A stretch of DNA of 33,384 bases from Deltaproteobacteria bacterium (GTDB lineage Bacteria; Desulfobacterota; Desulfobaccia; Desulfobaccales; 0-14-0-80-60-11): assembly GCA_030018495.1 (NCBI GenBank), contig JASEFS010000025.1:1-33384 (forward strand), given 5' to 3'. Below the pieces are notes generated by a model. The model did not search any database, was not told the origin of the DNA, and saw only the letters and a program-made list of their open reading frames with translations. The position numbers and the translations under genes were made by a program. Shown here piece after piece: positions 1 to 33,384 of the stretch (positions within the stretch are counted from its first letter, which is position 1; every line of letters begins with the position of its first letter).

Positions 1-174
1 AATTCGGCAGTAGTTCAAGACTCTCCCCCACTGTGCCTTTAGTTGCAACCACTATATGACAAAATGGCGAGAGGGTCAAACTCGAAATTGCCATTCAGCC
101 CTGCCTGTTTTAAAAGCTTAGCAAATTTCGGACTGTTTTCTCAAAGCATCTCTCTTTCACTGAAAGCAGGTGAA

Positions 175-207
175 GGGCAGGAAACCGAATCTTTTCGGCT
201 CCTGCCC
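175..207. other. Strong hairpin downstream of the selenoprotein gene
   Basis: An 8-bp perfect inverted repeat (175-182 with 200-207, arm GGGCAGGA) has a further CCG/CGG pair inside (185-187 with 196-198). It lies beyond the terminator at 231-260 and is not followed by a clear T tract on either strand. It may be a second mRNA-end structure or an intergenic repeat. Positions 1-170 hold no gene I can support. Confidence 0.4.
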
Positions 208-230
208 GGTGATGGGTTCAGGCGGTCAGG

Positions 231-260
231 AAAACCTCCGGCGACGGCAGGGGAGGTTTT
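231..260 (-). terminator. Rho-independent terminator of the thioredoxin-like gene
   Basis: A 9-bp perfect stem (231-239 AAAACCTCC with 252-260 GGAGGTTTT) surrounds a 12-nt loop. Read on the minus strand, the hairpin starts 11 bases after the stop codon at 272 and its 3' arm ends in TTTT. This placement fits termination of the selenoprotein transcript and implies the gene really extends to 272 rather than ending at the internal TGA. Confidence 0.7.
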
Positions 261-271
261 CCAGTCGACCG

Positions 272-613
272 TTAGGCCGCTTTTGCCAGTTCTTGCAGAT
301 ATTCTTCGGGGGTTTGAAACCCGGTGAACCGGTGTTTTTCCTGGCCGTCAGGGGAAAAAATGAGAGTAGTGGGAGCCCCGCGCACCCCCATTTTTTGCAC
401 CAGCTCCATATGGCCCCGGCCTTCCAGGCGCACCGGGATGTAAGAATTGTTGAGGGTTTGAGCGACTTTCTCGTCGGCATGGGTCTCACGGACCAGCCTG
501 TGACAATGGGGTCACCCTTCCATGTAAAATTCCAGCAGCACAGGGCGGTTGGATTTTTTGGCTTCTTCCAGAGCGGCGGACCAGTTGTCCCGCCAGGCTA
601 TGGATGCAGACAT
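272..613 (-). CDS. Thioredoxin-like selenoprotein with a UxxC active site (in-frame TGA at 512-514)
   Basis: A small cytoplasmic thioredoxin-fold protein, probably a thiol:disulfide or peroxide-handling reductase; its substrate is unknown. The minus frame starts at ATG 613, with AGGAGG at 618-623, and runs 113 residues to TAA at 272. It contains one TGA, at codon 34. Residues before it are typical of the beta strand leading to the active site (VLLEFYMEG). The codon is followed by PHC, so the motif reads U-P-H-C where relatives have CPHC. The cis-Pro loop (GVRGAPTT, residues about 79-86) and the final helix follow in frame, so the fold is complete only if TGA is read through. A hairpin sits just downstream of the TGA. 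Conventional gene callers will miss or split this gene. The alternative is a single-base mutation or sequencing error (TGC to TGA). Confidence 0.82.
486..503 (-). promoter_or_regulatory. Candidate bacterial SECIS hairpin of the thioredoxin-like selenoprotein
   Basis: Eight bases after the TGA (512-514) the mRNA can form UCAC (503-500) with GUGA (489-486), a bulged A at 499, GG (498-497) with CC (491-490), and apical loop CUGGU. The GGU in the loop, the 5'-side bulge and the 15-nt distance from TGA to the loop match known SelB-binding hairpins of bacteria. The stem is short, so this is weaker evidence than the hairpin at 32016-32038. Confidence 0.5.
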
Positions 614-671
614 AATTCCTCCTGTGGCCCGGTTACCAGCGGGGGCCGGCATGATGATGTTGACCTTTTAG

Positions 672-1376
672 TTAATACCTGCTCCGGATAAATGCAAGAA
701 CCGCCCGCAAATCTTTTATTACCGGCACCGGCAAATCCCGGCGCTGGCCCGTCCGGTCGATGATCAGCACGGGCATCCCCAAAGCCTGAGGGCCGGGCAC
801 ATCCGCGTCCGGATCATTTCCCACGTAGAGAGCCTGGGAAGGCGGCAGCCACATGGCCTTGAGGGCATGGGCATAGATCTGCGGGTCCGGTTTGCGGATG
901 AAATAGCGGGAGGAAAGCACAATAGTGTCAAAATATGAGTTCAGCCCCAGCATGCGGATCTCCGGCTCACTGAAAACCCACTGGGCGTCGGAGACAATCC
1001 CCAGGCGGAAATCCCGGCTCAATTCCTGGAGGGCCGGAATGGTATCGCTGAACAAACCGAAGCGGCGGCGGCTCAAAGAGCGGAAAAGCCTGGCCACGAA
1101 CAACACCATGGCCCGCTCCACTTTGCGGTTCAAGGCTTTCTCCAGGATCTCCTCAAACACCTGAAACACGTCGATCTCACCGAAAGGATTGTGGTGCTCC
1201 ATTAGATGAGCCGCGGAAACTTCCTGGTAGCGGGCGGCCAGTTCTTTGGGGCTGAGGAAGATTTCGTAATAGGTCAAAAACTGGCTGAGAACCGCATAAA
1301 GCGCGGGATCGCTTTCGTCCGTCTCAATATCCACCAGGGTGCCGTAGAGGTCAAATATCACCGAACTGATGGTCAT
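672..1376 (-). CDS. HAD-superfamily hydrolase (haloacid dehalogenase-like)
   Basis: A cytoplasmic phosphatase or dehalogenase-type hydrolase of 234 residues; substrate unknown. Motif I is FDLYGTLVD near the N-terminus, with the nucleophile Asp and a Tyr in place of the usual second Asp, as is common in the 2-haloacid-dehalogenase-like branch. Motif II is IVSDAQW, motif III is the Lys of RKPDP, and motif IV is GNDPDAD. A helical cap lies between motifs I and II. I chose ATG 1376 because GGGAG lies 6 bases upstream; a longer frame reaches 1403 without a ribosome site. The selenoprotein gene follows 58 bases downstream on the same strand, so they may share a transcript. It is divergent from the glycosyltransferase gene. 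Confidence 0.85.
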   Translation of the reverse strand: MTISSVIFDLYGTLVDIETDESDPALYAVLSQFLTYYEIFLSPKELAARYQEVSAAHLMEHHNPFGEIDVFQVFEEILEKALNRKVERAMVLFVARLFRSLSRRRFGLFSDTIPALQELSRDFRLGIVSDAQWVFSEPEIRMLGLNSYFDTIVLSSRYFIRKPDPQIYAHALKAMWLPPSQALYVGNDPDADVPGPQALGMPVLIIDRTGQRRDLPVPVIKDLRAVLAFIRSRY

Positions 1377-1511
1377 AGCATTCTCCCTTATCAGCAGGGG
1401 CACGGGCCAACTTCATTTTTCGTCACCTGCGCAAAAGCCCGAATCTTCTTTATTCTCACCTTTTTATCGGAAAATGATAAGATATTGGTAAATACCCATT
1501 TCGCCGGCGCA

Positions 1512-2663
1512 ATGACATACCTCTTATTCGGCCTGGCCCTGGCGGCTGTTTTTTACCAGTTTCTTGCTTTTATTTCGCTGGCGCGTTTTTTCCGGCCGCG
1601 CCTCAATACGCCATTGCCGCAGCCGCCGCCGGGTGTAACCGTATTCAAGCCGGTGCGCGGGGTGGAGGCGTTTACCCGGGAGTGCCTGGCGAGTTTTTTG
1701 GATCAGGATTACCCTTCCTTCCAGGTGTTGTTCGGCGTGGCCGACCCCGGCGACCCGGTTCTGACCGTGCTCCGGGACCTCAGGGCAGGCGCTGCGTCTG
1801 AAGTGGAGATCGTGGTCTGCCCCGAACGATCGGACCTTAATCCCAAGGTCAATGTGCTCCGCCAGTTGGAGCCCCGGGCCCGCCATGACATCTGGGTGGT
1901 GGCAGACAGCGACGTGAAGGTCGGCCGGGATTTCCTCGGGAAGACCGTGGCCGCGCTCCTGAAGCAAGGCGGCGGCTTGGTGTCCTGCCCCTATCGGGCC
2001 GGAGAGAGCGCCACCCTGGGCGCGCGGCTGGAGGCCCTCACCATCTCCGCCGATTTCATGCCCTCTGTGGCCGTGGCCCATTACGTGGAAGACATCCGCT
2101 TCGCCCTGGGGGCCGCCATGATCTTTCACCGGGAAGATCTGCGCCGCATCGGCGGATTTGCGGCCTTAAGCGATTTTTTGGCGGACGACTACCAGTTGGG
2201 TTGGCAGATGCATCAAGCCGGGGCCAAAGTGGCCTTAAGCCCCTATGTGGTGGAGACGGTAAATCCGGAGATGACTTTTCCCGATTACCTCCTGCACCAA
2301 CTGCGCTGGACCAGGACATACCGGGTCTGCCGACCCAAAGGCTATCTGGCCTACGGCATCACCCACGCCCTGGTCTGGAGCCTGCTGGCTTGGGCGGTCT
2401 CAGGCCTGGCGGGGCTCGGCTTGGGATTGGCGGCCGCGGCCCTGGCCATCCGCCTGGCGCTGGCCTGGTTTTCAGAGCGCTTCTGTCTCCAGGGCCGCCT
2501 GCCGGCCGCGGCCTTTTTGCTCCTGCCGGTCAAGGACCTCCTGGCCTTCGGCCTCTGGCTCTTGAGCTTTTTGGGAAGCGAAGTCGCCTGGCAGGGAGCC
2601 CGCTTCCGCATCACCCCGGAGGGCAAACTGCGGCCGCTCGGCAGGCCAGGGTTGCCGCAATAG
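1512..2663 (+). CDS. HpnI-like / ceramide-glucosyltransferase-like family 2 glycosyltransferase
   Basis: A 383-residue inner-membrane glycosyltransferase of the GT21/GT2 type. In hopanoid producers the HpnI branch adds N-acetylglucosamine to bacteriohopanetetrol; relatives make glucosylceramide. Visible are an N-terminal membrane anchor (residues about 2-25), VTVFKPVRG at the start of the catalytic domain, the metal-binding DSD in VVADSDVKV, the DDYQLG motif, the QLRW element, and a hydrophobic C-terminal part with about three membrane spans (residues about 280-360). ATG 1512 is chosen because the membrane anchor begins there; no good Shine-Dalgarno is visible and a TTG at 1485 is possible. 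No other hopanoid genes are in the window, so the lipid acceptor is inferred from the family. Confidence 0.8.
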   Translation: MTYLLFGLALAAVFYQFLAFISLARFFRPRLNTPLPQPPPGVTVFKPVRGVEAFTRECLASFLDQDYPSFQVLFGVADPGDPVLTVLRDLRAGAASEVEIVVCPERSDLNPKVNVLRQLEPRARHDIWVVADSDVKVGRDFLGKTVAALLKQGGGLVSCPYRAGESATLGARLEALTISADFMPSVAVAHYVEDIRFALGAAMIFHREDLRRIGGFAALSDFLADDYQLGWQMHQAGAKVALSPYVVETVNPEMTFPDYLLHQLRWTRTYRVCRPKGYLAYGITHALVWSLLAWAVSGLAGLGLGLAAAALAIRLALAWFSERFCLQGRLPAAAFLLLPVKDLLAFGLWLLSFLGSEVAWQGARFRITPEGKLRPLGRPGLPQ

Positions 2664-2731
2664 ATATAGGCGCGCCCATATTTTTGGCTCAAAACCGGTC
2701 TCGCCGCTTCCCTCAAAAGGGCTGAGCATTA

Positions 2732-2737
2732 TATAAT
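2732..2737 (+). promoter_or_regulatory. Perfect -10 box just upstream of larB
   Basis: TATAAT lies 17 bases before the larB ATG at 2755. The matching -35 region is poor. Transcription from it would start about 10 bases before the ATG, giving an almost leaderless mRNA, which agrees with the absence of a Shine-Dalgarno before that ATG. Confidence 0.45.
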
Positions 2738-2754
2738 TCTTTCTTAAATTTGCC

Positions 2755-3507
2755 ATGGATGCCAAGCTTCTGGAACAATTGCTGCACGACGTGGAGCGCG
2801 GCCGCGTTTCGGTCAGCGAAGCCCTGGAGCGGCTGCGCACCCTGCCCTTTGAGAACCTGGGGTTCGCCTGTGTGGACCATCACCGGCATCTGCGCCAGGG
2901 CTTCCCGGAGGTGGTCTTTGCCGAAGGGAAATCTCTGGACCAGGTCAAGGGTATCCTGACTTCGTTATGGGCCGCGTCGGCGCGTATCCTGGTGACCCGC
3001 CTTGCTCCCGACCACGCCGAAGCCCTGGGCCAAGATTTTCCTGAGGCTTGCTATTACCCCGCGTCCCGGTCTTTGACCTTGAGCCGGGGGGAAATCCCGG
3101 ATCAGGGCCGCGGCCTCATTATCGTTATCTCCGCCGGAACCTCGGATATCCCGGTGGCCGAAGAAGCTGCGGTCACGGCCCGTATCATGGGCAACCGGGT
3201 GGAGACCGTGTATGATTGCGGCGTGGCCGGCCTGCATCGCCTGTTGGCCCATCAGCAGCTTTTCCGTAAGGCCACGGTGTTCATCGTAGTGGCTGGCATG
3301 GAAGGGGCCCTCCCCAGCGTGGTGGGAGGGATGGTGGATCGGCCGGTCATCGCGGTGCCCACCAGCGTCGGCTACGGCGCCAGCTTCGGGGGGCTGGCGG
3401 CTCTGCTGGCCATGCTTAATTCCTGCGCCAACGGCGTGGCCGTGGTCAACATCGACAACGGTTTCGGCGCCGGCCATCTGGCTGCCTTGATCAACCGTAA
3501 GGATTGA
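2755..3507 (+). CDS. larB: LarB, nickel-pincer cofactor biosynthesis carboxylase/hydrolase
   Basis: A 250-residue cytoplasmic enzyme of the PurE-like family. LarB carboxylates nicotinic acid adenine dinucleotide and hydrolyses it to pyridinium-3,5-dicarboxylate mononucleotide, the first step to the nickel-pincer cofactor of lactate racemase and related racemases/epimerases. The N-terminal helical part (LLHDVERGRVSVSEALERL) and the C-terminal PurE-like domain are both clear, including ISAGTSDIPVAEEAAVTA, VVAGMEGALPSVVGG and VPTSVGYGASFGG. Length is normal. No larC, larE or larA is in the window, so it is an orphan here. rmuC follows after 4 bases and is probably cotranscribed. Confidence 0.92.
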   Translation: MDAKLLEQLLHDVERGRVSVSEALERLRTLPFENLGFACVDHHRHLRQGFPEVVFAEGKSLDQVKGILTSLWAASARILVTRLAPDHAEALGQDFPEACYYPASRSLTLSRGEIPDQGRGLIIVISAGTSDIPVAEEAAVTARIMGNRVETVYDCGVAGLHRLLAHQQLFRKATVFIVVAGMEGALPSVVGGMVDRPVIAVPTSVGYGASFGGLAALLAMLNSCANGVAVVNIDNGFGAGHLAALINRKD

Positions 3508-3511
3508 TACC

Positions 3512-4915
3512 ATGGAAGTGGAATTAAGTTTCTATTTCGGCCTGTTCGGCATCTTCACCTTCGGCTTGTTGATCGGCTTGTTGAGCATGTGGCTGATTTT
3601 GCGCCGGCGGATCAAGGCTCAGGAGAACCGTCAGACGGAAATGGCCGCACAGCTTCAAGAAGCCCTCCTTGCCAAGGAGCGGCTGGAAACCGAGGCTGAG
3701 CGGGTGGCTGAACTGGAGGAGCAAATCGACGCCTTGCAGGAAAGCAAAACTGCGCTCACGAGCGAAATAGCCGCGCTTAAAACTTCACGCGCCGGAGATG
3801 AAGAAAAGATCACTTGGCTGGAACAGACCCAGGAGAGGATGCGGGATGCCTTCCAGGCCCTGGCGGCCCAGTCCCTGGCCTCCAACTCGGAAGAATTTCT
3901 CAAGAGAACCCGCGACTCCCTGCAAAATTTTTTCAATCAGTTAAGCGGGGGATGGCAGACCCATAAGGCCGAGCTGGCCAATCTTGTCCAACCGCTGGGT
4001 CAGGCCCTGCAGACCATGGACCAGCATCTCCGGGAGATGGAAGGGAAGCGGGAGGGGGCTTATGGCGAACTGCGGGAGAATCTCACGCAGCTCGCTCAAC
4101 TGAACCAGCATTTGCAGAGCGAGACCAGCAAGCTCAGCCACGCCCTCAGGAGCGGGGTGCACCAGCGGGGCCGGTGGGCGGAGTTTCAGTTGCAGCGTCT
4201 GGCCGAACTGGCGGGCATGAAGGAGCGGGTGGACTTTAATTTGCAATTGGGTTTGGGCGAGGCCCGCCCCGATATGGTGGTCTGGCTGCCCAGGGGCGGG
4301 TGCATTGTGGTGGACGCCAAAGCTCCCCTCAGTCACTATCTGGAGGCCATGGAACTGACCGCCGAAGAGGAGCGGTGTAAAAAGCTGGCAGAGCACGCCC
4401 GGCGGGTCAGGCAGCACATCGAACACCTGCACGCCAAGGAGTATTGGCGGAGGCTTCCGGAAGGGGCGGAATTCGTGGTCATGTATCTCCCCAGCGACGC
4501 CTGTCTCATCGCGGCCCTGGACGCCGACCACAAACTCCTGGAGCACGCCTTCAAGTGCCGCATCACCCTGGCCGCGCCCACCACCTTCTTTGCCATGCTC
4601 AAGACCGTGGCCAACGGCTGGCAGCAATATCAGCTTACTGAAAACGCCCAGCAGATTTTTCAGCAGGGACTGAACCTCTCCCAGCGTCTGCAAAAATTCA
4701 GCGAACACCTGGCGGGGGTGGGCAAAGGACTTAAAATGGCGGTGGATAAGTTCAACGCCGCGGTGGGCTCCTATGAAAGCCGCATACTGCCGGAAACCAG
4801 GCGTTTTCAGGAATTGCGGGGCTCTCAGGACGGTTTGCCGGAGGTGGCCAGGATCGACCTGCAGCCGCGCTCCCTGGAGGCAGCGCCCCCGCCGAACCCG
4901 GAGGAGTTGGACTGA
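3512..4915 (+). CDS. rmuC: RmuC family DNA recombination protein
   Basis: A 467-residue protein with an N-terminal membrane helix (residues about 5-28), a long coiled coil rich in Glu, Gln and Ala (about 30-110), and the RmuC domain. In E. coli RmuC limits recombination at inverted repeats. The nuclease-like PD-(D/E)xK core is visible as GRWAEFQLQRLAELAG, then RPDMVVWLP and VVDAKAPLSHYLEA, followed by YWRRLPEGAEFVVMYLPSDA. Start ATG 3512 is 4 bases after the larB stop. The tail after about residue 440 is Pro/Glu-rich and probably disordered. Confidence 0.9.
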   Translation: MEVELSFYFGLFGIFTFGLLIGLLSMWLILRRRIKAQENRQTEMAAQLQEALLAKERLETEAERVAELEEQIDALQESKTALTSEIAALKTSRAGDEEKITWLEQTQERMRDAFQALAAQSLASNSEEFLKRTRDSLQNFFNQLSGGWQTHKAELANLVQPLGQALQTMDQHLREMEGKREGAYGELRENLTQLAQLNQHLQSETSKLSHALRSGVHQRGRWAEFQLQRLAELAGMKERVDFNLQLGLGEARPDMVVWLPRGGCIVVDAKAPLSHYLEAMELTAEEERCKKLAEHARRVRQHIEHLHAKEYWRRLPEGAEFVVMYLPSDACLIAALDADHKLLEHAFKCRITLAAPTTFFAMLKTVANGWQQYQLTENAQQIFQQGLNLSQRLQKFSEHLAGVGKGLKMAVDKFNAAVGSYESRILPETRRFQELRGSQDGLPEVARIDLQPRSLEAAPPPNPEELD

Positions 4916-4953
4916 CCGTTTACACCCTCAGGCCGTCACCATCTTAAAATACC

Positions 4954-6417
4954 ATGGAAAAACCCAAAATTACCAGTTCTCGCGGGCCGGTTATCGGTCC
5001 GTGGCGCGGTGAAGTCCCCGAGCCTTGCCATGACCAATTTTTACGCGCCCCTGAAGCGAAAATCGCCTGGCCGGAGGGGCCCCGGGAAAAGGTGGAAGTC
5101 GCGGTGGTGGGCGCCGGCCTGGCGGGGCTGACCGCAGCTTATCACCTGCGGGACCGCCAGGTGGTGGTGCTGGAAGCGGAAACCCAGGCCGGCGGAGTGT
5201 GTCTGTCCGGGTCTTATCAAGGCGTTCCTTATCCCGCGGGCTCAGCGTATTTCTATTATCCCTGGAATGACGAATGGCGGAAATGGTACCGGGACTTGGA
5301 GCTGGACACGGATGCCGCCTTGGTGGCGGACCCGAGCAGCGCTTTGTATTTCCGGGGTGAATTTTTCCCCGACTGTTTTTCCGAACGCGGGCTCAAGAAA
5401 TTGCCGCTTAGCCCTCAGGTAATGGACGAATTGAGACGTTTTGCCCATGATTTGGCCGCCTGGGAAGCGGAATGGGAGCCCTTGGGCTCCGAGGGTTTGA
5501 TTCACCCGGAATTGGACCGTTTCTCATTCCAGCATTATCTCGAGAAAATACGGGGATTGCCGCCGGAAGCAACCAGCCTGTTCGCGCCTTACTGCGCCTC
5601 TTGCCTGGGAGCGGGACCGGAAACCGTTTCGGCTTGGGCCGCCCTTTATTTCCTTATGTCGGAATTTTCCCCGGCCAACCGCACTGCGGCTTTTCCGGAA
5701 GGAAACGCCCGCTTGATTCAGGCCCTGCTTAAGGCCCTGCCCGCTGAACCCCGGGTTCAGCAGGTGGCGGCCGGTGTGCGCCAGGAAAAGGACGCGGTGC
5801 AACTGCTCGTCTTCGATGCCGGTCAGAAGCGGACTTATTGCCTTGAGGCCGGGGCGGTGATTCTGGCGGTGGGCAAATTCGCCGCCCAAAAGCTGCTCTC
5901 TGCGGAAGCCGGCTGGAGCCCCGAAGATTTCCGCTTTTTTCGCTACAGCAGCTATGTGGTGGCGGCTTTGTGCGGCCCCCTGAGTTTGGAGGCGCCGGGC
6001 TACGAAAATTGGGTGGCGGAAGAAAGGGCTTTTACTGATTTCATTTTGGCGCCCCGCCTGGTCCGCGACGGCGGGCCGCGGGTGATGGTGGCTTTCGCGC
6101 CGCAGCCCTTTCCCCAGGGCCGGGAAGCCCTGCTTCACCTGAGCGCCCGGAAGAAGGGCCGGGAAATTTTGGATACGGCTATCCGCCTGTTTCCAGGCCT
6201 GAAAAATGAAGTCGAGGAAATTCGTCTTTACCGCTTCGGCCACGCCCAAATAGTGCCGTATCCCGGGTTTCTCACCCGGCTGAAACAAACCTTCAAGCAT
6301 CAGCATGGCCGCATCATCCTGAGCAGTTCCGACTCTGAGGGGCTGCCCTGCATCGAGGCGGCCATTATCCAGGGCCAGAAAGCCGCCCGGCTGGCCCGAG
6401 AGCTTTTGGAGCGTTGA
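4954..6417 (+). CDS. FAD-dependent amine-oxidase / protoporphyrinogen-oxidase-like oxidoreductase
   Basis: A 487-residue flavoprotein of the phytoene-desaturase/protoporphyrinogen-oxidase superfamily; substrate unknown. A Rossmann FAD motif begins near residue 48 (VAVVGAGLAGLTAAYHL), followed by the Glu at the end of the second strand (VVVLEAE) and the family GG (AGGVC). The C-terminus carries the expected flavin-contacting end (SEGLPCIEAAIIQGQKAA). The middle is rich in aromatic residues, as in relatives that bind flat or lipid substrates. The roughly 45 residues before the FAD motif are unusual, and no ribosome site precedes ATG 4954, so the true start might be later. It could act on carotenoid, porphyrin or sterol-like substrates. 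Confidence 0.8.
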   Translation: MEKPKITSSRGPVIGPWRGEVPEPCHDQFLRAPEAKIAWPEGPREKVEVAVVGAGLAGLTAAYHLRDRQVVVLEAETQAGGVCLSGSYQGVPYPAGSAYFYYPWNDEWRKWYRDLELDTDAALVADPSSALYFRGEFFPDCFSERGLKKLPLSPQVMDELRRFAHDLAAWEAEWEPLGSEGLIHPELDRFSFQHYLEKIRGLPPEATSLFAPYCASCLGAGPETVSAWAALYFLMSEFSPANRTAAFPEGNARLIQALLKALPAEPRVQQVAAGVRQEKDAVQLLVFDAGQKRTYCLEAGAVILAVGKFAAQKLLSAEAGWSPEDFRFFRYSSYVVAALCGPLSLEAPGYENWVAEERAFTDFILAPRLVRDGGPRVMVAFAPQPFPQGREALLHLSARKKGREILDTAIRLFPGLKNEVEEIRLYRFGHAQIVPYPGFLTRLKQTFKHQHGRIILSSSDSEGLPCIEAAIIQGQKAARLARELLER

Positions 6418-6578
6418 GGCGCGATTGGGCGTCACGTCCTTATAGGCGCAATAACTTGCGCCGCAACGAAAGAAGGCGGCGGCGCTACATTATCTGTTTT
6501 GCAGGATGCGCATTACGTGCAGGCAATAGGTGTCTGCCTAAAACCACAAAACCGAAAACGAAAAACGGTATTAAGGCC

Positions 6579-6851
6579 ATGCCGCAGGAAGCCAGCCGGA
6601 CGCTCATGCAGGAACACTATGCCTGGATAAAAGAGGTTATCCAGCAGGAAGACATGTGGGAGCGGGTCCCGGACCATGCCCGGGAGTTTTCCCCGGAAAA
6701 CCTGGAGAACCTGGTGAAATACGCCTACTTCGGCGGTTTCATCGACAGCCGCCGGGTCAGCCAGCTATTGTTTTTGAAAAAAGGCGAGTTCCGGCAACTG
6801 TTGGTCAGATGGTACGAAGAAATCCGGGAGAAGGGCTGCTGGCTGTGCTGA
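6579..6851 (+). CDS. Small uncharacterised acidic helical protein
   Basis: Ninety residues, not recognised. The sequence is mostly helical and charged (EHYAWIKEVIQQEDMWERVP, then YAYFGGFIDSRRVSQLLFLK) and ends in CWLC, a CxxC pair at the extreme C-terminus that may bind metal or form a disulfide. The middle resembles a short helix-turn-helix. The frame is open back to 6414, but that part is derived from an intergenic repeat-like stretch, so I chose ATG 6579; ATG 6609 is possible. It is convergent with the gene ending at 6865. Confidence 0.6.
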   Translation: MPQEASRTLMQEHYAWIKEVIQQEDMWERVPDHAREFSPENLENLVKYAYFGGFIDSRRVSQLLFLKKGEFRQLLVRWYEEIREKGCWLC

Positions 6852-6864
6852 GAAAGGCGGTACC

Positions 6865-7062
6865 CTAAACTAAAGGCTTTTCCTTTTTCGCCTCCAGGAC
6901 CGACCTGAAGTGGTCCCGCTCTTTTCTGGCCCGGAAGAGTTGAGCTTCAAGTGCGGCCCGGTCCGGGTGGGGGCCCTCTCCCAATGAGGCCAGGGCCTGT
7001 TCCAATTCCTTCACCTTTTTTGTCCAGTGGTAAAGCTGCTCCGCCAGGTACCGGATGGACAT
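6865..7062 (-). CDS. Small coiled-coil protein downstream of the sensor kinase
   Basis: Sixty-five residues, unrecognised. Two charged amphipathic helices (YLAEQLYHWTKKVKELEQAL and LEAQLFRARKERDHFRSVLE) are joined by a GEGPHPD turn, which suggests a helical hairpin or coiled coil. It begins 16 bases after the kinase stop on the same strand, so the two are probably one operon. It may be a partner or connector for the kinase; this is inference from position only. No strong Shine-Dalgarno is present. Confidence 0.6.
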   Translation of the reverse strand: MSIRYLAEQLYHWTKKVKELEQALASLGEGPHPDRAALEAQLFRARKERDHFRSVLEAKKEKPLV

Positions 7063-7078
7063 GGGAGGTCTCGGAAGC

Positions 7079-8440
7079 TTACCGGGGCGAGGTCAGTTCC
7101 GGAGGCAGCGGGCCTTCGGGGGCTGCCACCACGGGCAGGATGAAATAAAAATTGTTCCCTTCCCAAGTGGGTTCATATCCCACCACCCCGCCGTGAGTCT
7201 CAACCACGTTGCGGACAAAATAAAGGCCCCGGCCCGTGCCCACCTCGCCGTCGATATTCCGGCCGCGGTAGCCTTCCTCAAAGATATGGGGCACGTCTTC
7301 CGGCGGGACATGCGGCCCGGTGGAAAAGACGTTGAACTTGACGCCGTCCTTGCCGGGTCCGAAAAAATCTTTGAGGGTTTCCCGGCCGTAGGAGAGGTAT
7401 TTGCGTCCGAACTGATTGGGGCGGGTATACTTGGCGGCGTTGGAAAAGAGATTCGCGTAAACCTGAGACATAAGGCCCTTGTCAACGGAAAGAAGAATCT
7501 CTTCATCCGGCGGCACTCCGCCCAAATCCACATTGATTTCAATGCCTCGTTCTCTGAGCCGGGGCAGAAACATTTGCAGCTGCGGCTCGATGATTTCCTT
7601 CTGGACCCGGTGAGTTTTCCGTCTAAGAACCAGTTGGCCGCGCTGAAAATGAGAAGGCCGGAACAGGGATTCGATGAATAGGCTGACTCCCCTGTACTGC
7701 TGCTCGAGAGTGCTGTAATCCTCTTCCATCTCCCTGACCAAGTGGTGAAATTGTTCGGCCTCCTGAGGGGAGTCCGGGAACTTGCAGTTGCCTTCCAGTT
7801 GCTTCAAAGTCCTGATTTTATCTCTCAGGTGCCGCAGGTAGAGCTTGAGGCTGATGTTGGGGATGATGACGTTGTGCTCGATGTCCGCCACCAGACTGTT
7901 GATAAAGCGGATGTGCTGGATATTTTGTTCGGAGATGATTTTGCTGTGCAGATTGTACCCCAGCCGATTGGCATATTTCTCCAGAAAAAACCGGTTGTGT
8001 TCATTGAGCCGCGCCGCCGGAAAGACTTCCAGCATGCCGATCAATTGTTCCTTGGCGTAAAACGGCAGACGGTCGACCAGGAGCAGGTTGCCGCGGATGG
8101 GGAACAGCCAGGAATTATCGATTTGATAGGGATGGCTCTCCAAGTAAATATTTTCAGGGGCCGGGGGTTTTTCCTGGTAGAGCCCGTGGATGCTGTCGCA
8201 GACGATTTCCAGGCGGTCTTCCTGAGCCAATAGGTAGAGGCGGGAATCCAGATTGAAGAATTCCTTGATGACGCTGACCACCACCCGGTAAAAGTTGTCC
8301 AGGGTTTCGTATTCTTGGGCCAGGTCAAAGAAAGTCTTGAGAGCGTCGTCCTCCAGGAAGCTGAAATTGTATTGCTTGAACGCGTGCCGCTTTTCCTTCA
8401 CCCGGGAGATGATTTTTTCGAGATCTGACGGCATGGACAT
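7079..8440 (-). CDS. Sensor histidine kinase, cytoplasmic, with N-terminal GAF-like region
   Basis: A 453-residue protein without membrane segments. Residues about 45-170 look like a GAF-type sensor. A dimerisation helix follows, with SLVADIEHNVIIPNISLKL, where the putative phosphoacceptor His is followed by Asn rather than Glu. The HATPase domain has the N box (YANLFSNAAKYT), a G1 region reading STGPHVPPED in place of the usual DxGxG, and a G2 box (GTGRGLYFVRNVVETHGG). The missing G1 Asp makes nucleotide binding or catalysis worth checking. GAGGAAG upstream supports ATG 8440, or the second ATG at 8434. No response regulator is adjacent. Confidence 0.82.
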   Translation of the reverse strand: MSMPSDLEKIISRVKEKRHAFKQYNFSFLEDDALKTFFDLAQEYETLDNFYRVVVSVIKEFFNLDSRLYLLAQEDRLEIVCDSIHGLYQEKPPAPENIYLESHPYQIDNSWLFPIRGNLLLVDRLPFYAKEQLIGMLEVFPAARLNEHNRFFLEKYANRLGYNLHSKIISEQNIQHIRFINSLVADIEHNVIIPNISLKLYLRHLRDKIRTLKQLEGNCKFPDSPQEAEQFHHLVREMEEDYSTLEQQYRGVSLFIESLFRPSHFQRGQLVLRRKTHRVQKEIIEPQLQMFLPRLRERGIEINVDLGGVPPDEEILLSVDKGLMSQVYANLFSNAAKYTRPNQFGRKYLSYGRETLKDFFGPGKDGVKFNVFSTGPHVPPEDVPHIFEEGYRGRNIDGEVGTGRGLYFVRNVVETHGGVVGYEPTWEGNNFYFILPVVAAPEGPLPPELTSPR

Positions 8441-8563
8441 ATAACGCTTCCTCAGCGGACTCGCTCAAGCGGACGCAAACGCGACTTCGTCTTCAAGGCC
8501 AATTTTGATAAAGCAAGCTCCTTACCTATCCTGCAAACCCTCCCCACGTTTAGCATTAGTTTA

Positions 8564-8583
8564 CCATGTTTTTGAAAACATGG
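8564..8583 (-). terminator. Palindrome after the fumarase operon
   Basis: A perfect 9-bp inverted repeat (8564-8572 with 8575-8583, arm CCATGTTTT) starts 15 bases after the fumarase beta stop on the minus strand. The T tract after it is weak, so it may be a 3' stability element rather than an efficient terminator. Confidence 0.45.
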
Positions 8584-8597
8584 AGCATATTACCCAT

Positions 8598-9158
8598 TCA
8601 GCCGGGGACGGCATACTGCCGCACCCCCTCATCGTACAGGTCCCGGCCCTGGCAGTCGTTCACCACGATGGCCGGCAGGTTCTCCACTTCCAGGCGGTGA
8701 ACGGCTTCCGGACCCAGCTCCGGAAAGGCCACCACTTCCGCCCGTTTGACGCATTTGGCGATCAAGGCCCCGGCGCCGCCGGTGGCCGCCAGATAAACCG
8801 CCTTGTATTGCTGCAAGGCCGCGATCACCTCCGGGGAGCGTTTGCCCTTGCCGATCATGGCTTTCAAGCCCAGAGCCAGCAAAGTGGGAGTGTAGGAATC
8901 CATGCGGTAGGAGGTGGTCGGGCCGGCCGCGCCGATAACCCGGCCCGGCCGCGCCGGCGACGGCCCTACATAGTAAAGAATTTGCCCTTTCAGGTCCACC
9001 GGCAGCTTTTGGCCGGCGACCAGCATATCTATCAGGCGCTTGTGGGCCGCATCCCGGGCGGTATAGAGCACCCCGCTGATGAGGACCCGGTCGCCGATTT
9101 CCAGCGCCATGACATCGGCATCCGACAGCGGCGGCGTGAGTTCTACCTCTTTAGACAT
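8598..9158 (-). CDS. Class I (Fe-S) fumarate hydratase, beta subunit
   Basis: A 186-residue subunit corresponding to the C-terminal domain of class I fumarases and tartrate dehydratases. With the alpha subunit it interconverts fumarate and malate in the cytoplasm. Typical elements are LSDADVMALEIGDRVLISG, YTARDAAHKR, GPTTSYRMDSYTP, GKGKRSPEVI and the C-terminal HRLEVENLPAIVVND. It begins 9 bases after the alpha stop and is translated from the same mRNA. L-tartrate dehydratase beta is the alternative, but fumarase fits a sulfate reducer's central metabolism better. Confidence 0.9.
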   Translation of the reverse strand: MSKEVELTPPLSDADVMALEIGDRVLISGVLYTARDAAHKRLIDMLVAGQKLPVDLKGQILYYVGPSPARPGRVIGAAGPTTSYRMDSYTPTLLALGLKAMIGKGKRSPEVIAALQQYKAVYLAATGGAGALIAKCVKRAEVVAFPELGPEAVHRLEVENLPAIVVNDCQGRDLYDEGVRQYAVPG

Positions 9159-9167
9159 GATGTTCCT

Positions 9168-10007
9168 CTAGAGTTCGATTTCCTTGTGGCGGGAGGCGTG
9201 GCATTGAATATTCACCGCCACCGGCAAAGAAGCGATGTGGCAGGGCTGCATCAGGAGATGCACGCCCAGGGCGGTAATCCGTCCCCCCAAGCCCTGGGGG
9301 CCGATCCCCAACTTGTTCACCGCGTCCAGCAATTCCTTCTCCAAAGCCGCCAGTTGGGGGTCGGGGTTGGGAGCTCCCAATTCCCGCAGCAGGGACTTTT
9401 TGGCCAGCAACGCGGCCCGTTCAAAGGTGCCGCCGATACCCACCCCGACGATAATGGGAGGGCAGGGGTTGGGCCCGGCCTCTTTCACCGTGGTCACCAC
9501 GGACTCCTTGATGCCCGCCCAGCCCTGGGCCGGCTTGAGCATAAATAAGCGGCTCATGTTTTCGCTGCCGCCGCCTTTGGGCACCACCGTGAGCTTCAGC
9601 CTGTCTCCCGGGATAATCTCTGTATGGATCACCGCGGGAGTGTTGTCGCCGGTGTTCTGCCGGGTCAAAGGATGGCACAGGGATTTTCTCAGATAACCCT
9701 CGCCGTAGCCCTGACGCACCCCCTCCTGAACGGCCTGCTCAAAACCGCCGCCCACGATTCGGGTTTCCTGCCCAACTTCGGCAAAGATCACCGTTAAGCC
9801 GCAGTCCTGACACAGGGGGACGCGCTCCCGGGAGGCTATCCGGGCATTTTCCAGCAGTTGTCGGAAAATTTCCCGACCCGCCGGGGACTCCTCTTCTTGC
9901 TCACCCCTGGCCAGGGCAGCCAGAAGATCCTCTCCCAATTCATAATTGGCGGCAATGGCCGCTTCTTTAACCGCTCGGGTTATGGCACCCGCTTCAATCT
10001 GCCGCAT
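9168..10007 (-). CDS. Class I (Fe-S) fumarate hydratase, alpha subunit
   Basis: A 279-residue catalytic subunit that carries the oxygen-sensitive [4Fe-4S] cluster used to bind the substrate. The three expected ligand cysteines are visible in PLCQDCG (Cys66), NPCPP and MQPCHIAS. The usual CQDTG reads CQDCG here, adding a cysteine next to the cluster motif. PKGGGSENMSRL and GVGIGGTFERAALLAKK are family hallmarks. I chose ATG 10007; an adjacent in-frame TTG at 10010 is possible, and AAGG lies upstream. The split alpha/beta architecture is usual for anaerobes. Confidence 0.9.
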   Translation of the reverse strand: MRQIEAGAITRAVKEAAIAANYELGEDLLAALARGEQEEESPAGREIFRQLLENARIASRERVPLCQDCGLTVIFAEVGQETRIVGGGFEQAVQEGVRQGYGEGYLRKSLCHPLTRQNTGDNTPAVIHTEIIPGDRLKLTVVPKGGGSENMSRLFMLKPAQGWAGIKESVVTTVKEAGPNPCPPIIVGVGIGGTFERAALLAKKSLLRELGAPNPDPQLAALEKELLDAVNKLGIGPQGLGGRITALGVHLLMQPCHIASLPVAVNIQCHASRHKEIEL

Positions 10008-10082
10008 CAAATCCGCCTTAGGAAAAAATTGAGTTTAAAGGAGTCGATTCGGGAGGCGCGGCCGGAGTTCATAAGAGCCGCT

Positions 10083-12443
10083 CTAACCTCCCATATCAGA
10101 CTTGAAAAATTGCTGCGTGGACGATGGGGCGGTAGGGGACACGTCCGTCAGGGGTTGCTCTTCCGGATAGAAAAGCTCTTCTGATTCCACCGCCTCGTCA
10201 TCATATTCTTCTTGAGGCACGCCTGCGGTCTGGGTCCTGACGGTCAGACCGGGGAATTGCTCCACCGGCCGACCCTTCAGGGCTTCCCGCATATAGGAGA
10301 TGAAAATCGGCGCCGCCGCCTGGGAGCCTGTTTCCTTGGGTCCCAGGCTGCGCTCATCGTCCATGCCCACCCAAACGCCGGTGATGATGGAAGGAGTGAA
10401 GCCGATAAACCAGGCATCCCGGGTGCGGTTGGTGGTGCCGGTTTTGCCGCCTATGGGCCGCTGCAGCACCTTAACCCGGGTGCCGGTGCCCCGCTCCACC
10501 ACGCCGATGAGGAGTTGAGTCATAACCTCCGCGCCTTCCGGGCTGATCACCTGGTTTTTAACGGGCCGACTTTCATACAGCACCCTGCCATCCCGATCCT
10601 CTATGCGTTCGATGAACACCGGCTCCACCAGCCGGCCCTGGTTCGGGAATACGGAATAGGCCCGGGTGAGCTCGAGAAGAGTCACTTCAGAGGCCCCCAG
10701 GGCGGAGGCATAGTTGGGGTAAATTGGGGAAGAGATGCCCAAAGTTGCGGCCATGCGCACCACGGCCGGTACTCCCAAGCTCATCATCAGGCGCACCGCC
10801 GGGATGTTCCGGGACCGGGCCAGGGCGGTGGACAATGGAATAGGGCCGCTGTAAGTATGGTCGTAATTCTCGGGGGACCACAACTGGCCGGGCCGGCCGC
10901 CGGGAAGAGATAAGGGTTCGTCGTACAGGATGGAATTCGGGCCGTACCCTTGTTCGATAGCTGCGGCATAAATCACGGGCTTGAACGCGGAACCGGGCTG
11001 CCGGCGGGCCTGCACCGCCCGGTTGAAGGAGCTGTCGTAAAAGTCCTTGCCTCCCATGAGCACCCGCACTTTGCCGCTTTCCAGTTCCATGGAAATCAGG
11101 GCCCCTTGGGTCGTGGGGGCGGGCTCAAGCCGCGCCTTCCAAAGCTTGGACTGGCGGTCCTGGTCGATAAGGCGCACTTTTACCACATCGCCCGGTTTCA
11201 AGCTGATGTAGGTCAATAACACCAATTTCTCATTTTTCGCCGGGGCCTCGACAACCCCGGAATGTTCTCCCAACTTTATTTGGGGGGCGCGGCTGCGGCG
11301 GTCCACACCGGTCACCAGAGCGGTGACCAGTTGGTTCTTGCGCGGCGGGTATTTCTTGAAATAATCGACATGCCGGGCCTGGAAGGCTTTAAGCTCCTTG
11401 CCCTGCAAATGGGCCGACGGGCCCCGGTAGCCGTTGCGTTTTACCAGGGCGTCAATGCCGTTTTTTATTGATTCCTGGGCTATGCGGTGGAGGTTGACAT
11501 CCGCGGTGGTAAAGACTTTGAGGCCGAGATTCATGACTTGGTCTTTGCCGAAACGATCCTCCAGCAGTCCTCTCACATGCTCGGTAAAATAGCCGCATTC
11601 TTTGAGCCAGCCAGGGCGATTGGGCTTCAACACCAGAGGCTGGTTCAGCGCTCTTTGAGCCTCGTCCCGGCTGATGAAGCCCTCTTCCGCCATGCGCCGC
11701 AGCACATAAGCTTGGCGGTCCGTGGCGTAGCGCGGATTGGCAATCGGGGAATAGCGGCTGGGAGCCTTGGGAATGCCGGCCAGCAGGGCCGATTCCGCCA
11801 GATTCAGCTCTTCCACGTGCTTGCCGAAAAACTCCTGCGCCGCGGCTTCCACTCCGTAAGCGCCGTGGCCCAGGAAGATGTTGTTCAAGTAAATCTCTAA
11901 AATTTCTTCTTTGGTGAGGTATTTGTCAATGCGATAGGCCAGCACCGCCTCCTTGACCTTGCGGGCAAAGCTTTTTTCAGCATTAAGCAGAATCCGTTTG
12001 ACCACCTGCTGGGTGATGGTGCTGCCTCCCTGGACGATTTCACCGGCTTCCAGATTGCGGACAAAAGCCCGGATTATGCCGAAGACATCCACGCCGGGAT
12101 GCTCGAAAAACCGGGCGTCCTCCGCGGCCACAAAGGCCAATATCAGGTGCCGGGGCAGGCGGCTGTACGGCACTTCGATGCGCCGCTCCGCGTAAAACTC
12201 CCCCAGCAGGCGTCCGTCCCTGGCATAGATGCGGGAAACCGTAGGCGGCCGATATTCCTTGATAGAGGTGAAGTCGGGCAGGTCCTTGATATAGCGGAGA
12301 TAAATGAAGCCCGCGAACCCGATGCCGCCGAGCAAAACAACCAGGAGCAAGCCGGAGAACAAAATTCCCAAGCGGCGGGCCCAGCGTTTGCGGTGGCGGA
12401 ACCGGTCCAATCGGGGATCCTTCATCCCCTTGAAGCGTTTCAT
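10083..12443 (-). CDS. mrcA: Penicillin-binding protein 1A (bifunctional transglycosylase/transpeptidase)
   Basis: A 786-residue class A PBP that polymerises and crosslinks peptidoglycan in the periplasm. A basic cytoplasmic N-terminus precedes one membrane helix (residues about 26-50). The GT51 domain shows EDARFFEHPGVD and GGSTITQQVVKRILL, then EILEIYLNNIFLGHGAYG. An OB-like insert precedes the transpeptidase, with its active-site SxxK in QPGSAFKP, SRN in ARSRNIPAVR and KTGTT in GGKTGTT. The tail after about residue 735 is acidic and Ser/Thr/Pro-rich and probably disordered. Length is normal. Confidence 0.95.
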   Translation of the reverse strand: MKRFKGMKDPRLDRFRHRKRWARRLGILFSGLLLVVLLGGIGFAGFIYLRYIKDLPDFTSIKEYRPPTVSRIYARDGRLLGEFYAERRIEVPYSRLPRHLILAFVAAEDARFFEHPGVDVFGIIRAFVRNLEAGEIVQGGSTITQQVVKRILLNAEKSFARKVKEAVLAYRIDKYLTKEEILEIYLNNIFLGHGAYGVEAAAQEFFGKHVEELNLAESALLAGIPKAPSRYSPIANPRYATDRQAYVLRRMAEEGFISRDEAQRALNQPLVLKPNRPGWLKECGYFTEHVRGLLEDRFGKDQVMNLGLKVFTTADVNLHRIAQESIKNGIDALVKRNGYRGPSAHLQGKELKAFQARHVDYFKKYPPRKNQLVTALVTGVDRRSRAPQIKLGEHSGVVEAPAKNEKLVLLTYISLKPGDVVKVRLIDQDRQSKLWKARLEPAPTTQGALISMELESGKVRVLMGGKDFYDSSFNRAVQARRQPGSAFKPVIYAAAIEQGYGPNSILYDEPLSLPGGRPGQLWSPENYDHTYSGPIPLSTALARSRNIPAVRLMMSLGVPAVVRMAATLGISSPIYPNYASALGASEVTLLELTRAYSVFPNQGRLVEPVFIERIEDRDGRVLYESRPVKNQVISPEGAEVMTQLLIGVVERGTGTRVKVLQRPIGGKTGTTNRTRDAWFIGFTPSIITGVWVGMDDERSLGPKETGSQAAAPIFISYMREALKGRPVEQFPGLTVRTQTAGVPQEEYDDEAVESEELFYPEEQPLTDVSPTAPSSTQQFFKSDMGG

Positions 12444-12558
12444 GACCGTCTCCCCCTGAGTTGGTTACATCCCCTCAATAGCTTTTTCTGGCCTATCTTA
12501 AGTTCTCCCGCCGCCCATATGCCGAAGTCCCGTATTAAGCGGCGGCAACGCTGACCTC

Positions 12559-12825
12559 CTATTTGATGCCCTCGCGCTCTTCGAAATTTTTCACGAACTG
12601 CGCCACCTGAACCCCGAAATGCACACACTCTTTGCCTTCCATGCAGGCGTCGGCATCGGGCTTATCCAGATAGGTGGTCAAAACATGCTCCTGCCCTTTG
12701 CTCAGCTTAACAATATAGGCATTCTTGCTTTCGTCAAAGGTAATATCGCAATCCAGTTGGTACTTATCAATATCCGGGTGCATCTCCCTGACTTTCGCTT
12801 TCAAGGCATCCATTTCGTTTGTCAT
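12559..12825 (-). CDS. Small uncharacterised acidic protein
   Basis: Eighty-eight residues with no family I can name. It appears to have an N-terminal helix (MDALKAKVREMHPDIDKYQL) followed by beta strands (YIVKLSKGQEHVLTTYLDK) and a helix with two Cys in DACMEGKECVHFG. A run of AGGAGG repeats lies just upstream of ATG 12825, and a promoter candidate sits at 12925-12953, so expression is likely. The strong translation signal suggests an abundant small protein. Confidence 0.7.
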   Translation of the reverse strand: MTNEMDALKAKVREMHPDIDKYQLDCDITFDESKNAYIVKLSKGQEHVLTTYLDKPDADACMEGKECVHFGVQVAQFVKNFEEREGIK

Positions 12826-12924
12826 GGCCGTTCCTCCTCCTGGCGGGTCCTTCAGGCCCTAGCCGTCGGGCTGTTCCCCGGTTTGACTGCTTTTACTTTT
12901 CCTGATTTTGCCCAGTATGTAAAT

Positions 12925-12953
12925 AGGTTAGTTAAAGTTTGTTATTTTATCAA
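12925..12953 (-). promoter_or_regulatory. Sigma70-like promoter for the small acidic protein gene
   Basis: TTGATA (12948-12953 read on the minus strand) and TAACCT (12925-12930) are separated by 17 bases, in an AT-rich patch of the otherwise GC-rich sequence. This would give a leader of about 95 bases before ATG 12825. The rest of 12826-13078 shows no gene; a GGTGC palindrome lies near 13027. Confidence 0.5.
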
Positions 12954-13078
12954 CTGAAACTCCACGGTCAAGGCGTTATGCCGCACCGCTTCTTAAATAG
13001 TAGTGTTTCCTTAGCCTTCCGGCAAGGTGCCGCACCTTTTTTCCCAAAGTTAAAAAGCCCTGACGTAAAATCGAGGCA

Positions 13079-13801
13079 TTAAACGACGGCTGGACCCGCC
13101 TTGAGGGTCAAAGGCTTACCGCCCCACAGCACCTCAGGACTTTTGGGTCCTACGTTCAGGAGCATATCGAAGGTGGAGAGATTGGCGAGGAAATCACCCC
13201 AAAGCTGGGGGTAAACCGGAGGAGCATACTTAACCGGGCGCAAATCAATGCCGTTTTCCTTGAAGAGTTCTTGGTCGAGGTGCTTCTGCACCGGTTCCAG
13301 GACTAAGAAAGCAGACGCTTCCACGGCCCGGCAAATATCTACCAGGAGTCGGGTCCCTTTGGATTGCACCGCCAACTCCGACTGGAGGACAAGGTTAGTC
13401 TCAAGTTTGAGACATGACCACAGATAGCGGATAATCGCCAGGTTCAAATCCGCCAGCTTTTCATATTTAGCAGAAAACATTTCCTCGAGAAAACGGACAT
13501 GCTCGTCAAGGTAAGGGGCGTGTTTATAAGCCACTTTAAGGCTTTCCAAGTGCTTGCGCGGCCAGCGGTCATCGTAGCAAATCCTCACCTGGCTGATGAG
13601 CTGCAAACCCAGGCCCTTTTTCCAGACCGGCACGGTCAGCCACAGGGCCCCCTGGTCGTTTTTGAAGCGGTTGCGGCTGAGCCAGGTGGTACGCCGGGGA
13701 AACTGCACCTCATCCAAAATTACCAGGACGTCGGCCAGACGGGCCTTGTAAAATAAACCGGGGTAGGGGCAAAAATACGGTGGGTTGGCCGCGACAACCA
13801 T
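13079..13801 (-). CDS. WbqC-like family protein
   Basis: A 240-residue protein of the WbqC-like family, whose members occur in polysaccharide and lipopolysaccharide clusters, with biochemistry still poorly defined. The diagnostic N-terminal region is clear: NPPYFCPYPGLFYKA, then VILDEVQFPRRTTWLSRNRF, followed by LTVPVWKKG and the conserved ending with FDMLLNVGPKSPEVL. The start at ATG 13801 fits the family N-terminus. The yifB-like gene ends 27 bases downstream of this start region's far side, in the same orientation, so cotranscription is possible. The role is inferred as sugar modification. Confidence 0.82.
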   Translation of the reverse strand: MVVAANPPYFCPYPGLFYKARLADVLVILDEVQFPRRTTWLSRNRFKNDQGALWLTVPVWKKGLGLQLISQVRICYDDRWPRKHLESLKVAYKHAPYLDEHVRFLEEMFSAKYEKLADLNLAIIRYLWSCLKLETNLVLQSELAVQSKGTRLLVDICRAVEASAFLVLEPVQKHLDQELFKENGIDLRPVKYAPPVYPQLWGDFLANLSTFDMLLNVGPKSPEVLWGGKPLTLKAGPAVV

Positions 13802-13828
13802 AGTGCAATATTAACAGAAAACCGCAGC

Positions 13829-15361
13829 CTAGGGGGCAAACTTCCGGTCCAGGGTGCGGTACTGGATGGCTTCGGCCACGTGGGCCGGGGCCAAGCCGTC
13901 TGCCCCCTCCAGGTCCGCTATGGTGCGGGCGATCTTGAGTATCCGGGCGTAGGCCCGGGCCGACAGCCCCAGGCGGTCCATGGCCGTCTCCAGCAGGCGC
14001 CGGGTTTCGTCGGTCAGGGCGCAATGCGACTTAATGAGCCTTGGGGTCATATGGGCGTTGGCGAAAACCCGGGCGGCTTTGGCGAACCGCCGGGCCTGAC
14101 GCTCCCTGGCCTGGAGCACCCGCGCCCGCAGGTCCTTGGAGCTCTCGCCGTCCGCGGCGCCCGTCAGCTCCCTAAATGGCACCGCGGGCACCTGGATCTG
14201 CAGGTCGATCCGGTCCAGCAGCGGCCCGGAAATCCGGGCCCGGTAGGAGTTGATCTGGTTGGGGGTGCAGGTGCAGACCCGCTTGGGATCGCCATAGAAG
14301 CCGCAGGGACAGGGGTTCATGGCGGCCACCAGCATGAAGCGGGCCGGGTAGGTGAGCGAGGTGGCGGCCCGGGAGATGGTGACCCGGCCCTCCTCCAGGG
14401 GCTGGCGCAGGACTTCCAGAGTGGAGCGTTTGAACTCCGGCAACTCATCCAAAAACAGGACGCCGTGATGCGCCAAACTCACTTCGCCGGGGCGGGGATT
14501 GGGGCCGCCGCCGATGAGCCCGGCGTCGGAGATGGTGTGGTGCGGCGGCCGGAAAGGCCGGCGGGGGACCAGGGCTTGGCCGGGCGGGAGCTTGCCCACG
14601 ATGCTGTAAATCTTGGAGGTCTCCAGGGCTTCTTCAAAGCTGAGAGGCGGCAGGATGGAGGGCAGGCGCTGGGCCAGCATGGTTTTGCCCGCGCCCGGCG
14701 GACCCACCATGAGGACGTTGTGCGCTCCGGCCGCGGCCAGAAGCAAGGCCCGCTTGGCCGGCTCCTGGCCCTTCACCTCCCTAAAATCCAGGTCCTCGTA
14801 AGTGTCCCAAACTGCAGCTTCCACCTGGGTGGGCGGCTCCGGAGCCAACACCTCCCGCCCGGCCAGGAAGTCCACCACCTGGGCCAGGGTCTCCACCGCA
14901 TAAACTTCAAGGCCTGCTACTACTCCGGCTTCCCTGGCGTTTTCTTTGGGGATGACCAGGGCCAGCTCGGCATCCCTTGCCGCCAGGGCCAGGGAGAGGA
15001 TGCCCCGGGTGGCTTTCAGGCGGCCGTCCAGGGAGAGTTCGCCGAACAGGAGATATTTGTCCAGGGACTCGGGCGGCACCAGCCCTTGGGCGGCCAGCAC
15101 GGCCACGGCCACGGGCAGGTCAAAGCCGGTGCCCTCTTTGCGGGCGTCCGCGGGCGCCAGGTTCAGAGTGACGCGGTTGCCGGGAAACTGGTAGCCCGAA
15201 TTCTTGACCGCGGCCCGGACCCGGTCCTTGGCCTCCTTGACCGCGGCATCCGGCAGCCCCACGGTGGTGAAGGCCGGCAGCCCCGGGGCCAGGTCCACCT
15301 CCACCTCCACGATATAGGCGTCCACCCCGCGCAACGCGCCGCTTTTGACTTTGGCCAGCAT
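13829..15361 (-). CDS. YifB/ComM family Mg-chelatase-like AAA+ ATPase
   Basis: A 510-residue protein. ComM, its characterised relative, is a hexameric helicase that promotes branch migration during recombination of incoming DNA. The N-terminal Lon-protease-like fold (residues about 1-170) starts MLAKVKSGALRGVDAYIVEV. The AAA+ core has Walker A GPPGAGKTML (about residue 220), Walker B GVLFLDELPEF, and the family Cys-rich insert NPCPCGFYGDPKRVCTCTP, then the sensor region ISGPLLDRIDLQIQVP. The C-terminal helical domain is complete. No clear ribosome site precedes ATG 15361, but the family N-terminus fixes the start. Confidence 0.93.
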   Translation of the reverse strand: MLAKVKSGALRGVDAYIVEVEVDLAPGLPAFTTVGLPDAAVKEAKDRVRAAVKNSGYQFPGNRVTLNLAPADARKEGTGFDLPVAVAVLAAQGLVPPESLDKYLLFGELSLDGRLKATRGILSLALAARDAELALVIPKENAREAGVVAGLEVYAVETLAQVVDFLAGREVLAPEPPTQVEAAVWDTYEDLDFREVKGQEPAKRALLLAAAGAHNVLMVGPPGAGKTMLAQRLPSILPPLSFEEALETSKIYSIVGKLPPGQALVPRRPFRPPHHTISDAGLIGGGPNPRPGEVSLAHHGVLFLDELPEFKRSTLEVLRQPLEEGRVTISRAATSLTYPARFMLVAAMNPCPCGFYGDPKRVCTCTPNQINSYRARISGPLLDRIDLQIQVPAVPFRELTGAADGESSKDLRARVLQARERQARRFAKAARVFANAHMTPRLIKSHCALTDETRRLLETAMDRLGLSARAYARILKIARTIADLEGADGLAPAHVAEAIQYRTLDRKFAP

Positions 15362-15616
15362 AATGGCTTTCAGTTAAGCTCTCTGTGCCGGTCGGGTAAA
15401 AATGCCTAAAGCCCGGCAGATAAACCTAAAAGACCTATCATAACCCCTTACTTTCTAAAATCTCAATTTTTTTACACCATGATCTGGGGAAATTCTATCT
15501 GGGATGTCACGGAAAAGGATAGCTTTTGGATATGTGGCGGATAGAAGGGTAGGAGGGAAAAACCTATACGAGCACTGATAGCAATTGTTATCGAATTTTA
15601 TGAGTACCTTTGTTAA
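15362..15616. other. AT-rich intergenic boundary
   Basis: This stretch separates the GC-rich yifB-like gene from the AT-rich three-gene islet. I see no ORF with family features, no tRNA and no clear direct repeat that would mark an attachment site. A change in base composition is visible from about 15410. Confidence 0.4.
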
Positions 15617-16039
15617 TCAGATTGTTGGGTATTCGATTTTTTCATTATGCTCGCTGAAATTGTCAGACCAAATTAGCCGTATCGGGTGCTTTCTTTTCGT
15701 TCCCATGTGAACAGCCGCGATTAATTCAACAGATTGAAATGTGCCCAATGATTCAAGTGGAAATTTTTGATCGATGTCTGCTTTTAACACAACATCATTT
15801 CCTTCAGGAAATTCTAATCGAACGTTTCGTGCGGTGGCCTTACCTTTATTCCATATTTTCAACCTGTAGCTACTTCTAAGTTTAATGAATGAAGCACCCA
15901 AGTCTGCTTGCTTGTTCTTGAGTGCTTCGCTTGCCTCTTTCTTCAGTAATAAATTATTTAGTCTTGATGTCTTCCAGGTTGCGTATCCAGATAACAGTAA
16001 CGCAATTCCAGCTATAATATCACCAGCATCGACATGCAT
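15617..16039 (-). CDS. Uncharacterised protein with N-terminal membrane anchor (AT-rich islet, gene 3)
   Basis: A 140-residue protein with one hydrophobic N-terminal segment (DIIAGIALLLSGYATW, residues about 6-22). Behind it a charged helix (SRLNNLLLKKEASEALKNK) leads to a beta-rich domain (YRLKIWNKGKATARNVRLEF). The latter looks like an immunoglobulin-like sandwich exposed on one side of the membrane. The ATG follows the upstream gene's TAA directly, so the two are translationally coupled. Codon use is AT-rich, unlike its neighbours. Function unknown. Confidence 0.7.
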   Translation of the reverse strand: MHVDAGDIIAGIALLLSGYATWKTSRLNNLLLKKEASEALKNKQADLGASFIKLRSSYRLKIWNKGKATARNVRLEFPEGNDVVLKADIDQKFPLESLGTFQSVELIAAVHMGTKRKHPIRLIWSDNFSEHNEKIEYPTI

Positions 16040-16318
16040 TTAATTTATCCTTATATACTTACTTCCTCTAAAGGCAGCCTTCAGTGACTCCTTAAATTCT
16101 TTAGCCAAATCCTTCACGATTTGACCACCCATTTCCTTCACATGCTCGGAAATATTTTCACTGTTTTCTTGAATCAATTCGTCTTTCGTGAGTTCTCGGC
16201 CACAGGATGCGCATTTTACCATCTCAATTGTCTCATCAACCCCTTCATACTCAAACTGATTGCATCCGCAGGTAGGACACAGTAAGCTTATATTGCGATT
16301 GTATTTTTCATTATCCAT
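16040..16318 (-). CDS. Small zinc-ribbon protein (AT-rich islet, gene 2)
   Basis: Ninety-two residues. Two CxxC-type knuckles, LCPTCGC (Cys14, Cys17, Cys19) and KCASCG (Cys36, Cys39), form a probable zinc ribbon. A basic amphipathic C-terminal region follows (HVKEMGGQIVKDLAKEFKES). Small proteins of this build occur in accessory and prophage-like regions; I do not know a defined function. The gene lies between the DUF2188 gene and the membrane-anchored gene in one operon, with the downstream ATG touching its stop codon. Confidence 0.72.
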   Translation of the reverse strand: MDNEKYNRNISLLCPTCGCNQFEYEGVDETIEMVKCASCGRELTKDELIQENSENISEHVKEMGGQIVKDLAKEFKESLKAAFRGSKYIRIN

Positions 16319-16339
16319 ATAGGCTCCCTTACTTTTAAC

Positions 16340-16573
16340 TTAATGTTTCTTATCTTTAGGCGGATAAGGGTCCGGGCCATAGCTATCTTTATCCCTGATC
16401 CGGCCATCCGGACGATGAATAACCGACTCGCCGTGATTTTTTTTCGCAAGCTCCTTGGCCCGGTCAGCCGCTTCTTTTTGAGTATCGTGAAGCGAATCCG
16501 CTCTCTTGGCACCCTCTCTCTTTACAGCCCATTTATTCCCTTTCGGTACAACGTGGTAATTGTCCTTCGCCAT
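16340..16573 (-). CDS. DUF2188 family protein (AT-rich islet, gene 1)
   Basis: Seventy-seven residues, recognisable as DUF2188: YHVVPKGNKWAVKREGAKRA, then helical DTQKEAADRAKELAKKN and the strand GESVIHRPDGRIRDKDSYG. DUF2188 proteins are small and often sit in stress-related or mobile contexts, with unknown biochemistry. GGGAGGAG upstream of ATG 16573 and the promoter at 16621-16649 make this the first gene of the islet operon. Confidence 0.85.
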   Translation of the reverse strand: MAKDNYHVVPKGNKWAVKREGAKRADSLHDTQKEAADRAKELAKKNHGESVIHRPDGRIRDKDSYGPDPYPPKDKKH

Positions 16574-16620
16574 TTTACTCTCCTCCCTCTTTCTGGCGAT
16601 TTAATGACTTTTAAGAATCC

Positions 16621-16649
16621 CATATACATGGTTTTATCTCCCTTGTCAA
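16621..16649 (-). promoter_or_regulatory. Strong sigma70-like promoter of the AT-rich islet operon
   Basis: A perfect -35 TTGACA (16644-16649 on the minus strand) and a -10 TATATG (16621-16626) are separated by exactly 17 bases. The predicted start lies about 40 bases before the DUF2188 ATG. The islet thus carries its own promoter, independent of neighbouring GC-rich genes. Confidence 0.7.
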
Positions 16650-16709
16650 TACTATATATTGTGATTATGAGGTTGGAATCCGCTTAGATTGGCTAATAAG
16701 ACTCATCTC

Positions 16710-16739
16710 GTAGGGCGGGAAAGCGAAGCGCATCCCGCC
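16710..16739. repeat. REP-like palindrome, copy 1
   Basis: A GTAG tetranucleotide (16710-16713) is followed by a palindrome with GGCGGG and CCCGCC arms and an inner GCG/CGC pair. The GTAG-plus-hairpin design is that of REP elements mobilised by REP-associated tyrosine transposases (RAYT). Near-identical copies lie at 16932-16961 and 17567-17596. No RAYT gene is in the window. Confidence 0.75.
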
Positions 16740-16752
16740 TTTGATAATTGGG

Positions 16753-16908
16753 TTAACCTGACTTAATTCTGTAATACACACGCGGTTTTGGTTCCCAACA
16801 GGCACTTTCTCTTTCAAAGTCATGCCTTTCAAACGCTATCGAAAATTTTTGACGGAAAGCCTTGACGATCTTACGTGAGTGCGCGGCAGAGGATACCATT
16901 TTCGGCAT
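16753..16908 (-). CDS. Possible 51-residue basic protein
   Basis: An ATG frame on the minus strand encodes a basic peptide (SSAAHSRKIVKAFRQKF, then FERHDFERESACWEPKPRV) ending at TAA 16753. The composition is protein-like, but there is no clear ribosome site and no recognised family. It lies between two REP copies and may be the remnant of a larger gene. Confidence 0.25.
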   Translation of the reverse strand: MPKMVSSAAHSRKIVKAFRQKFSIAFERHDFERESACWEPKPRVYYRIKSG

Positions 16909-16930
16909 TTGGAGATGGAAATGACCTTAA

Positions 16931-17134
16931 CGGCGGGATGCGCTTCGCTTTCCCGCCATACTTGCCGAAAACTCGATCAAGATCAATCCGACAGCCACAG
17001 CTGCCTTGCCTCAAGCCAAGGTTTGCATCCGGTTGGATCAGGATATCCTGGAATGGTTCAAGTCCCAGGGCAAAGGCTATCAGACCAAAATAAACGCCGT
17101 GCTGCGGGCCTTTAAAGAAGCGCAGAGCGGCTGA
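16931..17134 (+). pseudogene. BrnA-type antitoxin remnant, N-terminus replaced by a REP element
   Basis: The frame following the in-frame TAA at 16928 ends at TGA 17132-17134 and contains a clear BrnA C-terminal ribbon-helix-helix: VCIRLDQDILEWFKSQGKGY, then QTKINAVLRAFKEA. In BrnTA systems BrnA binds DNA and neutralises the BrnT ribonuclease. Here no ATG begins the frame, its upstream codons are the REP copy at 16932-16961, and no brnT is beside it. A TTG at 17006 could give only 42 residues. The best reading is a decayed toxin-antitoxin locus. Confidence 0.7.
16932..16961. repeat. REP-like palindrome, copy 2
   Basis: The same 26-base palindrome as copy 1 in the opposite orientation, with GTAT in place of GTAG at the outer end. 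It lies directly at the 5' edge of the BrnA remnant and supplies its first codons. Confidence 0.75.
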
Positions 17135-17185
17135 TATCGGCCCGCGCTTTCTGTGACGATGTTAGCTTACTCTTTGAAGTGCAAA

Positions 17186-17500
17186 CTAATACGGAAACTC
17201 CGCCTCGCCGATGGTCTTGATGGTCAGTCCGAGCTTGCCTTCCAGCCAGCCGGCCAGGGTCTTGTGGTACTCAGGATAGTCCAGCTTGATGGCCCCTGTC
17301 CAGGTTTTCCCGCCGCATTCCACCAATATGGTGACATAGGAGTCTTCCACGCTGGCGCCGAATAAGCGCCCCTCTTTGAGGACGCCCCGGTTGATGTCGC
17401 AATGGGACTCCGCCATGCCTTCGGTGTAGGACGGGGCCAGGTGCGGCGGCCAGGCCGCCTCGCCGCCCCAAACCACTCTGGGATGATCCTGCAAACGCAT
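17186..17500 (-). CDS. Uncharacterised 104-residue protein
   Basis: No family recognised. It has a Trp/Pro-rich N-terminal half (PRVVWGGEAAWPPHLAPSY) and a beta-rich centre (DSYVTILVECGGKTWTGAIK), followed by a helix (YHKTLAGWLEGKLGLTI). Start ATG 17500 is supported by AGGAGG with 6-base spacing; the frame is open back to 17536. The GC content matches the chromosome, so it is not part of the AT-rich islet. Cytoplasmic, no signal peptide. Confidence 0.7.
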   Translation of the reverse strand: MRLQDHPRVVWGGEAAWPPHLAPSYTEGMAESHCDINRGVLKEGRLFGASVEDSYVTILVECGGKTWTGAIKLDYPEYHKTLAGWLEGKLGLTIKTIGEAEFPY

Positions 17501-17566
17501 GCCCGACCTCCTTTGGGTCCTTAATACCCGCTTCACCCTGGCAAGAGCTATCCGCCTCTATCTCGT

Positions 17567-17596
17567 GGCGGGATGCGCTTCGCTTTCCCGCCCTAC
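17567..17596. repeat. REP-like palindrome, copy 3
   Basis: The same palindrome in the same orientation as copy 2, ending in CTAC (GTAG on the other strand). Together with copies 1 and 2 it brackets the BrnA remnant and the 104-residue gene. The rest of 17501-17741 holds no gene I can support. Confidence 0.75.
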
Positions 17597-17741
17597 GTGT
17601 GCTTAGTGAAAATTCTCCCCGACCCCGTATAATTCTTCTATCCAATCAATGTGTTGCAGAGCAGGCGCCCGCTTGCAAAATGCAGCCTGAGGCGGCTGTT
17701 CTAGATTTTTCGCAGGGGTCTCAATTTTCAGGATTTTTTAC

Positions 17742-17763
17742 GAAAACGGAAAACCGAAAACCG
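17742..17763. repeat. Heptamer tandem repeat (GAAAACC-like), three units
   Basis: Three contiguous 7-base units (GAAAACG, GAAAACC, GAAAACC) plus a trailing G lie immediately downstream of the gene ending at 17766. The same heptamer occurs at 25282-25309 and 25526-25546, and in degenerate form at 6547-6569, always in intergenic DNA. Confidence 0.75.
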
Positions 17764-17765
17764 CC

Positions 17766-18368
17766 TTACAGCCTGACGCGCACCGAACGCTGGGCCTGCC
17801 GCCCCAGGGAGATGAATTCCTTGAGCGCGTTCAGGGCGGCGTGCACCAGGCCCTGCACCTGACTATGCCGCTTCTTCACATAGGCCAGGTAGCCTTCCAG
17901 CTCTTCCCGGATTTGCCTGGCTTCGTACAGGTTGATGTCGGCCTTGAGGCGCACCTCCCGCTGCCGGTCGGCCAGGCGGCGCCAGACGTTGAGCTCGTCG
18001 AAAAAGGCCTTGAGATTAACATAAGCATCTATGAGGCGGCGGCAAGAATCGGGCTCCAGGGCCCCGAGTTGCGCGGCCGTAGCGTCGTAGATACTGAAGT
18101 AATGCCGGGACGCGGTGAAGAGGCCGGGGAAGTTCAAGTCGTCGGGGTCGTCGGCCTGCTCCAGGGATTGGCCGACCAGGTTGACATAGGCCTCCCAGGT
18201 AAGGGACAACTCGGTGTGCAGGGCTTGAAAGAGGTTGAGGAGCTTGTTGGCGTCCGCCGCGACTTCCCGCCGGGTCAGCCCGTAGCGGGCCCGCAGGATA
18301 GCCCGGGTGAGGAAGCCGCCGACCAGGGCGCCGATGAGGACCAGGACAAAGCCGATAGCCGCATCCAT
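17766..18368 (-). CDS. Uncharacterised single-span membrane protein with helical cytoplasmic part
   Basis: A 200-residue protein. One N-terminal transmembrane helix (IGFVLVLIGALVGGFLTRA, residues about 5-24) is followed by a basic stop-transfer segment and an all-helical domain rich in Leu, Ala and Glu, ending in a basic tail. It could be a membrane-tethered coiled-coil protein. No catalytic motif is visible, and it is not obviously in an operon with the next gene. Function unknown. Confidence 0.75.
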   Translation of the reverse strand: MDAAIGFVLVLIGALVGGFLTRAILRARYGLTRREVAADANKLLNLFQALHTELSLTWEAYVNLVGQSLEQADDPDDLNFPGLFTASRHYFSIYDATAAQLGALEPDSCRRLIDAYVNLKAFFDELNVWRRLADRQREVRLKADINLYEARQIREELEGYLAYVKKRHSQVQGLVHAALNALKEFISLGRQAQRSVRVRL

Positions 18369-18496
18369 TCAGGACTCGCCTATCTCCGACTTGAGACCTC
18401 TGCCAAAATGCCAACCGCTGCTGAGACGCTTAAGAAAATGCCAAGGTTCTCTTTTAAAAGCTTATTGATTGATTGAGCAATTAATTGCGTCTCAAA

Positions 18497-18520
18497 GGGC
18501 TTGACAAATCAAGCCCCTAC
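18497..18520. repeat. Second type of GTAG-hairpin (REP-like) element
   Basis: GGGCTTGA (18497-18504) pairs with TCAAGCCC (18509-18516) around CAAA, and the sequence ends in CTAC, i.e. GTAG when read on the minus strand. The layout resembles the other REP copies, but the palindrome sequence differs. It lies in the 193-base gap between 18369 and 18561, which has no ORF. Confidence 0.55.
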
Positions 18521-18561
18521 TTTCAAGAGGCCTCAACATTGAATTATTAAGCCTGAACCGT

Positions 18562-18921
18562 TCAGGCCGCGCCCTTTTCCAGCAGCTCTTCCAATTTGAG
18601 ACGGGAATAGCCGTAAACCATGGCCGGCTTGACCACTTCAGCCTGAGGCATCTGGCGGATGCGGGGCATCTGCCGGGAGGGTTTCATCGGCTCCATCTGG
18701 GTGGCAACCGGCGCTTTGCGCTTGATGAATCCGGAGCGGTAGCCGTAGATATCAAAGATAGTGCCGTCGCTGTACCAGCCGATCTGCTTGCCGTTAAAGC
18801 CATAGACCCGGTCTCCGGCAATATAGGCTACGGCCCGCCCGTCCCAGGCGTAGATGGTTTCCCCGTCTTCCGCGATATAGGCCACGGGTTTGCCATTTTT
18901 ATTGAAGAGCGCCACTTCCAT
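18562..18921 (-). CDS. Protein with 4-fold beta-flower-type domain
   Basis: A 119-residue protein. Its N-terminal 65 residues contain repeated beta hairpins of the form NKNGKPVAYIAEDGETIYAW, DGRAVAYIAGDRVYGFNGKQ and IGWYSDGTIFDIYG. This matches the small 4-fold beta-flower repeat proteins, whose function is unknown. A Pro/Met/Lys-rich linker follows, then a short C-terminal helix (SRLKLEELLEKG). ATG 18921 is chosen because AGGAG lies 7 bases upstream; the frame extends to 18960. Confidence 0.7.
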   Translation of the reverse strand: MEVALFNKNGKPVAYIAEDGETIYAWDGRAVAYIAGDRVYGFNGKQIGWYSDGTIFDIYGYRSGFIKRKAPVATQMEPMKPSRQMPRIRQMPQAEVVKPAMVYGYSRLKLEELLEKGAA

Positions 18922-18993
18922 GTGCCAGCTCCTGCCCGACATGGATATCGCCCCATACACTTAATCGGCATGAGGAAAAAGAACTCAAGGAAA

Positions 18994-19425
18994 TTATCGA
19001 CCCAATTGCCCGTGTTCGATCTTCATGCAGCGGTCCATGACCACCTGAAGGCCTGCGGCCCTGGCTTTCCTGGCGGAGTCGGGCTCGGCCAGACCCAACT
19101 GCATCCAGACAACTTTGGCGCCGATGGCAATGGCGTCGTCCACAATGCCGGGGATAGCCTCCACGTTGCGGAAGATATCCACCACCTCCACCGGGAAGGG
19201 GATGTCTTTGAGGCTGTCATAGCAGGGCTCGCCCAGGATTTCCCGGCATCCGGGACGCACCGGAACAATGCGGTAGCCGTGCTCCTTTAAGTAACTGGCC
19301 ACCTGATGGCTGGCCCGGTCCGGTTTGGGAGAAAGGCCTACCACGGCCACGGTGCGATAGTTGTTCAGGATTTTCTTGATTTCTTCCGGGCCGGCATTGA
19401 GTTCCTGAACTTCTGCATCAGACAT
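18994..19425 (-). CDS. CoA-binding domain protein (CoA_binding_2 family)
   Basis: A 143-residue Rossmann-like protein of the succinyl-CoA-synthetase-type CoA-binding family. Conserved parts are VAVVGLSPKPDRASHQVASY, YRIVPVRPGC, the loop ILGEPCYDSLKDIP, VDIFRNVEAIP and VVWMQLGL, ending VVMDRCMKIEHGQL. Such stand-alone domains bind CoA or a related nucleotide; the physiological role is open. The N-terminus has a short acidic extension. ATG 19425 is preceded by AGGAGG. Confidence 0.88.
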   Translation of the reverse strand: MSDAEVQELNAGPEEIKKILNNYRTVAVVGLSPKPDRASHQVASYLKEHGYRIVPVRPGCREILGEPCYDSLKDIPFPVEVVDIFRNVEAIPGIVDDAIAIGAKVVWMQLGLAEPDSARKARAAGLQVVMDRCMKIEHGQLGR

Positions 19426-19529
19426 GAATTTGCCTCCTGGGGTTCGGCATTCGGGCCGTCATGCTTATAAAGTAAGCCGAGATTTCTGTCCGATGAAGTG
19501 CGGGCCCGCAAATCCCGGGTTCAAGAACA

Positions 19530-20324
19530 TCAGGCCGGAGATGCGGGGGTGGTCTTCTCCCCCTCCTTCGGCTTGATGCTGTCGCTTTCTTTAATCTTCA
19601 TCGCCATTTTCAGATAATCATAGCCGAATTGCAAAAGCTCCAGGTCATCTTCATAAATGCGCTGAAGAGTATCTTCGTCCACATTAAAAATCTGCAAGAA
19701 GCGGCTCTTAAAGATAAACCGCCGGAACTGATCCAGGTCATACATGACCATGTAAAAGAGGTTTTTGGTGCGCTCGTCCGTATCCGGCTTGCCCACGGAA
19801 CTGCGGCGCAGCAGCATGGCCTTCCATTCCTTGTTCATCTCGTCATAGTAGTCGGCTCCCTGATCCTCCTTCCAGGACTGCACCGTCCACTCGGCGTCTT
19901 CTTGAAAGCCCTTGCAGTGCTCTTCTTTGACCAGGAAGTAGAATTCATCCAAGCCTTCTTCGGTTATCAGGAGGCCCTGGCCCACCGGGTAATAGCGGCA
20001 GGTGCCGGGGCGGTCGCTGTAAACCTGACAGCCGGTGACCGGCCTGACGAAGGGGCAGCGTCCTTCGAACCTGGGCATGTCCATGACTACCAGGGGCAAG
20101 CCTGATTTGTCATGCTCCTCCCGGCGGGTGTAAGCTTCCAGAAAGTCGCCGGAGGTGATGCCCAGCCTCTCCTTCAAGCGCAGAATGTCGTAGGGGGTGA
20201 GAATAATTGTAGTTTTGCCGCAACATTCGGTAAAGCAGGGAACCCCGGGATGGCACCGAAATTTGAAGCGGCTTTCAGGGGTGAGCCGGACGGGCTGCAC
20301 CACCCTCATATTCAAGTCAACCAT
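19530..20324 (-). CDS. YkgJ family Cys-cluster protein
   Basis: A 264-residue protein of the YkgJ/CxxCxxCC family, thought to bind zinc or an iron-sulfur cluster. The motif is FRCHPGVPCFTECCGKT (Cys24, Cys30, Cys34, Cys35), followed by TPYDILRLKERLGI and the second part GRCPFVRPVTGCQVY, then DRPGTCRYYPVG. The C-terminal about 130 residues are mostly helical and longer than in minimal family members. Function unknown. The start at ATG 20324 is preceded by GAGGAG. Confidence 0.85.
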   Translation of the reverse strand: MVDLNMRVVQPVRLTPESRFKFRCHPGVPCFTECCGKTTIILTPYDILRLKERLGITSGDFLEAYTRREEHDKSGLPLVVMDMPRFEGRCPFVRPVTGCQVYSDRPGTCRYYPVGQGLLITEEGLDEFYFLVKEEHCKGFQEDAEWTVQSWKEDQGADYYDEMNKEWKAMLLRRSSVGKPDTDERTKNLFYMVMYDLDQFRRFIFKSRFLQIFNVDEDTLQRIYEDDLELLQFGYDYLKMAMKIKESDSIKPKEGEKTTPASPA

Positions 20325-20595
20325 GATAAGCTCCTCGTGATGTTTCCTGTTTCCAGGTTATTTTATCCGAATCGTCTGGTTTCCGCCTTAGGAAAAGCAC
20401 TTCAGGCTTTGCCAAGTATTCTCAAGGCATAGTGTATACCGCTTCGGCGTTGCCCGTAAAGACCGCATTTTTTACAAGGCGCACCAGGCGGGGGGGGCGG
20501 TGCGGCCAGGCGTCGGAGAGATCAGTCTGGCTATAAGCCGAAGCCATTCTATTTTAAATTTGCAAAGATAACCCAAAAATCAGCGTTACATATAC
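20325..20595. other. Intergenic region upstream of the YkgJ-type gene
   Basis: I see no gene here. It contains a run of eight to nine Gs near 20489 and several imperfect GC-rich hairpins. The promoter of the YkgJ-type gene must lie here, but no convincing box pair stands out. The AT-rich patch at about 20548-20580 adjoins the qmo terminator structures. Confidence 0.35.
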
Positions 20596-20651
20596 CCCAC
20601 AAAAAGGCCGGTTTGTGGGCCTCTGAATTTTCTTAGCCAATGCAACAAAAG

Positions 20652-20675
20652 AAACCGGCCCCGCAGGGCCGGTTT
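20652..20675 (-). terminator. Rho-independent terminator of the qmo operon
   Basis: A perfect 10-bp stem AAACCGGCCC/GGGCCGGTTT (20652-20661 with 20666-20675) with a 4-base loop begins 28 bases after the qmoC stop and runs into TTTCTTTTG on the minus strand. A second hairpin (CCCACAAA at 20596-20603 with TTTGTGGG at 20612-20619) lies beyond it. A longer pairing of 20597-20606 with 20678-20687 can enclose both. Confidence 0.8.
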
Positions 20676-20703
20676 GTCTTTTTGTGGTCAAGGTATGCGA
20701 AAC

Positions 20704-21816
20704 TTAGAAGCCCCGGTCCGACATCCTGGCGTGGAGCATGGCCACGGTGCGGTAGACCAGGTGGGCCAGCTTGGTGTACGGGGCATAGAAAAACAGGAAG
20801 AAAATGGAGGTGAGGTGCAGAAAATAAGTAGGATAGGCCAGGATCTTGACGCCCATGAGGCGAAAGACCCAGGCGCCCAACCCGGTCACACCCACCGCCG
20901 CGATGGCGTAAATCAACTGCCAGTCAAAGTAGGTCCCGTACCCGGCCTTGTCGGCATTGGCCTTGCGGGCCACGATTATCTGGTAGATGCCGTAAAGCAG
21001 GAGGGCCGTGCCTATAATGGCCAAAATCTTGATGGGCGACAACAGGAAATACGGTCCAGGGCTGTGGAAGACCCACTCTTTGACAAAGGCCCAGGCTGTC
21101 ACGGCACCCAGGAAGACGAACCCGAAAAACACCATCAAATGATTGAGGGAGCGGGCAAAGGTGGTCTCGCACAGCTTGAACTTTTCATGCTTGACGATCT
21201 GGGTCAGAGTGGGGACCAGATTGCTCATGACGCTGCCCTTAAGCTTGACCTTCCAAGGCTCGGCATTAATGTCCCGCCAGTAGCGCATCACGCCCTGGGC
21301 CAGCACAAATACGGCAAAGGCCGCCGCGCCGACGAAGATTACATCAATGACATACCAGGGGAACATTTTGGCAAAGACAATGTCACCCTCGGGGATGGCC
21401 AAGCGACCGGTGACCTTCAGGGCCAGGAGGAGCAGCACCACCGGCAGGGCGATGAGCAGCGGCAGGAAGCGGTAGTCTCCCACCATACGGGCCAGAATCG
21501 GGGGGATGGCATAATGTTCGATGCACATCTGCCGGAGCACCCCCATCACTTCTCCCGGCTTGGCGCCCCGGGGACAATAAACCGTGCAATCGCTGCATTG
21601 GTGACACAGCCAGATATCAGGGCTCTTGACGACGTCTTTCAAGCCCCATTGGGCCTTGAGCATCTCCTTCCGGGGAAAGGGGTTTTCCTCCGGGGTGGGA
21701 TTGCACACCACCGAGCAGGTGTCGCATTGATAGCACTTTTTGGCGTCTTGCCCCCCGGCGGCCATGATCCGTTTGACGAATTGGAGGTCCGGTTTGATAA
21801 GAATTTCGTCAGCCAT
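20704..21816 (-). CDS. qmoC: QmoC, membrane subunit of the quinone-interacting oxidoreductase complex
   Basis: A 370-residue subunit that anchors QmoABC to the cytoplasmic membrane and passes electrons between menaquinol and the HdrA-like QmoAB subunits, which serve APS reductase. The N-terminal part is an HdrC-like domain with two [4Fe-4S] motifs: Cys28, Cys31, Cys34, Cys38 and Cys71, Cys74, Cys77, Cys81. The rest is a b-heme membrane domain of the NarI/HdrE type with about six hydrophobic helices and conserved His. AGGAGG precedes ATG 21816, 12 bases after the qmoB stop. Length is normal. Confidence 0.94.
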   Translation of the reverse strand: MADEILIKPDLQFVKRIMAAGGQDAKKCYQCDTCSVVCNPTPEENPFPRKEMLKAQWGLKDVVKSPDIWLCHQCSDCTVYCPRGAKPGEVMGVLRQMCIEHYAIPPILARMVGDYRFLPLLIALPVVLLLLALKVTGRLAIPEGDIVFAKMFPWYVIDVIFVGAAAFAVFVLAQGVMRYWRDINAEPWKVKLKGSVMSNLVPTLTQIVKHEKFKLCETTFARSLNHLMVFFGFVFLGAVTAWAFVKEWVFHSPGPYFLLSPIKILAIIGTALLLYGIYQIIVARKANADKAGYGTYFDWQLIYAIAAVGVTGLGAWVFRLMGVKILAYPTYFLHLTSIFFLFFYAPYTKLAHLVYRTVAMLHARMSDRGF

Positions 21817-21828
21817 GGATCATACCTC

Positions 21829-23997
21829 CTAGAATTCCTTGAAGGGGTTGGGACCGATCTCCCGCACCCGGGCCACATAATCGTTAAGAATCTGCGGCAG
21901 GCGGTCAAACTCGGAGATGGCCAGGGTTACCAGTTGCACCCGGTCGGCTTCCAGACCCAGCTTGTCCAGGGTTTCGGACAGCTTGCTCAGGCGGTATTCC
22001 GCCAGTTCGCTGCCCTTGGCGAAGTGGCACTGATAATCATCGCCTGACTTGCAGGCGAGCAGGATCATGCCGTCAATGCCTCGGGAGAGGGCGTCGGATA
22101 CCCACACCAGGTTGAAGGAGCCCATACAGCGCAGAGGAATGAAGCGGATGAAGGGGTTCAGCCGCAGCTTGTGCCAGGCCGCCGCGTCCAGGGCCGGGTA
22201 GGCGTCGTTTTCGCATACCAGGCCGATGAAGCGGAAGGGGGCTTCCGGATCGTCTTCATCCTCGATTTCCGGCACATCCAACGATTTCAGCATGGAGCCG
22301 ATGATGTCCACGCTGTAGTCCTTAAAGCTGATGATGCGCTCAGGACAGGCGCCCATGCAGGTGGCGCAGCGCCGGCAGCGGTTGATCTTGAAGTAGGGCG
22401 TGCCCTTCTCGTCTTCGTCGATGGCGCCGAAGGGACATTCCTCAGTGCAGCGTTTGCACTGGGTGCAGCGTTGCATGAAGGGGTCCGGGAAGGTTTCGTC
22501 CCAGGCCCGGGGATGCACCGCCATGCCGGCGGCCACATGCTCCACCGCCTGGATGGCCTTCATGGCCGCGCCCCGGGCATCTTCCATGGCCATGGGCATG
22601 GTCATGGGCTGGCGCACCGCGCCCGCGGCGTATATGGCCGTCCGCCGGGTTTCGTAAGGGAAGCAGATGAAGTTGGAGTCCGCGAAGCCGAAGTAATTCT
22701 CCGTCTCCGGCAGACCAGGCCCCTGGCGGTAGGTCAGGTTGAGGATGGGGTCATCCATGGTGGTCGGTACGAGCCCTGTGGCCAGGACCACCATATCGGC
22801 CTCAAAGGCCACGTTTTCGCCCAGCAGAGTGTCTTTGGCCGACACTTTCAGCTTGGCGCCGGGAGCCAGCTCCACCCCGGTCACTTCCGCCTTGGTGAGC
22901 ATGACGCCCGGATCGGATTGGGCTTCCTTGTAGAACAGCTCAGTTTGGCCCGGGGTGCGGATGTCCTTATAAAGGATCATGGCCGCCGCGTCCGGGTTGG
23001 ACTGGCGCACGTACAAGGCCTGCTTCAGGGAAGTGAGACAGCAGAAATCCGAGCAGTAGGGCAGGTGCTCGGGGTCACGGGAGCCGGCGCACTGAATGAA
23101 AGCTACGGTTTCCGGCGGCTTGCCGTCGGAAGGCCGGACGATTTTGCCCTTCTTGGCAAGCTCTTCAAACTCGATGTTGGTGACTACGTCCGGAGACAGG
23201 CCGTATCCCAGGTGGGACAACTTGGTGGCGTCATACGGGCGCCAGCCGGTGGCCAGCACCACCGAGCCGATGCGGACGGTTTCCTCGGTGCCGTTGGTGT
23301 TGATGGTGACGTCCAGCAGGCCCGGCTGGCCTTCGCTCTGCACGATGGTGGAGTTGGTCATCACCCGGATCATAGGGTGCGCCTGCACCTCCGCGATCTT
23401 GGCGTGAACCGGGGAATCCTGCAAAGTCGTATAAGGATAGCTGCTGGGGGTGGACTTGTAGACCTTGGCCCCGTAACCGCCCAGTTCAGCCTCTTTCTCC
23501 ACGAGCAGCACCTGGTAGCCGTTATTGGCGGCTTCCAGAGCGGCGGTCAGACCGGTGATGCCGCCGCCTATGACCATAATGGTCTTGTCACATTCGGTTT
23601 CATACGGCTCGGGCAAGTCGGCTTTTTTGATGCGGGCCGCGCCCATGCGGCAGTAGTCTTCGGCCAAGGCCTGGGTTTCCGGATGACCGGGTTCCTGGGT
23701 CCAGGCCACCAGCTCCCGCAGGTTGACCCGTTCCACCACGACATTGGGAAAATCAAATTCTTCGTATTTGACCCGGTGGGAGCAAGCCGCGATCAGGACG
23801 CAATTAATGCCCTCGCCCTCCGGCTTGATATCCTCCTGGATCATGGCTATGCCCTCGGGGCTGCACATGATGTCATGTTCTTTGATGTGAGGAATCTTGG
23901 CGTCCTTTTTGATTACTTTGGCCAGTTCCTCAAAGTTCAGGGCCTCCCCGATGCCACAGCCTTTGCATAAATATGCGCCTACCTTTCTTTCTTCCAT
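21829..23997 (-). CDS. qmoB: QmoB, HdrA-like flavoprotein with MvhD-type C-terminus
   Basis: A 722-residue soluble flavin/Fe-S subunit. It begins with a Cys pair (CKGCG, Cys11 and Cys14). An FAD Rossmann motif near residue 145 (MVIGGGITGLTAALEA) begins the HdrA-like part. Two ferredoxin-type motifs follow at about 495-545 (CTQCKRCTEECP and CRRCATCMGACP). The C-terminal region (FIGLVCENDAYPALDAAAW, then LACKSGDDYQCHF) is the MvhD/FrhD-like iron-sulfur module known from QmoB. It starts 2 bases after the qmoA stop with AGGAGG inside the preceding coding end, so translation is coupled. Confidence 0.95.
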   Translation of the reverse strand: MEERKVGAYLCKGCGIGEALNFEELAKVIKKDAKIPHIKEHDIMCSPEGIAMIQEDIKPEGEGINCVLIAACSHRVKYEEFDFPNVVVERVNLRELVAWTQEPGHPETQALAEDYCRMGAARIKKADLPEPYETECDKTIMVIGGGITGLTAALEAANNGYQVLLVEKEAELGGYGAKVYKSTPSSYPYTTLQDSPVHAKIAEVQAHPMIRVMTNSTIVQSEGQPGLLDVTINTNGTEETVRIGSVVLATGWRPYDATKLSHLGYGLSPDVVTNIEFEELAKKGKIVRPSDGKPPETVAFIQCAGSRDPEHLPYCSDFCCLTSLKQALYVRQSNPDAAAMILYKDIRTPGQTELFYKEAQSDPGVMLTKAEVTGVELAPGAKLKVSAKDTLLGENVAFEADMVVLATGLVPTTMDDPILNLTYRQGPGLPETENYFGFADSNFICFPYETRRTAIYAAGAVRQPMTMPMAMEDARGAAMKAIQAVEHVAAGMAVHPRAWDETFPDPFMQRCTQCKRCTEECPFGAIDEDEKGTPYFKINRCRRCATCMGACPERIISFKDYSVDIIGSMLKSLDVPEIEDEDDPEAPFRFIGLVCENDAYPALDAAAWHKLRLNPFIRFIPLRCMGSFNLVWVSDALSRGIDGMILLACKSGDDYQCHFAKGSELAEYRLSKLSETLDKLGLEADRVQLVTLAISEFDRLPQILNDYVARVREIGPNPFKEF

Positions 23998-23999
23998 GA

Positions 24000-25259
24000 C
24001 TACCTCCTGCTCAGGCTGATGAGACTTTTAAGGGCGGCCCCGGTGGCGTCCTCGTTGGACTTCATGACATCCAGGGGGCTCTTCATGCTGCCCACCGCGA
24101 CAATCCCTTCGGGTAGGAGTTCAGGAATAATGAAACCCTCAGGGGTGTAGGACAGCGGCATAGGGAACGGCCTGGTTTTCGTGGAAGGCGCCATGCCCAC
24201 CGCCAGCACCACCATGTCAAAGGTCATCTTGGTTTTGCCGCCATTCAGGGTGTGCTCAAAAGTTACCACCACATTGCCGGTGCCGGGCTCCTGCTCCACC
24301 TTGGCCACCTTGCCCCGGATGAGGTGAACGCCTTCATCATCTCTGACCTTCCACATGAATTGCTCATAGCGGCCAGGGGTCCTGAGGTCGATATAAAAGA
24401 CATAGGCCTCGGATTCCGGGTACTGCTCCCTCAGATAAGTAGCCTGTTTGAGCGAGGCCATGCAGCAAATGTAGGAGCAGTGGGGCAGGTGGTTCTCGTC
24501 ACGGGAGCCGGCGCATTGGACAAAGGCCACCTTTTGGGGAGCCTGGTTGTCGGAAGGCCGCAGGATCTTGCCGCCGGTGGGGCCGTTGGCCGCAGCCAGG
24601 CGCTCCATCTGCATGTTGGTGATGACGTTCTTCACTGTGCCGTAGCCCAGATTGTCGGCTTTGGCGATGTCGTAAAGGTCCCAGCCGCCGGCCAGGATGA
24701 TGGAGCCAACCTGGAAGTTCAGGGTCTGAGGTTGCATGTTCAGGTCGACTGCCTCATACTGGCAGGCTTCGGCGCATTTTTGGCCGCAGTCGCCTTTGCA
24801 CACGGAGGCGTCGATGACGTACTTGGCAGGAAATGCCATGTCATAAGGGAGATAAGCCGCCTTGGTCTTGTCCAGCCCGTAATTGAAATCATTAACCCGC
24901 CATTCCGGACAAGCTTGAGCACAGGCGTCACAGCACACGCAACGGTCGTTCACGTATCGGGGCCGAACCACGACGGTGACATCGAAGTTGCCGGCTGTGC
25001 CGCTGACCTGGGTGACATCCGCCATGGTGTAAAAACTGATGTTGGGATTCTCTCGAATCCGGCGGAAGTTGATCTCCAGACCGCACGAAGGCGGGCACAG
25101 TTTAGGGAAATATCGGTGGAGTTGAGCCACCCGGCCACCCAGATACGGTTCTTTTTCCGCAATGATGACCTGGGCCCCGGATTCGGCTGCTTCCAGGGCC
25201 GCCGTGAGGCCGCTCATACCTCCCCCGATAACCAGAATCTTGCGATTATTGGCGTTCAC
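24000..25259 (-). CDS. qmoA: QmoA, HdrA-like flavoprotein
   Basis: A 419-residue HdrA-like subunit that forms the flavin core of Qmo with QmoB. GGGMSGLTAALEAA (residues about 12-25) binds FAD, and PYLGGRVAQLHRYFPKLCPP contains the family's cysteine. Iron-sulfur ligands come from Cys107, Cys109, Cys110, Cys113 and Cys117, and a second set Cys154, Cys158, Cys162 and Cys166. The start codon is GTG at 25259, with AGGAGG at 25266-25271 (6-base spacing). It is the first gene of the qmo operon and follows the aprBA terminator. Confidence 0.95.
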   Translation of the reverse strand: MNANNRKILVIGGGMSGLTAALEAAESGAQVIIAEKEPYLGGRVAQLHRYFPKLCPPSCGLEINFRRIRENPNISFYTMADVTQVSGTAGNFDVTVVVRPRYVNDRCVCCDACAQACPEWRVNDFNYGLDKTKAAYLPYDMAFPAKYVIDASVCKGDCGQKCAEACQYEAVDLNMQPQTLNFQVGSIILAGGWDLYDIAKADNLGYGTVKNVITNMQMERLAAANGPTGGKILRPSDNQAPQKVAFVQCAGSRDENHLPHCSYICCMASLKQATYLREQYPESEAYVFYIDLRTPGRYEQFMWKVRDDEGVHLIRGKVAKVEQEPGTGNVVVTFEHTLNGGKTKMTFDMVVLAVGMAPSTKTRPFPMPLSYTPEGFIIPELLPEGIVAVGSMKSPLDVMKSNEDATGAALKSLISLSRR

Positions 25260-25281
25260 ACCAATCCTCCTTCAGGGGCCA

Positions 25282-25309
25282 GTTTTCGGTTTTCGGTTTT
25301 CGGTTTTCG
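25282..25309. repeat. Perfect four-unit heptamer repeat upstream of qmoA
   Basis: Four exact copies of GTTTTCG lie 23 bases upstream of the qmoA start codon, just before its ribosome site. Read on the minus strand (the qmo mRNA) the units are CGAAAAC. It faces an inverted three-unit array at 25526-25546. Confidence 0.9.
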
Positions 25310-25525
25310 GTAAAATCCAAGGGGACTGCCAAAATTTCCGGTGCGGTTCGCCCAAAAAGAGGCCTTTTTTGAACCAAGGCATTGGAAAAACGATAACGGC
25401 TGCCCTCTAAGGCGGAAATTGCCTGTTGATGGCAACCAGGCAAAAGGAGTGAACAAATTGCTCCTCTCCGAGGGCAGGAGTTGTCGGGGGCACGGCCTCC
25501 CGGATATCACGCTATACCGAGAACA
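25310..25525. other. aprA-qmoA intergenic segment between inverted heptamer arrays
   Basis: This 216-base segment has no supported gene. It holds a strong hairpin at 25419-25443 (TTGCCTG paired with CAGGCAA, plus an inner TTG/CAA), on the strand that would be the qmoA leader. The qmo promoter must lie within or just beyond it. Its flanking inverted heptamer arrays make it look like a small inserted element. Confidence 0.5.
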
Positions 25526-25546
25526 GAAAACCGAAAACCGAAAACC
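25526..25546. repeat. Three-unit heptamer repeat near the aprA terminator
   Basis: Three copies of GAAAACC, the inverse complement of the units at 25282-25309. It lies next to the T tract of the aprA terminator and may belong to a dispersed intergenic element. Confidence 0.9.
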
Positions 25547-25550
25547 GTCT

Positions 25551-25588
25551 TAAAAAAGTGGCCGTGGGCAGGCTTCAAGACCACGGCC
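25551..25588 (-). terminator. Rho-independent terminator of the sat-aprBA operon
   Basis: GGCCGTGG (25560-25567) pairs with CCACGGCC (25581-25588), and the hairpin is followed on the minus strand by ACTTTTTTA. Before it, nearer to aprA, a 12-bp perfect stem (25598-25609 with 25613-25624, loop GAA) lacks a T tract and probably protects the 3' end. This tandem arrangement suggests aprBA and qmoABC are separate or only partly continuous transcripts. Confidence 0.85.
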
Positions 25589-25639
25589 GGCAAAGGTCCC
25601 GGGGCTTCCGAAGGAAGCCCCGGGGTTGGATCTCAAGGT

Positions 25640-27598
25640 TTAGTCGACCAACTGCTTATAAGGCACGGTCTCGAATTTCCACTCGTTGGTGGCTTTGTTG
25701 TACTGCGAAATGGTGAAGACCTTCCACTTGCTGTCATCGATGTTGAGGAAGTCGGCCCGGTAGTAGTAGCCCGGGTAACGGGTCTCTTCCCGGAACAGGA
25801 TGTGACGCAGGTGGGCTTCACCGGCCAGGATGCGATGATACTGCTCCCAGGCCCGCATCAGCTCGTGCAGGTCGGAAGCGGCCAGGCGCTGGGCGTCTTC
25901 CTTAAGCAGGGTGAGGCGCTTCAGACCTTCTTCCAGGCTCGGCTTGTTGGTCATGTACATGGTGGCGCAACCCGCGACATACTCGTCCATGAGCTTCTGC
26001 AAGCGGCTCTGGACCTGCTTGGGCAGCAGGTAGTTGGGGTTGATCTCCGGAGCGGAGGTGTAGTTCTTGTACTTTTCGTAGATCTCGAAGGGGAGGTAAA
26101 TCTCGCCCAAAAGATCGTCGATGTTCTGCGCGGCCTCAAGCTTGTCATCCTTGTGGTCCAGGATGAAAGCGATGGCGGCTTTGGCGGCCATGCGGCCCTC
26201 AGCATGGGAGCCGGAGGAGAATTTGTGGCCGGAGGCGCCGACGCCGTCACCCGCGGTGAACAAACCTTCCACCGTGGTCATGCGGTCATAGCCCCAGAAC
26301 CAGTCATCGGGGGCGCCCAGGTAATTCTTGGAGGGACCGCTGACCCACAGACCGGCGCAGCCGGCATGGGAGCCGAGCAGGTAGGGTTCGGACGGAATTA
26401 TCTCGGAAGGCACCTTGTCTGGTTCCATGTTCATGGAAGCCCACAGGGACGCGGCGGAGATGGACATATCCAGGAAGTCTTCCCAGGCTTCCGCTTCCAG
26501 ATGCTTAAGTTCTTTTTTGGAGAGCACTTTGGCCAGTTCCTGCATGGCCTTGTCGGTGTGCATCAGGATGGGGCCGCGGCCTTCCCGCATCTCGATCATC
26601 GCGGCATGGTTCCTGAGGCAGGTGCCGGGGGAGTCGGCGTAGCCGGGATATTCCTGCTTCACCCGCTCCCAGTTCCGCTCCATGTAGTCTTCGCCGTAGG
26701 CGTTGGTGGCTTTGGCCTTGAAGAACAGGAACCAGGCGCCGACCGGGCCGTAGCCGTCCTTAAACCGGGCCGGGACGAAACGGTTTTCCATGAGAACCAT
26801 CTTGGCGCCGATTTCCGCAGGCATGGCGTAGGTGGAGCCGGCGTTCCAGACAGGGTACCAAGCGCGGCCCTGGCCTTCAGCCACGGACCGGGGCCGGAAC
26901 ACGTTCACCACGCCGCCGCAGGCGATGATCATGGCTTTGCACTTGAAGACGTAAGCCTTGTGCTCGCGCACGCTGAAACCAACCGCGCCGCAAACCCGGT
27001 TGGGGTTATTCTTGTCGGTCAACAGCTTGACGACAAAGACGCGCTCGTAGATGTTATCCATTCCCAGGGCGTTCTTGGCGGCTTCCGCCACGATCACCTT
27101 GTAGGATTCGCCGTTGATCATGATCTGCCAACGGCCGGAACGGCACGGTTTGCCCCCGTCTTTGAGCATGGGCAGACCTTCGTCTCTGGCCGTCTGACCA
27201 TCGACAGTGTGATTCTCCGCGTCTTTTTGCCAGATGGGCAGGCCCCATTCCTGGAAGTCAAACACGGACTGGTCGACGTGGCAGCCCAGGGAGTGAATCA
27301 GGTCTTCCCGGACGATGCCCATGAGGTCGGTGCGCACGTACTTGACGTAATCAGCAACCTCGTTTTCCGGGCCCACGTATGTATTGATGGCCGACAGACC
27401 CATGGCCACAGCGCCGGAACGGTCCATGGCCGCTTTGTCCACCAAAGTGACCTTGAGACCCGCAGCTTTGGCCCAGGCCGCAGCCTCGACAGCCGCACCG
27501 CAGCAAGCCATCCCGCCGCCGACGAGGAGAAGATCGGTTTCAACCGTTTCTACGGGCGGTTTTTCGCAAAAAGACCATCTGCAGACTTCTTTTTCCAT
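25640..27598 (-). CDS. aprA: Adenylylsulfate reductase, alpha subunit
   Basis: A 652-residue cytoplasmic flavoprotein that reduces APS to sulfite and AMP with electrons from AprB. The FAD motif is TDLLLVGGGMACCGAAVEAA (residues about 21-40), followed by the DKAAMDRSGAVAMGLSAIN segment typical of the fumarate-reductase fold. The central NHAAMIEMREGRGPI and SSGSHAEGRMAAKAAI elements are normal for AprA. Length is that of the family. Start ATG 27598 has AGGAGG 9 bases upstream, and aprB ends 36 bases before it. Together with aprB, sat and qmo it indicates dissimilatory sulfate reduction; reverse operation in sulfur oxidisers is the alternative. Confidence 0.97.
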   Translation of the reverse strand: MEKEVCRWSFCEKPPVETVETDLLLVGGGMACCGAAVEAAAWAKAAGLKVTLVDKAAMDRSGAVAMGLSAINTYVGPENEVADYVKYVRTDLMGIVREDLIHSLGCHVDQSVFDFQEWGLPIWQKDAENHTVDGQTARDEGLPMLKDGGKPCRSGRWQIMINGESYKVIVAEAAKNALGMDNIYERVFVVKLLTDKNNPNRVCGAVGFSVREHKAYVFKCKAMIIACGGVVNVFRPRSVAEGQGRAWYPVWNAGSTYAMPAEIGAKMVLMENRFVPARFKDGYGPVGAWFLFFKAKATNAYGEDYMERNWERVKQEYPGYADSPGTCLRNHAAMIEMREGRGPILMHTDKAMQELAKVLSKKELKHLEAEAWEDFLDMSISAASLWASMNMEPDKVPSEIIPSEPYLLGSHAGCAGLWVSGPSKNYLGAPDDWFWGYDRMTTVEGLFTAGDGVGASGHKFSSGSHAEGRMAAKAAIAFILDHKDDKLEAAQNIDDLLGEIYLPFEIYEKYKNYTSAPEINPNYLLPKQVQSRLQKLMDEYVAGCATMYMTNKPSLEEGLKRLTLLKEDAQRLAASDLHELMRAWEQYHRILAGEAHLRHILFREETRYPGYYYRADFLNIDDSKWKVFTISQYNKATNEWKFETVPYKQLVD

Positions 27599-27634
27599 TA
27601 TAACTATCCTCCTTAGGATTTTGGCTGGTTCGGC

Positions 27635-28060
27635 TTACTTTTCACGGGCCGGGCCGGTGAAGAAACCGGGTTTCTTCAGACCTGACAGGTCAGAGGGCAT
27701 GGTTTTGCCTTTAAACACGTCGATGGAACCTTCCGCCGTGGTCCGGATGGGGAACTTGAACCGTTTGACGGTCTTCTGGTCCCGGAACTTGATGGTCCAC
27801 ATGATGTTGTCGGTGCCGCGCAGCGGGAAGGTGCTGGATCCCAGGGGCATAATGTCCGCGTAATGCCGGACTTCAATGGCCTGCTGGGGGCAAATCTTGA
27901 CGCAGTTAAAGCATTCCCAGCACTGCTCGGGCTCCTGGTTGTAAGCCTTCATCTTCTCATGATCCAGAATCATCAGATCATTGGGGCAGATGTACTGGCA
28001 GGCAGTACGGTCCAGGGCCTTACAACCGTCGCATTTTTCCACAATTACAAAACTAGGCAT
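27635..28060 (-). CDS. aprB: Adenylylsulfate reductase, beta subunit (ferredoxin-like)
   Basis: A 141-residue electron-transfer subunit with two [4Fe-4S] clusters. Ligands are Cys10, Cys13, Cys21 and Cys25 in CDGCKALDRTACQYICP, and Cys47, Cys50, Cys53 and Cys57 in CWECFNCVKICP. The C-terminal tail (SGLKKPGFFTGPAREK) is the part that wraps around AprA in known structures. AGGAGG lies 9 bases before ATG 28060. The 151-base gap to the upstream small gene is larger than others in the operon and could hold a promoter. Confidence 0.96.
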   Translation of the reverse strand: MPSFVIVEKCDGCKALDRTACQYICPNDLMILDHEKMKAYNQEPEQCWECFNCVKICPQQAIEVRHYADIMPLGSSTFPLRGTDNIMWTIKFRDQKTVKRFKFPIRTTAEGSIDVFKGKTMPSDLSGLKKPGFFTGPAREK

Positions 28061-28211
28061 TTTGCAAAACCTCCTGATTTTGGTTAACTAAATGGGTTTT
28101 TGCCTTTATTGTCCGATCGGGGGAACCCTTGCTCGACTTCCTCCCGGTTAGCAATTTAGTCCCGCTTTGCGGCGGAACTTACTGCCTGTGCGCTGCTGTT
28201 CCCCCCCAACA

Positions 28212-28517
28212 TCAACCCTTCTCAACGCTGGCGATGAACTCGTCCATCACGTTCAAGCTCTTGCGGGCCACGACCAAATCATAAATCTTGTCCTTCACGG
28301 CCTTAGGCAAAAGCTCGATGCTTTTGGTGGTGGCTGCATCGTATTTGGCCATGGGGAACAGTTGCAAGATTTTGTCCCGCTGCTGTTCGTTGCATGGCAC
28401 AATCAATACCTTCATGCCGGCCAGCTCCTCTTTCAGTAAATTCCCGAGGCCGGCTTCCTGGAGGGCTTTAAAGCGTTCTTCATTAATCCATATGTTGATG
28501 GGATAAGTTTCAGCCAT
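28212..28517 (-). CDS. Small conserved protein between sat and aprB
   Basis: A 101-residue protein of unknown function. It begins MAETYPINIWINEERFKALQ and reads as an alpha/beta protein with one central Cys (VLIVPCNEQQRDKILQLFP) and a helical C-terminus (PKAVKDKIYDLVVARKSL). Start ATG 28517 follows AGGAGG; the frame is open back to 28619, which overlaps sat. In Archaeoglobus fulgidus a small ORF is also reported between sat and aprBA, so its position is probably meaningful. Role inferred: accessory to APS formation or transfer. Confidence 0.75.
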   Translation of the reverse strand: MAETYPINIWINEERFKALQEAGLGNLLKEELAGMKVLIVPCNEQQRDKILQLFPMAKYDAATTKSIELLPKAVKDKIYDLVVARKSLNVMDEFIASVEKG

Positions 28518-28560
28518 TTCCTTGCCTCCTAATGCAGATTGGGTGACCGCGACCTGGCGC

Positions 28561-29838
28561 TTACAGCGGTTCGATGGTGAAGGCCGGTTTGGCCTTGGCC
28601 AGATAATCCTGGGTGACAAACGGCGAACCGAAACCGTACTTCTTGGCGGCGTCCATGACTACATCAAAGACCTCGGGCCGGAAGATCAGACGAGTCGGTT
28701 TCACTTCATCCATGATGATAGAGCGGATCTTGGTGCCGCTGAACTTCTGTAGCTCGTTCCAGTGGCCGCACAGGCCGATGCAGGTTACCTCACCGCAGTG
28801 GGGGCAATAAGCCCATTCCAGCACATAAATGGGGGTGATGTTGAGCTTTTCCTTGGGGATGCTCATCAGCAGATGGTGGGCCTGGTAGGAATGGTAGTAG
28901 GTGCCCACGCCGGCGTGATCCCGGCCGAACATGTGGTGGGTCAGGCCCAGGTTGGTACGGATGATGGAATGGTGCACCGCCTCCCGGGGTCCGGCATAGC
29001 GCATATCCCAGAAGGTCATGGTGACCATGTGGATGTCATCCCGAAAATAGCCGGATTTGCGCAGTTCGTCCTGGGTGAGTACGATGGCTTCGTCGATGTA
29101 GTCGCCGACCCGCTTCTCACCCACGATGCAGTTGACCAAAATGCCGGAGATGGCCTTGCCCATGGTTTCCATCTGCTCCACCGGGCTGTCGCCATGGGCG
29201 GCGATATAGGCATGCTTCATGAGCCACTCATGGCCGGAGTGGGGCACGTTCCGGGTCTGGTGGGCGACGATCTTGATCCAGTTCTTCTCTTTAAATTTCT
29301 CCCGGTGCTGTCTCGGGGTGAGGAAGTAAGGAGTAAAGGGCTCCCGGACCTTGGGTTCATTCACCAGGGTGATTTTGCCGCCCAAGAACTTGTCTTTGTA
29401 AGCATAAGTCCGCTTGACACCGGGGTGCTTATCCTCCTTGGTGCCGTAAACGTCCTGGGCTATGGTTTCTTTGTCGAAGGAGTAAATCTCTTCGATGTCA
29501 AAGATGGCCAGAGGATTGCCTTCGTAGGTCAGACAGACCGAGTCGCCGGCCTTGATGCCGTAATCGGCGATCTCCTTGTCGGAGATATCGAACACGATGG
29601 GGATGCTCCACACCGTGCCGTCCGCCAGTTCCATCTTTTTGCAGGTGGCCTCCACATCGGCCTTTTTCATAAAGCCTTCAATGGGGGAAAAAAATCCGTA
29701 CGCGATGCCGATGGCCTCGGTGGCCATCTGACGATTGGCCGGAACCTGTTTCAGGCCTTGAATCTTTTTCTTGGCTTCCGCCTTGTCGGTTATAACCCTT
29801 TCTACCAGTGGCTTTCCACCATGACCGGTATACTCCAT
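28561..29838 (-). CDS. sat: Sulfate adenylyltransferase (dissimilatory ATP sulfurylase)
   Basis: A 425-residue homo-oligomeric enzyme that converts sulfate and ATP to APS and pyrophosphate. The nucleotide-binding QTRNVPHSGHE (residues 194-204) and GRDHAGVG (305-312) motifs are intact. A zinc site is formed by CPHCGEVTCIGLCGH (Cys345, Cys348, Cys353 and a following residue). No APS-kinase domain follows. The start ATG 29838 has GGAAGGGG upstream. It heads the operon sat, small ORF, aprB, aprA and is driven by the promoter at 30022-30050. Confidence 0.97.
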   Translation of the reverse strand: MEYTGHGGKPLVERVITDKAEAKKKIQGLKQVPANRQMATEAIGIAYGFFSPIEGFMKKADVEATCKKMELADGTVWSIPIVFDISDKEIADYGIKAGDSVCLTYEGNPLAIFDIEEIYSFDKETIAQDVYGTKEDKHPGVKRTYAYKDKFLGGKITLVNEPKVREPFTPYFLTPRQHREKFKEKNWIKIVAHQTRNVPHSGHEWLMKHAYIAAHGDSPVEQMETMGKAISGILVNCIVGEKRVGDYIDEAIVLTQDELRKSGYFRDDIHMVTMTFWDMRYAGPREAVHHSIIRTNLGLTHHMFGRDHAGVGTYYHSYQAHHLLMSIPKEKLNITPIYVLEWAYCPHCGEVTCIGLCGHWNELQKFSGTKIRSIIMDEVKPTRLIFRPEVFDVVMDAAKKYGFGSPFVTQDYLAKAKPAFTIEPL

Positions 29839-29881
29839 ATCTTTCCCCTTCCTTTAAATTATTCGGTGAGTCCAACCAATA

Positions 29882-29933
29882 TCAGGCGCCATCCAGGGGT
29901 TTAAGCGCCTGAGCTCTCTTTGCAAGGCGCCTT
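29882..29933 (-). promoter_or_regulatory. Structured leader of the sat mRNA
   Basis: Within the predicted 175-base leader, TCAGGCGC (29882-29889) pairs perfectly with GCGCCTGA (29905-29912). A 10-base palindrome AAGGCGCCTT follows at 29924-29933, and a small CCGC/GCGG hairpin lies near 29963. The GGCGC core is shared, so the elements could pair alternatively. I do not recognise a known riboswitch class. Confidence 0.45.
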
Positions 29934-30021
29934 CTTTCCTCTCCTTTGCTTTCTTTCTCCCGCATCTTGCGGCTAAGTGGCTAAAAAGAAAGTGAATTTT
30001 TTCACATATTTCCAAAGTTGT

Positions 30022-30050
30022 AAATTAGTCGAAAATGAAAGCAATGTCAA
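30022..30050 (-). promoter_or_regulatory. Sigma70-type promoter of the sat operon
   Basis: TTGACA (30045-30050 on the minus strand) and TAATTT (30022-30027) are separated by exactly 17 bases in an AT-rich stretch. The predicted transcript starts near 30015, 175 bases before the sat ATG. No competing box pair of this quality is visible elsewhere between 29839 and 30084. Confidence 0.75.
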
Positions 30051-30084
30051 TAGAAATTTTTCACAAAATTTTGGGCCCACCGGT

Positions 30085-30915
30085 TCAGACCCTGACCTGA
30101 TAGCTTACGGTAGGCACTTGCCGGCCTCTAAGAACTACCGAGGGGGCAGGTTCAGTGGGAAATCGCCCCTCCACCTCCCGGAAGGTGGACTCACTGATGA
30201 TAATTCGGGCATCAATATCTTTGGCCACCTCCAGGAGCCGGGCCGCCACATTGACCACATCGCCGATGATGGTAAAATCCATGCGCTTTTCGCTGCCGAT
30301 ATTGCCTACAAGAGCTTCACCGGTGTTAATGCCGATGCGCATGCCTTGGATGGGGGTTAGATTCTGGGCCCGCATTTGCGCCAGGCAGCGATGCATGTCC
30401 AGGGCACAGGAGACGGCCTGCGCGGCTGCCTGGGGGACTTCCAGGGGTGCGCCGAAAAAAACCATCATACCGTCGCCCAGAAATTTGTCCAGGGTCCCCT
30501 GATGCTCAAACACCACCTCCACCATCCGGCTGAAGTACTCGTTAAGCACGGCCACCACATCACCAGGGTCCATTTTCTCAGACATAGTAGTGAATCCGAT
30601 GATATCGGCGAAGAGCACGGAGAGCTGGCGGCGCTGGCCGCCCAACTGCAAGGACTCCGGATTGTTCAGAATCTCCTGGCACATCTCCGGACTGAGGTAG
30701 CGGGACAAGGTATCCCTTAGGAAGCGCTTTTGTTCATAAAGACGCAAGCGACTCCTAAGCGAGGCCTCGTGGCCGGCTTCCTCCTGGGCGATCTCCTGAA
30801 GCAGGCGCTTGAGCTCCGGATCATCGGCCTCTTCGGCCAGAGCCAGGTAACTTTTCCGGGCCTCCAGCTCATGGGCGATGGCCAGTTCGATGGCCTGAAT
30901 GATGTCCAGTTCCAT
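30085..30915 (-). CDS. Rubrerythrin/ferritin-like domain fused to class III adenylate cyclase
   Basis: A 276-residue cytoplasmic protein. Residues 1-60 resemble one helical pair of a rubrerythrin-like diiron domain: AIELAIAHELEARKSYLALA, then EEADDPELKRLL and the EExGH motif (Glu45, Glu46, His49). Two copies in a dimer could complete a four-helix bundle. From about residue 95 follows a class III cyclase with metal Asp in FADIIGF (Asp104) and GDG (Asp148), Lys144 before it, GINTGEALVGNIG, and FTIIGDVVNVAARLL. Lys144 and the Thr in FTIIGD point to ATP rather than GTP. Start ATG 30915 has AGGAGG upstream. It may make cAMP in response to iron, oxygen or peroxide; this is inference. Confidence 0.83.
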   Translation of the reverse strand: MELDIIQAIELAIAHELEARKSYLALAEEADDPELKRLLQEIAQEEAGHEASLRSRLRLYEQKRFLRDTLSRYLSPEMCQEILNNPESLQLGGQRRQLSVLFADIIGFTTMSEKMDPGDVVAVLNEYFSRMVEVVFEHQGTLDKFLGDGMMVFFGAPLEVPQAAAQAVSCALDMHRCLAQMRAQNLTPIQGMRIGINTGEALVGNIGSEKRMDFTIIGDVVNVAARLLEVAKDIDARIIISESTFREVEGRFPTEPAPSVVLRGRQVPTVSYQVRV

Positions 30916-30984
30916 GTCGCCGCCTCCTTGCGAATTTTTACACAAATTTTTTCCAAATGCATAGACCTGAATAACTACTTTGTG

Positions 30985-31040
30985 AAAAAAATCTTTGAGG
31001 GTGGCCGGGCGAGCGCGAAAATACAAAAAAATCTTTGAAG
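30985..31040. repeat. Sixteen-base direct repeats in the divergent promoter region
   Basis: AAAAAAATCTTTGARG occurs at 30985-31000 and 31025-31040, exactly 40 bases apart, and both copies are followed within a few bases by GCCGG. They lie in the 165-base divergent region between the cyclase fusion and the His-rich gene. A hairpin with a GCAGCC/GGCTGC stem (31040-31045 with 31056-31061) follows the second copy. A regulator-binding pair or a short duplication are both possible. Confidence 0.6.
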
Positions 31041-31080
31041 CAGCCGGCTTTTCCGGGCTGCTGCCTTGAAGGAAACCACG

Positions 31081-31470
31081 ATGTCTTCGCCATCCAAGGT
31101 TGAAATCATCATCTACGACGCTCCCGCCGCGGCCTCCTCGGGCTGCGCCTGTGGCTGCGGCGGCCACGGCCACGACCATGAGCACGGCCACGCGGTCGAA
31201 GACCCTATTGCCAAAGTGAGCATTGAAATGCAGGCCCGCGCCTTGGCCATGACCATGCAGAAGGACTTCCCCGGCCGGGTGACGGTGGAGTATGTCAATG
31301 TGCTCAAAGACCCCCGGGGGCCGCACCTTCCCCAAACCAAACTTTTGTGTTCCATGACTTACCCGACGCCGCTGGTATATCTGAACGGCAAAGGCCGGTT
31401 TGCCGGCGCCGTTCCGGTGGAACGGCTTAGGGAAGAGGTGCAAAAGCTTTTATCGGCCGATGTTAGCTGA
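31081..31470 (+). CDS. His/Cys-rich protein with thioredoxin-like fold candidate
   Basis: A 129-residue protein with a short beta strand (SKVEIIIYDAP), then a metal-binding-like insert CACGCGGHGHDHEHGH (residues about 22-37), and an alpha/beta body (TVEYVNVLKD, MTYPTPLVYLNGKGRF, LREEVQKLL) that resembles the C-terminal half of a thioredoxin or glutaredoxin fold with a cis-Pro (TYPTP). The His-rich loop suggests Ni, Zn or Cu binding. Start ATG 31081 has GAAGGAAA upstream; the frame is open back to 31066. The sulfur-transporter pair follows 135 bases later, so it may be a sulfur or metal carrier. Family not recognised. Confidence 0.7.
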   Translation: MSSPSKVEIIIYDAPAAASSGCACGCGGHGHDHEHGHAVEDPIAKVSIEMQARALAMTMQKDFPGRVTVEYVNVLKDPRGPHLPQTKLLCSMTYPTPLVYLNGKGRFAGAVPVERLREEVQKLLSADVS

Positions 31471-31537
31471 TAGAGTAAAAAACGGCCGGCGGATCAAATT
31501 TTGCAGAAATACGGACTCCGTGCGGTCGGCAACTTTG

Positions 31538-31555
31538 CCCGCTTCCCCTGGCGGG
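31538..31555 (+). terminator. Weak terminator-like hairpin after the His-rich gene
   Basis: CCCGC (31538-31542) pairs with GCGGG (31551-31555), followed by TTATTTTA. The stem is short, so read-through into the YeeE/YedE pair is likely. The start region of the transporter gene overlaps the T tract. Confidence 0.4.
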
Positions 31556-31604
31556 TTATTTTATGGGACATGGAGGCACTTTTCTGTCCGTGAAAGGAAA
31601 AACT

Positions 31605-32129
31605 GTGTCCGGAAAATCTCGTGAGGGCTGGAGCCCATATCTGGCCGGAGCCCTGACCGGCTTGGTCATGGTGTTCTCGGTGTGGCTGAGCGGCAAGTTC
31701 TTCGGGGCCTCCACCAGTTTTGTCCGCACCGCCGGCTTGCTGGAGTCCCTGGTGGCTCCAGAGCGGGTGGAGCGCCTGCCGTATTTCCTGGAAAACCCGC
31801 CCAAGCTGGATTGGCAGTGGATGTTCGTGCTGGGCATATTGCTGGGCTCTTACGCGGCGGCCAAGCTCTTCGGCGATTTCCGTTGGGAGGCGGTGCCGCC
31901 CATGTGGCAGGAGAGGTTCGGTTCCGATCAGGTGACCCGCGGCTTAACGGCTTTTGCAGGTGGAGCGGTGGCCATATTCGGAGCCCGACTGGCCGACGGC
32001 TGACCCAGCGGCCATGGCTTGAGCGGTCTGCTCCAGCTATCCGTCAGCGGCTTTATCGCTTTGGCCTGTTTTTTTGTCGGGGGGGTGGTGGCGGCGCGCC
32101 TTCTTTACGGCGGAGGCAGGCAGCCATGA
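31605..32129 (+). CDS. YeeE/YedE family sulfur transporter subunit, predicted selenoprotein (TGA at 32001-32003)
   Basis: A 174-residue membrane protein of the YeeE/YedE (TsuA/PmpA-like) family, whose relatives import thiosulfate or related sulfur species through a conserved Cys relay. The frame contains one TGA, at codon 133, in GARLADG-U-PSGHG, exactly where the family has its conserved Cys (GGC-x-SGHG). After it the sequence continues as a normal family end (LLQLSVSGFIALACFFVGGV) to TGA 32127-32129, overlapping the next gene's ATG (ATGA). A SECIS-like hairpin lies at 32016-32038. GTG 31605 is chosen because AAGGA lies 6 bases before it; ATG 31563 is an alternative with no ribosome site. 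A pseudogene caused by a point mutation is the competing explanation. Confidence 0.85.
32016..32038 (+). promoter_or_regulatory. SECIS element of the YeeE/YedE selenoprotein
   Basis: GGCTTGAGC (32016-32024) pairs with GCTCCAGCT (32030-32038), with one mismatch and one wobble, around the apical loop GGUCU. The loop sequence is the same GGUCU as in the E. coli fdhF SECIS, and it begins 21 bases after the TGA, close to the 18 bases in fdhF. It lies within coding sequence, as bacterial SECIS elements do. Confidence 0.75.
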
Positions 32130-32653
32130 AAATTCTGATCTACGGCTTTGCCACCGGCATCCTGTTCGGCTTTCTCCTCCAGCGCGGCCAGGTGCTGCGC
32201 TATGAAAAACAATTGGGCGCCCTGCGCCTCCTGGACATGACCATCGTTAAATTCATGCTGTCCAGCATCCTGGTGGCCATGGTAGGAATTTACCTCCTTT
32301 TTGATTTGGGCCTGGTCAAGCTCTCGGTGAAACCCACGATTTTGGGAGGAAACATTCTCGGCGGCCTTGTCTTCGGCGTGGGCTGGGGGCTTTTCGGCTT
32401 TTGCCCGGGCACCGCGGTAGGCGCGGCGGGCGAGGGCCGCTGGGGCGTGCTGTGGGGTATTGCCGGCATGATCGTCGGCGCCGCGGTTTTCGCCGAGACC
32501 TACCCCTTCCTGAAATCAACGGTCCTGACCTGGGGGAACCTGGGTAAACTCACCCTGCCGCAAGTGCTGGGGCTGAACCACTGGATCGTTATTCCGGTTA
32601 TGATTGCGGCGATTTTGAGCCTGTTTTATTGGTTTGAAAAATCCGGTTTATAA
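32126..32653 (+). CDS. DUF6691 / YeeE-YedE partner subunit
   Basis: A 175-residue membrane protein that forms the second half of the two-gene YeeE/YedE transporter (PmpB-like). About four to five hydrophobic helices are visible, with FATGILFGFLLQRGQVL at the start and GVGWGLFGFCPGTAVGAAGE in the middle, where the conserved Cys of CPGT is intact. The start ATG overlaps the selenoprotein's stop as ATGA, so its translation probably depends on ribosomes that read through the upstream TGA. The longer open frame back to 31682 is out-of-frame upstream sequence. Confidence 0.87.
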   Translation: MKILIYGFATGILFGFLLQRGQVLRYEKQLGALRLLDMTIVKFMLSSILVAMVGIYLLFDLGLVKLSVKPTILGGNILGGLVFGVGWGLFGFCPGTAVGAAGEGRWGVLWGIAGMIVGAAVFAETYPFLKSTVLTWGNLGKLTLPQVLGLNHWIVIPVMIAAILSLFYWFEKSGL

Positions 32654-32722
32654 AATCGGGGAAAGCACCCGAACCGAGGCCAAGGAGATACACTCCGCCG
32701 GAGACTTGCCTCTAAGCGTATT

Positions 32723-33384
32723 GTGGACAGCGTAACTTCCCGGCCCATCATTACCCTGCTCACCGACTTCGGCTGCCGCGACGCGTATGCGGCCGCCATG
32801 AAGGGGGTGATCCTGGGGATAAACCCGCAAGTTTGCCTGGTGGACCTGACCCATGAGATTCCCCCTCACGACATCGCGGCCGCGGCCTTTGTCCTGGCTG
32901 AGGCTGCCCCCTTTTTCCCCCCGGAGACCATACACCTGGCCGTGGTGGACCCGGGTGTGGGCAGCGCCCGCCGGGGGTTGGCGGCGCGGGCCCGCGGCCA
33001 GTTCTGCATAGGCCCCGACAACGGTCTGTTCCATTTCCTCTTCCAGGGCGCCCCCGACTTGGCCATTTTTTCTCTGGAAAACCCGGCCTATTTCCTTTCC
33101 GAAATCTCCGCCACTTTTCACGGCCGGGATATCTTCGCGCCCGTGGCCGCCCATCTTTCCCGGGGTCTGGCCCTGGAAAAGCTTGGCCCGGTTGTGGACG
33201 ACCCGGTAGTTTTGCCTGTTGCGGAACCGGTATTCGGCCGCGACCGGGCGGAAGGCGAAATCGTTTATGTGGACCGCTTCGGCAATTTGGTGAGCAATAT
33301 AAATTGGCAGAGATTGTCGGATTGGCTGAACGGGTCAGAAGTTCGCCTTGAGCTCGGAAGCCTCACATTAAACCGCCTCAGTCG
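32723..33384 (+). CDS. SAM hydroxide adenosyltransferase family protein (partial, cut by window end)
   Basis: The C-terminal part is missing. The N-terminal 220 residues match the SAM hydrolase (DUF62/duf-62-like) family, which cleaves S-adenosylmethionine to adenosine and methionine. Motifs are ITLLTDFGCRDAYAAAMKGV, LVDLTHEIPPHDIAAAAF, HLAVVDPGVGSARRGLA, FCIGPDNGLFHF and ATFHGRDIFAPVAAHL, then YVDRFGNLVSNI. There is no upstream ATG in frame after the previous stop, so GTG 32723 is the most likely start, although no ribosome site lies close to it. It is on the same strand and in the same reading frame as the preceding gene, with a 69-base gap. Confidence 0.88.
   Translation, partial: MDSVTSRPIITLLTDFGCRDAYAAAMKGVILGINPQVCLVDLTHEIPPHDIAAAAFVLAEAAPFFPPETIHLAVVDPGVGSARRGLAARARGQFCIGPDNGLFHFLFQGAPDLAIFSLENPAYFLSEISATFHGRDIFAPVAAHLSRGLALEKLGPVVDDPVVLPVAEPVFGRDRAEGEIVYVDRFGNLVSNINWQRLSDWLNGSEVRLELGSLTLNRLS

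Follow-up and report, generated by a model that had tools for sequence, protein, structure and literature searches.

Selenoproteins that combine a thioredoxin fold with a UxxC motif have been tabulated in bacteria, including a PF13098 'thiol:disulfide interchange protein' family known from Deltaproteobacteria (PMC9312934; PMC13188914, table 1), as have YeeE/YedE selenoproteins with a GUxSG motif (PMC9312934; PMC13188914, table 1). Here we analyse a window that covers 33.4 kb at the start of a 52-kb contig from a genome of the order Desulfobaccales (3.46 Mb, 99.97% complete, 63 contigs), probably a metagenome assembly. The window encodes a 113-residue protein with the same Pfam domain and the same UxxC motif as the PF13098 family; its likeness to the representative of that family, WP_011366075.1, is one of domain and motif only. 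We read this protein, with a probability of roughly 0.94, as a small cytosolic thioredoxin-fold thiol-disulfide reductase, nearest to the C-terminal domain of DsbD, in which the attacking residue is selenocysteine (Sec; U34-P-H-C37). Judged by its sequence, it appears to be a further UxxC selenoprotein of an already known type.

Among described proteins, the C-terminal (gamma) domain of DsbD (1uc7, 2fwf) is the best match by fold and among the best by profile, with its CxxC at the same place and a cis-Pro. Unlike DsbD, the window protein stands alone, without transmembrane or N-terminal domains; it has Sec for the first Cys, and the lack of an evident signal peptide suggests a cytosolic location. 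The selenoprotein TsoB, which resembles a rhodanese/DsbD fusion, is represented by a model (NF045694) whose C-terminal ~115 residues match 25 of 25 members of the family described here. However, TsoB is a multidomain protein of 572 model positions with a cut-off of 805 bits, and the window protein reaches 51 bits over one domain. A thioredoxin/TPR paralogue of ~195 residues with a U[IL]GC motif, found phylum-wide and in the source genome at G000:C48:76746-77066, shares the core, the Sec position and a hairpin near the same offset (six pairs, loop at +23, in 19/19 sequences). It differs from the UPHC protein in its C-terminal TPR-like region and in having Sec in almost all members, and the two are 28–36% identical. 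The paralogue reads as 191 codons with FYNPQ-U-IGC, and TGA is present in most members of the phylum sample.

The gene and its in-frame TGA

The predicted selenoprotein gene lies at 272–613 on the minus strand, with ATG at 611–613, a coding frame of 113 codons (275–613) and a TAA stop at 272–274. Its translation, read from the sequence, is MSASIAWRDNWSAALEEAKKSNRPVLLEFYMEG-U-PHCHRLVRETH...GVRGAPTTLIF...AKAA, with a single internal TGA at 512–514 (minus strand). This TGA, codon 34, occupies the position of the N-terminal active-site Cys, and the UPHC motif that it opens is followed later in the frame by an intact cis-Pro loop (GAPTT). A Shine–Dalgarno sequence, AGGAGG, is read a few nucleotides 5′ of the ATG at 618–623 (±1 nt, minus strand), and the orthologues have AGGAG-type motifs at the equivalent place before the start. 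An earlier, sequence-only reading of this DNA had described the minus-strand frame of 113 codons, its AGGAGG start, the one TGA at the first active-site Cys and the cis-Pro loop, and all were found again on re-reading. Directly upstream lies a gene for an HAD-family hydrolase (672–1376, minus strand; Pfam HAD_2, 66.6 bits). Past the stop codon, an 11-bp perfect inverted repeat (GGAAAACCTCC...GGAGGTTTTCC) is read at 229–262 (minus strand); it may be a transcription terminator, although it lacks a clean T tract. The repeat is absent from the consensus scan output, and an Rfam search of the window returned no matches.

Fold and family

Two Pfam domains match the protein, Thioredoxin_2 (PF13098, 53.5 bits) and Thioredoxin_7 (PF13899, 52.1 bits), against gathering cut-offs of 27. 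AlphaFold2, run on the family alignment, yields a confidently modelled thioredoxin fold (pLDDT 94.1, pTM 0.86) with a helix at residues 35–44 directly after the UxxC motif; the best PDB match of the model is DsbD-gamma, 1uc7 (TM 0.84), and a profile search agrees. Four columns are invariant in the family: U/C34, H36, C37 and P81. No curated NCBIfam model recognises the subfamily above its cut-off. The equivalog thioredoxin model TIGR01068 gives 33.7 bits, below its cut-off of 96.8, and besides TsoB the selenoprotein models Trx7/PDZ (28.8 bits, cut-off 300), VPGUxxT (22.5, cut-off 275) and PDO_seleno_TRX (18.8, cut-off 185) also score low. The U[IL]GC paralogue, too, has no NCBIfam model above cut-off. 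Across 395 genomes of the phylum, a profile search placed orthologue-level members in the order alone: scores are at least 177 bits within it and at most 87 bits outside. The 113-residue UPHC proteins thus appear to form a subfamily specific to Desulfobaccales.

TGA and cysteine codons among orthologues

The orthologue survey covered 29 genomes of the order Desulfobaccales, 27 of which have a close orthologue (52–74% identity), giving 29 orthologues in total. Their alignment is colinear, and TGA is the sole internal stop, always where the alignment has the first active-site Cys. Seven orthologues have TGA there (G000, the source genome, and G001, G003, G009, G013, G019 and G027) and 22 have TGC or TGT. 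The sequence-only reading had named an absence of Cys at this position in homologues as evidence against it, an objection that the 22 Cys-bearing orthologues remove. The TGA-bearing assemblies belong to seven separate species in two families of the order. Downstream of the TGA, dN is 0.15 and dS 1.11 between the source and its congener; among the Sec copies dN is 0.15–0.33 and dS 1.1–2.4 or saturated, and dN/dS is well below 1. A codon that reads TGA in seven species and TGC or TGT in every other orthologue, together with the low dN/dS, places the frame with its TGA far beyond chance.

These data bear on two alternatives. A sequencing or assembly error might be suspected, the true codon being TGC and the product an ordinary Cys thioredoxin-like protein, since the source genome is in 63 contigs, is probably a metagenome assembly, and most orthologues have TGC or TGT. 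The sequence-only reading had already considered random error less likely, and the survey goes further: six other independently assembled species have TGA at the same codon, and every one of the seven TGA copies, spread over two families, is accompanied by GTC at codon 41 and by the hairpin described below, so that error is in practice excluded. The second alternative is that the TGA is a real stop truncating a decaying, redundant gene. A Cys copy does stand beside the TGA copy in G019 and G027, each of which has one Sec and one Cys copy, and the copy of G001 is N-terminally truncated. However, purifying selection persists past the TGA; only the catalytic Cys is ever affected, and only by TGA, never by TAA or TAG; and G000 lacks a second copy of the gene, with Shine–Dalgarno sequence, frame and cis-Pro intact. 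Such decay is very improbable.

The truncated copy of the congener, G001 (281–349 of its extracted locus), lies near a contig start and lacks the first ~18–25 codons. The HAD gene in this genome stops ~20 nt before the stretch homologous to the thioredoxin-like gene, and the N-terminal loss may be a real deletion or an assembly join. A wider contig scan turned up the congener alone.

A hairpin downstream of the TGA

The proposed apical SECIS hairpin spans 482–494 on the minus strand, with GGUC at 494–491, the loop CGUGA at 490–486 and GACC at 485–482. It begins 17 nt past the TGA, its loop lies at +21, and its shape is that of a four-pair stem with a five-base loop in which G is second. With the T of the TGA numbered 1, the seven Sec copies all have GGTC at 21–24, CGTGA or CGGGA at 25–29 and GACC or GACT at 30–33; the stem pairs are kept across these copies, with one G-U change. 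By contrast, none of the 22 Cys copies is able to form the hairpin (Fisher 6e-7, relatedness ignored); the Sec copies are few and related, and the contrast of 7/7 with 0/22 stands for perhaps 3–4 independent changes, one of them on well-supported branches. Of the remaining codons in these genes, 0.7% have a like hairpin at the same offset. GGUC-CGUGA-GACC falls within the stem, loop and spacing limits published for bSECIS elements (PMC13188914). The generic bSECIS rule on its own accepts several Cys controls too, so the contrast between Sec and Cys copies alone was used as evidence. On this comparison, the hairpin is likely to be the SECIS of the thioredoxin-like gene.

The hairpin also bears on the protein. 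At codon 41, 7/7 Sec copies have GTC (Val), and the Cys copies encode Asp, Ala or His, never Val; pairing with GAC would require GTC, and the hairpin would thereby explain why Val41 is found in every Sec copy. Within the thioredoxin-like gene there is no double-sided covariation in the conserved stem, which is just 4 bp long. Minimum-free-energy folding of the post-UGA sequence against shuffles gave unremarkable z-scores and no discrimination, and two of the six folded Sec sequences have alternative structures of lower computed energy. As for the hairpin that the sequence-only reading had placed 8 nt downstream, a SECIS-like hairpin is present past the TGA, but at 482–494; the UCAC...GUGA candidate ~8 nt past the TGA was rejected as the SECIS, with only 64% of its cells paired across the Sec copies.

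Selenocysteine machinery

The source genome encodes SelA (604 bits), SelB (373 bits) and SelD (387 bits) and one copy of tRNA-Sec (73 bits) with the anticodon UCA (TCA in ARAGORN). SelB scores above the cut-off in 28 of the 29 genomes of the order, including all seven with a TGA copy, and in the remaining genome, G018, it is present as separate pieces. The SelD gene of the source genome (G000:C55:29319-30230) has one in-frame TGA itself, and by eye this TGA is followed by a strong hairpin, CCUCCAGG GGU CCUGGAGG.

That UGA is instead read as Trp or Cys, through genome-wide recoding or a suppressor tRNA and without a SECIS, would fit the post-UGA folding energies, which taken alone are unexceptional. 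However, TGA terminates several intact genes of the window and is an ordinary stop there, the tRNA-Sec (UCA) is canonical, and the hairpin occurs in exactly those copies that have the TGA; such decoding is scarcely credible. The UPHC thioredoxin-like selenoprotein proposed by the sequence-only reading is therefore supported by the Cys homologues, by the UGA at a conserved Cys column, by SelA, SelB, SelD and tRNA-Sec in the same genome, and by a SECIS-like hairpin confined to the Sec copies.

A second TGA gene in the window

The sequence-only reading had also noted a second gene in the window with TGA at a Cys position, and this gene was identified as a half-size YeeE/YedE gene (31563–32129, plus strand; Pfam Sulf_transp, 92.6 bits) with its TGA at 32001–32003 in the context ADG-U-PSGHG. 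It has the GUPSG form of the GUxSG motif within Sulf_transp, but in the window the family is split into two half-size genes. This YeeE/YedE pair (31563–32653, plus strand) has Sec in its first half (GUPSG) and Cys in its second (GFCPGT). At the TGA column, five orthologues have TGA and three Cys. The hairpin GAGC-GGUCU-GCUC (32021–32033, plus strand) has counterparts in 5/5 Sec versus 0/3 Cys copies; the Sec hairpins are GAGC-GGTYN-GCTY or the compensated CAGC-GGGAC-GCTG at +21, with one compensatory pair change. Together with the U[IL]GC paralogue, YeeE makes two further TGA genes of the order with a hairpin geometry like that of the thioredoxin-like gene. For YeeE, G027 has a Sec copy that branches within a group of Cys copies from the same genus (support 98/96). 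In all eight genomes that have both genes, the Sec state of the 113-residue thioredoxin and that of YeeE are concordant (five Sec, three Cys); G027, with Sec in both genes, also holds a Cys thioredoxin copy.

The window further contains a sat-aprBA-qmoABC block for dissimilatory sulfate reduction (20704–29838, minus strand), assigned by eye, and these genes indicate that the organism is a sulfate reducer. The selenoprotein could be real and have another role, for example as an electron donor to a peroxiredoxin or in selenium or persulfide handling within sulfate-reduction metabolism. In favour of such a role, sat-aprBA-qmoABC lies on the same contig, ~20 kb away, as does the half-protein of a Sec-bearing YeeE-type sulfur/selenium transporter, the Sec state of which agrees in the eight genomes. 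However, the conserved neighbours are the HAD hydrolase and a D-Ala-D-Ala carboxypeptidase-like gene rather than sulfur genes, and linkage on one contig is loose. We consider a special role of this kind unlikely, though worth keeping in mind.

Locus and evolution of the Sec and Cys states

The gene immediately upstream of the orthologue encodes an HAD hydrolase in the Sec genomes G000 and G001 and in ten Cys-bearing genomes (G004, G007, G011, G012, G015, G018, G019, G021, G025 and G028). Downstream, G001 and G009 (Sec) and several Cys genomes have a D-Ala-D-Ala carboxypeptidase-like gene, its identity judged from sequence. The shared neighbours indicate that several Sec and Cys versions share one locus. 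Resolution in the protein tree is poor; the Sec and Cys labels require 3–4 changes on it, and grouping all Sec copies in one clade is rejected only narrowly (AU p 0.04). Tentatively, and at somewhat less than even odds, Desulfobaccales may offer a natural Sec/Cys exchange series, in which the same locus (HAD/dacA-like) has switched on more than one occasion, with the SECIS hairpin following the codon and the state coordinated with that of YeeE.

Proposed mechanism and significance

Under the thiol-disulfide reductase reading, SelA and SelD would produce Sec-tRNA(UCA), and SelB would bind the mRNA hairpin, its loop 21 nt past the UGA of codon 34, so that Sec is delivered there and termination avoided. 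The selenolate of Sec34 would attack a substrate disulfide and Cys37 would resolve the mixed selenosulfide; the U34/C37 pair would carry this redox chemistry and would presumably be regenerated by thioredoxin reductase or a comparable enzyme. Because most sister species use the same protein with Cys, Sec would speed up the existing role rather than confer a new one.

Since no curated model recognises this subfamily, automatic annotation will tend to call a 33-residue fragment or to start the gene past the TGA, and selenoproteins in these sulfate reducers are consequently undercounted. The family holds closely related Sec and Cys versions, sometimes within one genome, and one of its residues, Val41, seems to be imposed by a hairpin within the coding sequence. 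The family is thus a handy system for studying the benefit of Sec to a thioredoxin and the origin of SECIS elements.
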